Of a DNA stretch of 52,974 bases, positions 1 through 52,974 are shown in pieces; position 1 is the first letter of the stretch; every line of letters begins with the position of its first letter. The stretch covers positions 1 through 52,974 of the forward strand of contig JACRNJ010000080.1 in assembly GCA_016219285.1 (NCBI GenBank), in the 5' to 3' direction. The stretch comes from Deltaproteobacteria bacterium. GTDB taxonomy: Bacteria > Desulfobacterota > GWC2-55-46 > UBA9637. A program made the position numbers and the translations under genes. A model generated the notes under the pieces. That model was not told the origin of the DNA. It saw only the letters and a list, made by a program, of their open reading frames with translations, and ran no database searches.

Positions 1-894
1 CAAACAGAGGATATAGAAAATATTCTTGTGCCTATTCCTGTTGAAGCATCTCAAAACAAAGTTGTTTCAATAATGGACTCAGCCTTAGAGCAGAAAAAAC
101 AAAACGAAGCAGAAGCCGAAAAACTTTTGGCAAGCATTGATAACTATTTACTGAAAGAATTAGGAATTACTTTGCCAACACCACATGAAAATATTTTGAA
201 GAATAGAATTTTTAAAACTACAATTAGTAAAACTGTTTCAGGGGATAGATTTGACCCGCTTTATCATCAGGGTTCAATTTATGGCGGGTTGGAAAAATCT
301 AAATTCAAATACAAAAACTTTAAAGAAATTAGTAAATATATTATCAATGGCTTTGCTGCTGGAAAACAAGATCAAAATATATTTGGTGAAGGAATTATTC
401 AAATAAGGCCAACTAATATTTCGGACAAAAGAGAATTTGTTTTCAATAAAAATGTTTACATTGATTTAAGCAGGAAAAATGACTTGAAGAATGAACTGTT
501 ATATAAAAACGAAGTGCTATTCAACAACACAAATAGTCAAGAATTAGTTGGCAAAGCTTGTGTTTTTAATCTTGAAGGAGATTATTTCTGTTCAAATCAT
601 ATTACAAGAATTGGCTTGTATGAGGAATATATTAGTGATTATGTTGGTGTTATTTTAAACTTATACCAAAAGAATAAAGTGTTTTACAAAAGCTGCATTA
701 ACTGGAATAATCAATCTGGGATAAACCTTGATATTCTTAAAACTATTAAAATTCCAATTCCCCCGCTTCCCAAACAAAAAGAAATTGCCGAGCATATAAC
801 TGACATCAGAAAACAAGCACAGCAATTGAAAGAGAAAACGAACGAGGCATTGAAAAAGGCAAGCGAGGAAATTGAAAAGATACTTTTGACATAG
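1..894 (+). CDS. hsdS: Type I restriction-modification specificity subunit, C-terminal part (5' end outside window)
   Basis: The frame is open from base 1, so the gene starts upstream. The visible protein has the HsdS layout: the end of the first half with its conserved coiled coil (residues LLASIDNYLLKELGI), then a complete second target-recognition domain, a conserved PIPPLPKQKEIAEHI segment, and a closing Lys/Glu-rich helix. In type I systems this subunit sets the DNA sequence read by the HsdM methylase and HsdR nuclease. Neither partner follows downstream; hsdM would be expected just before the window. The gene is AT-rich compared with the housekeeping genes further right, which fits horizontal acquisition. 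The family call is secure; the activity is not known. Confidence 0.9.
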   Translation, partial: QTEDIENILVPIPVEASQNKVVSIMDSALEQKKQNEAEAEKLLASIDNYLLKELGITLPTPHENILKNRIFKTTISKTVSGDRFDPLYHQGSIYGGLEKSKFKYKNFKEISKYIINGFAAGKQDQNIFGEGIIQIRPTNISDKREFVFNKNVYIDLSRKNDLKNELLYKNEVLFNNTNSQELVGKACVFNLEGDYFCSNHITRIGLYEEYISDYVGVILNLYQKNKVFYKSCINWNNQSGINLDILKTIKIPIPPLPKQKEIAEHITDIRKQAQQLKEKTNEALKKASEEIEKILLT

Positions 895-934
895 TAAAAT
901 AGGATTAAGTCGTATATTTGTATAAGGATTTAAA

Positions 935-2071
935 ATGCCACAGACAATAAAAATACAGGTCAATCCGCAGGTTTTGCAATGGGCAAGGAAGGAAGCCGGC
1001 TATAAGCAGCCGGAAGACATTGCCGTGAAACTTCATATTCCAACGGAAAGATACACAAATTGGGAAAACACCGGAAAAGAAATTCCTTTAGGGATGTTGA
1101 AAAGCATTGCCAATTATTACAAAAGGCAGTTGGCTGTATTCTTATTGCCTGCCCCGCCGCCAAAACTAAAAAAGCCAAAGGACTTTAGAAACCTTGCCGT
1201 CAGCCAAGCCGGTTTATCTCCCGACACACTTTTGGCAATGAGACGGGCGCATAAATATCTTGAACTTGCAAGAGAAATATTAGGAGAGGAATATTGGACA
1301 AATCAATACGGATGGCAAAATGAGATTGAAGGATTTTTGAAAAAAGGTGCAAAAGTATTTGATGAAAAAATTACGGCATGGTTGAGAGGAAAACTTAAAA
1401 TTACCATTGACCAGCAGCAGAAGTTTGGCGGATATGATGATGCTTTTAAACAATGGAGGAACAGCATAGAGCGGGAACTTGGAATTTTCGTTTTCCAATT
1501 TTCTATGCCTGAAAAAGAATTGGACGGTTTTTGCTATGCAGGTGATAAACCGCCCTATGCAATTATTATCAATTCCGGCACCGATCCTAAAAATCCAAGA
1601 AAAATTTTTACATTGTTTCACGAACTGGCTCACATTTTCAAACACCAATCCGGTATTTGCCTTCCTGACATTACCAGTGAAAAACAGGATATGGAATTTG
1701 AGTGCAACGATTTTGCGGGAAAATTTCTCATTCCTGACACCAATGTTTATCCCATTGAAAATATAAAAGACCTCAGTCAGGTAGCATGGCGATTTAAAGT
1801 AAGCCGTGAGGTTTATTTGAGAAGGAATTTTGAAAGAGAATTTATCGACAAAAAAGATTTTTTTGGAATTCTGAAAGACCTCAAAGAACTACCGCCTCCA
1901 GCGAAGAAAGAAAAAAAGCCAGTGCCCAAGCCCGCTGTAAAAAGTAAGAGTTCCAGAGGCGAAAAGTTTTATAATCTTATTTTAGATGCAGTTTATAATA
2001 ATAAGATTGATTATACAACTGCATCCGATGCCCTCGGGATGGGTTTTAACTACATAGCCAGCAATGAGTAG
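935..2071 (+). CDS. XRE-ImmA/IrrE family regulator with zinc-peptidase domain
   Basis: An N-terminal helix-turn-helix of the XRE type (about residues 10-70) is followed by an ImmA/IrrE metallopeptidase domain. The zinc motif is visible as FTLFHELAHIFKH (HExxH), with a downstream E/D-rich segment (EFECNDFAGKFLIP) that supplies the third ligand in this family. Proteins of this design usually cleave or bind a repressor, or act as the antitoxin-like half of a two-gene module. It overlaps the next gene by 8 nt, which implies translational coupling, so the two should be read as one system. It lies 40 bp after the hsdS end, in what looks like a defence or mobile cargo block. Confidence 0.85.
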   Translation: MPQTIKIQVNPQVLQWARKEAGYKQPEDIAVKLHIPTERYTNWENTGKEIPLGMLKSIANYYKRQLAVFLLPAPPPKLKKPKDFRNLAVSQAGLSPDTLLAMRRAHKYLELAREILGEEYWTNQYGWQNEIEGFLKKGAKVFDEKITAWLRGKLKITIDQQQKFGGYDDAFKQWRNSIERELGIFVFQFSMPEKELDGFCYAGDKPPYAIIINSGTDPKNPRKIFTLFHELAHIFKHQSGICLPDITSEKQDMEFECNDFAGKFLIPDTNVYPIENIKDLSQVAWRFKVSREVYLRRNFEREFIDKKDFFGILKDLKELPPPAKKEKKPVPKPAVKSKSSRGEKFYNLILDAVYNNKIDYTTASDALGMGFNYIASNE

Positions 2072-2588
2072 TCAGGAAAAAATATATTGCTTTGATTCCA
2101 GTGTTTTCATCTCCTTAAACAGGGTGCATCAAATTCTTTCCATTTCTGATATTTGGAGCGAACTGAAAAAACTTTTCAAATCAGGCAGGTTAATTTCTCA
2201 CGAATTTGTTTATGAGGAATTTAATCCGGAAGGAAATAAACCTGACTTTATTGCAAAATGGATAAAAGACAAGAAGGGATATTTTTTCGGAATTACCGAC
2301 AGGCAAGCAGAACTTACTGCAAAAATTCTTGAGAAGTTTCCAACTTTGATTGATTCTGAAAACGAAAAAGACCAAGCGGACCCTTGGATAATTGCTTTGG
2401 CTATTGAAAAAATGGAAGAAGTTACTTTGTTTGGACAGAACACTTTGGTATATGTGATAAGTCAGGAGAAAATTTCATCTCCAAAAAGAATTCCGGCTGT
2501 TTGCCGTGAATTTAAAGTGCCTCATATGAATCTTGACGAATTTCTTAAAGACAATGGTTGGAGTTTTGGAATCATAAAACAAAAATAG
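2064..2588 (+). CDS. DUF4411 family PIN-like protein, partner of XRE-ImmA
   Basis: This 174-residue protein begins with a PIN-type motif (CFDSSVFISLNR) and has the second acidic block QADPWIIALA, matching the DUF4411 family. PIN-fold members are typically metal-dependent RNases, and the spaced Asp residues near 10 and 110 fit this. It overlaps the XRE-ImmA gene by 8 nt. XRE-ImmA plus DUF4411 pairs recur on mobile DNA and are generally viewed as toxin-antitoxin-like. That this copy is a toxin is inference from family and context only. Confidence 0.8.
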   Translation: MSSQEKIYCFDSSVFISLNRVHQILSISDIWSELKKLFKSGRLISHEFVYEEFNPEGNKPDFIAKWIKDKKGYFFGITDRQAELTAKILEKFPTLIDSENEKDQADPWIIALAIEKMEEVTLFGQNTLVYVISQEKISSPKRIPAVCREFKVPHMNLDEFLKDNGWSFGIIKQK

Positions 2589-2628
2589 CCAACGCATTTA
2601 CAAACACTTTTGAGAAAGAATAACTCAA

Positions 2629-3507
2629 ATGCCCCTCTTTAAAGTCCTCTCAATCGTATTTCCCGTATTCAGCATTATCGGGCTTGGATTTTTGTTTGCC
2701 CGATTTAAAAAGATAAGTCTTGAGCCTGTTATTGAAATTCTCTTATATCTGACTATCCCATCTCTTGTCATATCCTCGCTTACCAAAAAACCTCTTGTCA
2801 TTGGCGAATTGATAATAGTTTTCCTTGCCGCCTGCGGCGTTGTTATGGGAACAGGCATTATAAGTTTTTTATATCTAAGGATTATCAAGAGAAAAGAATT
2901 AAGGGGTTTTTATCTTCCAACAATGTTTATGAATTCCGGCAATATGGCATTTCCCCTTGCCCTGCTTGCATTTGGGGAAGAAGGCCTTGCAATTGCAATC
3001 ATATATTATGTGGCCATAAGCATCCTTGTTTATTCGCTGGGGATATATATAGCGAAAAGCGAGGGTGGCTTTTCTGAGATATTCAAACTTCCATTGATAT
3101 ACGCATCTATTGCCGGCATAACATTGAATCTCACAAATACAATTTTGCCGCTACCTGTTTCAGCCACTGTTGAAATCCTTGGAAATGCCACAATCCCTCT
3201 TATGCTGGTAAGCCTTGGCTACCGTCTTCACTCAACACACCTGACATCGCTTGGCATATCCATATCAGGGGCGCTCATAAGGATTGTCGGCGGCGCCTTG
3301 ATTGCGTATGCAATAACAATCACCTTTGGCATAGACGGCCTGAATCAAAAGATAATCATCCTATCTTCTTCCATGCCGTCGGCAGTGATAAACTTTATTG
3401 TAAGCTACCGATACAAACTACACTCGGAACTTGTCGCCTCCATCATATCCATAAGCACCATTTTAAGCCTTATAACAACACCAATTATACTGATTATGCT
3501 GATATAG
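2629..3507 (+). CDS. AEC (auxin efflux carrier) family transporter
   Basis: The 292-residue protein is hydrophobic throughout, with about ten predicted membrane segments in two repeats. Features typical of the AEC family are visible: an N-terminal FSIIGLGFLFARFKK, a central NSGNMAFPLALLAFGEEGL motif, and a C-terminal SSSMPSAVINFIVSYRY. The family exports carboxylates and similar small anions; the substrate here cannot be told. It begins 40 bp after the DUF4411 gene on the same strand, but its codon use and content look like a chromosomal gene rather than part of the defence block. Confidence 0.85.
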   Translation: MPLFKVLSIVFPVFSIIGLGFLFARFKKISLEPVIEILLYLTIPSLVISSLTKKPLVIGELIIVFLAACGVVMGTGIISFLYLRIIKRKELRGFYLPTMFMNSGNMAFPLALLAFGEEGLAIAIIYYVAISILVYSLGIYIAKSEGGFSEIFKLPLIYASIAGITLNLTNTILPLPVSATVEILGNATIPLMLVSLGYRLHSTHLTSLGISISGALIRIVGGALIAYAITITFGIDGLNQKIIILSSSMPSAVINFIVSYRYKLHSELVASIISISTILSLITTPIILIMLI

Positions 3508-3547
3508 CGGGCCTCTGATAACTTCTGATAAGCAATTTATTTTTAGT

Positions 3548-3576
3548 TTGAAAAATTATTTTTATTGGTTTAATCT
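3548..3576 (+). promoter_or_regulatory. Weak candidate sigma-70 promoter for the M16 peptidase gene
   Basis: TTGAAA at 3548-3553 and TAATCT at 3571-3576 are separated by 17 bp in the AT-rich gap before the peptidase gene. The -10 match is poor (3 of 6), so this is only a candidate. Confidence 0.25.
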
Positions 3577-3671
3577 ATGCATCACGATTAACCCCAGACC
3601 TTATGATTAAAAAGTAAAAAATGCAGTTGCATCTTTTTAAAAAACTAAAAATTATTCTGAGGGAGAAAAAC

Positions 3672-6332
3672 ATGAAATTAAGATTTGCAAAAGCGCTATT
3701 GGCGCTTCTTTTGGCATGTATCTTTTCAAGCTATTCCGATGCTCAGACAAATGATGTATTTAAAACCAAATTAGACAATGGCATGACAGTCATTCTTGAA
3801 CAAGACCACTCTGCGAGGGTTGTTGCATTCCAGATGTTTGTCAGGGTTGGCAGCGCTGATGAAAATGAAAAAGAGGCGGGAATAGCGCATGTGTTTGAGC
3901 ATATGCTTTTTAAGGGAACGGAAAGGAGAAAGGTCGGCCAGATTGCGGGTGAAGTGGCGGCGGCAGGCGGTTATATAAACGCCTACACATCGTATGACCA
4001 AACAGTGTATCACCTTGCAGTGGCAAGCAGATATTTTGACACAGGGCTGGATATTATCTCCGATGCGATACAGCACTCATCCTTTGACCCAGGCGAACTT
4101 AAAAAAGAGTTGGAGGTTGTGCTGGAGGAAATCAGAATGGGCGAGGATAACCCCGGCAGAAAGCTGTATAAGAATATCCTCTCCACTGCATATACGACCC
4201 ATCCCTACAAAAAACCTGTCATCGGATTTACAGAAACAGTAAAAAGCTTTACGCGGGAGCAGATACTTGACTTCTTTAAAAAGTGGTATGTCCCCAATAA
4301 TATGACCCTTGTTGTGGTCGGGGATTTTGATAAAAACAAGGCAATGGATGTTATAAAAAATAGTTTTAGTGATTTTAAACCAGGCCCTGAGCCGCATAAG
4401 ACAAGAGCCTCTGAGCCTTCTCAGAAAGAGGTCAGAACAACCATCGCAAACGATGAGATAAAGGAAAGTCATTTCGGTATGGCATTCCATATACCCGAAC
4501 TGAGCCACCCTGATACTTATGCGATAGATGTGCTTGCGAATATTCTTGGACAAGGGGAAAGCTCAAGGCTTTACCAAAGACTTAAGCAAAAGATGCAGCT
4601 GGTTCACAGCATTTCAACCTACGCTATGACCCCGAAAGAGCCGGGCGTATTTTTTATAAATGCAAACCTTGAAGCTAAAAATGCAAAAAGGACAATAGAA
4701 GAGGTTATGAAAGAGCTTTATAAAATAAGATACGAAGGCGTCTCTCTTGCTGAATTAGATAAGGCAAAGTTGAATTTGGAGAGCGAGTTTGTGTATGAAC
4801 GTGAGACCATGGAAGGAAGGGCAAGACAGCTCGGCTATTTTGAGGTAACAGCAGGAGACATAGCCTATGAAGAGAAATACATTGACGGCATAGCAAAGGT
4901 GACATCTGAAGATATAGGCAGGATGGTAAGACAATATCTCAAACAAGACAATATGACCGTTGCCGTCATAGTGCCGAAAGTAGATAAAGATGTTGTGGGC
5001 AAAGAAGATATTATTGCGGCAGCAGGGGCGGCCAGTGTGCAATTGTCGCAAGCTGCTGAGCCGCGGATTGAAGAGATCAGGAAAACAACCAACAAAAAAG
5101 CTGAAGGACCGGTAAAGATAAAGCTTAAAAACGGGATAACCCTTATTGTGAAGGAAGACCATTCAAACCCTACGGTAGCCATATACTCCGCTTTTCACGG
5201 AGGCTTAAGGTTTGAGGATGAAAAAACGAACGGTCTTGGGAATTTTCTGGCAAACATGCTCACCAGAGGCACAGAGAAAAGAACCTCGGTTGAGCTTGCC
5301 CGGGAAATAGAAGGCATGGCGGGCGGTGTAAATGGTTTCTCAGGCAAGAATTCCGTCGGTATATCCGGAAAATTTTTGAGCAGATATTTTAACAACGGCA
5401 TAGAGATTGTTGCAGATTGTCTTCTTAATCCTTTATTCCCTCAGGATGAAATGGAAAAGGTGAAAAAAGAGGTAATTGCAAATATTAAAAGACAGGAAGA
5501 TTATCTGCCAGGCTATACATTTAAGCTTTTCTATAAAACGCTTTATGAAAAACACCCCTACAGAATGTCTGTAAACGGAACAGAAAAGACCGTATCAGGT
5601 TTTAAGAGGATAGATATTGTAAATCATTACAAAAGGCTCATAGTGCCACAAAACATGGTCATATCCATTGTGGGAGATATAAATAGAGATGAGGTTGCCA
5701 AAAAGATTGAAGAGCTGTTCGGCAGCTTCAACAGAAAAGCCAAACCTTTAGCAGATCTCCCCATAGAAGGGAAACGGCCTCACGTCAAGAAAACCGGTGA
5801 TGTAAAAGAAAAACAGCAGACTCACATTGCGTTGGGCTTTCTTGGCACAACTATTACTAGCCAGGCAAAATATCCTCTTGCAGTTCTTACAGAGGCGCTT
5901 TCCAGCCAGGGCGGCAGATTGTTTGTGGAGCTGAGGGATAAACAAAGCCTCGCCTATGCCTTAAGCGCATTTTCAAAAGAGGGCGTTGAACCCGGTGTAT
6001 TTGCCGTATATATAGGCACAGCCCCTGATAAGAAGGACAAAGCCATTGATGGTATTTTGACGGAATTGAAAAAGGTCATAACAGAGAAGATACCAGATGA
6101 AGAATTAAAGAGGGCAAAGAGCGCCTTGATAGGCGGCTATGAAATGGGCCTGCAGGAAAACTCGGCCCAGGCACCGGATATGGCAAACAATGAGCTTTTC
6201 GGTCTTGGTTTTGATGAATACAAAAGATACCCCGGCAAGATAGAGGCGGTTACAGCAGATGACATATTAAAAACAGCCCAGAGGTATATAAATCTTGATG
6301 CCTATACCTTGAGCGTGGTAGGGCCGAAATAG
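3672..6332 (+). CDS. Secreted double-domain M16 (insulinase-like) zinc peptidase
   Basis: The chosen ATG follows GAGGGAG and gives a clean signal peptide (MKLRFAKALLALLLACIFSS); an upstream in-frame ATG would add 17 unlikely residues. The 886-residue product is two fused M16 units. The first has the inverted zinc motif HVFEH (about residue 72) and the downstream acidic region ELEVVLEEIRMGEDNP. The second half (from about residue 475) keeps the fold but has NFLANML where HxxEH should be, so it is probably a non-catalytic partner. This active/inactive pairing is typical of periplasmic M16 proteins. It converges on mnmE across a hairpin terminator. Confidence 0.92.
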   Translation: MKLRFAKALLALLLACIFSSYSDAQTNDVFKTKLDNGMTVILEQDHSARVVAFQMFVRVGSADENEKEAGIAHVFEHMLFKGTERRKVGQIAGEVAAAGGYINAYTSYDQTVYHLAVASRYFDTGLDIISDAIQHSSFDPGELKKELEVVLEEIRMGEDNPGRKLYKNILSTAYTTHPYKKPVIGFTETVKSFTREQILDFFKKWYVPNNMTLVVVGDFDKNKAMDVIKNSFSDFKPGPEPHKTRASEPSQKEVRTTIANDEIKESHFGMAFHIPELSHPDTYAIDVLANILGQGESSRLYQRLKQKMQLVHSISTYAMTPKEPGVFFINANLEAKNAKRTIEEVMKELYKIRYEGVSLAELDKAKLNLESEFVYERETMEGRARQLGYFEVTAGDIAYEEKYIDGIAKVTSEDIGRMVRQYLKQDNMTVAVIVPKVDKDVVGKEDIIAAAGAASVQLSQAAEPRIEEIRKTTNKKAEGPVKIKLKNGITLIVKEDHSNPTVAIYSAFHGGLRFEDEKTNGLGNFLANMLTRGTEKRTSVELAREIEGMAGGVNGFSGKNSVGISGKFLSRYFNNGIEIVADCLLNPLFPQDEMEKVKKEVIANIKRQEDYLPGYTFKLFYKTLYEKHPYRMSVNGTEKTVSGFKRIDIVNHYKRLIVPQNMVISIVGDINRDEVAKKIEELFGSFNRKAKPLADLPIEGKRPHVKKTGDVKEKQQTHIALGFLGTTITSQAKYPLAVLTEALSSQGGRLFVELRDKQSLAYALSAFSKEGVEPGVFAVYIGTAPDKKDKAIDGILTELKKVITEKIPDEELKRAKSALIGGYEMGLQENSAQAPDMANNELFGLGFDEYKRYPGKIEAVTADDILKTAQRYINLDAYTLSVVGPK

Positions 6333-6341
6333 GCAAATATC

Positions 6342-6374
6342 GTAAAATAGCGATTGGAAACTTCGCTATTTTAC
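6342..6374. terminator. Bidirectional hairpin between converging genes
   Basis: Perfect 11-bp inverted repeat: GTAAAATAGCG (6342-6352) and CGCTATTTTAC (6364-6374) with an 11-nt loop, directly after the M16 stop and before the mnmE stop on the other strand. There is no long T-run, so terminator function is inferred from position. Confidence 0.5.
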
Positions 6375-6409
6375 ACTTGGGAATTGACAGGTGATATAAA
6401 TGCAAGGCT

Positions 6410-6456
6410 GTAGTCTGCCGATTTATCGGCGGTGAACCCAGCCTAAGGCTGGACTA
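6410..6456. repeat. Partial copy of the GTAGTTTGCC palindromic element (family A)
   Basis: GTAGTCTGCCGATTTATCGG starts at 6410. The same terminal sequence recurs at 35427, 38735 (reverse), 39769, 47121 and 49295. After it comes the hairpin CCAGCCTAAGGCTGG. Confidence 0.7.
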
Positions 6457-6475
6457 TATTTTTTACTAAGCCGCC

Positions 6476-7888
6476 TTATTTTCCTAAGCAAAACTGGCTG
6501 AATATCCTGTCAAGTATATCCTCTGTTGTTACTGCCCCTGTTATTTCGCCCAGCCTTTCTAACATCTCTTTGAGTTCCACTGCAATAAATTCCCTGGGTA
6601 GACCTTTATTCAGGGTTTCTTCTGCCTTGACAATAGCCTTATTTGCCTGTTCAAGGCTAATCTTGTGCCGTATATTAGAGATGATTATCTCTTGCTCGTT
6701 GTCTATTGCCTCCTGCCTCTTGCCCCTTGCCTCGTTATATATCGTTTGTCTCAACTCTTCAGTACCATTATCCAACAGCACCGAGATTGCTACCTTTGTC
6801 ATCCCTTTAAAGGCATTATGAAATGCATTGGCAGCGCCTTGAGAGGCCTTATCTATCTTATTTCCGACAATAATAATTTTTTTGTTTGTTATTTTTTCCA
6901 GGATTTTTATATCCTTTTCAAATTCATCTTCTGATATATCTGCCACGAAGAGAACCATTTCACTGGACTCAAGCCTTTTCATGGTAAACCTTATGCCTAT
7001 GCTTTCAACCTCGTCTTGTGTTTCCCTTAGGCCTGCTGTATCCATAAGCCTCAGAGGTATCCCTTTTATGTTTATAACCTCTTCTATGATGTCTCTTGTG
7101 GTGCCAGGGATAGCCGTAACAATAGCTCGTTCTTCTTTTAAAAGAAGGTTTAAAAGGCTTGATTTGCCTACATTTGGTCTTCCAAGAATAATGCAATTTA
7201 TCCCTTGTTTTACAATCTTTCCTTCTTCATATGTGGAAAGGAGTTTTTTTATCTCACCGCCTATTCGTTTCAAATGTTCATTAATCTCAAAATCCGAAAG
7301 GATCGTCACATCCTCTTCGTCTGAAAAATCGAGTCCGGCCTCTATGGGAACAAGGAGATGAACCACAGCATCCTTTATCTGATTTATCTTTTGAGAAAGC
7401 TGCCCTTCCATCTGTAAATTTGCAAATTTTATGCTTAAGTCTGTTTTTGCCATTATCAAATCTATAACGGCCTCTGCCTGAGCCAGATCCATTTTGCCGT
7501 TTAAGTATGCCCTTTTAGTAAACTCACCAGGCTCAGCCAAGCGCACCCCATCCATTCTCAAAACAGCCTCCAATACCCGTTGCAAAACAAGCTGCCCGCC
7601 GTGGCAATGGAATTCAACAACATCTTCTCCTGTGAAGGATTTTGGTTTTTTCATTATTGTCATGAGCGCATTATCTATGGTTGTGTTATCATCAGGGTTG
7701 AAGATTGTTCCGTAGTAGAGGCGGTGGCTTTTCTCCCTCCCTTTAATAAAGGGGGGGGCAGGGGGGGTTCGGGGTCTGAAAATTACATTGGCAATGTGTG
7801 TTGCATTATTGCCGCTTATTCTTACGATGCCAATTCCCCCCTCTCCCGGAGGAGTCGCTATGGCAACTATGGTGTCGGAGAAATTCAT
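6476..7888 (-). CDS. mnmE: tRNA uridine-5-carboxymethylaminomethyl(34) synthesis GTPase MnmE
   Basis: MnmE works with MnmG in modifying U34 of certain tRNAs. The 470-residue protein has the N-terminal tetrahydrofolate-binding fold (start DTIVAIATPPGEGGIGIVRISG), the G domain with GRPNVGKSS (G1), DTAGLRETQDEVESIGI (G3) and NKID (G4), and the C-terminal CxGK tail (FSQFCLGK). Residues about 41-52 (PRTPPAPPFIKG) are encoded by a C-rich/G-rich palindrome at 7733-7767. This is an in-frame insertion between strands of the N-terminal domain, of the same family seen in phage genes of this window. It lies downstream of yidC, the usual ori-proximal order. Confidence 0.97.
   Translation of the reverse strand: MNFSDTIVAIATPPGEGGIGIVRISGNNATHIANVIFRPRTPPAPPFIKGREKSHRLYYGTIFNPDDNTTIDNALMTIMKKPKSFTGEDVVEFHCHGGQLVLQRVLEAVLRMDGVRLAEPGEFTKRAYLNGKMDLAQAEAVIDLIMAKTDLSIKFANLQMEGQLSQKINQIKDAVVHLLVPIEAGLDFSDEEDVTILSDFEINEHLKRIGGEIKKLLSTYEEGKIVKQGINCIILGRPNVGKSSLLNLLLKEERAIVTAIPGTTRDIIEEVINIKGIPLRLMDTAGLRETQDEVESIGIRFTMKRLESSEMVLFVADISEDEFEKDIKILEKITNKKIIIVGNKIDKASQGAANAFHNAFKGMTKVAISVLLDNGTEELRQTIYNEARGKRQEAIDNEQEIIISNIRHKISLEQANKAIVKAEETLNKGLPREFIAVELKEMLERLGEITGAVTTEDILDRIFSQFCLGK
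7733..7767. repeat. In-frame CCCTTTAATAAAGGGG palindrome inside mnmE (family C)
   Basis: CCTCCCTTTAATAAAGGGGG lies inside the mnmE frame and encodes PPAPPFIKG-like residues. Related copies are inside phage genes at 16790-16828, 19141-19183 and 21824-21853 and between genes at 20426-20480, 23214-23237 and 29352-29396. Confidence 0.7.
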
Positions 7889-7889
7889 T

Positions 7890-7968
7890 AGATTTACGAT
7901 TTTAGATTTACGATTTTAGATTTACGATTTGTCTTTAAATTCGTAATTCGTAAATCGTAATTCGCAAA
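7890..7968. repeat. ATTTACG/ATTTTAG heptamer repeat (family E) between yidC and mnmE
   Basis: Alternating 7-bp units (ATTTTAG, ATTTACG) give a 14-bp period. They are followed by the inverted counterpart ATTCGTAAATCGTAATTCG, so the RNA can fold into a long AT-rich hairpin. Copies recur at 30487-30553 and 33371-33462. Confidence 0.75.
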
Positions 7969-9609
7969 TCATTTCGCGGCCTTCTGTATATAATATGTCT
8001 GCGCTATTGACAGAACATTATTTATAAGCCAGTAAAGGACAAGGCCTGATGGAAAGTTTAAAAACATAAAGGTAAATACTATTGGCATGATAAGCATCAT
8101 CTTGGCCTGGGCAGGGTCCATGGTGGAAGGTGTCATCTTTTGCTGTATGAGCATGGTGGCGCCCATGAGGATTGGCAATGGTCCAAATGCAGAGCCGCCT
8201 ATATATGGAATTGCGGCCGGAATCTGAGCTAATTTATCAGGGGCAGACAGATCGTGTATCCATAGCATGAATGGCGCATGTCTCAGCTCTATGGATGCCC
8301 CAAGCACATTATACAAGGCAATGAAAACAGGTATCTGTAAAACCATGGGCAGACATCCGCCAACAGGATTAATCTTATATCTTTTATAAAGCTCCATAAG
8401 CTCGCGGTTCATTTTTTCCTTATCCTCTTTATACTTTTCCCTCAGGGCGGCTATCTGAGGCTGAACATTCTGCATTTCCTTCATAGAATCCATGCTTTTC
8501 TTTGTCAATGGATGGAATAATATCTTTATGATAACGGTAAGCAGTATTATTACAAGACCGTAGTTGGGTATGTATAAATAGAGAAAATTCATGGCTATAA
8601 GAAACGGCTTTGCAAGAAAGGTAAACCAGCCCAGGTTTATGGAGTCTTCCAGATGGACGCCCTGAGCTGTCAGGATGTCCATCTCCTTTGGCCCGATGTA
8701 GGCAGTATAGCCAAGACTAACATGGGCGGAGGGAATCAGACTTATAGGAGCAAGAGCCGCTACCCTCACCATATCTTTCGTTGTTATGGTTGACCATTTT
8801 ACATTTTCTGGTTTTTGTGGGGTAACGACGGATATGAAATACATATCCTCAAGGCCGGCCCAGAGTATCTTGCCTGCCAGGGTCTCTTCGCCTTCTTTGA
8901 TATCCTTTGTTAAAACTTTTCCATTCGAGTATGAAATTGGCCCTTTATGGTAAGAGCCGCCTCTTTTTTCCAGGAATTTGACGGACGCCGTAAGACCTGT
9001 CGCCAATTGGCCATCAAACTGATTTGCCGAATTATTTAAAACTGTTGTTTCTGTCTGGATGCTGTAAGAGCTTGCTGAAATGGCATATCTTTTCTCAATC
9101 CTGATTCCATCTTTAGATTGCCCTATAAATATCAACTCTTGTTTTTGACCTGAGTTAAGAGATATATTTGATTTGGACGGCTTGAAATAAATTATTTCAG
9201 AAGCAGCGCCCTTCATCAGTTTGTCATGAAGAGGATATTCATCTAATAATGAAGGGGTTACCATTTCTACAGCGCCGGCGGTTTGCTCTAAGTCTTCTTT
9301 ATAATTTTTTAGCACCCAACTCTTTATGCCAGCGCCTCTGCTGGAAAAGACAGCCTTGTACAACGGCGTTTCCACAATCACTGTTTCTTCTGCAGATTCA
9401 ATAACAGGAGTAGTCTCTTTTTGTTTAATAGAAGGAACCCCGCTGCTGCCTTCCACACTCTTCTTCCCCTGGTCAGAATGTTCCGGCGCACCCTTGTCCA
9501 CCGGGGCATTCTTTGCCGGCGGTGGAGCTATCCACTTTACAGCAAACTGCTGATAAAGAAAAAGAACTGCCAGTGATAATACCAGCGCTAATATAACTCT
9601 TTTTTCCAT
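7969..9609 (-). CDS. yidC: Membrane protein insertase YidC
   Basis: YidC inserts and folds inner-membrane proteins, alone or with Sec. The 546-residue protein has an N-terminal membrane anchor (residues 5-25), a large periplasmic beta domain (about 60-340) and a C-terminal insertase core with five membrane segments. The core contains KKSMDSMKEMQNVQPQI and NPVGGCLPMVLQIPVFIALY. The long periplasmic domain is the Gram-negative form. It sits between yidD and mnmE on the leftward strand; no jag gene is present between yidC and mnmE. Confidence 0.98.
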   Translation of the reverse strand: MEKRVILALVLSLAVLFLYQQFAVKWIAPPPAKNAPVDKGAPEHSDQGKKSVEGSSGVPSIKQKETTPVIESAEETVIVETPLYKAVFSSRGAGIKSWVLKNYKEDLEQTAGAVEMVTPSLLDEYPLHDKLMKGAASEIIYFKPSKSNISLNSGQKQELIFIGQSKDGIRIEKRYAISASSYSIQTETTVLNNSANQFDGQLATGLTASVKFLEKRGGSYHKGPISYSNGKVLTKDIKEGEETLAGKILWAGLEDMYFISVVTPQKPENVKWSTITTKDMVRVAALAPISLIPSAHVSLGYTAYIGPKEMDILTAQGVHLEDSINLGWFTFLAKPFLIAMNFLYLYIPNYGLVIILLTVIIKILFHPLTKKSMDSMKEMQNVQPQIAALREKYKEDKEKMNRELMELYKRYKINPVGGCLPMVLQIPVFIALYNVLGASIELRHAPFMLWIHDLSAPDKLAQIPAAIPYIGGSAFGPLPILMGATMLIQQKMTPSTMDPAQAKMMLIMPIVFTFMFLNFPSGLVLYWLINNVLSIAQTYYIQKAAK

Positions 9610-9700
9610 AAGAGATGCCTCTCTGCTCCATTTAAAAATGCAAAATGAAAATTGTAAAGAATAAATATGTCCTTGATTTTACATTTTGCAATTTACAGTT

Positions 9701-9913
9701 TTATGGCAGCGGGTCATACCCACCGGCATGGAATGGATGGCACTTAAGAAGCCTATACAGAGCCATGCCAATCCCTTTCCAAGGCCCGTACCTTTCTAAT
9801 GCTTCATGGGCATAAGAAGAACAACTTGGATAAAAGCGACATGATGGGGCTTTTAAAGGAGACAGGCAATATTTATAAAACCTGACAAGACCTATCAAAA
9901 TCATTTTAACCAT
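9701..9913 (-). CDS. yidD: Membrane protein insertion efficiency factor YidD
   Basis: The 70-residue protein has the family signature [39 protein letters not shown] (read in parts), with the conserved Cys pair in SCRFYPSC and a closing [12 protein letters not shown]. It sits in the usual place between rnpA and yidC. The family assists YidC-dependent insertion at the inner membrane. Confidence 0.97.
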
Positions 9914-9972
9914 GATTCCCTAATTTTCCTTAAACATTGACATCTGACCTAAAACCCAGACTACAGACATCT

Positions 9973-10323
9973 TCACTCTCGAACCTTTAACCTTGAGTCC
10001 ATGAGCTTAAATTCTTCTCCAACCTCTCTATAGGCGCTAAGGTTAAAACCATGCTTAACTGATATAAAAATATCAGTGGAGGGAGGAAATATTTCTTTGT
10101 TAAGCCTGAAAAACTCCCTTAAAAAACGTTTAATTCTATTTCTTTTCACAGCCCCGCCAACCTTCTTACTGACAGCAAGCCCCAGCCTTCTTATACCAAG
10201 ACTGTTTGTTTTTAGAAAAATGGTAAAACTTTTACTGGCAACTCTTTTCCCCTGTTTTTGCGCTGAGGTAAAATCTTTACTCTTGAGAAGCCTCTCTTTC
10301 TTGGTAAAAGAATACTGCCCCAT
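9973..10323 (-). CDS. rnpA: Ribonuclease P protein component
   Basis: The protein subunit of RNase P, which matures tRNA 5' ends. The 116-residue protein starts with FTKKERLLKSKDFTSAQKQGKR. It has the RNA-binding RNR-type motif AVKRNRIKRFLREFFR at about residues 55-70 and the LGLAVSKKVGGA strand before it. It lies downstream of rpmH in the conserved rpmH-rnpA-yidD-yidC order. About 80 bp separate it from rpmH, and this gap is filled by a heptamer-like repeat instead of the usual tight spacing. Confidence 0.97.
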   Translation of the reverse strand: MGQYSFTKKERLLKSKDFTSAQKQGKRVASKSFTIFLKTNSLGIRRLGLAVSKKVGGAVKRNRIKRFLREFFRLNKEIFPPSTDIFISVKHGFNLSAYREVGEEFKLMDSRLKVRE

Positions 10324-10328
10324 AATTT

Positions 10329-10403
10329 TAAAAAATCAAAAGTCAAAAGTCAGAAGTCAAAAGATAAAATCTATTCTCCTGACTCCAGACTTGTCTCTCC
10401 TGA
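10329..10403. repeat. AGTCAAA/AGTCAGA heptamer repeat (family F) between rpmH and rnpA
   Basis: Units AGTCAAA AGTCAAA AGTCAGA AGTCAAA are followed by an inverted counterpart (CTCCTGACTCCAGACTTG, TCTCCTGACT). The same heptamer is tandem at the start of cobU (36252-36286) and inside cobU (36627-36686). Confidence 0.65.
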
Positions 10404-10405
10404 CT

Positions 10406-10561
10406 TTATTTATTGGCGCTGATTGTTGGGGAAAGCCTTTTCCTGCCCTTGGCCCTTCTGCGTTTTATCAGACGCCTTCCGGCCGGTGTGGCCATTCTGC
10501 CAAGAAACCCATGAGTCCGTTTCCTGCTGAGATTACTTGGTTGATAAGTTCTTTTAGGCAT
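10406..10561 (-). CDS. rpmH: 50S ribosomal protein L34
   Basis: A 51-residue gene read on the minus strand: it begins [20 protein letters not shown], continues with [20 protein letters not shown] and ends in [10 protein letters not shown]. This is a full-length L34 with its Arg/Lys-rich rRNA-binding tail. It is the first gene of the leftward rpmH-rnpA-yidD-yidC-mnmE cluster, which is usually near the replication origin. Confidence 0.97.
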
Positions 10562-10597
10562 ATTTATCCCTCTTTATATAAAAATTTTAAAGAAATA

Positions 10598-10627
10598 CTT
10601 AAATCACACTATGTCTTATTTTGTCAA
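10598..10627 (-). promoter_or_regulatory. Candidate promoter of the rpmH cluster
   Basis: On the minus strand a perfect TTGACA (10622-10627) is followed after 18 bp by TTTAAG (10598-10603), about 40 bp before the rpmH start. The -35 is strong and the -10 is weak. The rest of 10562-10801 shows no gene and no DnaA-box cluster. Confidence 0.4.
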
Positions 10628-10801
10628 GGCCGAATTTTTATCTTCCCCCAAAATCAATTCTTTTCATCGGCCTCATAGTTTGCATTTTTGAGAAAAATTC
10701 CTGCAACAAAACCATCTAACAGTTAAAAATTACAGTCTCTCTACATGGCACCCGTTGACTCATAATAAAATGTTACCGAAAGATAGAGAAGTAGAAAGTT
10801 G

Positions 10802-11056
10802 TCATAGCTGAGATTTATAACAAAGCATAAATATCCTTTTAAGTTTTATCTCCATATCCTTTCTAAGTAGAAAAGGATTCAGAGAAAGGGATTGTTCTTT
10901 GAGATTCTGCTTAACACTATCAACAATATGAGGAGACTCCATAACCCTCTGAAAAGGTGTTTTTGGAGTATCATAGCGTTTTAGGGTCTTTGAAGCAATT
11001 CTTTGTTTTGCAATAAGTTTAACAGAAGGGCAAAATAAATTATGAAGAGCTTGCAA
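10802..11056 (-). pseudogene. C-terminal remnant of a DDE transposase/integrase
   Basis: An 84-residue frame reads LHNLFCPSVKLIAKQRIASK, then a TLKRYDTPKTPFQRVMESP segment and an ending with LNPFLLRKDMEIKLKRI. This is the typical tail of integrase-core transposases, whose segment after the catalytic domain reads like YDxPKTPYxRV. The catalytic DDE part is absent. The 5' side stops exactly where the phage tape measure gene begins (about 11040-11060), so a deletion or insertion has fused the two. It cannot encode an active enzyme. Confidence 0.7.
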
Positions 11057-11381
11057 TCTTGACTGTCTGGGCTATATCCATGCCTGTTACAGAGTATTTC
11101 TTTGACAATGAGTCTAACGCAGTCATCTGCTCATCAAAGGAGGCTGCCTTTGCAGTCATATCCGCTATGCCTCTCATGGCATTGCCAACTTGCCTTAACG
11201 AGACTGCCGCAGTCAAAACAGCCAGATTCGCCGCAATAAAAGAATTTCTCAACTCGCCGCATGAGGTTTTAAGCCTTCCTGCTGCGCTGTCCGAGCCTGT
11301 GAGGCTTGATTCAAATTCCCTGAATGCGGATTTGGTGTTATTGATTGCTTCCAGCACAATTTGTATTTTATTGTTTGTCAT
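11040..11381 (-). pseudogene. Phage tail tape measure protein, N-terminal fragment
   Basis: The 113-residue frame starts MTNNKIQIVLEAINNTKSAF and continues with repeated Ala-rich amphipathic helices (GNAMRGIADMTAKAASFDEQM), like the start of tail tape measure proteins, which normally run to many hundreds of residues. It stops a few codons after AQTVKIAS, where the sequence changes into the transposase remnant. Position right after the tail chaperone fits. The virion tail could not be built from this copy. Confidence 0.75.
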
Positions 11382-11523
11382 GATATTGTTACCCTATGAG
11401 GACATTTATAAGCGTCATATTTGCAATGTTTCAAGGTATATTTATGGGCGCAGGCTTTACAGCCTCAGTCATCTTCTTTTTTCTTATCCTTATATTGCTC
11501 TTATCATGGTAACCCCTGACTTG

Positions 11524-11552
11524 CCCTTGACAGACAGGATGCCTGTCAAGGG
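11524..11552. repeat. CCCTTGACAG...CTGTCAAGGG palindrome (family D)
   Basis: Arms CCCTTGACAGACAGG and CCTGTCAAGGG are centred near 11538. The stop codon of the frameshifted tail chaperone product lies in its arm. The same element is tandem at 24577-24638 and present in divergent form at 29267-29330 and 38575-38642. The 11382-11523 stretch holds no convincing gene. Confidence 0.8.
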
Positions 11553-12165
11553 CTTGTCCCTGCCATCTCAATGCTCTTTTTATACTCCTCATCGGTTTCC
11601 TGCTGGTTTAATCCTGCAGATTGACCCTGTTTGTCAACACCCAAAAACCCTATTACTGCCTCTCTGAACAGGATATCCCTCTCTTGATAATCCAGATACG
11701 GCTTGCACTCCTTTAGAGTGAATCCCCAGAGGATGCTGTCCCTCTTTGTAATATCTCCGCCGGAGAGGATGCAGACGAGGGATTCAACCCAATCTCCTGT
11801 ATCTTCCTTGTCAGGTTTTCCACCATCCCCCCGATTCTTCCCAAGAGTGATTGAATCGGGTTGCAGGTAAAAAAATCATCTATCACCTGTATTACCTGCT
11901 CAGGTGATATTTCAAATTCAATCTCTTTTGAGAGGGCTATAATATCCTTGTCTTTTAATGCAATGCCGTCAGGTGTCAAAACTATTGCAATTACCTGCGG
12001 CAGTTTATCCCCCAGCACTGCAATCAGTCCCATGGCATCAATACATGCCGGGAGGAGTATCTTTTCAAGGAGATTGAATAACTGTCTGATTTGCCCTAAT
12101 ACAAGCGGTTTCTGGATATAGATATTGCCGCTTATTTCATATTGAAACTCTTTTTTTCCGCTCAC
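11546..12165 (-). CDS. Tail assembly chaperone, predicted -1 frameshift (long) product
   Basis: At 11869-11875 the minus strand has the slippery heptamer T TTT TTT in the frame of the 150-residue chaperone. The -1 frame is open from there to 11546 and reads like a real domain (SGGDITKRDSILWGFTLKEC, then KPYLDYQERDILFREAVIGF). A slip would give about 204 residues. Programmed -1 shifting in the chaperone gene just before the tape measure gene is a well-known feature of long-tailed phages, and both position and slippery site match. The final residues (TSP) and the stop come from the inserted family D palindrome. Frameshifting itself is predicted. Confidence 0.7.
11713..12165 (-). CDS. Tail assembly chaperone, zero-frame (short) product
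   Basis: A 150-residue phage protein starting MSGKKEFQYEISGNIYIQKP. It has a helical middle (GQIRQLFNLLEKILLPACID) and a DDFFTCNP motif coded by the T-run where the -1 shift is predicted. After the slip site the zero-frame residues become Ser/Ala-rich and unconserved-looking (SSASSPAEILQRGTASSGDS), which is what is expected when the conserved sequence continues in the other frame. It lies between the tail tube gene and the tape measure fragment. Confidence 0.7.
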   Translation of the reverse strand: MSGKKEFQYEISGNIYIQKPLVLGQIRQLFNLLEKILLPACIDAMGLIAVLGDKLPQVIAIVLTPDGIALKDKDIIALSKEIEFEISPEQVIQVIDDFFTCNPIQSLLGRIGGMVENLTRKIQEIGLNPSSASSPAEILQRGTASSGDSL

Positions 12166-12174
12166 ACATCCCCC

Positions 12175-13093
12175 TTATTGAAAGCTGAATTTGATTTCAT
12201 CATTGCCCGTATCCGGCGTAAATACGAGGCTGACCTGCTTTGTCAGTATGCCTTCCCTGTCGCCATATTTTATGTCTGATATAATTACCGCTGGCGCTGA
12301 GATGACGCACTTATTCCCCGCTGTCTGCCCGACAGTCGCATTCAACAGCACCCTGTTATTGCCTTCCCACATGGCATAGAAGTCTTTGGTTGCAATCTCT
12401 GCCGCTTCTATGTCTATATCCCCCGTAACATTCCTGTTTGTTATGATGTATTCCCTGACACCTATGGCATGGCTTGCGTCTGTTCTCTTTGCAATTGTAT
12501 TATTGATGCCTGTTTTTAAATTTGCCACTGCCGCATTATAGCTGTCTATTGCAAAGGATGCGCCTGTAAATCTTGGCGGGATAACCTGACTAAATGACGC
12601 GGCGCTGAAATCCTGCCCTGTTGGTTTTGCATATAATCCCGTGAATGACCACTTGATCTTTACAAATTCATTGGCAGCCGCTTCAATGCTGAATGTCCCC
12701 CGGCAGCCAATCAATTTATGCAGAATTTTGTGCCAGTAAAAGTATATTGTAAGGGATTCCTGCGCTGCTGTGAGGGTCGTAATCCACCTTTACTGATGCC
12801 GTAATGGTTTCCGCAAAATTGCACCCCCTGAAGAGAACCCCTGTGTCCGGAACTGTTCCGGGGTTTCCGGAACCCCTGACCTCTGTTGTAAAGTCAATTT
12901 TTAAACTATCCAGCGCATTGACAATCGCGCCAGCTCCGAAATATCCCATGATATTATCTCTCGCAAGGGTCTTTCCTGCGATTTGCACGTTATCCATTTT
13001 TGCGAGCACTGCATTTGCCGCAGCAGCAGGCGCAGCGTCCACGCCGTAAGATGACTCAACCTTTGCAAGTAATAATTGCCTTTGTGTAAACAT
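12175..13093 (-). pseudogene. Phage tail tube protein, split by a single-base frameshift
   Basis: Two frames form one protein. Residues from 13093 (MFTQRQLLLAKVESSYGVDA) run to about 12750. There the frame should shift at ATCCCTTAC to read TIYFYWHKILHKLIGCRGTF, which joins directly onto the second frame ending at 12175. Together they give a roughly 300-residue tail tube-like protein with a Gly-rich first half and a beta-rich second half (EAAEIATKDFYAMWEG). The extra base may be a true mutation or a sequencing error; a programmed +1 shift is possible but not usual for this gene. Confidence 0.7.
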
Positions 13094-13098
13094 ATCTA

Positions 13099-13251
13099 TT
13101 AACCTCCCTTTTTATGCGCTGTTTCCGGCCGTTTTTTGTCTGATGGCTCTGTTTGCTGAGAACTGTTTTTCTTTGTCATTGCCTCATCACCGGGATTTGG
13201 CTGCGCATTTCCGTCTTTGTCTGTTACGAATGATCCCGCTTCTCTTTCCAT
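13099..13251 (-). CDS. Small hydrophilic phage protein (50 aa)
   Basis: This short gene starts MEREAGSFVTDKDGNAQPNP and ends DKKRPETAHKKGG. It has a strong AAGGAGGG ribosome site, and its own end supplies AAGGGAGG for the tail tube gene start at 13093. It lies between the DUF1834 and tail tube genes, where Mu-like phages often have a tiny gene (DUF2635 in Mu). Similarity to that family is not evident, so the function is unknown. Confidence 0.6.
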   Translation of the reverse strand: MEREAGSFVTDKDGNAQPNPGDEAMTKKNSSQQTEPSDKKRPETAHKKGG

Positions 13252-13281
13252 AATATTTACCCTCCTTTCCCGCCCTTCCTG

Positions 13282-13695
13282 CTATTCTGCAGGCACAGGG
13301 AGATAATGCCTTGTCTGAAATTGCATTGTGTATGTAATCTTGCCCCCGTCGTAGTCTGCAAACTCAATTAGCCCGCACACAAACGGCTCTATATCTGTAA
13401 TCTCCAATGTCTTGCCGTTTATAGCATCTCTGACAGCATCTACAAGGCTGTATATATCTTTAGCGGCCTTTGCCTCTGACTGGACATTTTTATCTATAAC
13501 CGCTGCTTCATAGGTCAATATCATTACAGGTCTTGGTTTTGTCTCTGTGTTCTTTTCAGATAAGAAATAAATAAGCGCCGCAGGGTAATTTAATGTGGCA
13601 GGCAGCCCCTTTCTCCCCATTGAATCCACCCACTTAAACAGAGAAAGCCCTTTTATCACTGTAATAAGTCTGTCTTCTATCTCTGATATGGTCAT
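13282..13695 (-). CDS. Mu gp37-like (DUF1834) head-tail completion protein
   Basis: The 137-residue protein starts TISEIEDRLITVIKGL and has the family's late strand ITYTMQFQTRHYLP. It follows the DUF1320 gene with a 1-bp overlap, the same pair and order as gp36-gp37 in Mu. Members are thought to act as tail terminator or connector proteins at the head-tail junction. Confidence 0.75.
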   Translation of the reverse strand: MTISEIEDRLITVIKGLSLFKWVDSMGRKGLPATLNYPAALIYFLSEKNTETKPRPVMILTYEAAVIDKNVQSEAKAAKDIYSLVDAVRDAINGKTLEITDIEPFVCGLIEFADYDGGKITYTMQFQTRHYLPVPAE

Positions 13696-14117
13696 TAATA
13701 ATTATCCAGATCCTTTCTTGTCCAGAGCCTGTCTGCGCTTTCTATTGAAACCCTTGCGCTGTCCTCACGGATGGGCGCATCCGCCCCTAACGTAACAACC
13801 CCTTTTGATGCGTTCTCCAGAAATCTGACTGCGTTTTTATATCGCTTTTCCCTCTCTTCATTTGCAGTGTCCCTTCTTGCATATAGATTGTATATTGCGA
13901 TGTCAACCGCACACTTCTTAATGATTTTTGGAGTGGGAGAGATAGGACAGGCATACCTGACAGATAGATACCCGTCCACCTCCCCCTCCGAGTCCTCAAT
14001 CGCTGCATCCACACGGACATCATTGACACTTCCTATGCCCTCATCGTCAGTGAGTTGCATCAAAGACTCCTCTGCTAATTGCTCTATGATGTCTGTCTTT
14101 GTGATGTAGTTGCCCAT
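13695..14117 (-). CDS. Mu gp36-like (DUF1320) head completion protein
   Basis: The 140-residue protein begins MGNYITKTDIIEQLAEESLM and carries the family's helical core (AIEDSEGEVDGYLSVRYACP, then CAVDIAIYNLYARR), which resembles head-tail adaptors. It is followed by the DUF1834 gene in the Mu order and preceded by FluMu_N and capsid genes. Confidence 0.85.
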   Translation of the reverse strand: MGNYITKTDIIEQLAEESLMQLTDDEGIGSVNDVRVDAAIEDSEGEVDGYLSVRYACPISPTPKIIKKCAVDIAIYNLYARRDTANEEREKRYKNAVRFLENASKGVVTLGADAPIREDSARVSIESADRLWTRKDLDNY

Positions 14118-14120
14118 GCT

Positions 14121-14303
14121 TTATTCTTTACCTTTTTTAGCGGTTTTTCCGGCTTCGTCAGCAACAATCTCTACTATCAGCATCGGCTCTGCCCTGAGGA
14201 CGCTGTATATCTTTTGATCGGCTTCTATCTCCTGCGTCTCTTTTGTAAACTGCATCCCTGCCCGCATAAATCTGTCGCTCTTTGACCTGACTTTTATTTT
14301 CAT
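14121..14303 (-). CDS. FluMu_N-type small capsid-region protein
   Basis: The start at 14303 is chosen because AGGAGGACAA stands just before the ATG; a longer in-frame version would read through the intergenic palindrome. The 60-residue protein (MKIKVRSKSDRFMRAGMQF, then ADQKIYSVLRAEPMLIVEIV) matches the short domain found next to the major capsid gene in FluMu-like phages. Its role is unknown. The gap to the capsid gene holds a CCAACAAC/GTTGTTGG hairpin at 14328-14360. Confidence 0.65.
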   Translation of the reverse strand: MKIKVRSKSDRFMRAGMQFTKETQEIEADQKIYSVLRAEPMLIVEIVADEAGKTAKKGKE

Positions 14304-14366
14304 TTGTCCTCCTGTGCCGGGAACAACCAACCAACAACGATTGTTGGTTGGTTGTTGGTTGTATTT

Positions 14367-15269
14367 TTATACCCCTGTTGATCCGTATGCCAGCTGCCAT
14401 AGACCGTATCCTGCCGCGGCCCTTGCCTCCACGCCGAACCTGAATGTCCTGCGCATAAAGACGTTATCGCTTTGAGGGTCTGTCTGCTCTACAAACAGAG
14501 GCGACTTTCTCTCCTGATAAATAAATGGCTTTATGGGCTTTGTGGTGTCAAGCAGAAACCATGCAGTATCGCTTGTCAGCCTGGCATCCACAACAACCTC
14601 TGTCGAGCCTTTATAAGGATTCGGCTTGCCGTCTTCCAGCCTGTCGTTTGTCATAAGCGCCCTTGCAGTGTCTTCCAGCGCAGGCGGGACAAGAAGGATA
14701 TCCGGGGTTATATTCAGAGGCCTGCCTTCATCATCCTTCATCTTTCTGAGGGCTGTACGGGCTGCGCCAAAAGAGGACTGCGCCAATGCCAGTGTGGATA
14801 TTGAAAGGGCTGCTGCGCCTTTATTTGATGCCACCCCGCTTCCCACCGGATGGTCTGTGTCAAAGAAATATTGTCCGTCGTAGCAGAGATTGGCAAAGCC
14901 GTTGTTTACCAGTTCCAGCACAAGTTCGTCGGGAAACTGCTTTGCGCTGTAGCCGACCTGTCTGACCTGCGGCGCATATATGCCGATGGAGTCGTCCTCT
15001 ATGTGATTCCGGTCAACCTCCACGGTCGCCTCAAAGTCGTCATTGACTATTGTATATTTGAACGCTGCCAACGCCTTCAGATGTTTCTCCCCCACCCATT
15101 TCCGCATCTTTGGAAATTTTGAAAGCCATACATAGTTATTTTCCCCTGTAACCGATGGCACAAGCATGGCTATCTTCTGCCACACATTCGGAGCGGCCTC
15201 AAATGTCTCGTTGAATATCGCGGTAAAACTTTTGAATATGCCGCTTATCGTTGATTGATTGACTATCAT
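14367..15269 (-). CDS. Mu gpT-like major capsid protein
   Basis: The 300-residue protein matches the gpT family: N-terminal FNETFEAAPNVWQKIAMLVPS, central WVGEKHLKALAAFKYTIVND, FEATVEVDRNHIEDDSIGIY, and a C-terminal FRFGVEARAAAGYGLWQLAYG. It is intact and full length for the family, and would form the icosahedral shell on the gpI-derived scaffold. It sits downstream of the scaffold/protease and cement genes as in Mu relatives. Confidence 0.92.
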   Translation of the reverse strand: MIVNQSTISGIFKSFTAIFNETFEAAPNVWQKIAMLVPSVTGENNYVWLSKFPKMRKWVGEKHLKALAAFKYTIVNDDFEATVEVDRNHIEDDSIGIYAPQVRQVGYSAKQFPDELVLELVNNGFANLCYDGQYFFDTDHPVGSGVASNKGAAALSISTLALAQSSFGAARTALRKMKDDEGRPLNITPDILLVPPALEDTARALMTNDRLEDGKPNPYKGSTEVVVDARLTSDTAWFLLDTTKPIKPFIYQERKSPLFVEQTDPQSDNVFMRRTFRFGVEARAAAGYGLWQLAYGSTGV

Positions 15270-15360
15270 GTTTTATTCCTCCTTTTTCCCGCCTCGCGGG
15301 AATTATAAAATGGAAATTGTAAATTTAACAGGTCAGGCATCTTGCCTGACCTGTCAGCCT

Positions 15361-15771
15361 TTATATAAACCTTACCCACACCCCGTCCGAATCCACATCA
15401 AAGACCTTGCCGGCGATGCTCCTTGTGCCCGTGCCGTCTGTCTTTGTCACGGTCTGGTCGTCAACGATGTAGCAGTCGTTCCCGATGTCTGCGATTGTGA
15501 TTAAATCTGCGCCTGCCGTGTTTGCAAATTTGAATACACCCTTTGCAACCTTCACAGAGAGAGCGCCGCCTGCGCCTGCCGTGTTATCTGCCTGCTCCTC
15601 TGCCCTGCCTATGCCGAGTAACGTTGTCGCAGTCGCCCCCGGTGTTGCATAGCCATTTGCGTCTCTTGCAACAAGGCTTCCCGCATAAATCTTTTTTGCG
15701 GCTGCCACAGGAAGGCTTAATTCCTTGCCATCCCTTCTTGCTGTGTTTCTGTCTTGCGTTAATGCTGCCAT
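15361..15771 (-). CDS. Capsid cement/decoration-like protein (DUF2190-like)
   Basis: A 136-residue, Gly/Ala-rich, beta-rich protein with the pattern SLPVAAAKKIYAGSLVARDA, then LLGIGRAEEQADNTAGAGGA and VFDVDSDGVWVRF. This is typical of small capsid decoration proteins encoded between scaffold and capsid. AAGGAGGAAT lies just before its ATG. The exact family was not verified. Confidence 0.65.
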   Translation of the reverse strand: MAALTQDRNTARRDGKELSLPVAAAKKIYAGSLVARDANGYATPGATATTLLGIGRAEEQADNTAGAGGALSVKVAKGVFKFANTAGADLITIADIGNDCYIVDDQTVTKTDGTGTRSIAGKVFDVDSDGVWVRFI

Positions 15772-15845
15772 TTTTTATTCCTCCTTTTTTAAATACAGGT
15801 GGATGGTCTGTAGTCTGTTAGGTGGATAGCTAACAGACTAACAGA

Positions 15846-16367
15846 CTAAACAACCTGCTTTTGGTATTTCCTGAACGTCTCTTCACTTACTCCGAGAGCC
15901 TTGTTTATCTGAAGCTGCGTCTCGTCAACCTCCCCTGACCCCTGACCCTTGACCCCTGGCCCTGCAATTTCGCCGACCGGAACTACCACGGACGCCTTCG
16001 CGACAAAGACCTTGAATCCTTCAGGGTCTCTCTTTGCATACTCGTCCGCCCACGGCTTTTGGGCCGCGGTAATCTTGCCTTCTTTCATGGCAAGGGCAAC
16101 CAACTCCTGCGCATCTCTTGCCGCCAGCTTGTCGGAGAGGTCTTTTACCTTCTGCGACAAATCTCCGGTCTGGCCGTGGGACTGCTTCATGGCCATGATG
16201 GTGCCGACCACCTCGGATTCCGCGGCCCCCTCTTTTAAGCCAAGGCTGTCCATCACCGCCTTGCAGGCCGTAACCCCCGCAGCTTCTTTCAGCTTGACGA
16301 TTGCGGCTATGGCCTCGTCTTCTGTTGCGTCGGCTGCAAGGCCGAGCGCCTCTAACAGTCTGTTCAT
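15846..16367 (-). CDS. Internal-start scaffold protein nested in the gpI gene
   Basis: An in-frame ATG at 16367 follows a very strong AAGGAGGAACAACAA ribosome site within the protease gene. Translation from it gives about 173 residues starting MNRLLEALGLAADATEDEAI, which is only the helical scaffold part. Nested scaffold genes of this kind are known in Mu and lambda, and the unusually good internal site supports it. Confidence 0.7.
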   Translation of the reverse strand: MNRLLEALGLAADATEDEAIAAIVKLKEAAGVTACKAVMDSLGLKEGAAESEVVGTIMAMKQSHGQTGDLSQKVKDLSDKLAARDAQELVALAMKEGKITAAQKPWADEYAKRDPEGFKVFVAKASVVVPVGEIAGPGVKGQGSGEVDETQLQINKALGVSEETFRKYQKQVV

Positions 16368-16865
16368 TTGTTGTTCCTCCTTTTTAGTTTTTAACTCCTT
16401 ATTCACCAGCGGAACCATGCCGTCTATATTCGGCTGGTTCGTAAGCGCCACATTGATAAGCGCCATTACCTTGTTGTCCGATAACCTCTTTAAAAACACA
16501 GGCGACACATAGCGATACTCTTTGTTTTTGATATATTCTTTTGCCCTGTCCGTCCATTCTACAACCGCCCATATCCCGTCCCTGCCTTTGTTGACAAGTT
16601 CCTTTATCCACCCTGCGGCAGGGGCCTCTGTTCCTTGCAATGTCTGATGCTCATAGTCAATGACCATGTCGTTTGTCTTTGCGTCAAAAGTTCCGATCAC
16701 CTTTTTTGCCGACGCCTCATCGCATACGAAATCACCCTTTGCCGTGGAATGAAAACCATAAGGGATAACCTGTATCTCCGCAGGGACAACCCCCTTCAAT
16801 TCCCCCTTTTCTAAAGGGGGATTAAGGAGGATTTCTTTTGAAATTATGACTTGAAGGTTGTTCAT
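15846..16865 (-). CDS. Mu gpI-like prohead protease and scaffold
   Basis: The 339-residue protein has the N-terminal protease region (IQVIPYGFHSTAKGDFVCDE, MVIDYEHQTLQG, RYVSPVFL, ALTNQPNIDG) and a helical C-terminal scaffold domain (about 170-339). Residues 13-26 (NPPLEKGELKGVV) come from a family C palindrome at 16790-16828, inserted in frame near the start. An internal start (see 15846-16367) should yield the scaffold alone, as Mu makes gpZ from within gene I. Confidence 0.88.
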   Translation of the reverse strand: MNNLQVIISKEILLNPPLEKGELKGVVPAEIQVIPYGFHSTAKGDFVCDEASAKKVIGTFDAKTNDMVIDYEHQTLQGTEAPAAGWIKELVNKGRDGIWAVVEWTDRAKEYIKNKEYRYVSPVFLKRLSDNKVMALINVALTNQPNIDGMVPLVNKELKTKKEEQQMNRLLEALGLAADATEDEAIAAIVKLKEAAGVTACKAVMDSLGLKEGAAESEVVGTIMAMKQSHGQTGDLSQKVKDLSDKLAARDAQELVALAMKEGKITAAQKPWADEYAKRDPEGFKVFVAKASVVVPVGEIAGPGVKGQGSGEVDETQLQINKALGVSEETFRKYQKQVV

Positions 16866-16866
16866 A

Positions 16867-17325
16867 TCATTCTCCTGTCAAGCGTCTTGAGAGCGCCGTC
16901 TTTATTGCCGTCCAGTCCTCATCCTGAACGAGCATAAAAGGACGGGCAGGAATAGTTACGCTCTTCTTACTTACCCATTTTTCCCCAACCTTAAATTTCA
17001 AATACGGTTTGTTTTTTGCGGTTATCTTTCCGCCAAACTGATGTATGGCCGCATACTGAACATTTGTGCCGACTGTTGCCTCATTTGCATCCGCCCTGAT
17101 CGTGAATGAATTTTTAAGCCTTGCCGTATCCGTAAGCGGGATTCCGCCTTTTGCAGATTTCGCCCACGGCTTTGGCCTGCCGCCTGCGTCAAAGTTTTTT
17201 GTTATAGACCTTTTTACAATCTCGCCTACATCCTGCATCGCAGGGGTTAAGTCTTTGGTCTTCTCTTGTAGTTTATTCAGCAGCCCCCGGACTTCTTTGT
17301 CGTCTATGTTGACTTTTATTTGCAT
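16867..17325 (-). CDS. Mu gpG-like virion morphogenesis protein
   Basis: The 152-residue protein matches the phage virion morphogenesis family: MQIKVNIDDKEVRGLLNKLQ, GEIVKRSITKNFDAGGRPK, LTDTARLKNSFTIRAD, VGTNVQYAAIHQFGG and a closing IPARPFMLVQDEDW. It is involved in joining heads and tails. It sits between MuF and gpI, the exact Mu order; the gpI start follows after 1 bp. Confidence 0.88.
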   Translation of the reverse strand: MQIKVNIDDKEVRGLLNKLQEKTKDLTPAMQDVGEIVKRSITKNFDAGGRPKPWAKSAKGGIPLTDTARLKNSFTIRADANEATVGTNVQYAAIHQFGGKITAKNKPYLKFKVGEKWVSKKSVTIPARPFMLVQDEDWTAIKTALSRRLTGE

Positions 17326-17439
17326 AATTAAGCCTGTTGTTGTAATATATTCTCAAAGGGTATGATCAGGAAAGTGGAGACTCACTCTGTCGAACTACCT
17401 GAACATGCCGGTCTGTGAGTCATTCCGGCCTTGTCCCTT

Positions 17440-18681
17440 TTATTTTTTGTAAAGCAAAAGCCCCACCCTCTGTCTGTCCAGATATTTTATATTGTCTCCC
17501 CTTATTTCTTTCGTAGGCAAAAACGACGTAACTCCCTGAAACATCCCCCGGACAACTTCAAATACGGCAAGACCTCCTATACGGTCTTTGTCCTCTGTCT
17601 TCCATACAGATACATATCTCTTTGCAAGCCGGAAACTGCCTGCCTCGTTTTTTTGAGGTACAAGCCAGATTTCGTAGGGCTGTTCTATCATCTCCTGTAA
17701 AAGAGTGATGCTCTCGCCGTGTCCCGGCTTATTGAACTTATATACTTCTTTTGCCCCTGTTTCTTTAATTTCCATGAAAGACCGCAGCGACAGGATAACC
17801 GGTTCGCCTGCCGGGTCTTTTAAAATCTTTTCTTCGCCGTATCGTTTCTCAAATTCGGCTTTATAGAAGGAGTCCTTTTCTTTAGCCGGCAGCATCGCGC
17901 CGGTAAAATCAGGAATTGATTTTGCCAGGACATTTTCCAACGACCTTCTGCCGTAATCTGCGGCGGTTCTTAAATTTGTCGTGTCCGTAAATTTTCCCGT
18001 GTCTGCGCTTGCAAAACCCCACTGCACCTTTCCCGGATTAAAGTCAAAACCCCTGTCCGGCATCAAAGCCCTCGCCGGCATTTTATTCCCTGACACGGGG
18101 TCTACCTGCTCAATGAGATTTCCGGTAGGGTCTTTTTCCGTAACCTCTATCTTTTCCGCGGCTATATCATCGTGCGATAGTGTTGTAACCGTGCATCTGC
18201 ATCTGAATCCGTTCGGCGGATACCACTTGTCCCAGAACGGATTGTCATTCCTGAATACCTTGCCGTTCAATGCCGCGTGTGTGGGTCTTGTCCTTGAATC
18301 GTTTACCGCGTGATACTGCCAGAAGGGTCTTGTCTTTGAAACCGCCTGCATCTCTTTGTATCTGCCGACTGAGTATGCGGTCTGAATATTTGTCCTGAAT
18401 ATATTGTCCACCCGCCATGCCGCAGGGCCTGTCCAGCCCCTTTTATCAAAGACCTCTTTTGCCCTGTTTTTAAAATCGCCGAAGCTCTCTCCGTCGGCGA
18501 CTGCCTTTTGCATTGCTTCAAAGACTGTGGATAGCTCATCTCCCTTGGCAATGCCTGAAACCGAAAACGCTTTCAGTTTTGCCTCATCAGAAAGTTTATT
18601 AAACTCGCCGGGAGAGAGTTTGATTTTGTCCTTCCAGAATTTTTGCGCCCCTTCCATTGAAAGCGGTTCTAATGTCAGCAT
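17440..18681 (-). CDS. MuF-type minor head protein fused to a PBECR2-like nuclease domain
   Basis: The N-terminal two thirds is a phage Mu gpF/SPP1 gp7 minor head domain, with GWTGPAAWRVDNIFRTNIQT, YHAVNDSRTRPTHAALNGKV and the Cys motif NGFRCRCTVTTLS. From about residue 285 the protein continues into a separate domain (GEPVILSLRSFMEIK, LLQEMIEQPYEIWLVPQ, SFRLAKRYVSVW) that resembles PBECR2, a barnase/EndoU/RelE-like nuclease fold attached to phage head proteins. Such toxins may be injected with DNA. MuF is secure, PBECR2 likely, and nuclease activity unproven. Confidence 0.82.
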   Translation of the reverse strand: MLTLEPLSMEGAQKFWKDKIKLSPGEFNKLSDEAKLKAFSVSGIAKGDELSTVFEAMQKAVADGESFGDFKNRAKEVFDKRGWTGPAAWRVDNIFRTNIQTAYSVGRYKEMQAVSKTRPFWQYHAVNDSRTRPTHAALNGKVFRNDNPFWDKWYPPNGFRCRCTVTTLSHDDIAAEKIEVTEKDPTGNLIEQVDPVSGNKMPARALMPDRGFDFNPGKVQWGFASADTGKFTDTTNLRTAADYGRRSLENVLAKSIPDFTGAMLPAKEKDSFYKAEFEKRYGEEKILKDPAGEPVILSLRSFMEIKETGAKEVYKFNKPGHGESITLLQEMIEQPYEIWLVPQKNEAGSFRLAKRYVSVWKTEDKDRIGGLAVFEVVRGMFQGVTSFLPTKEIRGDNIKYLDRQRVGLLLYKK

Positions 18682-18795
18682 AAAAACGACCTCTTATATG
18701 CCCCTGCAAACGCTCTTATTTTAAAAACCATATCTAACCCTCAATAAATTTCCCTGACAGCGTGGCATATGTTTATAAACACATTTAATTTGATT

Positions 18796-20409
18796 TTAAA
18801 CATTGCCCTGCGCCGCATATTTTCCAAAAAGCCCTGCCATGAGGGTTCCTCTCTCTAAAATCCCGCTTAAACTATCCATATTCATATCCGGATAAAGTTC
18901 CAGTATCCTTGTCATCGCATCCTCAAAACTATCTGCGCCTTCCACTGCTTCTAAAATCGCTTCTTCATTTTTTAAAAACGCATCCTCTGCCTCTTTTAAA
19001 GATTTATCGGCCAATCCTTCTATCGCCTGCTGTTCAGGGGTGAATGCCGCGCCTGCCTTATTTACCATGCACACAGGGCATAAAGACCGTGAGATGTGAG
19101 ATGTGAGATATGAATCGTATTTATTCGCCTGACCGTTAAATCCCCCTATATCCCCCTTTGTCAAAGGGGGAATAGAAGGGGGATTTATCGTCTCCTCTCC
19201 GTTCTCCGGCATTGGGATATTAAATTTCTCATGAACCCATCTGACAGGGATTGTTTTAACGCCCGCCTCTGTGAGCGTTTTTATTTTGCCTGCCTCTGCC
19301 TGTAAATCCGCCTGCTGCTCATAGTGGAATTTAAACCACGGCAAAGGAGCGTCCCATCCAAAGTTAAACCCCACAAGCGGCCTTATTAAATCCTGCCTGA
19401 TTGTCTTTGCCAGCATTTCGCAGTCTGCCTCCAATAAATCCCTGCGCACATCATTATGCACCTGCCCCAGTGAATATGAGCCTGATTCTCCCTGCTGGGT
19501 TGTGAGGGTCTGCCCCAAAACCGCCTTGCTCATCTCTGCGTTGCAAAGAGAGACCAGAAGGTCATAGACGTCCCGCCCCGAATTTTTAGCAGCCTCTATA
19601 AATTCAATCTCTGTTGATTTGGAAATGATGCCTGCCGCATCGCTGCCGAGGGAACGGACGGCATTTATAAGCGCATCCTTGTCTTCCTTTGTCGCGCCCG
19701 TGTCATATTTGCCGAGACGAAGCGGCATGCCGAATACCTCTGCGAATGCAAGCCAGTCTTTGACCGCATAATTTTTAAAAAGATAAAACCATGAGGCAAC
19801 CCTTAAAATCCCCTGTCTTGTCGGATGCCCGCTCTTTGTCCTGTGCCTGTGGAATATAAATTTAAACGGCGGCAGGTCTATGCCATTTATTTCTTTTTCC
19901 GTCAGCAGCTTCGGGAACATGGAATTATTCCATGTGAATTTCCTTGGATGTATCCATCCAAGGTTTTTGATGATATTCGCCCCGTCTTTAATGTCCCACA
20001 TGATTTCAAGCGCGGAATATCCCTTGCCGATTGCGTCCAGCAGGTCAAAAAGATTTTCTTCAAATGCCGGGAGATTATTTATATTCTCTTCCACAAATTC
20101 TTTAATCTCTATGTCCTTCTTGTCATCTGAATATGGCTCTATCTCAAAATCCAATCCCAGCGCAGCCGATTTCCTTGTCTGTAATATTGAAAAGAGATGC
20201 GTGTCCTTTTCTTCCATCTCCTCAAAGAGTTCCATCTGGCTGTAAACATCGCCGCCATCCGCCGCCTTGAAGATATTAGCGAGTTTCTGCGGCGTAAGCC
20301 CGTGGGACGGATACCCGCTGAACCTGTCCCGTACAGACGCTACAGCCAAAACCCTGTCATCAGGCTTTTTTTGAACTGCTATTTCTTTTCCGAAATTATC
20401 GTAGATCAT
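18796..20409 (-). CDS. Mu gp29-like (DUF935) portal protein
   Basis: Portal protein through which DNA is packed. The family is recognised from LTPQKLANIFKAADGGDVYSQ, LFEEMEEKDTHLFSILQTRK, KGYSALEIMW, FAEVFGMPLRLGKYDTGA and ILGQTLTTQQGESGS-like residues. I use the ATG at 20409 (MIYDNFGKEI); an in-frame ATG at 20442 adds 11 residues encoded by the adjoining family C repeat. Residues about 410-423 (INPPSIPPLTKGDIGG) are another in-frame copy of that palindrome (19141-19183), close to the start of the C-terminal part. Confidence 0.92.
   Translation of the reverse strand: MIYDNFGKEIAVQKKPDDRVLAVASVRDRFSGYPSHGLTPQKLANIFKAADGGDVYSQMELFEEMEEKDTHLFSILQTRKSAALGLDFEIEPYSDDKKDIEIKEFVEENINNLPAFEENLFDLLDAIGKGYSALEIMWDIKDGANIIKNLGWIHPRKFTWNNSMFPKLLTEKEINGIDLPPFKFIFHRHRTKSGHPTRQGILRVASWFYLFKNYAVKDWLAFAEVFGMPLRLGKYDTGATKEDKDALINAVRSLGSDAAGIISKSTEIEFIEAAKNSGRDVYDLLVSLCNAEMSKAVLGQTLTTQQGESGSYSLGQVHNDVRRDLLEADCEMLAKTIRQDLIRPLVGFNFGWDAPLPWFKFHYEQQADLQAEAGKIKTLTEAGVKTIPVRWVHEKFNIPMPENGEETINPPSIPPLTKGDIGGFNGQANKYDSYLTSHISRSLCPVCMVNKAGAAFTPEQQAIEGLADKSLKEAEDAFLKNEEAILEAVEGADSFEDAMTRILELYPDMNMDSLSGILERGTLMAGLFGKYAAQGNV
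19141..19183. repeat. In-frame family C palindrome in the portal gene
   Basis: TCCCCCTTTGTCAAAGGGGG (within 19151-19170), with flanking C-rich and G-rich arms, encodes PPSIPPLTKGDIGG without breaking the frame. Confidence 0.75.
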
Positions 20410-20485
20410 ATAAATACTAAACCACCCCTCAACTCCCCCCATCCCCCTCTTTGATTAAAGAGGGGGAGCAGAGGGGAGAGGAAGC

Positions 20486-21856
20486 TTAATACGTCCCGCT
20501 TTGAAATGCCGCTGATTTGCGGCTTTGAACCTTTTCGTATTCAATTTTTTGATATGGCGTTTCTGCCGCATGGAGCGCCAGCATATCTGCCCAAAACTCA
20601 TCTGCGTGTCCCACCTCCGACCTGTCGGCGTCAAATCTGGGGTTGCCTGCAACGGTTAATATCTTCCTCACGCTGTGATGTGATTCTCTGATAACCCTGT
20701 CCGCAGGTATTCTTATCAGACGGTCTTCAAACTTCTGCTTGCCTGTTGTCGCAAGGTTCTGTTTTACCGCTCCTGTAAAAAGCACTCCCTCAACCGTGTA
20801 TTCGCCGTATTTTCTCTTTGAATCCTCGACCGGCTTTTCGCCCATGCCTGTCTGATCCTTGCAGAACCTGATGACTTTGTAGGCCTTCATAATTCTATCC
20901 TCTTCCGCATCCTGCTCCGCAAAGCTCTTCCCCTTCATCCGCACAACTTCCCGCGTCCAGTATACATCGCCGGTTTTTTCCAGCACCCATATCACCGTCA
21001 GGTTTCTGCGCCGGCCTATATCCATGCCCACATAGCAGGGACCGCCGGCATAAAGTTCCGGTTTGCCCGCATCGTCATGCTCGCAGCTTGCAATCAGTTC
21101 CCATGTCAGCCATGAGGTCGCCTCGTCAACAGGGTTGCACATATATTCCTGCTGCCATGTCTCCTCGTCCCCTGCCGCATCTCTTTGCTCAGCGAGCCAT
21201 GCTTCACGTTCTTTGCCGGTTAATTTCCTGCCTTTTACTTTCGCAGCGAGTCCCTGCTCAACCGCGTCTATGATTGTTGTGGAATGGAGAGACCAGCTAT
21301 TGCCTTTTTTTGCGTCCTCCGCCATCCTGTAATAGCGGTTGCCCATGCCGTTGTGGGTGGACAGCACCCTGACAGGGTACCCCCATGTTACGACAGGGAT
21401 AGCAGCCTTCCAAAGTTCTTCCGGTTGTTTATGAAATGCGTATTCATCCAGCACTAATTTTCCGCCCTTGCTCCGGAACGCCTTTGGATTGGATGACAGG
21501 GCGTTTATTCTTTTGCCTGAGGCAAATTCTATGACATAAGCCTTGATGTCATTATCGGAATCTATAACGATTTCTCCGAGTTCCTTCGCGGCCATGTTAA
21601 AGAGCTTTGACCACTGAGCACAGTAGAGGATATATTCCCTTGCCGCGCTTTGATCTGCGGACGAAAACCAGACATCCATAGCGCCCTTTGACTTGGCTGC
21701 ATCAAGGACGTCCTCATAAGCCTGAGCATAGGTCATTCCGATGCGCCTGGACTTTTCACAGATTTTAAATCTGGACGTGTCCGTAAGCCATTTTGACTGG
21801 TAGGGCAAAAAATATTCATGCAACACACCCCCTGCCCCTCTCAAGAGGGGAGTCAT
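20486..21856 (-). CDS. Mu gp28-like terminase large subunit
   Basis: Packaging ATPase and nuclease. Visible motifs are a deviant Walker A (CEKSRRIGMTYA), Walker B (GGKLVLDEYAFH), a coupling region (RVLSTHNGMGNRYY), and an RNase H-type nuclease beginning YVGMDIGRRRNLTVIWVLE. The first residues (MTPLLRGAGGVLHEYF) come from a family C palindrome (21824-21853) at the gene start. The ATG overlaps the DUF3486 stop as ATGA; an ancestral start probably lay at the GTG/TTG just before HEYF. Otherwise full length. Confidence 0.92.
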   Translation of the reverse strand: MTPLLRGAGGVLHEYFLPYQSKWLTDTSRFKICEKSRRIGMTYAQAYEDVLDAAKSKGAMDVWFSSADQSAAREYILYCAQWSKLFNMAAKELGEIVIDSDNDIKAYVIEFASGKRINALSSNPKAFRSKGGKLVLDEYAFHKQPEELWKAAIPVVTWGYPVRVLSTHNGMGNRYYRMAEDAKKGNSWSLHSTTIIDAVEQGLAAKVKGRKLTGKEREAWLAEQRDAAGDEETWQQEYMCNPVDEATSWLTWELIASCEHDDAGKPELYAGGPCYVGMDIGRRRNLTVIWVLEKTGDVYWTREVVRMKGKSFAEQDAEEDRIMKAYKVIRFCKDQTGMGEKPVEDSKRKYGEYTVEGVLFTGAVKQNLATTGKQKFEDRLIRIPADRVIRESHHSVRKILTVAGNPRFDADRSEVGHADEFWADMLALHAAETPYQKIEYEKVQSRKSAAFQSGTY

Positions 21857-22377
21857 CTCACTATCCCCAAAACCCGCTCCTCTATCTGTTTTATAACCTC
21901 TTCGGACAGGCCGCCCTTTCTGGCCTCTTGTTTGATTGTGTCCGCTGCCGCCGATGCCTTTTTCTGAATGTCAGCCTGTAACTTCTCGCGGATAACGCTT
22001 GAGCCCTGCAGTTTTGAAAATGCCATCATCAGTGTTCCGAATTTCTGGCCCGACAGATCATCCATCTGCAGCAGATGCTCCAAAACCTTTTGCGTGAATA
22101 TTTTTGACGCCGCCTCTTCCATTGTGAGGGCGTCGCCTACTTCGCTGACTATGGCCTTTGCCTTTTCCTCCACGACCTTTAATCTTTCAATACGCGCAAG
22201 GAAGTCTTTGCCGTAGCGTCCGACCGAACTTTTAGAAACTGTGTATCCCTTGCCGGCGAGCCATCTGACAATATCGCCGTAAGTCACACCCGGTGTCGCC
22301 AGCTTTATATTGATCCCTTCAATATCTTCCGGCGCCAGTTTCACGGCTATGGATGAGTGTGAGCGGTTTTTTGACAT
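21853..22377 (-). CDS. Mu gp27-like (DUF3486) protein, probable terminase small subunit
   Basis: The 174-residue protein starts MSKNRSHSSIAVKLAPEDIE, has an HTH-like region (TYGDIVRWLAGKGYTVSKSSVG) and a long helical rest, as in the DUF3486 family encoded just before the large terminase in Mu-like phages. It overlaps the terminase start by 4 nt. Confidence 0.88.
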   Translation of the reverse strand: MSKNRSHSSIAVKLAPEDIEGINIKLATPGVTYGDIVRWLAGKGYTVSKSSVGRYGKDFLARIERLKVVEEKAKAIVSEVGDALTMEEAASKIFTQKVLEHLLQMDDLSGQKFGTLMMAFSKLQGSSVIREKLQADIQKKASAAADTIKQEARKGGLSEEVIKQIEERVLGIVR

Positions 22378-22394
22378 ATCTTTTTTTTACACCC

Positions 22395-22478
22395 CTAAGT
22401 CAGGGAGAGCCGCAAATCATTCAGCGTCAAACTAATCACCCTGTCGCTGAGTCCGTCCCCGCTGGATGCGTAAATCAT
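22395..22478 (-). CDS. Possible 27-residue phage peptide
   Basis: A small frame (MIYASSGDGLSDRVISLTLN...) fills the gap between the coiled-coil membrane protein and DUF3486 and follows GGAGGG by 11 nt. There is no recognisable family, and it may be chance. Confidence 0.2.
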   Translation of the reverse strand: MIYASSGDGLSDRVISLTLNDLRLSLT

Positions 22479-22481
22479 GCC

Positions 22482-22784
22482 TCATATTTCCCTCCTTAAA
22501 AGCGTGTCTATCTTTTTATCCAATGAATCCAGTTTATATTCGACACCGGATATTGTCCTTATGTAGTCATCTTTCAGGACATACTGTTTCGGGAGCTGCG
22601 TTTTAAATTCCATGAAGTCCCGCTCTACCCTGTCTGTCTTTTGCTCAGCCGCTATAAATCTGGATTTAATTTCTCTGTGTAAAGATTTTAAAAAATAGCC
22701 AATCATGGCTATTCCCGCGCCGATGATGGTCATCAGCGCCGGGGTAACGAGGGCTATAACATCCTTCAATGTGGCGCTGTCCAT
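22482..22784 (-). CDS. Small membrane-anchored coiled-coil phage protein
   Basis: One membrane segment (about residues 12-32, LVTPALMTIIGAGIAMIGYF) is followed by a charged helical tail (KSRFIAAEQKTDRVERDFME, then EYKLDSLDKKIDTLLRRE). This is the layout of Mu gp26 (DUF2730)-like and spanin or XhlA-like proteins. It starts 1 bp after the holin gene, so a lysis role is plausible, but the position before DUF3486 equally fits gp26. Confidence 0.6.
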   Translation of the reverse strand: MDSATLKDVIALVTPALMTIIGAGIAMIGYFLKSLHREIKSRFIAAEQKTDRVERDFMEFKTQLPKQYVLKDDYIRTISGVEYKLDSLDKKIDTLLRREI

Positions 22785-23195
22785 TTATTCAGCCTTCTCC
22801 CTTTGCCACTTTTCCAACCCTCTTGTGCCGGCGGCGACTCCAAGCACAACAAGCATCGCGCTCCATATGCCGTCGGGGATGATTATCGGCTGCAATTTAA
22901 AATACGGCATCAGGACATAATTGTTGATTATCGTGAGGGCGAAGGTGTAGCCGATGAGGGGCCTCCATGACCACTGTATCCAATGCTCGCTCTTTGCCTC
23001 TTCCCTCATGGTCTGGTTTATCCCGCTGTTTACAGACGCTGCTATTTTATATTCCTCAAGCGCAAGTTTTTCAGCCTCAAGCCTGAACTCCTCTTTCTCT
23101 TTTTCACTTAGAGATGCAGGCAGATATTTATCCGCAAGTTTTCCGACTACCTTGCCGACTGTCGCTTGTATCAAATCTCCGATTATTGACGTCAT
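22785..23195 (-). CDS. Holin of the 3TM/GTA type
   Basis: The 136-residue protein has an amphipathic N-terminal helix (IIGDLIQATVGKVVGKLADK), a charged middle, and the conserved WIQWSWRPLIGYTFALTIIN hydrophobic block with a second membrane segment near IPDGIWSAMLVVLGVAAGTR. This matches the 3TM holin family known from gene transfer agents and phages. It is next to the endolysin gene. Confidence 0.8.
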   Translation of the reverse strand: MTSIIGDLIQATVGKVVGKLADKYLPASLSEKEKEEFRLEAEKLALEEYKIAASVNSGINQTMREEAKSEHWIQWSWRPLIGYTFALTIINNYVLMPYFKLQPIIIPDGIWSAMLVVLGVAAGTRGLEKWQREKAE

Positions 23196-23252
23196 ATGCT
23201 GATAGTCCTTTTTTATTCCCCCTTTTTTAAGGGGGATAGGGGGTTGTAGCCC

Positions 23253-23657
23253 CTACCGGCATATCCTGTAAAGCTCCACCATCCTGTTCATCCAGCCGCA
23301 CATAAACACCGGCCTTTTCAGGCTGCTGTAAAATTTGATCCTTAAAAAAATAAAATCAGTCCAATCCCGGGCGAGCGTTTTGAATTCTAACGCCCGTGAA
23401 ACGCCGTGCTGAACCGCCGCATCCAAGATAACAACGCACATCGGCCACTCCGCAGACTCACAGCCGGCCTTGCTCCAGTAATCTTTTTTATAAATCTCTT
23501 TAGCAGCGTCTTGTGAGAGGTTTTTAATATCAAGCGCCGGGTACGCCTTTTTCGAAATGCCATAGTTTGTTTCTCCTCCGGGGTCGGCGGGATTGTTGAC
23601 ATATCCGCCTTCCTGTTTTATAACAAAATCTATTGCGCGTTCAAAATTGCCGGACAT
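23253..23657 (-). CDS. Endolysin, glycoside hydrolase 108 family
   Basis: The sequence FERAIDFVIKQEGGYVNNPADPGGETNYGISKKAYP is the GH108 signature (read in parts); the Glu of EGGY is the expected catalytic acid. The 134-residue protein is at the short end for the family but keeps the C-terminal GWMNRMVELYRI. It would cut peptidoglycan during lysis, with the holin gene immediately downstream. Confidence 0.9.
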   Translation of the reverse strand: MSGNFERAIDFVIKQEGGYVNNPADPGGETNYGISKKAYPALDIKNLSQDAAKEIYKKDYWSKAGCESAEWPMCVVILDAAVQHGVSRALEFKTLARDWTDFIFLRIKFYSSLKRPVFMCGWMNRMVELYRICR

Positions 23658-23674
23658 GTTTTTTAACCCCTTTT

Positions 23675-23751
23675 CAAGGCTAAAGCCTTGAGTTACTGTA
23701 ACTCAAACCTTTAGGTTTGAGATAGAGGCGGGGACGGCTTTCGCCGTCCCC
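23675..23751. repeat. Cluster of hairpins between the Mor and endolysin genes
   Basis: Three or four adjacent palindromes: CAAGGCTAAAGCCTTG, AGTTACTGTAACT, TCAAACCTTTAGGTTTGA, and a strong GGGGACGGC/GCCGTCCCC hairpin (23730-23751). The last could end early transcription; the others look like dispersed repeats. No gene is present in 23658-23831. Confidence 0.6.
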
Positions 23752-23831
23752 TGAGGTGAGGAAATGAAAGAAGCGATGTGATTATAGGGAAAATGGAGAG
23801 GGAATGTCTTTTGAACAATGCAAGAAAATTA

Positions 23832-24113
23832 TTATATCTGTTTTTTATTTTGTTCTCTGTGTAAAATCTCATAGACCCATCTCTCACTGATACCCGTTTG
23901 CAGCGCAAGCTCTTTATGGTTTATGCCGTTATAATGTCTTTTTATATATTCTTCTTTTTTCTTTGCAATCAGGCTGTCTATAGGACGGATGTATATACCT
24001 ACCGAACCCATTTTCTCGGCGAGCTTGATGGCAACTTCCATGCCGCACTGGTTGGCTACCAGTCTCAAATCCCCGGGCAAGTCATCAGGTTTTAAACCTT
24101 CAAGCCACTTCAT
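23832..24113 (-). CDS. Mor/C family middle-operon transcription activator
   Basis: The start at 24113 is preferred because GGGAGATAAATATA precedes its ATG; a longer frame would start at 24152. The 93-residue protein has the Mor family dimerisation part (DDLPGDLRLVANQCGMEVAI) and a C-terminal HTH (INHKELALQTGISERWVYEIL). In Mu, Mor turns on the middle promoter that leads to late expression. Here it sits just before the lysis and head genes, as expected. Confidence 0.88.
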   Translation of the reverse strand: MKWLEGLKPDDLPGDLRLVANQCGMEVAIKLAEKMGSVGIYIRPIDSLIAKKKEEYIKRHYNGINHKELALQTGISERWVYEILHREQNKKQI

Positions 24114-24363
24114 TATATTTATCTCCCTGATCCGCTCTTTTACCGCCTTCATATCCGCAACCGGCAGACTCCTGCGACAACTCCAGTATCATCGCGCTCT
24201 CTATATCTCCGATGCCGACCTGCTGTTTGGCGGCAATATCTTTTATGGTCGTGGGTTTGAATACATCCGCTGCCAGATACTCTGCGATACGCATCAGGTT
24301 TTGCTGGCTGTCATTCGTGTAGTCGGTTTTTTTCTCTTTGACCTGTGCTGCGGTTTCGTCCAT
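24100..24363 (-). CDS. Small phage HTH protein (early region)
   Basis: The 87-residue protein has a winged-helix-like segment (SQQNLMRIAEYLAADVFKPT, then TIKDIAAKQQVGIGDIESAM) similar in pattern to IclR-like domains of Mu-type early proteins. A good AAAGGAGG site precedes the ATG. The last 25 residues are low in pattern and overlap the Mor gene, so the C-terminus may have drifted. Function unknown. Confidence 0.55.
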   Translation of the reverse strand: MDETAAQVKEKKTDYTNDSQQNLMRIAEYLAADVFKPTTIKDIAAKQQVGIGDIESAMILELSQESAGCGYEGGKRADQGDKYNEVA

Positions 24364-24375
24364 CTTTGCCTCCTT

Positions 24376-24570
24376 TTACATCAACAACCTTTTATAAAAT
24401 TCATCTTCCAAAACCCGCCCTGCTTCTTTAAAACCGAGTCTGATATTTGCGCCGAGCCGCATGTCGTCAAGCAGTTCCTTCATGCCTGCAGTCTCCTCAA
24501 AAAAAATGAGCGGGATGTTGTGTTCGCTGCCCATCCTCTTTATCTCCTTTACGGCTTCATCCCGCATCAT
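24376..24570 (-). CDS. Small early phage protein of unknown function
   Basis: A 64-residue frame (NIPLIFFEETAGMKELLDDM, then RLGFKEAGRVLEDEFYKRLL). Its first codons lie directly against the family D repeats. A second start at MGSEHNIPL has its own AAGGAG site. Whether this is a whole gene or the tail of one broken by the repeats cannot be told. Confidence 0.45.
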   Translation of the reverse strand: MMRDEAVKEIKRMGSEHNIPLIFFEETAGMKELLDDMRLGANIRLGFKEAGRVLEDEFYKRLLM

Positions 24571-24576
24571 TGCTAA

Positions 24577-24638
24577 CCCTTGACAGGCATTCTGTCTGTC
24601 AAGGGCTAACCCTTGACAGACAGGATGCCTGTCAAGGG
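24577..24638. repeat. Two tandem family D palindromes inside the phage early region
   Basis: Copy 1 is 24577-24605 and copy 2 is 24610-24638; each has arms CCCTTGACAG and CTGTCAAGGG. They form the 3' end of the next gene (residues PLTGILSVKG) and so probably truncate it. Confidence 0.85.
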
Positions 24639-24893
24639 CTTGCCCTCCGCTGTCCAGCTGTCTAATTTTGATTTGCTAATTTCCATGCCGGTCAGTTCGC
24701 TCATCTTGCCTGCAATGATATCTCTTGAAAGGGGTGAGTTCTTAATTGCATCTGAAATAAGATGCCTCAAACGCACATCAATATTAAATGCGCCTGCCTT
24801 TGTGGTCTGTTTATCAGTGTCCTTTTTGAGTTTTTCTATCACATCAAAAAGGCTGATTTGGTTTGAATTGCCCATGCCTGTTCTTTTTCCCAT
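24606..24893 (-). CDS. Mu-like early-region protein, C-terminus replaced by a repeat
   Basis: The 95-residue protein has the pattern VRLRHLISDAIKNSPLSRDI then AGKMSELTGMEISKSKLDSW, seen in a small early protein of many Mu-like phages, where it is followed by TAES and a further domain. Here it runs TAEGK and then PLTGILSVKG, which is encoded by the family D palindrome. The rest of the domain is gone, so it is probably truncated. Function in the family is unknown. Confidence 0.55.
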   Translation of the reverse strand: MGKRTGMGNSNQISLFDVIEKLKKDTDKQTTKAGAFNIDVRLRHLISDAIKNSPLSRDIIAGKMSELTGMEISKSKLDSWTAEGKPLTGILSVKG

Positions 24894-25004
24894 TTTAGCC
24901 TTTACAGACCTCTCTGAATTTTGCTAAACTCAAACCAAGTTTAAAACCAAGGGACGGCCAATCCGCCAAGACAACCCGTCCCCCCGAGATTGCCCCCGAA
25001 GTAT

Positions 25005-25343
25005 TTATCGGGGGGTATGCGGAACGCCCTTGTGAGGCATCCGCTTTTTCCGCCCCTTGTGAGGGCAGAAAGGTTGAAATGATAGCCCGGTTATATAATG
25101 CCCCCTTTTAGACCGACCGGAAGCGCCGACATCCCGAGTCAAATTGACTCGGGAGGTCTCGCCTTCTTTGAACTCGTTTTTATGCCTATTGTAAAGTCTG
25201 CGGATAGACTCGGCAGGGAATTGGTACCCGCATTTAATACCCACTATCTCTCCGTCCACCCACTGACTGTTTTGATGACCCAAAAGGTCAATCCCATGGG
25301 CCGAAGCCAAAACAGGAAGATTTGTTTGTTCCATAAAACGCAT
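25005..25343 (-). CDS. Antirepressor-like (Bro-N-type) phage protein, possibly degenerate
   Basis: The segment WVDGEIVGIKCGYQFPAESI followed by RRLYNRHKNEFKEG resembles the N-terminal part of Bro-N/antirepressor-like phage proteins. It then meets TSRVNLTRD, encoded by a TCCCGAGTCAA/TTGACTCGGGA palindrome (25132-25154). The remainder (PFCPHKGRKKRMPHKG) is low in pattern and probably out of the ancestral frame. I treat it as a damaged gene. The following 24894-25004 contains hairpins only. Confidence 0.4.
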   Translation of the reverse strand: MRFMEQTNLPVLASAHGIDLLGHQNSQWVDGEIVGIKCGYQFPAESIRRLYNRHKNEFKEGETSRVNLTRDVGASGRSKRGHYITGLSFQPFCPHKGRKKRMPHKGVPHTPR

Positions 25344-25354
25344 CCTTTAAAAAG

Positions 25355-25573
25355 TTACGCCTCCTTCTTATCCCTGTCTATCTCGTCCCAGATGGAGAGC
25401 GGCAGGCCGGTTGCCTCGCATATAGCCTCTCTATACTTGAGCGCTTTGATTTTTCCGCGCATCACAGCGTATGTCGTCCAGCGGGATACCCCGCATTTAC
25501 GGGCAATCCGGGCAGCTTTGATGCCTTTCTTTATAAGTTCAAGCTGTATTTTTTTGTCTAATGGTAACAACAT
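25355..25573 (-). CDS. Ner-like HTH regulator, first gene of the phage leftward operon
   Basis: The 72-residue protein starts MLLPLDKKIQLELIKKG and has an HTH (KAARIARKCGVSRWTTYAVM). It is divergent from the repressor-like gene at 25693, as ner is from c in Mu. Ner-type proteins turn off early transcription. Its first nine codons are covered by a 27-bp sequence that is repeated 45 bp upstream (25592-25618). Confidence 0.65.
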   Translation of the reverse strand: MLLPLDKKIQLELIKKGIKAARIARKCGVSRWTTYAVMRGKIKALKYREAICEATGLPLSIWDEIDRDKKEA

Positions 25574-25618
25574 CTTTTCACCCCCTTATGCTATTTTTTT
25601 GTCTTATAGTAACAACAT
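25547..25618. repeat. 27-bp direct repeat with 45-bp period at the start of the Ner-like gene
   Basis: Copies at 25547-25573 and 25592-25618 are identical at 25 of 27 positions and contain GTAACAACAT. They are candidate operator sites or an old 45-bp duplication of the gene's 5' end. Confidence 0.8.
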
Positions 25619-25625
25619 GGATATA

Positions 25626-25654
25626 AGTATAAAGCCATTTCTGGCTTTTATCAA
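25626..25654 (-). promoter_or_regulatory. Strong leftward early phage promoter with palindromic spacer
   Basis: On the minus strand TTGATA (25649-25654) and TATACT (25626-25631) are 17 bp apart. The spacer carries the palindrome AAAGCCA-GAAA-TGGCTTT, a good place for repressor binding. Confidence 0.7.
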
Positions 25655-25692
25655 GTATTTTTTTTAGTAAAGTTACTTATGGAGGAAATTAT

Positions 25693-26442
25693 ATGCTCAA
25701 AGACAGGATATCTAATGTGTTACTCCAATTAATGCAGGTGTTGGAAGAGAATCAGGAAGGGCTTGCAAAAAGGCTCAACATCCCAAACACCACGCTTCGC
25801 AGATATTTATCTGGCAGCACATTGGCTGGAGTTGATGACTTATTAAAGATTGCTGAATTAGCGGGGCTAAAGCTGGATGAACTTGTAAAATCTGATAATC
25901 CTAAACTTCATCCTATAAGTCATGTAGAGATTAAAAATAGTCATGGGGTTGCTGTAGCCGGACGGGATGTTTATATGAATACCGTAATACGGCGGAAGAC
26001 TGAATATAAGCCAGGTCCCGATGATATTACAGGCGAGCAGTCAAATAGATTGAAAGAATTGGTTAATAATGTTATTGCCCTTGAACAGGAGGTAAAAAAG
26101 AAGCCGAAGACTTATGGCGCTGTTTGGAACGCTTTAAATAGAAAGATGTGGGTTACTTATTATAGAGAAATTAAAAAGTGGCAGTTTGAAATGGCAGAAC
26201 TTTACCTTATGCAATGGATTGGGAGAATTAGAAAAGGACAGAAGCGGACAAATGAAGATGAGTGGCGTAAAAAGACTCAATCTGCTATTTTTGCAGCGGC
26301 AAGAAATCAATTAGGCTGGACTAAAGAGGCTTTAGATGGTTATATATATGAGCGTTATAAAAAGGATTCTATTAGAGACCTTACAAAAAAAGAACTACAA
26401 CAGCTTTATAATATTGTGTTTGCGAAGAAAAGAGGGGCTTGA
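25693..26442 (+). CDS. Phage repressor-like protein: XRE HTH plus ORF6C-like and GemA-like regions
   Basis: The 249-residue protein starts with an XRE HTH (EGLAKRLNIPNTTLRRYLSG, about residues 20-60), then a Val/Gly strand-rich link. A helical region follows (VWNALNRKMWVTYYREIKKW, then QFEMAELYLMQWIGRI) resembling the ORF6C domain of phage regulators. A C-terminal stretch (LGWTKEALDGYIYERYKKDS, then IRDLTKKELQQLY) is patterned like GemA/DUF1018. It is the only rightward phage gene and is divergent from the Ner-like gene, the c-repressor place in Mu. GGAGG precedes the ATG. The HTH is secure; the other domain names are tentative. Confidence 0.7.
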   Translation: MLKDRISNVLLQLMQVLEENQEGLAKRLNIPNTTLRRYLSGSTLAGVDDLLKIAELAGLKLDELVKSDNPKLHPISHVEIKNSHGVAVAGRDVYMNTVIRRKTEYKPGPDDITGEQSNRLKELVNNVIALEQEVKKKPKTYGAVWNALNRKMWVTYYREIKKWQFEMAELYLMQWIGRIRKGQKRTNEDEWRKKTQSAIFAAARNQLGWTKEALDGYIYERYKKDSIRDLTKKELQQLYNIVFAKKRGA

Positions 26443-26525
26443 ATAAAAGGGCGGGGCGGACAGACCTCGCCCGGCGGATGCAGGAGATGGGCTGGAAAAT
26501 CCTTGACGACGGGAAAAAGATATAA
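26439..26525 (+). CDS. Possible 28-residue peptide coupled to the repressor gene
   Basis: A TTG start overlaps the repressor stop (TTGA) and the frame reads NKRAGRTDLARRMQEMGWKI then LDDGKKI. The tight overlap suggests either a small coupled gene or the start of a lost early gene. From 26526 to 26739 I see no gene. Confidence 0.3.
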   Translation: MNKRAGRTDLARRMQEMGWKILDDGKKI

Positions 26526-26739
26526 TAGGGTAGTTCCACGGCGCGGCATAAAAATATAGGAAGGTTAGTGTAGACCGGCGGCGGTAAAAAAATGCAGCGG
26601 CGTCTTTATAAAAATCAAATTTGGTTTGATAATATCCCTTAATTCCCCATCTTTTCCCACCCTTTCCCACAAATAAATATGCCAGTTATCTTATTTCCCC
26701 TGTGAGGAAGGCTTCTCTTTCTTTAGAGCAAAGATTTTC

Positions 26740-26768
26740 TTGACAATACCATAAGTATCCAATATAAT
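26740..26768 (+). promoter_or_regulatory. Consensus sigma-70 promoter
   Basis: TTGACA (26740-26745) and TATAAT (26763-26768) are both perfect and 17 bp apart, 40 bp before the ATG at 26809. Confidence 0.85.
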
Positions 26769-26808
26769 TTAAATCAAAATATTTTTTTGGTGTTTGAGAG
26801 GGGAATAA

Positions 26809-27204
26809 ATGCGCAGAAGATTAATCATATTTACACTTATAATATTACTTGCAGTTCAGATAATTCCTTCCAAGTCTGTTTTAGCGGATGATGCTGTAAT
26901 GATGAGGAATATTTTTACAGATGCGCTTTATGGCGGCGCTGTTGGAACCCTTATAGGTGTTGCATTTATGCTGATTAGCGATAAACCATCTGATAATTGG
27001 AATTATTTAGCATATGGCGCAGGCGGAGGTATCATAGCAGGCGCTGCGATTGGTATGGCCAGTTCTACTAAAGCGCTGGCTGAGGTAGAGCATGGTAAAA
27101 TAACTTTAAATGTGCCTGAGATAAAGACAGATGTTATTTATGATAAACGCGATCAAGAAATGGAAGTGGTAAAGAGTTTATCTCTTCTGCGGTATAATTT
27201 TTAA
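26809..27204 (+). CDS. Exported small protein with glycine-zipper membrane segments
   Basis: The 131-residue protein has a signal peptide (MRRRLIIFTLIILLAVQIIP, cut probably after VLA). Two short hydrophobic stretches follow (GGAVGTLIGVAFMLI and YGAGGGIIAGAAIGMA) rich in small residues spaced like glycine zippers, then a soluble beta-type tail. I do not recognise a named family. It has its own perfect promoter and a terminator at 27223, so it is a single-gene unit. It is the first host-like gene right of the prophage. Confidence 0.7.
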   Translation: MRRRLIIFTLIILLAVQIIPSKSVLADDAVMMRNIFTDALYGGAVGTLIGVAFMLISDKPSDNWNYLAYGAGGGIIAGAAIGMASSTKALAEVEHGKITLNVPEIKTDVIYDKRDQEMEVVKSLSLLRYNF

Positions 27205-27222
27205 TACGGTTTATCCATTGTG

Positions 27223-27262
27223 AGCCCTGCTTATTGGGAAGTAAACGTTGCAGGGCTTTTTT
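27223..27262 (+). terminator. Rho-independent terminator
   Basis: AGCCCTGC (27223-27230) pairs with GCAGGGCT (27250-27257) followed by a T-run to 27262, directly after the small exported protein. Confidence 0.85.
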
Positions 27263-27331
27263 AGTTTCTCAAATACGAGAAATTGCAACTCAAGATTTTT
27301 ATAGATTTAATAGAAATTGGAGGACAAAAAG

Positions 27332-27643
27332 ATGTACGCGGTAATAAGAACAGGTGGAAAACAGCAAACTGTTTCTGAGGGTGATATTCTTAAGGTAGAA
27401 AAGTTGTCAGGTGATGCGGGCAGTAAAGTAGAATTTAAAGATGTGCTTATGGTTGGGACTGATAAAGAAGTAAAGGTAGGGCAGCCAATCCTTGCCAATG
27501 CCAGGGTGGTTGCCGAGATTATAGAACAGGGTAAGGCCAAGAAAGTTATTGCGTTCAAAATGAAGCGGCGAAAGGGATTCCATAAAAAGATTGGTCACAG
27601 ACAAAGTTTCACAAGTATCAGAGTAAAAGAGATAAAGGCATAA
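27332..27643 (+). CDS. rplU: 50S ribosomal protein L21
   Basis: The start at 27332 follows GGAGGACAAAAAG and gives the standard [18 protein letters not shown]. The 103-residue protein has the L21 end motif [20 protein letters not shown]. It lies before rpmA and obgE as usual. No Prp protease gene is found between L21 and L27, which agrees with the L27 lacking the cleavable N-terminal extension of Firmicutes. Confidence 0.97.
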
Positions 27644-27664
27644 AAACAAGCATGAGAAATTAGG

Positions 27665-27723
27665 AATCAGAAAAGAGTGAGTATTTAATTTATTTTCTCT
27701 TTCTTGGTTTCTCTTTTCTGATT
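27665..27723 (+). repeat. 13-bp inverted repeat between rplU and rpmA
   Basis: AATCAGAAAAGAG (27665-27677) and CTCTTTTCTGATT (27711-27723) are perfect complements followed by TTT. This could attenuate rpmA or be a dispersed repeat. Confidence 0.6.
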
Positions 27724-27747
27724 TTTGCTTTATACGGGGAGGAAGAA

Positions 27748-27999
27748 ATGGCTCATAAAAAGGCAGGAGGAAGCTCTAGAAACGGCAGAGACAGTAACGG
27801 CCAGAGGCGTGGTGTAAAGCGGTATGGAGGCCAGCTTGTTTCTGCTGGAAGTATTCTTGTTCGTCAGGTGGGAACGAGGATTTATCCCGGCCAGAATGTA
27901 GGCCTTGGAAAGGACTATACACTTTATGCAAAGGTTGAAGGTGTTGTTCAATACGAGGATAGGGGTAGTAAAAAGCAGGTAAATATTTTGCCGATATAA
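27748..27999 (+). CDS. rpmA: 50S ribosomal protein L27
   Basis: The 83-residue protein starts [20 protein letters not shown], the L27 N-terminal arm that reaches the peptidyl transferase centre, and ends in a beta domain with [23 protein letters not shown] precedes the ATG. Confidence 0.98.
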
Positions 28000-28068
28000 A
28001 CTGTTGCAGCATGGCAAAAATATTTTATATAAGCCTATACCTGATTTATTCTCTATAGCACTGTTTAG

Positions 28069-28110
28069 GGCGAGAACAAAAGGGATAACCCTGATGTCTC
28101 TCGCCTTTTT
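28069..28110 (+). terminator. Rho-independent terminator after rpmA
   Basis: GGCGAGA (28069-28075) and TCTCGCC (28099-28105) form a stem with an inner AGGG/CCCT pair, followed by TTTTT. Confidence 0.8.
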
Positions 28111-28123
28111 ATTTTCTCTATGA

Positions 28124-29212
<1,089 letters not shown>

Positions 29213-29266
29213 AGATAAGGCCCAAAAATAGACAAATAGACATTGATTTTTGGGTAAACTGGCAAG

Positions 29267-29400
29267 CCCTTGACAAAACTTTAGTTTAGTCAAGGGCAAG
29301 TCCTTGACAGACGTTTCACCTGTCAAGGGCAAGTTGGCTGACAGGACAACACACCCCTAAATCCCCTATCGAGAGGGGACTAAAGGGGTGTGTTGTGAAG
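29267..29400. repeat. Composite repeat block (families D and C) between obgE and glpX
   Basis: Two divergent CCTTGACA...TGTCAAGGGC palindromes (29267-29297, 29303-29330) are followed by ACACACCCCT...AGGGGTGTGT arms (29351-29396) around ATCCCCTATCGAGAGGGGA. The remaining bases to 29510 hold no gene. The genes on each side converge, so the block may also end transcription. Confidence 0.7.
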
Positions 29401-29510
29401 CGTAAAAAAATGCGCCGATAACGAAGTCGGCCTGTCCCCGATTGTCTCTATCTGGGAGCAGCCAAATCACAGTTTGTAAAGCAGCGAGGTTTTTAATCAC
29501 TATTTTACGG

Positions 29511-30470
29511 TTAATAGTTCGGCTTGTTCTCAAAATGATGTGTTGCTGTTATATATCTGATAGTTCTGGTTTTTGAACGCATTACAACAGAGTGGGTTTC
29601 TGCGCCGCCGCCGAAAAATCTTACGCCGCGGAGAAAATCGCCGTCGGTAACACCTGTGGCTGCAAACATCACATCGTCTTTTGCAAGCTCGTCTATGCGG
29701 TAAATCCTGTTTATATCCTTTATGCCCATTCTTTTTGCCCGTGTTATTTCGTCATCATTTCTAGGTTTGAGTTTGCCCTGCATATCGCCGCCAACGCAGC
29801 GCAGCGCTGCTGCGGCAATAACCCCTTCAGGCGCACCGCCAATACCCATAAGCACATCAACCCCGCTTTCTTCTTTGGCAGTTGCAATCGCTGCCGATAC
29901 ATCTCCATCAGGGATAAGTTTTATCCGCGCACCTGCTTTTCTTACCTCATCTATAAGTTCTTTATGTCTTGGTCTGTGCAATATTATAACTGTAAGGTCT
30001 TCAATATTGACATTTTTACAATCTGCAATATTATGTAAATTCTCAGTCGGCGTCTTATTGAGGTCAATTGCCCCCTTTGCCTCCGGACCGACTGCAATCT
30101 TTTCCATGTATGTATCTGGAGCATGAAGAAAATTTCCCTTTTGAGCGATGGCTATAACTGAGAGCGCATTCGGCCCGCCTGTTGCTGTAATAGTAGTCCC
30201 TTCAAGGGGATCTAATGCAATATCTATCTCCTCTGAATTGCCGTCTCCACAGCCGACCTTTTCTCCAATGTAAAGCATTGGTGCTTCATCCCGTTCACCC
30301 TCTCCTATTACCACCGTGCCTTTCATCTTGATTGAGTTTAATGCCTTCCGCATAGCATCTACAGCTACCTGATCAGCGGCCTTTTCATCACCTCTCCCCA
30401 TAAGCCTTGCGCTGGCTAATGCCGCAGCCTCTGTAACCCGCACAACCTCTATAGCCAAATTTCTGTCCAT
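29511..30470 (-). CDS. glpX: Fructose-1,6-bisphosphatase, class II (GlpX)
   Basis: Hydrolyses fructose 1,6-bisphosphate in gluconeogenesis. The 319-residue protein has the GlpX motifs VVIGEGERDEAPMLYIGE, IALDPLEGTT and GIGGAPEGVIAAAALRCVGG, with metal-binding Asp/Glu residues in the first two. It is full length and is the last gene of the leftward gcv cluster, separated from gcvPB by a family E repeat. Confidence 0.97.
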   Translation of the reverse strand: MDRNLAIEVVRVTEAAALASARLMGRGDEKAADQVAVDAMRKALNSIKMKGTVVIGEGERDEAPMLYIGEKVGCGDGNSEEIDIALDPLEGTTITATGGPNALSVIAIAQKGNFLHAPDTYMEKIAVGPEAKGAIDLNKTPTENLHNIADCKNVNIEDLTVIILHRPRHKELIDEVRKAGARIKLIPDGDVSAAIATAKEESGVDVLMGIGGAPEGVIAAAALRCVGGDMQGKLKPRNDDEITRAKRMGIKDINRIYRIDELAKDDVMFAATGVTDGDFLRGVRFFGGGAETHSVVMRSKTRTIRYITATHHFENKPNY

Positions 30471-30486
30471 AAAAACCTCCCATGAA

Positions 30487-30553
30487 AGATTTACGATTGT
30501 AGATTTACGATTTTCGATTTTAAATCGTAATTCGCAAATCGTAATTCGTAAAT
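30487..30553. repeat. Family E heptamer repeat between gcvPB and glpX
   Basis: GATTTACGATTGTAGATTTA and its inverted partner AATTCGCAAATCGTAATTCG form an AT-rich hairpin. Confidence 0.75.
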
Positions 30554-30557
30554 TTCT

Positions 30558-32024
30558 TTACCCTTTCCATCTTAATATCGGATTTCTTGCCGCCCTTGTT
30601 TCGTCAAGTCTGCCAATCTGTGTCGTGTGCGGGGCATTTTTAACAATATCCGGATTGTCTTTGGTCCCCTGTGCAATACTTATCATCGCATTAATAAAGC
30701 TATCCAATGTTTCCTTTGTTTCTGTCTCTGTTGGTTCTATCATAATTGCGCCGGATACAATGAGCGGAAAGTAGATTGTGGGCGGGTGGAAACCATAGTC
30801 CATAAGTCTCTTGGCAATATCAATAGTATGCACATCTTTTTCGGATTGAAACTTGTCAGAGAATACGCTTTCGTGCATACAGGTCTGGTTATAGGGGAGA
30901 TAGTAATGACCTTTTAGTTTTTCCCTTATATAATTTGCATTCAGCACAGCCATTTCACTTGCCTTTTTAAGGCCGTCATGTCCCATAGCTCTTATATAAC
31001 TGTATGCCCTTGCCATAATGGCAAAGTTACCATAAAATGCCTTGAGCCTTCCAATGCTTTTGGGTCTGTTATAATCAAGGCTGAATCTTTTACCCTTCTT
31101 TATTATCCTCGGTTTGGGCAGGTATGGTTCAAGGAGCTTCTTCACGCCGACAGGCCCGCTGCCAGGGCCCCCTCCTCCGTGCGGCGTTGAAAAGGTTTTA
31201 TGCAGGTTAAACTGAATCACATCGACACCCATATCTCCCAGTTTTGCTATGCCCATGATGGCATTCAGGTTGGCTCCATCACAATATATAAAACCGCCTT
31301 TTTTATGAACTATCTCTGCAATTTCTTTTATATGTTTCTCAAAAAGTCCGATGGTATTTGGGTTGGTAAGCATCAAGGCCGCAGTATCCTCATCCATTAC
31401 CGATGCCACTGCCTCCGGAGTTATAACTCCCACATTTTCTTCCTTTACCGAAACAACAGTAAAACCTGCGAGATTAGAGCTTGCAGGGTTTGTGCCGTGT
31501 GCCGTATCAGGTATAATTACCTTTTTCCTCGGTTTGTCCTTTTCCTTGAAATATTTTGCTATCATTAACATGCCGCACAGTTCGCCGTGCGCGCCTGCCG
31601 CAGGCTGAAGCGTTGCCGCATCCATTCCGCTTATCTCGCATAAAAATTCCTCAAGCTCGCACATAAGCTGTAAAGCGCCTTGATTAAGCTCATCAGACTG
31701 ATATGGATGAACTTTAGAAAATCCCGCAAGTCTCGCAATATCCTCATTTATCTTTGGATTGTATTTCATGGTGCAGGAGCCGAGGGGATAAAAGCCTGTG
31801 TCAACGCCAAAATTCCACTGAGAAAGCCTTGTAAAATGACGGACGACATCTATCTCAGAAACTTCCGGAAAGTCCTTTATATCTTCTCTTAATAATTCCT
31901 TTGGAATAGTATTTCCCGGGATAACATCACCAACATCCGATTTTAAAATAGAGATGCCATTTCTCATCTTCGAGCTTTTTTTAAAGATGAGAGGTTCATC
32001 TAATTGCGGATTTTGGGGTTTCAT
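30558..32024 (-). CDS. gcvPB: Glycine dehydrogenase (decarboxylating) subunit 2
   Basis: The PLP-binding half of the split P-protein, which decarboxylates glycine and passes the aminomethyl group to GcvH. The 488-residue protein shows the cofactor Lys in FNLHKTFSTPHGGGGPGSG and TLQPAAGAHGE earlier. It overlaps gcvPA by 4 nt (ATGA), so the two halves are translationally coupled. Confidence 0.97.
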   Translation of the reverse strand: MKPQNPQLDEPLIFKKSSKMRNGISILKSDVGDVIPGNTIPKELLREDIKDFPEVSEIDVVRHFTRLSQWNFGVDTGFYPLGSCTMKYNPKINEDIARLAGFSKVHPYQSDELNQGALQLMCELEEFLCEISGMDAATLQPAAGAHGELCGMLMIAKYFKEKDKPRKKVIIPDTAHGTNPASSNLAGFTVVSVKEENVGVITPEAVASVMDEDTAALMLTNPNTIGLFEKHIKEIAEIVHKKGGFIYCDGANLNAIMGIAKLGDMGVDVIQFNLHKTFSTPHGGGGPGSGPVGVKKLLEPYLPKPRIIKKGKRFSLDYNRPKSIGRLKAFYGNFAIMARAYSYIRAMGHDGLKKASEMAVLNANYIREKLKGHYYLPYNQTCMHESVFSDKFQSEKDVHTIDIAKRLMDYGFHPPTIYFPLIVSGAIMIEPTETETKETLDSFINAMISIAQGTKDNPDIVKNAPHTTQIGRLDETRAARNPILRWKG

Positions 32025-33367
32025 GTCCTGGAAAGCTCCTCTATAAGATTATCAATATCCTTTTTTGTATTCATCTCAGTTGCGCATATAAGTATGTGCC
32101 TTGAAAGCTCGGAATAAAATCTTTTGAGCGGAAGCCCTGCTATGATGCCCTTTTTCAAAATAGCCTTTACTACAGCATCAGGTTCTTTTTCCAACTCTAT
32201 TACAAATTCATTAAATGTAGGCGCAGTAAATGCAGTCTTTATGCCTTTTATATTTGCAAGGCTGTTTTTCAGATACTCTGACTTGGAAAGGTTCAGCCTC
32301 GCCATTTCCATTAATCCGTTCTTGCCAATGGCTGTCAGATAAATTGCTGCTGCTAAAGCGCAGAGTCCTTCATTTGTGCAGATATTGGATGTAGCCTTTT
32401 CCCTGCGGATGTGCTGCTCACGCGTAGCCATGGTCAGAACAAAGCCGCGTTTACCATTCTTATCAACGGTCTCACCTACGAGCCTTCCGGGCATCTGCCT
32501 TAAATATTTTTCCAGGGTTGCAAAAAAGCCGAGATACGGGCCTCCAAAATTTAGGCTGTTGCCAAATGACTGGCCTTCACCTACTACAATATCTGCCCCA
32601 AACTCTCCCGGCGGCTTCAAAAGGCCAAGGGATATTGGCTCTGTTATTGCAACAATAAAGATGGTTTTATTTTTATGAACAACATCGGAGATGGCTTTTA
32701 TATCCTCAAGAGAGCCAAAAAAATTTGGATGTTGGACAACAACGCATGATGTATCATTGTCAATCGATTTTTCTACTGCCCCAGCTAATGTTCTGCCTGT
32801 TTCTGTACAATAAAGAACTTCTTTTACATTATTATCGTTTTTTGAGAGATATGTTTTAACTACCTCGCGATATTCAGGGTGAAGGCCTGAGCTTAATATA
32901 ACCTTTGTTCTACTGTTAATTCTCTGCGCCATCAAAACTGCTTCAGCAGTTGCAGAAGCGCCGTCATACATGGAGGCGTTGGCAACTTCCATGCCTGTGA
33001 GCTGGCATATAAGCGTCTGGTATTCAAATATAGCCTGCAAGGTGCCCTGGCTTATTTCGGGTTGATACGGTGTGTATGCAGTATAAAACTCCGAACGGGA
33101 GATGAGATGGTTTACAACACTCGGGATGTAATGATGGTATGCGCCTGCGCCAAGAAAGGATATATACTCTTCAACCGTGGCATTTTTTTTGCTTAAGCTG
33201 GTCAGTTCGTTAATCAGCTCTTGCTCAACAAGCGGGGCAGGAAGGTTTAACGGTTTTTTAAGCCTCAAGTTGTTTGGAATGGCCTTAAACAGTTCTTCTA
33301 TAGATGCAGCGCCAACAGCATTGAGCATTTCCTGTATATCTTTTTCAGTATGGGGTATGTAGGACAT
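32021..33367 (-). CDS. gcvPA: Glycine dehydrogenase (decarboxylating) subunit 1
   Basis: The other half of the P-protein. The 448-residue protein begins MSYIPHTEKDIQEMLNAVGA and includes FLGAGAYHHYIPSVVNHLIS, TPYQPEISQGTLQAIFEYQT and TREQHIRREKATSNICTNEG, all standard for subunit 1. The two-gene form is common in thermophiles and many anaerobes. Confidence 0.97.
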   Translation of the reverse strand: MSYIPHTEKDIQEMLNAVGAASIEELFKAIPNNLRLKKPLNLPAPLVEQELINELTSLSKKNATVEEYISFLGAGAYHHYIPSVVNHLISRSEFYTAYTPYQPEISQGTLQAIFEYQTLICQLTGMEVANASMYDGASATAEAVLMAQRINSRTKVILSSGLHPEYREVVKTYLSKNDNNVKEVLYCTETGRTLAGAVEKSIDNDTSCVVVQHPNFFGSLEDIKAISDVVHKNKTIFIVAITEPISLGLLKPPGEFGADIVVGEGQSFGNSLNFGGPYLGFFATLEKYLRQMPGRLVGETVDKNGKRGFVLTMATREQHIRREKATSNICTNEGLCALAAAIYLTAIGKNGLMEMARLNLSKSEYLKNSLANIKGIKTAFTAPTFNEFVIELEKEPDAVVKAILKKGIIAGLPLKRFYSELSRHILICATEMNTKKDIDNLIEELSRT

Positions 33368-33370
33368 GAT

Positions 33371-33462
33371 AATTTTAGATTTACGATTTCAGATTTACGA
33401 TTTGGGATTTATAATTTTTTGGATTTTAAATCGTAATTCGCAAATCGTAATTTGTAAATTTA
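33371..33462. repeat. Family E heptamer repeat between gcvH and gcvPA
   Basis: TTTACGATTTCAGATTTACG and the inverted AAATCGTAATTCGCAAATCG lie between the gcvH stop and gcvPA start, as in the other two copies in this window. Confidence 0.75.
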
Positions 33463-33846
33463 CTTCTCCTCCTCCACATACTTTTTATATTCATCTGCTG
33501 TTAATAGTTCTTTTAATTCTGCAGGGGCGCTCATTTCTACCTTCAGCATCCACGCATCTCCATAAGGGTCGTCATTTATAACCTCAGGACTGTCAACCAG
33601 CGCATCGTTTATCTCTATGACGGCCCCGCTGATTGGCGAATAAAGGTCAGATACCGCCTTGACAGACTCAACCACGCCGAATGTCTCATCCTTTGTTACT
33701 GCTGCTCCGTCGCCCGGAAGTTCAAGATAAACAACATCTCCAAGTGAATCCTGGGCATAGTCGGTAACCCCTACGGTAGCGACATTTCCTTCCACCCTCA
33801 CCCATTCATGTTCTTTGGTGTATCTTACATCTTTTGGAAATTCCAT
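33460..33846 (-). CDS. gcvH: Glycine cleavage system H protein
   Basis: The 128-residue lipoyl carrier starts MEFPKDVRYTKEHEWVRVEG, and the lipoylated Lys is in FGVVESVKAVSDLYSPISG. It carries the aminomethyl intermediate between P, T and L proteins. GAGGAGAT precedes the ATG. Confidence 0.98.
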   Translation of the reverse strand: MEFPKDVRYTKEHEWVRVEGNVATVGVTDYAQDSLGDVVYLELPGDGAAVTKDETFGVVESVKAVSDLYSPISGAVIEINDALVDSPEVINDDPYGDAWMLKVEMSAPAELKELLTADEYKKYVEEEK

Positions 33847-33887
33847 AATCTCCTCTCCTTTCTTTTTAGCAATCAGTTATCAGTTTT

Positions 33888-33952
33888 GTAGGGTGGGCTG
33901 CGCCCACCATTGCCGTTAGGCTATTGTTAAAGGTGGGCGCAGCCCACCCTAC
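33888..33952. repeat. Perfect 21-bp inverted repeat (family G)
   Basis: Arms at 33888-33908 (GTAGGGTGGGCTGCGCCCAC plus C) and 33932-33952 are exact complements around a 23-nt loop. Each arm also contains its own GTGGGC/GCCCAC palindrome. It lies between gcvT and gcvH. Confidence 0.9.
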
Positions 33953-33977
33953 AAGCTCTTATAACCTCTCTGTGTTT

Positions 33978-35102
33978 TTAATTTGCCGCCTTTACAGCCA
34001 TGTTTCTTATGTAAAACGGAGTTTTTACAACCATAGCCGACACCATCTTATTTCTAATTTCTACTTTTAACTCCGTTCCGATAGAAGAAAATTCCGGCGC
34101 CACATAACCCATGCCAATTGCCTTGCCGAGGAACGGCGACATCGTTCCGCTTGTTATTTCGCCTGCCGCTGCTCCTTTTGCAAGGATTTTATAGTGGCTC
34201 CGAGGTATGCCTGATTCACTCATCTCAAGACCAACCAGTTTTTTATCTATGCCCTGTTTTGCCTGTTTTTCCAATGCGCCTTTGCCAATGAAATATTGTT
34301 TGTCCAGCTTCACAAATCTATGCAGGCCTGCCTCAAGGGGTGTTGTATTTTCATTCAGTTCATTTCCGTATAAAGGGAAGCCCATTTCTAATCTTAAGGT
34401 ATCTCTTGCTCCAAGGCCAACAGGTTTTATGCCAAATTTACCGCCTGCTTCCATAAGTCCATGCCAGATATCTATTGTTTTGTCCCACGGCATATAAATC
34501 TCAAAGCCGTCTTCACCGGTGTAGCCTGTCCTGGATATAATTGCATCCACACCTGCAATATTTCCTTGCTGGAAACGATAATACCTTATTAAAGATAAAT
34601 CAAGATTGCAAGTGTTTTGTAAAATCTCCTGCGATAGAGGCCCCTGAACAGCGATCTGGCCAAAATCATTGCTTACATTTTTTACCTCTGCAATATTGCC
34701 GGCATTTTCTTTAATCCAGTTAAAATCCTTTTCTGTATTGGAGGCATTTACGCAAAACATATATCTTGTATCGCTGAATTTGTAAAGTGTAACATCATCC
34801 ACAACACCGCCGTTTGGATAACATATAAGAGTATACTGCACCTGGCCGTCTTTAAGTTCAGAGGCATCGTTTGTTGTTACGCTTTGAACGGCCTCAATGG
34901 CCTTTGGACCGGATATCTCTATTTCGCCCATATGGCTTACGTCAAAAAGTCCGCATGACTTGCGGACAGCAAGGTGTTCATCTATTACGCCTGTATACTG
35001 CACAGGCATTTCCCAGCCAGCAAATGGAACCATTCTTGAGTTAAGTCCTTTATGGATTTGATGGAGCGGTGTAATCTTTAAATTTTTATTTTTCAATGTC
35101 AC
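33978..35102 (-). CDS. gcvT: Aminomethyltransferase (glycine cleavage T protein)
   Basis: Transfers the methylene unit from GcvH to tetrahydrofolate. The 374-residue protein includes [34 protein letters not shown], the folate-site region [14 protein letters not shown] and the C-terminal [16 protein letters not shown]. The start is GTG at 35102 with AGGA 5 nt before; a TTG six bases further on is possible. It is the first gene of the leftward gcv cluster. I found no glycine riboswitch in front of it. Confidence 0.96.
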
Positions 35103-35719
35103 ACATGTCCTTTATCAGTTTTTTTGTTCTTGCCATTAAGTTTTTATATGTCATCAATTCATTTCTTGCATCCGTAAACTGCAAGTGGATTTTTCAGTTT
35201 TTGATTATTTATACGGCAGCATTATTGTAGTTTGTAAACTTGGGCAATTATTGCAAGTAGAAAAAAAATTGTCAAAGGGAAAATTCAGAAATTCAGAACT
35301 TTTTCTTGACGCATTCTGTTTAAACCTGATAGTCTGATTGCCATACATCCGGAAAATGTAATTGCATTTTCTGGCAAACGCAATCCCCCTGATAAAACCC
35401 TTCCGGGCAGGTTTTGGCCAAACAGTGTAGTTGCCGATTCATCGGCGATTTTAAAAACGTCCATGGGGCACCCAACAGAAGGTTATGTCGGGTAGCTACC
35501 ATACATAAAAGAATATGCTCCGTTTTATCCACGCCCAGAGGGCACCCGCTTCTCCTTGTCCCCTGATAGAAACTTTCAGGGGCAGTCTCTGGCTCAAATC
35601 GTGCCTGTCTGCAGTGACTCAGGCACAGGCAGGCGTTTGCACCCAAAAAATAAAACCAAATGCATTTTTCGGTTAATCGGTGTAATCGTTTCTGAAAAGC
35701 TGTGGAATCAAGTACGTTT
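35103..35719. other. Intergenic region between gcvT and cobO, repeats only
   Basis: About 600 bp between divergent genes. It holds a family A element at 35427-35499, a CCCCTGA/TCAGGGG hairpin (35560-35582) and a TGCCTGT/ACAGGCA hairpin (35603-35632). A 138-codon minus frame at 35320-35736 crosses all of these and is not believable as a gene. Neither a glycine nor a cobalamin riboswitch could be recognised. Promoters for both flanking genes must be here but no clear box pair was found. Confidence 0.6.
35427..35499. repeat. Family A palindromic element upstream of cobO
   Basis: GTAGTTGCCGATTCATCGGC at the left and ACATAACCTTCTGTTGGGTG-type sequence (reverse strand) at the right, ending GTAGCTAC. 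This is the same element as at 49295 in reverse orientation. Confidence 0.75.
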
Positions 35720-36250
35720 ATGCAAAAAGGTCTCATACATATCTATACCGGCGAAGGAAAGGGCAAGACAACTGCTGCTATTGGTCTGGCTGTAAGGGCT
35801 GCCGGCCAGTGTCACAGGGTTTTATTTGTTCAATTCTTTAAAGTTGATAATGCATCATCGGGAGAAAAAGAAGCATTTAAGAAGATTTCTGAGATAGAAC
35901 TTATCCGTTCCAATATACGGCATCCCATATTTACAAAGGAAAAGACCGATAGGGGATTGCTCAAGCAGTCCATTATTGAAACCTTTGAGATAGTCAAAAA
36001 AAGGATTGCCTCCCATGATATAAACCTTCTTGTTTTGGATGAGATTAACAGTGTTTTGGCAGGCGGCTGGCTGGATATAGACGCCCTGATTTCTTTTTTA
36101 CAAAACAGGCCGGAAGGGCTTGAAGTAGTTTTGACAGGCAGGGATGCTTCGGTAGAACTGATTAAGATGGCAGATTATGTTACCGAGATGCTCAAGATAA
36201 AACATCCGTTTGACAATAATGTAAAGGCGAGGAAGGGGATTGAATACTAA
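35720..36250 (+). CDS. cobO: Cob(I)yrinic acid a,c-diamide adenosyltransferase
   Basis: Adds the adenosyl group to cobalt in B12 synthesis or salvage. The start at 35720 (MQKGLIHIYTGEGKGKTTAA) is standard; an in-frame GTG at 35702 adds six residues. The P-loop is GEGKGKTT, and NLLVLDEINSVLAGGW and LTGRDAS are family motifs. At about 176 residues it is the CobA/BtuR type. It overlaps cobU's only available start. Confidence 0.94.
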   Translation: MQKGLIHIYTGEGKGKTTAAIGLAVRAAGQCHRVLFVQFFKVDNASSGEKEAFKKISEIELIRSNIRHPIFTKEKTDRGLLKQSIIETFEIVKKRIASHDINLLVLDEINSVLAGGWLDIDALISFLQNRPEGLEVVLTGRDASVELIKMADYVTEMLKIKHPFDNNVKARKGIEY

Positions 36251-36902
36251 AAGTCAGAAGTCAGAAGTCAGAAGTCAGAAGTCAGAAAAAAAGCACTCCA
36301 AACTCCAAACTCAGAACCTTGTCCCCGCAGGTTTTAAGCGGGGATCCAAACTGATTTTAGTCCTCGGCGGCGCGAGAAGCGGGAAGAGCGCATATGCATT
36401 GAAGCTGGCGGAATCAAGATCTGATAAAAGGCTCTATCTTGCCACAGCCCAGGCCATTGACAAAGAAATGACGGAGAGGATTCGGAAACATAAAAAAGGG
36501 CGGGGCAATAATTGGACAACAATAGAAGAACCGATAAATGTTATTGACGTTATCAGAAAAGGTAAAAAGAATGATGTGTTATTGCTGGACTGCTTGACGT
36601 TGTGGATTTCTAATTTGATGCACAAAAAGTCAGAAGTCAGGGGTTTGCCCCAGAATGCATCTATCGTGGGTCAGAAGTCAGAAGTTATATACAAAAACAT
36701 CAATCAGCTTGCTTCTGCATGTAAACAATCAAAGGCTAACATCATTATCGTCTCCAATGAGGTGGGCATGGGTATTGTCCCTGACAATCCGATGGCAAGG
36801 CAATTCAGAGACATTGCCGGCTATGCAAATCAGAAGATAGCGGAAGCAGCGGATGAGGTATATTTTGTGGCAGCTGGGATCGGGATTAAAATTAAAAATT
36901 AG
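36240..36902 (+). CDS. cobU: Adenosylcobinamide kinase/adenosylcobinamide-phosphate guanylyltransferase
   Basis: The core has the P-loop LVLGGARSGKSAYALKLAES, then LYLATAQAIDKEMTERIRKH (with the guanylated His region), VLLLDCLTLWISNLM and IVSNEVGMGIVPDNPMARQF. The only start in frame is TTG at 36240. The first 38 residues are not part of the family: they are coded by five AGTCAGA heptamers and by a TCCCCGC/GCGGGGA palindrome. A second repeat insertion (36627-36686) adds residues KKSEVRGLPQNASIVGQKSE after NLMH. The catalytic core is otherwise intact, so the protein may tolerate both. Confidence 0.92.
   Translation: MNTKSQKSEVRSQKSEKKHSKLQTQNLVPAGFKRGSKLILVLGGARSGKSAYALKLAESRSDKRLYLATAQAIDKEMTERIRKHKKGRGNNWTTIEEPINVIDVIRKGKKNDVLLLDCLTLWISNLMHKKSEVRGLPQNASIVGQKSEVIYKNINQLASACKQSKANIIIVSNEVGMGIVPDNPMARQFRDIAGYANQKIAEAADEVYFVAAGIGIKIKN
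36252..36286 (+). repeat. Five tandem AGTCAGA heptamers at the 5' end of cobU
   Basis: 35 bp of a perfect 7-bp unit within the coding frame, encoding a KSEVRSQ heptad. Gain or loss of one unit would shift the frame. Confidence 0.85.
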
Positions 36903-36982
36903 GGACATCCCGTATTTTTTATAAGACGCTTTAATCATCGCCATTCATGTTTTGAGAGAATAAAAATATTTGAGGATGTATT

Positions 36983-37585
36983 ATGTTAATAGGCCTTACA
37001 GGCGGCATTGCATCAGGGAAAAGCCTTGCGGCTAAAGAATTAAAAAGGCTCGGCGTATATCTCATTGATGCCGATGAGATAGCGAGGGAAGTAGTCAAGC
37101 CAGGGCTTCCTGCATACAAGGATATTATTCAAGAGTTCGGGGAAGGAATTCTCCATCCTAATCAGACAATAAACCGCAAGGTTCTCGGCAGTATTGTCTT
37201 TTCTAATCCAGAGCTCAGAACGAGGCTTGAACAGATAACACACCCGAGGATAAGGGAGAAGATAGACGCAGAAATAGCAGCCATAAAAGCTAAAAATCCA
37301 AAGACAGTTATTGTAGTGGATGCAGCGCTTTTGATAGAGGCGGGGCTTAATAAAAAAATGGATAAGGTTGTTGTGGTATATGCAGACGAGAAAACACAGA
37401 TAAAACGGTTGATAAAAAGAAGCGGCTTCACAATGGCTGAGGCAAAAAAACGTATTGCGAGCCAGATGCCATTATTGGAAAAGATTAAGTATGCTGATTT
37501 TGTCATAGAGAATATAGAGGGGAAAAGTAAAGAAGATGTAACAAAGGAAATTAAAAAAGTTTTTGAGAGGTTGAAATTACCATAA
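36983..37585 (+). CDS. coaE: Dephospho-CoA kinase
   Basis: Last step of coenzyme A synthesis. The 200-residue protein starts MLIGLTGGIASGKSLAAKEL (P-loop GGIASGKS), then LIDADEIAREVV, ITHPRIREKI and a LID region RLIKRSGFTMAEAKKRIASQ. Full length. Confidence 0.97.
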   Translation: MLIGLTGGIASGKSLAAKELKRLGVYLIDADEIAREVVKPGLPAYKDIIQEFGEGILHPNQTINRKVLGSIVFSNPELRTRLEQITHPRIREKIDAEIAAIKAKNPKTVIVVDAALLIEAGLNKKMDKVVVVYADEKTQIKRLIKRSGFTMAEAKKRIASQMPLLEKIKYADFVIENIEGKSKEDVTKEIKKVFERLKLP

Positions 37586-37637
37586 TTATCTCCCTCTCCC
37601 CTTGCGGGAGATGGGAGGGTGAGGGGTAGATTTGAAT

Positions 37638-38570
37638 ATGCAGTTAACCATTGGCCCGATATTATTTGACTGGAAAAAACAAGACCTCTTCAGGTTTTAT
37701 GATGAAGTTGCAGACATGCCTGTAGACATGGTTTATCTCGGCGAGGTAGTGTGCGCAAAGAAGAATGGGCTGACTGTTAAAGAATTAGAGGTTATTGGCA
37801 AGAAGCTGGAAAAGGCAGGCAAAGAGGTTGTTGTCTCAAGCCTTGCAGTTGTGAGCAATGAGGAAGAGTTAAAATTAGTGAGAGATATTGCACAGCTGCC
37901 TTTTGCTGTTGAGGCAAATGATATGTCGGTTTTTAATATCAAATCGGAAATCGGAAATCGGAAATCGGAAATCATTGCCGGCCCCCACATTGCCACCTAC
38001 AATGCGCCTTCAATAGAATTTCTTAAAAGTATAGGAGTCAATAGGGTGGTCTTTCCAGTTGAGCTTTCAAGGGATTCAGTGAACCACTGTATCCAGAATA
38101 CAGGCATAGACGCTGAAATATTTGCCCATGGGAAAGCGCCTCTGGCATTCTCGTGGAGGTGCTATACCTCAAGAGCTTACGGGCTTAATAAGACTAACTG
38201 CCGGTATCACTGCAAACAACATCCAGATGGCATGCCATTAAAAACAATTGAAGGAGAGCCGACCTTCACTATCAACGGGACATCTGTCTTGAGCGCCTTG
38301 ACCTATACCCTTGTCGAACCTATTGAAGATTTAAAGGCTATCGGCATAAAGGCGCTAAGAATCTCTCCTCAGTATCAGCATACAAAAAGAATTGTGGATG
38401 TCTTCAGAAAAAGGATTGACGGTATTATAGGCCATGATGAAGGCCTTGCCATGCTTAAACAGACAAGCCCATTGGGGTTTTGCAATGGGTGGTATTGGGG
38501 GAGGGCGGGGAAGGAGTATTTGGCGGCTGCTAAAAAGTCTGTCTGCGGTGTTGTCGCTGCGGCTTCTTAG
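37638..38570 (+). CDS. U32 family Fe-S protein, UbiV-like
   Basis: With the ATG at 37638 (MQLTIGPILFDW) the cysteines fall at 39, 175, 188 and 192. The spacing C-x12-C-x3-C (CYTSRAYGLNKTNCRYHC) and the position of C39 match the four 4Fe-4S ligands described for E. coli UbiV. UbiV with UbiU supports oxygen-independent hydroxylation in ubiquinone synthesis; no ubiU is in this window, so a different RNA or quinone substrate is possible. Residues about 100-113 (NIKSEIGNRKSEII) come from a tandem AAATCGG heptamer inside the gene, which looks like an insertion in a loop. Confidence 0.82.
   Translation: MQLTIGPILFDWKKQDLFRFYDEVADMPVDMVYLGEVVCAKKNGLTVKELEVIGKKLEKAGKEVVVSSLAVVSNEEELKLVRDIAQLPFAVEANDMSVFNIKSEIGNRKSEIIAGPHIATYNAPSIEFLKSIGVNRVVFPVELSRDSVNHCIQNTGIDAEIFAHGKAPLAFSWRCYTSRAYGLNKTNCRYHCKQHPDGMPLKTIEGEPTFTINGTSVLSALTYTLVEPIEDLKAIGIKALRISPQYQHTKRIVDVFRKRIDGIIGHDEGLAMLKQTSPLGFCNGWYWGRAGKEYLAAAKKSVCGVVAAAS
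37941..37974 (+). repeat. AAATCGG heptamer tandem inside the ubiV-like gene
   Basis: Four perfect units plus a partial fifth; encodes KSEIGNR-type residues. A change of one unit would break the frame, so this is a potential on/off site. Confidence 0.85.
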
Positions 38571-38574
38571 CTCA

Positions 38575-38735
38575 ACCCTTGACAAAGCTGTCCTTGGCCA
38601 AAGCCAAGGGCTTGCCTTTGGCAAGCCACAGATTTGTCAAGGGTCAACATACCTGTAGATTGACCATCCCCAATGAAAACACTTGGGGACAAGTTTATGG
38701 GCGTGCTTAAAGGCGCCGATAAATCGGCAAACTAC
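38575..38735. repeat. Family D and family A copies between ubiV-like and murI genes
   Basis: CCCTTGACAAAGCTGTCC...GATTTGTCAAGGGT (38575-38642) encloses a second palindrome TTGGCCAAAGCCAAGGGCTT. The end of a family A element (GCCGATAAATCGGCAAACTAC) finishes at 38735. No gene is seen between 38571 and 38824. Confidence 0.65.
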
Positions 38736-38824
38736 GACTGTCTTGCATCTGACCAATCCCCAAAATAGCGATTGATTTTTGGGGCAATTTTTGAACTAGA
38801 AATGGGCAATAAGGTTGAGTTATT

Positions 38825-39721
38825 ATGAGCAATTATTTTCGTGGCAAAAAACCAATAGGCATATTTGACTCCGGCATCGGCGGGCTCACGGTGCTAAAAG
38901 AAATTTTGAATGTCATGCCTTGGGAAGATACCGTCTATCTTGGAGACACTGCTCGTGTGCCATATGGCACAAAATCTGTTGAGACAGTTACACGATACTC
39001 ATTTGAAAATGCCAGATTTCTTTTAAAATTCGATATTAAGCTGCTGGTAGTCGCATGCAACACTGCTTCTGCATATTGTCTGCGCCAACTGCAGCAAGAG
39101 CTACCGATACCAGTAATAGGCGTGATAGAGCCAGGCGCAAGAAAGGCAGTTGAAGTAACAAAAACTAAAAGAATTGGTGTAATAGGGACAGAGGGCACGA
39201 TCAGGAGTAACGCCTATGTTGACGCAATAATGCGGATTTACGGAAACGGAAAGACAATGATTGCCGAGCATGGGGACAAGCATTTCGACAGGTACTTCGA
39301 GATTACAAGCGGGGACGTGGTCATTTTCACCAAGGCGTGTCCCCTTTTTGTGCCTCTATCCGAAGAGGGCTGGACGAACAATGATGTGGCGCGCCTAACT
39401 GTGGAACACTACCTCAAAGGACTTAAAAGCAATAGAATAGACACCCTTATACTTGGCTGCACCCATTACCCGCTCTTGAAGGATGTAATACAAAAGGTTA
39501 TGGGCGAAAATGTCGCGCTTATAGATTCGGGCCGCGAAACAGCAGCAGATGCTGCGAAATGCCTTATGGATAGAGGTATTATAGGAATCTCATCTTCTAA
39601 ACAGGGCTCTCATAGATTCTTTGTCACAGACTCGCCTGACAGATTTAAGCAGGTTGGCAGCAAGTTTATGACTGCAAATGTTGATAATGTTGAACTTATA
39701 AATGTGGAAAAGGCAGAGTAA
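38825..39721 (+). CDS. murI: Glutamate racemase
   Basis: Makes D-glutamate for peptidoglycan. The 298-residue protein has PIGIFDSGIGGLTVLKEIL, the catalytic Cys motifs VVACNTASAYCLRQ and LGCTHYPLL, and GVIEPGARKAVEVT. Between SNAYVDAIMRIYGNGKTMIA and FTKACPLFVPL it has about 20 residues (EHGDKHFDRYFEITSGDVVI) more than usual. This extra segment is not obviously one of the repeats. Confidence 0.96.
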   Translation: MSNYFRGKKPIGIFDSGIGGLTVLKEILNVMPWEDTVYLGDTARVPYGTKSVETVTRYSFENARFLLKFDIKLLVVACNTASAYCLRQLQQELPIPVIGVIEPGARKAVEVTKTKRIGVIGTEGTIRSNAYVDAIMRIYGNGKTMIAEHGDKHFDRYFEITSGDVVIFTKACPLFVPLSEEGWTNNDVARLTVEHYLKGLKSNRIDTLILGCTHYPLLKDVIQKVMGENVALIDSGRETAADAAKCLMDRGIIGISSSKQGSHRFFVTDSPDRFKQVGSKFMTANVDNVELINVEKAE

Positions 39722-39768
39722 AGATTGCAAGCTTGCAAACCTATAGTGAACGACAAAAATAAGTAGCT

Positions 39769-39943
39769 GTAGTTTGCCAGGCTCAACCTTATGTTGGGCA
39801 CACCATGGGCGTATTTTAAAATCGCCGATAAACCCCGTTAGAAGTTCATTTTAAGGGAGTTAATGTTAATAAAGTTTCATCAAAATCTTCAATTGAAAAG
39901 CTTCTAACGGGGTAAATCGGCAGACTACAAATTTATGTCGCTG
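39769..39943. repeat. Family A element interrupted by a MITE
   Basis: The element starts GTAGTTTGCC (39769) and ends GGCAGACTAC (39928), followed by the shared tail GTCGCTGCCTATAA. Its middle GCCGATAAATCGGC is split by the 80-bp insertion at 39833-39912. The rest of 39944-40089 holds no gene. Confidence 0.85.
39833..39912. mobile_element. 80-bp MITE with 12-bp perfect ends and TAAA duplication
   Basis: Ends CCCCGTTAGAAG (39833-39844) and CTTCTAACGGGG (39901-39912) are exact inverted copies. TAAA at 39829-39832 and 39913-39916 flanks it. Removing element plus one TAAA restores the GCCGATAAATCGGC of the host repeat exactly, so this is a clean insertion. Confidence 0.88.
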
Positions 39944-40089
39944 CCTATAAAAGCTTCTCCCTGGCAGGCTGCTTAAAAAGTCATCAACAGCATGGGCGTA
40001 AATACGGCGATACGGTTGCAGCATAAGCAAGGTGATAAGGCAAAAAGGGAAAGGGAAAAGGGTTAATAAAAGTCTGCGGCAGGAAAAGA

Positions 40090-40650
40090 ATGAGGGCAAA
40101 AAAGGCTCAGGCAGGAGAAAAGATTGCTGTAATAGGTCTTGGCAATATTCTGTTGCAGGATGAGGGCGCCGGAGTTCATGTCATTGAAACATTAAGAAAA
40201 GATTTTGATTTTCCTAAAAATATCCAGCTTATTGACGGCGGGACAATAGGCCTTAACCTCCTCTCCTTTATAGAGGGAATGGATAAAATCCTTATTATAG
40301 ATGCGGTAAATATAAAAAAGGAACCAGGGACAATTGTAATCATTGATGATGAAGATATCCCGTCATTTGTCAGCGCAAAGCTGTCTGTACATGAAATAGC
40401 CTTTCCTGATGTGTTTTCTGTTTTAAAATCTTTAGGAATAAAACCAGCAAGAATGACCCTTGTAGGCATCCAGCCTGAGAGTGTAGATATAGGCCTTAAT
40501 ATGTCAGAGGCAGTAAATAAAAAATTTGACAGGCTTGTTAATACAGTGATAGAAAGGCTGAATCAGTGGGGGGTAGAAGTAATTTATAGCCATGTGTCTC
40601 GCAATTCCATCAAAAGTAGTAGAAATAAAAGGCGCTGTAGCAACCATTGA
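40090..40650 (+). CDS. [NiFe]-hydrogenase maturation protease
   Basis: Cleaves the C-terminus of the hydrogenase large subunit after nickel insertion. Family motifs are IAVIGLGNILLQDEGAGVHV (with the metal-sensing Glu), ILIIDAVNIKKEPGTI (Asp) and LSVHEIAF (His), followed by TLVGIQPESVDIGLNMSEAV. The last 20 residues (HVSRNSIKSSRNKRRCSNH) are read in a different frame over the first 59 nt of hypC, so the stop seems to have moved into its neighbour. The large-subunit gene is not in this window. Confidence 0.93.
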   Translation: MRAKKAQAGEKIAVIGLGNILLQDEGAGVHVIETLRKDFDFPKNIQLIDGGTIGLNLLSFIEGMDKILIIDAVNIKKEPGTIVIIDDEDIPSFVSAKLSVHEIAFPDVFSVLKSLGIKPARMTLVGIQPESVDIGLNMSEAVNKKFDRLVNTVIERLNQWGVEVIYSHVSRNSIKSSRNKRRCSNH

Positions 40651-40813
40651 TGTGCATGGTGTTCGCCGCGATATCAACATCACGCTCCTGCCGGAGGAGA
40701 TAGGCATCGGCGATTATGTCCTTGTGCATGCTGGTTTTGCTCTTCAGAAGATTGATAGAGAAGCTGGAGACGATGCCATTAAGCTGATAAATGAGGTTTT
40801 GGAAGGTGATTAG
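40592..40813 (+). CDS. hypC: Hydrogenase assembly chaperone HypC
   Basis: The 73-residue protein starts MCLAIPSKVVEIKG; Cys2 carries the Fe(CN)2CO group during hydrogenase assembly. The middle IGDYVLVHAGFALQKID is also conserved. It overlaps the protease gene by 59 nt in another frame, so the pair is probably co-translated. Confidence 0.96.
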   Translation: MCLAIPSKVVEIKGAVATIDVHGVRRDINITLLPEEIGIGDYVLVHAGFALQKIDREAGDDAIKLINEVLEGD

Positions 40814-40985
40814 CTTAACTCCCAAACAGCTGTTTTTCAGTGTCAACCATGACAGGTTTTTTTAGATTTTCGTTGACGCAAAGCAAGGCTTTCTGATAAC
40901 CTCTTAAAGACCGTGAATCGTGACTGTGTTCCGTGTCCGTGTATTTCATGGTCACGGCTAACGGACACGAGTAACGGCTTTTTTT

Positions 40986-41624
40986 ATGGAATCAATAATC
41001 CAGGATATAGTCATACTTGCAGTTCCGGTGCTTTTGGCAGTAACATTTCATGAGGTTGCGCATGGATGGGTGGCGGACAAGCTTGGAGACCCTACTGCAC
41101 GGCTTTTGGGAAGGCTTACGCTTAACCCGATTAAGCATCTTGACCCTATCGGAACCCTTGTGTTTTTTCTGACCAGAATGATAGGCTGGGCAAAGCCGGT
41201 TCCTGTAAACCCTTTAAACTTCAGAGACCCGTTAAAAGGCATGATGTGGGTTGCCATTGCAGGGCCAATAACAAACCTTTTCCTTGCTGCAATCAGCGCT
41301 GTTATCTTGAGACTTCTTTTAGCATCAGGCGCGCTGTTTGACCCATCTATATCTTTTATCATGAAACCGGCATATATGATGATTCAGGCGAGCGTTATTA
41401 TAAATGTCGGTCTGGCAGTGTTTAATTTTATACCTATCCCGCCGCTTGACGGAAGCAAGGTTTTGATGGGCATTTTATCCAGAGGGCAGGCAGAGGTTTT
41501 TGCGAGGATAGAGCCTTACGGATTTCTGATACTTATTCTTTTAATTATGACAGATATTATCCATATCATTGTTTCTCCTGTAATTATCTTTATAGTTAAT
41601 ATTCTTATCGGAGACAGATTTTAG
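40986..41624 (+). CDS. Site-2 protease family (M50) membrane protein
   Basis: The 212-residue integral membrane protein has the zinc motif VTFHEVAHGWVADKLGD (HExxH) in the first membrane segment and the second motif FNFIPIPPLDGSKVLMG (NxxPxxxLDG type) near the end. It has about six membrane segments and no PDZ domain. This is the small soluble-domain-free class common next to trpS and scpA. The substrate is unknown. Confidence 0.92.
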   Translation: MESIIQDIVILAVPVLLAVTFHEVAHGWVADKLGDPTARLLGRLTLNPIKHLDPIGTLVFFLTRMIGWAKPVPVNPLNFRDPLKGMMWVAIAGPITNLFLAAISAVILRLLLASGALFDPSISFIMKPAYMMIQASVIINVGLAVFNFIPIPPLDGSKVLMGILSRGQAEVFARIEPYGFLILILLIMTDIIHIIVSPVIIFIVNILIGDRF

Positions 41625-41716
41625 GCCTTGCGGTAATTGCAAAATGAACAATGAGGATAGAAAAATTGACATGTTACTTGTTTCAAATTTGCATTTTTCA
41701 ATGAGCGGAGTATTTA

Positions 41717-42700
41717 ATGGCTATTAAGCGGGTCTTAAGCGGCATGAGGCCTTCCGGCAAACTGCACCTCGGCCATTTCCACGGCGTTCTTGAAAACTGG
41801 CTCAAACTACAGAGGGAGAGCGAATGTTTTTTCTTTGTTGCTGATTGGCATGCGCTTACAACCGAATATAACAATCCATCTAATATTCAGGATAATATCA
41901 AAGAGATGGTAATCGACTGGCTTTCAGTAGGCATTAACCCTGAAGAAAGCGCTGTCTTTTTACAATCTGCTATCAAAGAACATGCTGAACTGCACCTTTT
42001 GTTATCAATGATAACCCCGCTTTCATGGCTTGAGAGAAATCCAACTTACAAGGAACAGACTGAAGAAATAAAGGACAGAGATTTGCATACATACGGTTTT
42101 CTCGGCTATCCTGTTTTGCAGACCGCCGATATTATTATTTATAAGGCTGATATGGTGCCGGTTGGCATAGACCAGGCGCCGCACCTTGAGCTTTCAAGGG
42201 AGATTACAAGGAGGTTTAATTTCCTCTATGGCGAGATATTTCCTGAGCCGCAAACCTTGCTTACGGAAACGCCCAAACTCCTCGGCACCGACGGCAGGAA
42301 GATGAGCAAGAGCTACAATAATTCCATATTTTTGTCAGACCCGCCTGATGTCATAGAGAAAAAGATTCTGCCTATGATGACAGATCCGGCCAGACAGCGC
42401 AGGACGGACAAGGGAAATCCCGAAGTCTGTCCGGTATATTTTCTTCATAGGATTTACTCTACACCCGAAACAATTACATGGGTGGAGCAAGGGTGCAAGA
42501 CCGCGGGCATCGGCTGTATAGAATGCAAGAAATCGCTCATTCCGTCCATCATCAAAAGGCTTGAACCGATTCAGAAGAAACGGACTGAACTGATAAAGAA
42601 TCCCGATGTCGTGAGTGAAGTAATAAACAGAGGAAATGCAAAGGCAAAGCAGATAGCGCAGGAGACCATGACCGGGGTGAGGAAGGCGTTGAAATTGTAG
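41717..42700 (+). CDS. trpS: Tryptophan--tRNA ligase
   Basis: Class I synthetase. The 327-residue protein has the HIGH-type motif SGMRPSGKLHLGHFHGVLEN, the KMSKS loop GRKMSKSYNN, and the active-site region YPVLQTADIIIYKADMVPVG. It is followed by scpA, a frequent order (M50 protease-trpS-scpA-scpB). Confidence 0.98.
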   Translation: MAIKRVLSGMRPSGKLHLGHFHGVLENWLKLQRESECFFFVADWHALTTEYNNPSNIQDNIKEMVIDWLSVGINPEESAVFLQSAIKEHAELHLLLSMITPLSWLERNPTYKEQTEEIKDRDLHTYGFLGYPVLQTADIIIYKADMVPVGIDQAPHLELSREITRRFNFLYGEIFPEPQTLLTETPKLLGTDGRKMSKSYNNSIFLSDPPDVIEKKILPMMTDPARQRRTDKGNPEVCPVYFLHRIYSTPETITWVEQGCKTAGIGCIECKKSLIPSIIKRLEPIQKKRTELIKNPDVVSEVINRGNAKAKQIAQETMTGVRKALKL

Positions 42701-42751
42701 AGTCATAGTATCAGAGTAAAAACATTGACTCTTTGACCCTTTGACTCTTTT

Positions 42752-43510
42752 ATGTCCTATAAAGTCAAACTTGAAATATTTGAAGGCCCTTTAGACCTTC
42801 TCCTCCACCTCATCAAGCAGAATGAGGTGGATATCTATGATATTCCGATATCTGTTATCACTGAACAATATCTGGAATATGTAGAGATGATGAAGACCCT
42901 CAATCTTGAGATGGCAGGCGAATTTCTGCTCATGGCAGCGACCCTCATCCATATAAAGTCAAAGATGCTGCTGCCTTTTTCAGAAGAAGCAGGCGAAGAA
43001 GAAGATGAGGGCGGCGACCCCCGCCAGGAGCTTGTAAGAAGACTGCTTGAATACCAAAAGTATAAAGAGGTTTCTGCCCAATTGGAACAAATGATGATTC
43101 TCGGCAGAGACACATTTACCAAAGGCCAGATGCCGACCGAGGGCTTGGAACAAGGGGGATTGGTAAACTTATCCCTCTTTGATTTGTTAGAGGCATTAAA
43201 ACATGTCTTGGCTAATGTTCCGAAAACTATAGGCTTTGATGTATCACTGGAGCATATAACCATTGCAGATAGGATAAATTTTATAATGGAGCTTCTGGGC
43301 AAGGAAAAGGGCATAACATTTTTCTCCATGTTTCCTTCGGATAGCGGCAGGGCTATGATAGTTACAACATTTCTGGCAATGCTGGAGCTTGTAAAGCTGA
43401 AGATGATAAGGATTTACCAGTCCGAACAGGAAGGGGTCATAAGGCTTTATCTGCCGGAGGGCAGTTCTGAGTTGGGAATTCAGAGTTCGGAGATAGTAAG
43501 TCAGGAGTAA
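42752..43510 (+). CDS. scpA: Segregation and condensation protein A
   Basis: The kleisin of the SMC condensin. The 252-residue protein starts YKVKLEIFEGPLDLLLHLIK and has DIYDIPISVITEQYLEYVEM, with a C-terminal winged-helix part. Its partner scpB, normally next, is 2.3 kb away beyond a restriction-modification pair. The last residues (LGIQSSEIVSQE) lie over a repeat-like AGTTCGGAGATAGTAAGTCA. Confidence 0.96.
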   Translation: MSYKVKLEIFEGPLDLLLHLIKQNEVDIYDIPISVITEQYLEYVEMMKTLNLEMAGEFLLMAATLIHIKSKMLLPFSEEAGEEEDEGGDPRQELVRRLLEYQKYKEVSAQLEQMMILGRDTFTKGQMPTEGLEQGGLVNLSLFDLLEALKHVLANVPKTIGFDVSLEHITIADRINFIMELLGKEKGITFFSMFPSDSGRAMIVTTFLAMLELVKLKMIRIYQSEQEGVIRLYLPEGSSELGIQSSEIVSQE

Positions 43511-43522
43511 GAGGGCGGTAAA

Positions 43523-44635
43523 ATGAAAACAACCGGCAGAATTATAAGGTCTTATAATAAACATTTTATAAAAAAGAAACAACCTGTAGTCAAGGAATTC
43601 CCTGTTCTATATAGACCAATTGAAACGTCATTTCAAAATTTGCTGAATAACATAATACAGGGAGATAATCTTGAGATATTAAAATTGATTCCCGACAATA
43701 CAGTAAATTTGATCATCACTTCCCCTCCCTATTTTAAACAAAGAGATTACGGCGGCGGCATCGGGAATGAAAAAACCGTTGAGGAGTATATTGATAATCT
43801 GCTGAAGGTTTTCTCGGAGTGCATTCGTATTTTAAAGGATGACGGAAGTATCGTATTCAATCTGGGCGATAAATATTTGGAAGGAAGCCTTCAATTGATT
43901 CCATATCGATTTGCCGTTGCGTCTTTAAAATCATTTCCGGTAAAACTGGTGAACAGCATCACTTGGGTAAAATCCAATCCTACACCAAGACAATATCAGA
44001 GAAGACTTGTGAGCAGCGCCGAACCATTTTTTCATTTTATAAAAAACGACAACTACTGTTATAACTTCGCCGACTACATGAGTAATAATGGATTGAAAAG
44101 CAAACGAACCGCAGGTAATAACATCGGAAAAAAATATTTTGAGCTCATAGAAACAGCTGCTCTAACACTGGAGCAAAAGAAGATGGCCCTCTGCGAATTG
44201 CAGGAAATAATAGAGGAGGTTAAATCCGGGAAAATAGAGAGCTTCCGCATGAAGATAAAGGGCATTCATTCCGAGCCGTTTGGCGGGCAAGACGGGGGCA
44301 GAAAATATCAGCTCATGAGAAAAGGTTTCACAATCATAAAAATTAAAGGCGAACCGATAAAAAGGGATGTGATAGAGTGCGCGGTAGAAACAATAAAAGG
44401 ATGCAAACATCCAGCCATCTATCCGCTATCTATTATTAAAGAACTCATAAAACTCCTTTCCTTGCCCGGCAATATTGTATTGGATCCGTTCATGGGAAGT
44501 GGCACCACAGCGGCGGCGGCCAAAGAACTGGACAGAAGGTATATCGGCATTGAAAACAATGAGGAATATTGCAAATATGCGCAAGAGCGGATTAAAAATA
44601 TCGGGATAGGAAAACCGTTGGAGCTTTTCAGGTGA
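43523..44635 (+). CDS. DNA methyltransferase (N4-cytosine or N6-adenine, beta-type motif order)
   Basis: The 370-residue enzyme has the catalytic motif ITSPPYFKQRDYGGG near residue 73 and the AdoMet site VLDPFMGSGTTAAAAKELDR near residue 320, so the catalytic motif comes first (beta order). TSPPY is typical of N4-cytosine enzymes but also occurs in N6-adenine ones. It is 12 bp after scpA and overlaps the restriction gene (GTGA), so it is the modification half of a type II pair inserted in the scp operon. Confidence 0.92.
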   Translation: MKTTGRIIRSYNKHFIKKKQPVVKEFPVLYRPIETSFQNLLNNIIQGDNLEILKLIPDNTVNLIITSPPYFKQRDYGGGIGNEKTVEEYIDNLLKVFSECIRILKDDGSIVFNLGDKYLEGSLQLIPYRFAVASLKSFPVKLVNSITWVKSNPTPRQYQRRLVSSAEPFFHFIKNDNYCYNFADYMSNNGLKSKRTAGNNIGKKYFELIETAALTLEQKKMALCELQEIIEEVKSGKIESFRMKIKGIHSEPFGGQDGGRKYQLMRKGFTIIKIKGEPIKRDVIECAVETIKGCKHPAIYPLSIIKELIKLLSLPGNIVLDPFMGSGTTAAAAKELDRRYIGIENNEEYCKYAQERIKNIGIGKPLELFR

Positions 44636-45774
44636 GAGAAATGACTGCCGATAAAAAGAAACCACATAGAGGTATTCTTCAGGAAGTTTACCGAAAGGCA
44701 TTGACCATAGTCAATGACGCTATTGTCCGGGATTTGTTTGATGAGTTTGGGACTGAAGAGAAAAAATATTTACAGACGGTAATAGATAATTTTGAAAAAG
44801 GCAAAGGAGTTTTAACGGTTCTCATAACAAGCCTCGTTCATAAGCTGCACAATCCCTCGCAGGACATTCGGCTGCATCAGGATAATATGAACGGCGGATA
44901 TTCCGGCAGAGGAATTGATGCACAATATGTTACTCCTTTTATGAAGGAAATGGAATTTCCTTCAATGGCGGAAAGCGGTTGGTTGACGAGATCGCTGGAG
45001 CAAAACCTTCCGTATGATTTTCATTACCCGGGAAAAATAACTCCCGATGAGTTGAAAAGAGCATTTCTTAACCTGCTTGACCTGATCCAAAATCAAAACA
45101 GGTCTCCTGAAAAATATTTATTGGCGTTATTTGCAAAAATGGTTGAGTATCGTGAGCAGAAAAAGATTGACTTGGCAAAACCTACCAACCTTTCCATATC
45201 GGCCATCGTTCATGATCTCAAAGAACATTTTGAAGCAGGCTACTCATGCCGAGGGGCTTCCCGCTTGCCTACCTTGGCTGTTTATGCCGTTTATCAATGC
45301 ATGATAAAAGAACTGAAACGGTTCGAGGGCAAGCAATTGATGCCATTGGAAGAGCATACTTCCCCTGATACAAGATCAGGCATGGTAGGCGATATTGAAG
45401 TGAGGAATGCAAAGGAAAGGGTATTTGAAGCCGTTGAGATTAAACATGGAATTTCCATAAATACCAATTTAATCAGAGACGCTTACTAAAAATTCAAGTC
45501 GCATCCGATAGAACGGTATTATCTGTTGACCACCGCAGAAGAAGATTTATCGGATGCCGGGAGCATTGCAAAAGAAGTTTCCAGAATATCAAAAATCCAC
45601 GGCTGCCAAGTAATTGTGAATGGCATCTATCCGACTCTCAAGTATTATTTGCGGCTTTTACACGATCCCTATGATTTTATTGACAACTATGTGGAAAGCT
45701 TAAAGAGCGACAAAACCATAAAATATGAGCATAAACTGAAATGGAATGAGATTGTCAGCCGGCAGGTGTCATAA
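44632..45774 (+). pseudogene. Putative type II restriction endonuclease interrupted by an in-frame TAA
   Basis: The frame from GTG 44632 reads to TAA at 45487-45489 after NTNLIRDAY, then continues in the same frame as KFKSHPIERYYLLTTAEEDL and more to 45774 (380 residues in all). The join is natural, and one base change (for example GAA to TAA) explains it. A PD-(D/E)xK-like core is visible as MVGDIEVRNAKERVFEAVEI followed by KHG. The Lys is just before the stop, so the first piece keeps the catalytic residues but loses the end of the fold. A SacI-like family is possible but not confirmed. Confidence 0.75.
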
Positions 45775-45797
45775 AATTTCACAATAGAGTAAAAACT

Positions 45798-46460
45798 ATG
45801 GACAAAGACAGCTTAAAGCCGCTTATAGAGACTATTATATTTGCCGCAGATCATCCAATAAGTTTTGAAAAACTTATGAATGTCTTGGAAGGTGAAACAA
45901 GGGATGAGGTGCGGACAGCGTTGAATGAATTGCTCGTTGACTATGCGCAATCAAGGCGGGGATTTACCATTGAGGAGGTGGCAGGCGGGTATCAAATAAG
46001 GACCAGGCCGGAGTTTGCGCCGTGGCTAAGAAGGCTTTTCAAAATCGGTTTTCAAAAACTGAGCAAGGCATCTATGGAAACCCTTGCCATGATTGCGTAT
46101 AAACAGCCTATTACCAGAATGGAGATAGAGGAACTCCGTGGCGTAGATTCAGGCGGTGTATTAAAGACGCTTATGGACAGGAATCTCATAAAGATTATTG
46201 GCAGGAAAGAGGCTCCGGGCAGGCCGGCGGTTTACGGCACCACAAAGGAATTTCTTGAGATTTTTGATTTGAAAGACCTTTCGTGCCTGCCCACATTAAA
46301 AGAAATTACCATACCGCAGGAGGAAGAGATTGCAGGAGAGACTACAGAAGATAATGGCGCGGGCGGGGATAGCGTCCAGACGCAGGGCCGAGGAGATGAT
46401 TCTGGATGGGATGGTCACGGTCAACCACAGGGTAGTGACGGAGCTGGGGAGCAAGGCTGA
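45798..46460 (+). CDS. scpB: Segregation and condensation protein B
   Basis: Condensin subunit with two winged-helix domains. The 220-residue protein starts DKDSLKPLIETIIFAADHPI and includes FTIEEVAGGYQIRTRPEFAP, LSKASMETLAMIAYKQPITR and GRKEAPGRPAVYGTTKEFLE. The last 45 residues (AGETTEDNGAGGDSVQTQGR and on) are not ScpB sequence. They are rluB read in another frame, so the stop has been lost and the genes overlap by 131 nt. Confidence 0.95.
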   Translation: MDKDSLKPLIETIIFAADHPISFEKLMNVLEGETRDEVRTALNELLVDYAQSRRGFTIEEVAGGYQIRTRPEFAPWLRRLFKIGFQKLSKASMETLAMIAYKQPITRMEIEELRGVDSGGVLKTLMDRNLIKIIGRKEAPGRPAVYGTTKEFLEIFDLKDLSCLPTLKEITIPQEEEIAGETTEDNGAGGDSVQTQGRGDDSGWDGHGQPQGSDGAGEQG

Positions 46461-47118
46461 CCCTGAAAAGGACAGGATTGCGGTTGACGGCAGGGTAATC
46501 TCATTGGGGACAGATTTCAAATCTGCCCCCAAAATTTATATCCTGCTCAATAAACCTAAAGGGGTTATAAGCACGGTATCAGACCCTGAAGGCAGACCTA
46601 CGGTAATGGACTTTGTGAAGAAAGTGGGGACAGATTTGAAATCTGTCCACAGATTAAGGCTATTTCCTGTGGGCAGATTAGACTTTGATGCAGAGGGCGC
46701 CCTGCTCCTTACCAATGACGGCGAACTTACCAATAAGTTAATCCATCCCAAATACAAGATCCCCAAAAAATACTTAGTAAAAGTGAGCGATGTGCCTGAT
46801 GAAAAAGATATGGCAAAGCTCAGAAAAGGCGTTTATCTTGGGACAGATTTGAAATCTGTCCGCGGCGGCAGGACTCTGCCTGCCGAGGCAAAGTTTATCA
46901 AAGCTACAAAGACGAATTCATGGATAGAGATTACAGTGTATGAGGGGAGAAACAGGCTTATAAAAAAGATGTGTTTCGCTATTGGACATTCTGTGCTAAA
47001 ATTACAAAGGACGGAATTTGCAGGCATAAAACTTGGCGGTTTAAAGCCTGGGGATTGCAGGATGCTGACCAAAAGTGAGGTGGAAAGGCTGAAGGGGTTG
47101 ACCGAAGCTTATAGATGA
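46330..47118 (+). CDS. rluB: 23S rRNA pseudouridine synthase, RluB type, with three repeat insertions
   Basis: The protein starts at TTG 46330 with MQERLQKIMARAGIASRRRA (S4 domain) and has the catalytic GRLDFDAEGALLLTNDG (Asp about residue 115) plus LLNKPKGVISTVSDPEGRPT. Three palindromes are read in frame: GTDFKSAPK (46506-46530), GTDLKSVHR (46626-46650) and GTDLKSVRG (46840-46861). Each falls between conserved blocks where relatives have a short loop. The start lies inside scpB. All core motifs remain, so the enzyme may still work with these loops added. Confidence 0.93.
   Translation: MQERLQKIMARAGIASRRRAEEMILDGMVTVNHRVVTELGSKADPEKDRIAVDGRVISLGTDFKSAPKIYILLNKPKGVISTVSDPEGRPTVMDFVKKVGTDLKSVHRLRLFPVGRLDFDAEGALLLTNDGELTNKLIHPKYKIPKKYLVKVSDVPDEKDMAKLRKGVYLGTDLKSVRGGRTLPAEAKFIKATKTNSWIEITVYEGRNRLIKKMCFAIGHSVLKLQRTEFAGIKLGGLKPGDCRMLTKSEVERLKGLTEAYR
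46506..46861. repeat. Three copies of the GGGGACAGATTTxAAATCTG palindrome (family B) in rluB
   Basis: Positions 46506-46530, 46626-46650 and 46840-46861. Because the element is palindromic it encodes TDxKSV on both strands, which explains the antisense frames with the same peptide. Confidence 0.92.
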
Positions 47119-47120
47119 AT

Positions 47121-47174
47121 GTAGTTGCCGATTTATCGGCGTCTTTAAAATGCGCCCATAAATGGGCAGACTAC
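47121..47174. repeat. Short family A element between rluB and the glycosylase gene
   Basis: GTAGTTGCCGATTTATCGGC at 47121 and GCCCATAAATGGGCAGACTA ending at 47174. Confidence 0.75.
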
Positions 47175-47178
47175 AGAT

Positions 47179-47871
47179 ATGAAGAACCTCGCATTATCCA
47201 ACTCCCTCAAAAAGATTTATAAAAAACTATTTACTGCCTTCGGCCCTCAGAGCTGGTGGCCGGGAGAGACACAGTTTGAGATTGTTGTCGGCGCAATACT
47301 AACGCAAAATACGGCATGGACAAATGTTGAAAAGGCCATTCATAATCTCAAAAAGGCAAGGCTTTTAAGCCCAAAAAGGATGCATGATTTAAGCCATGCG
47401 GAGCTTGCGCGATATATAAGACCTGCAGGCTATTTCAATATCAAGGCAAAGCGGCTCAAGCATTTTTTAAATTATCTCTTTGACAGTTACGGCGGCAGCC
47501 TTAATAAGATGTTTTATGGAGCAAGCCGACCGTGTCGGCGTAGAAAACACGGCAACACGGTTGCCTCAATCCATAAATTGCGCAGGGAACTCCTTGAGGT
47601 AAACGGCATAGGGCCGGAAACAGCAGATTCAATACTTCTGTATGCAGGCAATCACCCGATGTTCGTTGTGGATGCCTATACAAAAAGGATTTTTTCCCGG
47701 CATCGGCTCATTCAGGCAGATGAGGATTATCACGATCTTCAGGAATTGTTTATGAAAAACATTCCCCATGATGTAAATATTTTTAATGAATATCATGCCT
47801 TGATTGTAAGGATAGGCAAAGATTTTTGCAGAAACAGAAAACCACTGTGCAGCAGGTGTCCGTTGATGTAA
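47179..47871 (+). CDS. HhH-GPD DNA glycosylase (endonuclease III/MagIII-like)
   Basis: The 230-residue protein has FEIVVGAILTQNTAWTNVEK and the helix-hairpin-helix LLEVNGIGPETADSILLYAG. The catalytic Asp is in FVVDAYTKRIF. The Lys used by Nth for lyase action is replaced (GPETAD instead of GRKTAN), so a monofunctional alkyl-base glycosylase like MagIII is more likely. Only three of the four cluster Cys are seen (CRNRKPLCSRC, then stop). Residues about 115-130 (SRPCRRRKHGNTVAS) are coded by two small palindromes, GCCGACCGTGTCGGC and GGCAACACGGTTGCC. Confidence 0.85.
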   Translation: MKNLALSNSLKKIYKKLFTAFGPQSWWPGETQFEIVVGAILTQNTAWTNVEKAIHNLKKARLLSPKRMHDLSHAELARYIRPAGYFNIKAKRLKHFLNYLFDSYGGSLNKMFYGASRPCRRRKHGNTVASIHKLRRELLEVNGIGPETADSILLYAGNHPMFVVDAYTKRIFSRHRLIQADEDYHDLQELFMKNIPHDVNIFNEYHALIVRIGKDFCRNRKPLCSRCPLM

Positions 47872-47881
47872 TGGGTTTGCC

Positions 47882-48361
47882 ATGAATATAGGTCCCGACA
47901 TGACCAGCACGGCTCAACTTGTTGTCTTTACCCTTGACAGGCAGAGGTTTGCATTGCTGCTTGCCTCTGTTGAAAGGGTTGTCCGTGCTGTTGAAATTAC
48001 CTCCCTGCCTAAAGCGCCTGAGATAGTTGTCGGCGTTATCAATGTGCGCGGACAGATTATTCCTATCTTTAATATCCGCAAGAGGTTCCGCCTTCCGGAA
48101 ACTGAAATTAAACTCAATGACCAGATTATTATAGCGCACACATCAAAAAGAATTGTAGGGATTATCGTAGACTCGGTGCACGATATTATTGAATGTCCGG
48201 AACAGGATATCATTTCCGCAGAAAAGATTCTGCCGGGCATTGAATATGTGGAGGCCGTGGTAAAATTAAAAAATGGCCTGCTGCTGATTCACGATATTGA
48301 CAGATTTTTATCCATTGAAGAAGCAAAAATGTTGGAAGATGCGGTTAAGGGATTGCAATAA
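47882..48361 (+). CDS. cheW: Chemotaxis coupling protein CheW
   Basis: The 159-residue protein is a single CheW domain: LVVFTLDRQRFALLLASVER, APEIVVGVINVRGQIIPIFN, VGIIVDSVHDIIE and a closing LKNGLLLIHDIDRFLSIEE. It links MCP receptors to the CheA kinase. It is the first gene of the chemotaxis block; cheA is not in the window and should lie downstream. Confidence 0.96.
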   Translation: MNIGPDMTSTAQLVVFTLDRQRFALLLASVERVVRAVEITSLPKAPEIVVGVINVRGQIIPIFNIRKRFRLPETEIKLNDQIIIAHTSKRIVGIIVDSVHDIIECPEQDIISAEKILPGIEYVEAVVKLKNGLLLIHDIDRFLSIEEAKMLEDAVKGLQ

Positions 48362-48378
48362 TAGCGGAATTTGAAAAT

Positions 48379-49950
48379 ATGAGCGATAATATCTCTCCAA
48401 ACACCCTTGCTGATATCAGCAAGTTCATTGCCTCTCATATGGGTCTGCACTTTCCAAAGGCCCGCTGGGACGGCCTTGAACAGGGCATTGAATCCGCGGC
48501 CCGTGATTTCGGTTATACAGATACTGAAGAATTTATAAGGTGGCTAATGGCGTCTCCCTTGACAAAGCGGCATATAGAGATTCTTGCAAGCCATCTCACT
48601 GTCGGAGAGACATATTTCTTCCGTGAAAAGGAAACCCTTGCCGTGCTGGAAGAACAGATACTTCCTGAATTGATTCGCTCCAGACAAGACAATGAAAAAC
48701 GGCTGAGGATATGGAGCGCAGGCTGCAGTACAGGCGAAGAGGCATATTCTGTTGCCATATTGCTCAGCCAGATGATTCCAGATTTGAAGGAGTGGAACAT
48801 AACCATCCTTGCCACAGACATAAACCCGCGTGCTTTGAAAAAGGGGGCAGAGGGGGTTTACACTGAATGGTCTTTCCGCAACACCCCGGCGTGGCTGAAA
48901 CAGAAATACTTCAAAATGACAAAACAAGGCCGCCATGAGATTCTTCCACAAATAAAGAAAATGGTAATGTTTGAATATCTCAATCTGGCTGAAGATGTTT
49001 ATCCGTCGCTTTTCAACAACACAAATGCAATGGATTTAATATTTTGCCGCAATGTGCTGATGTATTTTTCTGCGGCAAGGGCTAAAATGGTTGTTAAAGG
49101 TTTTTATAACTGCCTTGTTAACAACGGATGGCTTATTGTAAGCCCGGTAGAAGCCTTCACAGCCTCAAACAGGCAATTTGTTACGGTAAATTTTCCTGAC
49201 GTTGTCATGCATAGAAAAGCTGTTGGAAAAACTCAGGCTGTTGAAGGTGTCCGCCATGCGGCAGCTCCGTATTATACGTTGCATCAGGAAACAAGTAGTT
49301 TGCCCGACCCAACCTTCTGTTGGGCGCCCCATGGGCGTATTTTAAAATCGCTGATAAATCGGCAGACTACAAATTCGTCGCTGCCTATAATATATACACC
49401 GCATCAGGAAACAATGGAGCAGGAGGGCAAGGCAGCCGCCGTCAAGGCAGATGAGATTGAAAAGCCCAGCCCATATATGCAAGCCAAAACGATGTTTGAA
49501 CAGGGGAGATATGATGAGGCGTCTGAAAGGCTTGCAGGACTGCTCTCAAATGGGCATGGCGAGCCCAGGGCTATTGCCCTTATGGCGCGGGTTTGCGCAA
49601 ATCAGGGGAGGCTTGACGATGCGCTCTGCTGGTGCAAAAAGGCAATATCGTTTGACACCCTGAATCAAGCGTATTATTATCTTCTTGCCATAATACTTCA
49701 GGAACAGGGGATGCTTGACCAGGCCGTTGATTCGCTGAAAAAGGCTATTTATCTTGACCAGAATTTTGTTATTGCATATTTTTCCATTGCCAATATTATG
49801 ACCAGACTTGGAAGATTAAATGCATCCAGAAAATATTTGAAGAACGCCTCTGACCTCTTGTCTGCATACAAGGCTGAACAGGTGATACCTGAATCAGAAG
49901 GTATTACAGCAGGAAGGTTGTCGGAGATTATAGAATCAATGAGGTATTAG
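48379..49950 (+). CDS. cheR: CheR-type MCP methyltransferase with TPR domain, carrying an inserted repeat
   Basis: Residues 1-280 are a CheR methyltransferase: HLTVGETYFFREKETL, the AdoMet motif WSAGCSTGEEAYSVAILLSQ, LATDINPRALKKG and FCRNVLMYFS. Residues about 370-500 form tetratricopeptide repeats (QGRLDDALCWCKKAISFDTL, QAVDSLKKAIYLDQNFVIAY). The linker between them contains a family A element (49295-49400) flanked by a duplicated YTxHQET. The TPR-fused form is common in non-flagellar or alternative chemosensory systems. Confidence 0.94.
   Translation: MSDNISPNTLADISKFIASHMGLHFPKARWDGLEQGIESAARDFGYTDTEEFIRWLMASPLTKRHIEILASHLTVGETYFFREKETLAVLEEQILPELIRSRQDNEKRLRIWSAGCSTGEEAYSVAILLSQMIPDLKEWNITILATDINPRALKKGAEGVYTEWSFRNTPAWLKQKYFKMTKQGRHEILPQIKKMVMFEYLNLAEDVYPSLFNNTNAMDLIFCRNVLMYFSAARAKMVVKGFYNCLVNNGWLIVSPVEAFTASNRQFVTVNFPDVVMHRKAVGKTQAVEGVRHAAAPYYTLHQETSSLPDPTFCWAPHGRILKSLINRQTTNSSLPIIYTPHQETMEQEGKAAAVKADEIEKPSPYMQAKTMFEQGRYDEASERLAGLLSNGHGEPRAIALMARVCANQGRLDDALCWCKKAISFDTLNQAYYYLLAIILQEQGMLDQAVDSLKKAIYLDQNFVIAYFSIANIMTRLGRLNASRKYLKNASDLLSAYKAEQVIPESEGITAGRLSEIIESMRY
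49281..49414. repeat. Family A element with 14-bp target duplication inside cheR
   Basis: GCATCAGGAAACAA occurs at 49281-49294 and again at 49401-49414. Between them is the element, from GTAGTTTGCC (49295) to GGCAGACTAC (49370) plus its tail GTCGCTGCCTATAA. The insertion plus one duplication is 120 bp, exactly 40 codons. Confidence 0.88.
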
Positions 49951-49997
49951 TTAGGAGAAGCACCAAATTTCAAGCACCAAATAACAAATAAATTTCA

Positions 49998-50366
49998 ATG
50001 AACCAAATTCAAAGCACCAAACAATTTGATTTGGAAGATAGGACGTTTCTATTTGCTAAAAATATTGCTCTCTACGTAAGGCAATTACCAAGGAATATCT
50101 CAAATTTAGAATATGTGAAGCAGGTAGTAAGGTCTGCAGGCTCTGTTGGTGCTAATTACATTGAAGCCAACGAAGCTTTAAGTAAAAAAGACTTTGCAAT
50201 GAGAATCAAGATATGTCGTAAGGAGGCAAAAGAATCTGCTTATTGGTTAAAATTGATAGTAGAAACCAATGATGAAAAGCATGGGCAGGAAGAAGGCATG
50301 AAACTTCTAAATGAGGCTACACAACTAAAGAAAATATTTTCTTCTATTCTTGTAAAATCAGTATAG
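49998..50366 (+). CDS. Four-helix-bundle protein (S23/IVP family)
   Basis: The 122-residue helical protein has the family motifs FAKNIALYVRQLPRNISNLE, VRSAGSVGANYIEANEALSK and IKICRKEAKESAYWLKLIVE. Members were first found in intervening sequences of 23S rRNA genes and also occur alone; their function is unknown. It interrupts the chemotaxis cluster and is flanked by inverted sequences (CACCAAATAACAAATAAATT near 49974, and the reverse near 50390-50426), as if the whole unit had moved in. Confidence 0.92.
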   Translation: MNQIQSTKQFDLEDRTFLFAKNIALYVRQLPRNISNLEYVKQVVRSAGSVGANYIEANEALSKKDFAMRIKICRKEAKESAYWLKLIVETNDEKHGQEEGMKLLNEATQLKKIFSSILVKSV

Positions 50367-50454
50367 TTTGGTTGTTTAGATATTGTAGTTTGAAATTTAT
50401 TTGAGATTTGTTATTTGGAGTTTGTGATTTTCTCGTTTGCAGAGGAGATACGGT

Positions 50455-51087
50455 ATGGATAAAGAAAACAAGACATCGCAGCGGAAAGATGCAAAGGTTG
50501 TCAACTGGGATGAACTCCGCCGGCGCATGGAGAAAAGCCGTGCTGCCCTTGAACATGGTTTGCAGCCAACTACAGAGGAGAAAAACAAGACACTAAAGCA
50601 CAGGGCGCAGATGCTTGCCGTGGAATCAAAGGACAATGAAGCGGCTGAAGAATATATAGAAGTGGTGGAGTTTGTTCTGGCCCATGAAAGATATGCTATC
50701 GCATCGCAGTATGTCCGCGAGGTGTATCCCCTGGTTGAACTTACGCCAATCCCATGCACACCAGCCTTTGTTCTTGGCATAATAAATGTAAGGGGCCGGA
50801 TTTTATCAGTCATTGATATTAAAAGATTTTTTGACCTTCCTGAAAAAGGGCTTACAGATTTAAATAAGGTTATCATCCTTCATTCCGATGACATGGATAT
50901 TGGCATTCTTGCAGATGCTGTTTTAGGCACACATAATGTCCGGCTGAGCGAACTACAGGCGGCGCTTCCAACATTGACCGGAATCCGGGAACAATATCTC
51001 AAGGGTGTTACAAAAGAGCGGGTGGTTGTAATGGATGCGGCAAGGCTTTTATCAGACAAGAATATTATTGTGCATGAAAATGTGTAA
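50455..51087 (+). CDS. CheW-domain protein with N-terminal extension
   Basis: The start at 50455 (MDKENKTSQRKDAKVVNWDE) has GAGGAGAT before it. After about 75 charged residues comes a CheW domain: EYIEVVEFVLAHERYAIASQ, CTPAFVLGIINVRGRILSVI, IGILADAVLGTHNV and a final ERVVVMDAARLLS. The N-terminal region is helical and may bind CheR or the kinase. Together with the other cheW it points to two coupling proteins in one array. Confidence 0.93.
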   Translation: MDKENKTSQRKDAKVVNWDELRRRMEKSRAALEHGLQPTTEEKNKTLKHRAQMLAVESKDNEAAEEYIEVVEFVLAHERYAIASQYVREVYPLVELTPIPCTPAFVLGIINVRGRILSVIDIKRFFDLPEKGLTDLNKVIILHSDDMDIGILADAVLGTHNVRLSELQAALPTLTGIREQYLKGVTKERVVVMDAARLLSDKNIIVHENV

Positions 51088-51114
51088 TCAATTCTTTCAA
51101 AGGAGGAACAGCCT

Positions 51115-52752
51115 ATGAAATGGTTCGTTAATCTCACAACGCAAACAAAACTCACTCTTATCTTTGGCGCTGCAATTGCCTTATTGGTAATTGTTATTAT
51201 AACAGCCAGAATGGGCATATCAACAATTGAAAAATCACAGAAGGGCATCTTTAACTTTGAGTTTGCCAATACAAAGGACATTCTTGAAATAAAGGCAAGC
51301 GAGGGCGATGTGCGGCTGGCCCTGCTTATGATGATGTCTGTATCCGAGAGATCGGACAAGGAGCGGTGGCATCAGAATATTAAGGCCAACTCAGCAGAGA
51401 TTGATAGAATCCAGCAAAGGCTTGCAGAGCGCAATAAACAGGAGCCGTCCATTCTCCGCAAACTTGAAGAGATGAATATGCTCAGGCTGGCCTTCAAAGA
51501 AACCAGGGATACGCAGCTCATACCGTTTATTTACCAAGGCAGGATTGCAGAGGCAAAAAATCTGGCATTGGGCATTCAGTCCGAACGTTTTGAAAAGATA
51601 CGTTCAATTACAGCAGAGCTTGTGAGAGGGGCGGAAGAGGAGGCGCAGCGCCGCATAACCGAGTCGGAACTGGAGATACGGCAGATTGCCGGCATCCTGG
51701 TAATTGTCGGCGCTATTGCCGCCTTTATCAGCATAATTACAGCTTTATTCCTGAATAGAATTATAGCCAGGCCTCTTACGGAAATCTCAGGCGCGGCGGA
51801 AAAGATTGCCTCAGGAGACTTAACTGTCAATGTGCCCAATGACAACAGGGTGGATGAGGTTGGCATCATGGCGCAGACATTTTGCAGGATGGTGGAAAAC
51901 CTCGGAAAGCAGATACGGGATATCATGGAGGCGGTAAATATCCTTGCATCCTCCTCAAACCAGATAGCATCAACAGCGGCTCAGCTTGCGTCCAGCACGG
52001 AGCAAACAGCAGTGGCTGTAACCGAGACCACTACAACAGTTGAAGAGGTGAAACAGACTGTAAACCTTTCCTCGCAAAAGGCCAGGCATGTCTCAGATGT
52101 TGCCCAAAGGTCAGCGCAGGTATTTCAATTCGGTGAAAGGCTTGTGAATGAAACCATAGATGGAATAACGCAGATACAGGAGCAGATGAACTATATCGCA
52201 GAAACCATTGTCCGGCTGAGCGAGCATAACCAGGCCATAGGAGAGATTATTGCGGCGGTTGACGACCTTGCAGAGCAGTCAAATCTTCTGGCTGTCAATG
52301 CATCCATTGAGGCGGCAAAGGCTGGGGAATATGGAAAGGGTTTTATTGTTGTAGCCCAGGAAATAAAAAGCCTTTCGGAACAGTCAAGGCAATCCACAAA
52401 ACAGGTGCGGACAATATTAGGCGATATTCAAAGAGCAAGCAATGCCGCAGTAATGGCAACAGAAAAGGGGAGCAAGGCGGTAGAGGCAAGCATAAAGCAG
52501 TCGGCCGGCACAAGGGATTCTATCAGGGAGCTTTCAAAGAGCATTGCCGAGGCATCTCAGGCTGCGGTTCAGATTGCGGCATCCAGCCAGCAGCAGATGG
52601 TAGGTATGGATCAGGTAACTTTAGCCATGGCCAGCATAAAACAGGCGGCCATGCAGAATGCCGTAAGCACAAAACAGGTGGAGGCTACGGTAAAAAGTTT
52701 GCAGGAAATAGGCCAGAAGCTGAAGAGGCTGGTTGAGTATTATAGGGCGTGA
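51115..52752 (+). CDS. Methyl-accepting chemotaxis protein
   Basis: The 545-residue receptor has a membrane segment at about 13-33, a periplasmic four-helix-bundle sensor region (about 35-190), a second membrane segment ([20 protein letters not shown]), HAMP ([20 protein letters not shown]) and a long signalling coiled coil. Its hairpin tip reads [20 protein letters not shown]. The last residues have no CheR-docking pentapeptide (ends KRLVEYYRA). It follows the extended CheW gene with AAAGGAGG before the ATG. Confidence 0.96.
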
Positions 52753-52834
52753 ATTACCCACCCATGGTTCATCTCAAGAGGAACCCACCCCTGGCCCCTC
52801 CAAGGAGGGGAATACACACCCCTAACCCCTCTCC
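52753..52834. repeat. C-rich/G-rich palindromic repeat before the IS
   Basis: ACCCACCCCTGGCCCCTCCA, then AGGAGGGG, then ACACACCCCTAACCCCTCTC; the right arms expected of this family are missing, as though the IS inserted into it. Confidence 0.55.
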
Positions 52835-52974
52835 AGACTGTGTGAAAACTCCTTTCAATACATACCATATTTGATATAATGACTCCATAAAAAAACATTA
52901 AAAGGAGTGATTGTGTCATACATAACAGGAGTCAGCAGAGATCAGGTCGTATTATTTCCCGAATCCATTGATGA
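52835..52974 (+). mobile_element. Left end of an insertion sequence (runs off the window)
   Basis: The end appears to start near GACTGTGTGAAAACTC (52836-52851), followed by a TATAAT at 52875-52880 and a transposase start. The boundary is inferred from the break in the preceding repeat; the right end is outside the window. Confidence 0.6.
52913..52974 (+). CDS. Transposase, N-terminal start only (IS1182-like)
   Basis: A GTG after AAAGGAGTGATT opens a frame reading SYITGVSRDQVVLFPESID to the window end. The pattern Q(V/L)xLFPEsID is characteristic of the start of IS1182-type transposases. Only 20 codons are visible. Confidence 0.7.
   Translation, partial: MSYITGVSRDQVVLFPESID

What the first reader, a model, noticed from the sequence alone, without database searches (positions are those of the whole stretch)
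49281..49414. Family A element inserted in cheR, with 14-bp target duplication, making a 40-residue linker
The element sits between the methyltransferase and TPR parts. GCATCAGGAAACAA flanks it on both sides, giving YTLHQET and YTPHQET in the protein. The net gain is 120 bp, so the frame is kept. This shows mobility together with addition of new protein sequence to a working gene. Intergenic copies at 6410, 35427, 39769 and 47121 share its ends.
Basis: partly seen in the sequence, partly recalled or inferred. Interest (0 to 1): 0.72.

Follow-up and report, generated by a model that had tools for sequence, protein, structure and literature searches.

The report
Mobile DNA hairpin lengthening CheR linker
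A small mobile hairpin element, present in well over a hundred copies in this bacterium and almost always between genes, landed inside a chemotaxis gene and added 40 amino acids to a floppy linker without breaking the reading frame; the kind of event is known, but the roughly 22-base duplication flanking this copy and one other is unusual for this class of element.

Summary
In an intact 523-codon cheR, a GTAG...CTAC double hairpin (49295-49370) lies between two copies of GCATCAGGAAACAA; the duplication extends imperfectly to 22 bp. The net gain of 120 bp is 76 (hairpin) + 22 (remnant) + 22 (second repeat copy). The insert lies wholly in a linker predicted disordered (pLDDT <50, residues 284-360) and makes it 94 residues long against 55-77 in eight orthologs.

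The element is a REPIN: two GTAG REP palindromes in inverse orientation. A 22-nt REP pattern hits 147 times genome-wide (control 0), and the family occurs in all 11 genomes of its order searched. About 40 copies sit inside a TATAG...CTATA MITE. The cheR copy keeps only one MITE arm; the missing arm would have put a stop codon into cheR.

Corrections: a long duplication is not a family rule (3 of 71 delimited copies; full MITEs show only TA/TATA), and cheR is the only delimited copy clearly inside a gene. Still, an independent REPIN beside argS has a 22-bp duplication that its closest sister genome shows as one empty site, so such duplications are real. No sister cheR allele exists in the genomes searched. 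New member of a known kind.

The parts
48379..49950 (+). cheR: CheR methyltransferase domain + linker + TPR repeats, 523 aa, uninterrupted
   Evidence: ORF; PF01739 CheR 1e-51, TPR families; AlphaFold: two folded parts, residues 284-360 pLDDT <50
49273..49294 (+). left copy of the direct repeat, TATACGTTGCATCAGGAAACAA (last 14 nt exact)
49295..49370 (+). REPIN core: GTAG...CTAC, 76 nt, two REP palindromes in inverse orientation, left one enlarged by nested hairpin
   Evidence: DNA fold -16.5 kcal/mol, z -4.4
49371..49389 (+). remnant of the right arm of the enclosing MITE, AAATTCGTCGCTGCCTATA, 2 nt shorter than the family form AAATTTATGTCGCTGCCTATA
49390..49392 (+). ATA between MITE arm and right repeat
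49393..49414 (+). right copy of the direct repeat, TATACACCGCATCAGGAAACAA
47121..47174 (.). intergenic REPIN of the short form (54 nt), no flanking repeat
   Evidence: fold z -4.8
39742..39949 (+). full-length MITE-borne copy TATAG...CTATA, interrupted by another small MITE (CCCCGTTAGAAG...CTTCTAACGGGG, TAAA duplicated)
38655..38735 (-). REPIN with a nested hairpin (81 nt)
35427..35499 (+). REPIN, long form, opposite orientation to the cheR copy
6410..6431 (+). single REP, no second end found

Best explanation
A REPIN (GTAG-type double REP) that had been riding inside a TATAG...CTATA MITE inserted, together with one MITE arm, into the disordered linker of cheR. The insertion copied about 22 bp of target, so the gene now holds 76 nt of REPIN + 22 nt (MITE-arm remnant plus ATA) + the second copy of the target = 120 bp, coding for 40 extra residues (306-345). 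It survives because it is in frame, free of stops and in a linker that tolerates length changes. Shown: the family, the boundaries, the direct repeat, the open frame, the predicted disorder, and for a second REPIN (argS) the empty site with one copy of the repeat. Inferred: that the cheR repeat arose by insertion in the same way; that the REPIN is moved in trans by a RAYT-type (HUH Y1) transposase recognising GTAG hairpins; and that staggered nicks filled in by repair made the duplication. No function of the added peptide is claimed; neutrality is the default.
For: Family: 147 REP matches at <=3 mismatches in 2.28 Mb, 0 for the reversed pattern; 84 of 92 REPs have fully complementary stems, in alternative forms GCCG/CGGC, GCCC/GGGC and GCTG/CAGC; present in 11 of 11 genomes of the order, 0 of 30 others of the class. 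GTAG-hairpin REPs of the same layout flank RAYT-type genes in the order (L231, L235, L239, L246 and own L036). MITE enclosure: 40 left-arm matches. The cheR copy starts exactly at GTAG. Repeat beyond control. argS: REPIN just after the stop codon, flanked by ACATCTC(C/T)TCAGGCGCTGAAAC twice; sister G004 (97% identical) has the sequence once and no REPIN. Frame: the full MITE has a TAG at its left end in cheR's frame, absent here. Linker 94 aa against 55-77 in eight orthologs, 54 without the 40; pLDDT <50 over 284-360.
Against: No sister allele of this cheR, so the empty cheR site is not seen. 68 of 71 delimited copies lack a long flanking repeat. Three mismatches in the outer 8 bp of the repeat need later mutation. 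No RAYT with exactly this REP beside it was found in the genome or its order. IS200/IS605 enzymes, relatives of RAYTs, do not make larger target duplications (PMC2817692).
Confidence: 0.6

Rival explanations
1. Two steps: a full MITE inserted in cheR at TATA with the usual TA/TATA duplication (DDE-type transposase acting on TATAG ends); later a template switch across the hairpin replaced its left arm by a copy of the far flank, which made the direct repeat and removed the TAG stop.
For: Full MITEs show TA/TATA ends only. In L024 a MITE whose intact paralogue L021 shares both flanks has an 18-nt arm segment replaced by 18 nt resembling the far flank, again ending exactly at GTAG. The cheR remnant arm ends in TATA.
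Against: Joining the flanks with one TA or TATA gives an out-of-frame cheR, so further indels would be needed; L024 lies 170 bp from a contig end in sequence made of abundant repeats; the argS REPIN has no MITE arm and still has a 22-bp repeat.
Confidence: 0.25
2. The added peptide has been selected as functional sequence (exaptation), not merely tolerated.
For: Frame and stop-free reading are kept; the arm that would bring a stop is missing and the other arm has lost 2 nt.
Against: Keeping cheR alive explains both; the linker is predicted disordered and its length varies among orthologs; no conserved residues can be tested without sister alleles.
Confidence: 0.07
3. Assembly error or a decaying gene.
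For: The genome is a draft of 84 contigs and repeats can be misassembled.
Against: The junction lies 3.5 kb inside a contig, with intact conserved methyltransferase and TPR residues and an open frame on both sides.
Confidence: 0.04
4. The repeated YTxHQET units are an ancient linker repeat and the element landed between them by chance.
For: The two copies differ at 3 of 22 positions.
Against: One repeat copy abuts GTAG exactly; none of the eight orthologs has the motif twice; 0 of 330 control pairs score as high.
Confidence: 0.04

Closest known systems
REPINs / BIMEs of GTAG-type REPs mobilised by RAYT (TnpA_REP) (PMC3116915, PMC2817692, PMC8266576)
   Same: Two short palindromes tagged by GTAG in inverse orientation, over 100 copies, mostly between genes; same-layout REPs flank RAYT-type genes in the same order
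   Different: No RAYT found with this exact REP; at least two copies (cheR, argS) are flanked by about 22-bp direct repeats
Intragenic GTAG REPs, and REP dimers within TATAGG...CCTATA palindromes of Anabaena variabilis (PMC3733652)
   Same: REP dimers inside ORFs adding 20-30 (up to 82) residues, argued to be tolerated in linkers; REP dimers nested in a TATAG-ended palindrome
   Different: Different lineage and sequence; here the intragenic copy carries one arm of the enclosing palindrome plus a duplication
TATAG-ended MITEs with TA target (Correia/NEMIS type; PMC10969869, PMC2817692; the TATAG ends of Correia are from memory)
   Same: About 105-155-bp element, imperfect terminal inverted repeats starting TATAG, TA/TATA at the ends
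   Different: Interior is a REPIN; no parent transposase identified here
Rickettsia palindromic elements (RPE) (PMC10969869, citing Ogata 2000/2002)
   Same: Palindromic repeat inserted in frame in a protein gene
   Different: RPEs are often intragenic; here 1 of 71 delimited copies is clearly inside a gene

Membership tests
REPIN (GTAG REP doublet) | two GTAG-tagged palindromes in inverse orientation, under about 100 nt apart | tested here: met
REPIN (GTAG REP doublet) | high copy number, mainly extragenic | tested here: met
   147 REP matches; 1 of 71 delimited copies deep inside a long ORF
RAYT-mobilised REP system (REPtron) | cognate RAYT gene flanked by the same REP | tested here: not met
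   38 Y1_Tnp loci from this genome and its order: none with this REP, though several are flanked by other GTAG hairpins of the same layout; a RAYT in an unassembled part is not excluded
IS200/IS605-type (HUH Y1) insertion | no larger target duplication | tested here: inconclusive
   no long repeat at 68 of 71 copies, but about 22 bp at cheR and argS, the latter with an empty sister site
IS630/Correia-type MITE | terminal inverted repeats TATAG...CTATA and TA target duplication | tested here: met
   (ends) and L011 against L272, for full-length copies; not for the cheR copy, which lacks the left end
IS630/Correia-type MITE | related autonomous element with matching ends | not tested
   no search for a parent transposase was made
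RPE-like protein-coding palindrome | many copies inserted in frame in protein genes | tested here: not met
   only cheR

The most novel reading that the evidence does not exclude
Insertion of GTAG REPINs can generate a target duplication of about 22 bp, which canonical single-strand peel-and-paste by HUH Y1 enzymes does not predict; cheR and argS record two such events, most other copies having lost the trace or spread by other routes (such as inside the TA-targeting MITE).
Probability: 0.3. Interest if true: 0.6.

Novelty: new member of a known kind. Interest (0 to 1): 0.4.

Why it matters
How REPs and REPINs spread is still open (PMC8266576). A REPIN insertion with an empty sister site and a clear duplication (argS), and a second one kept in frame in cheR, give concrete junctions to test against the RAYT model. 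The cheR copy also shows concretely how a hairpin element can lengthen a protein without breaking it: a stop-free frame, loss of the arm that carries a stop, and a linker as landing place.

Tried and rejected
Sister-allele test: impossible with the genomes held (relatives, 63 of the class, 395 of the phylum, GTDB scan); only orthologs at about 45-54% identity. Long duplication as family hallmark: rejected. RPE-like coding preference: rejected. Cognate RAYT next to this REP: not found. Empty sites for 16 copies in G004: flanks mostly too diverged; argS clean, one MITE site near-clean, two loci with a REPIN in both genomes. Long flanking repeats around relatives' copies: none found in the loci at hand. 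Structured RNA in Rfam: none in 46000-52974.

Full report
What is there. The window is contig 82 of a 2.28-Mb draft genome. cheR (48379-49950) is open for 523 codons, with CheR methyltransferase and TPR matches. Between 49295 and 49370 lies a 76-nt GTAG...CTAC sequence that folds far better than shuffles (z -4.4). GCATCAGGAAACAA stands on both sides and extends, with three mismatches, to 22 bp. The arithmetic is exact: 76 nt of hairpin + 22 nt (19 nt resembling the right arm of a MITE, plus ATA) + 22 nt of repeat = 120 nt = 40 codons.

What the element is. Searching the genome gave over 40 copies, most of which align from exactly the GTAG onwards; the REP pattern GTAGTYTGCCGATTTATCGGCG occurs 147 times, the reversed control 0 times. 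In 92 parsed REPs, 84 stems are fully complementary and come in alternative complementary forms, as expected for a conserved hairpin. Most copies are two REPs in inverse orientation: REPINs. About 40 sit in a longer element TATAGTGGACGACAAAAATAAGTAGCT-[REPIN]-AAATTTATGTCGCTGCCTATA, a MITE with TA/TATA ends. The cheR copy keeps the right arm, 2 nt short, and lacks the left. The family is found in all 11 genomes of the order and none of 30 others of the class.

Is the duplication real and general? I delimited 71 copies and compared left and right flanks. Three have a long direct repeat: cheR (22 bp), L074 (22 bp) and L024 (about 21 bp); 330 control flank pairs have none scoring 13 or more. L074 is a REPIN directly behind argS (gene named from its C-terminal sequence, by my own knowledge); its repeat is the end of argS (VSAPEEM and stop). 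The sister genome G004, 97% identical there, has that sequence once and no REPIN. That is a true target duplication. L024 is weaker: it is near a contig end, in repeat-rich sequence, and its paralogue L021 is a complete MITE whose arm appears to have been overwritten. So a long duplication is real at some insertions but not a family rule; full MITEs carry only TA/TATA.

Why the gene survives. The linker is predicted disordered (residues 284-360, pLDDT <50) and the inserted residues 306-345 lie within it. Eight orthologs have linkers of 55-77 residues; here it is 94, or 54 without the insert. In cheR's frame a complete MITE would bring a TAG at its left end; in this copy that arm is absent. Of 71 copies, only this one lies deep within a long ORF on both sides (315 and 192 codons), so the family is extragenic and cheR is the exception.

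How it most likely works. Shown: family, boundaries, repeat, frame, disorder, argS empty site. Inferred: movement in trans by a RAYT-type enzyme. RAYT-type genes in this order are flanked by GTAG hairpins of the same layout (L231, L235, L239, L246, L036), but none with exactly this REP. The duplication is inferred to come from repair of staggered breaks. The rival, full MITE insertion followed by arm replacement, explains the MITE remnant but requires extra indels, because joining the flanks at one TA or TATA puts cheR out of frame (direct reading of the sequence).

Comparison. GTAG REPs within ORFs, adding 20-30 or more residues, and REP dimers inside TATAGG...CCTATA palindromes are already described (PMC3733652). 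RPEs are the better known case of coding palindromes (PMC10969869). In the REP/RAYT papers that I searched by term, I found no report of duplications at REP insertions; IS200/IS605 elements are said not to make larger ones (PMC2817692). The finding is therefore a new member of a known kind, with one unusual feature resting on two good cases.

Limits. No sister cheR allele was found; the che cluster has no close counterpart in the genus and may be horizontally acquired. Nothing is known of expression. Only the first 100 of 147 REP places were listed and 71 copies delimited.

Noticed in passing
46505-46531, 46625-46651, 46838-46864 (rluB-like gene 46330-47118); loci L206-L221: A second palindrome, GGGGACAGATTTGAAATCTGTCCCC, behaves like a Rickettsia-type coding palindrome: about 17 places in the genome, most inside long ORFs and nearly always in the same frame as GTD(L/F)KS. 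Hosts include a class I tRNA synthetase (IMLV type), QueC, a radical SAM protein, methyltransferases, DUF1015 and FliK-like proteins; it is three times in the RluB-like protein. 'GTDLKSV' gave no paper. It may deserve more attention than the finding itself.
   Followed up: partly
L154 against L271; L132 against L183; copies L136, L155, L156: Further hairpins are nested in REPIN loops and spacers; a 27-nt hairpin present in this genome's L154 copy is absent from the same REPIN in sister G004, and the enlarged loop of L132 is a plain ATAA loop in G001.
   Followed up: partly
39742-39949: The MITE-borne copy is itself interrupted by a small MITE CCCCGTTAGAAG...CTTCTAACGGGG with a TAAA duplication.
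   Followed up: no
many REPIN copies, e.g. L133, L134, L148, L130: Many REPINs sit in another recurrent frame GCTCAAAAATTGCCCAGATGCAAGGCG-[REPIN]-AGGTATGTTGAGC, a second larger host repeat.
   Followed up: no
49998-50366, inverted repeat arms 49964-50025 and 50363-50424: A 23S_rRNA_IVP four-helix protein gene flanked by 62-nt inverted repeats (73% complementary) lies inside the chemotaxis cluster between cheR and the next cheW-like gene.
   Followed up: no
47882-52752: The cheW-cheR(TPR)-cheW-MCP cluster: its cheR has no close match in the genus or family; best matches are a distant family of the class (54%), G253 of the phylum (52%) and a contig titled Candidatus Methanoperedenaceae archaeon FeB_1 (46%), suggesting horizontal transfer (or a misbinned contig for the last).
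   Followed up: partly
L214, L174: Longer MITEs (about 217-221 nt) with the same TATAGTGAACG ends but another interior; the L214 locus also holds a GTDLKSV palindrome in a 430-codon ORF.
   Followed up: no
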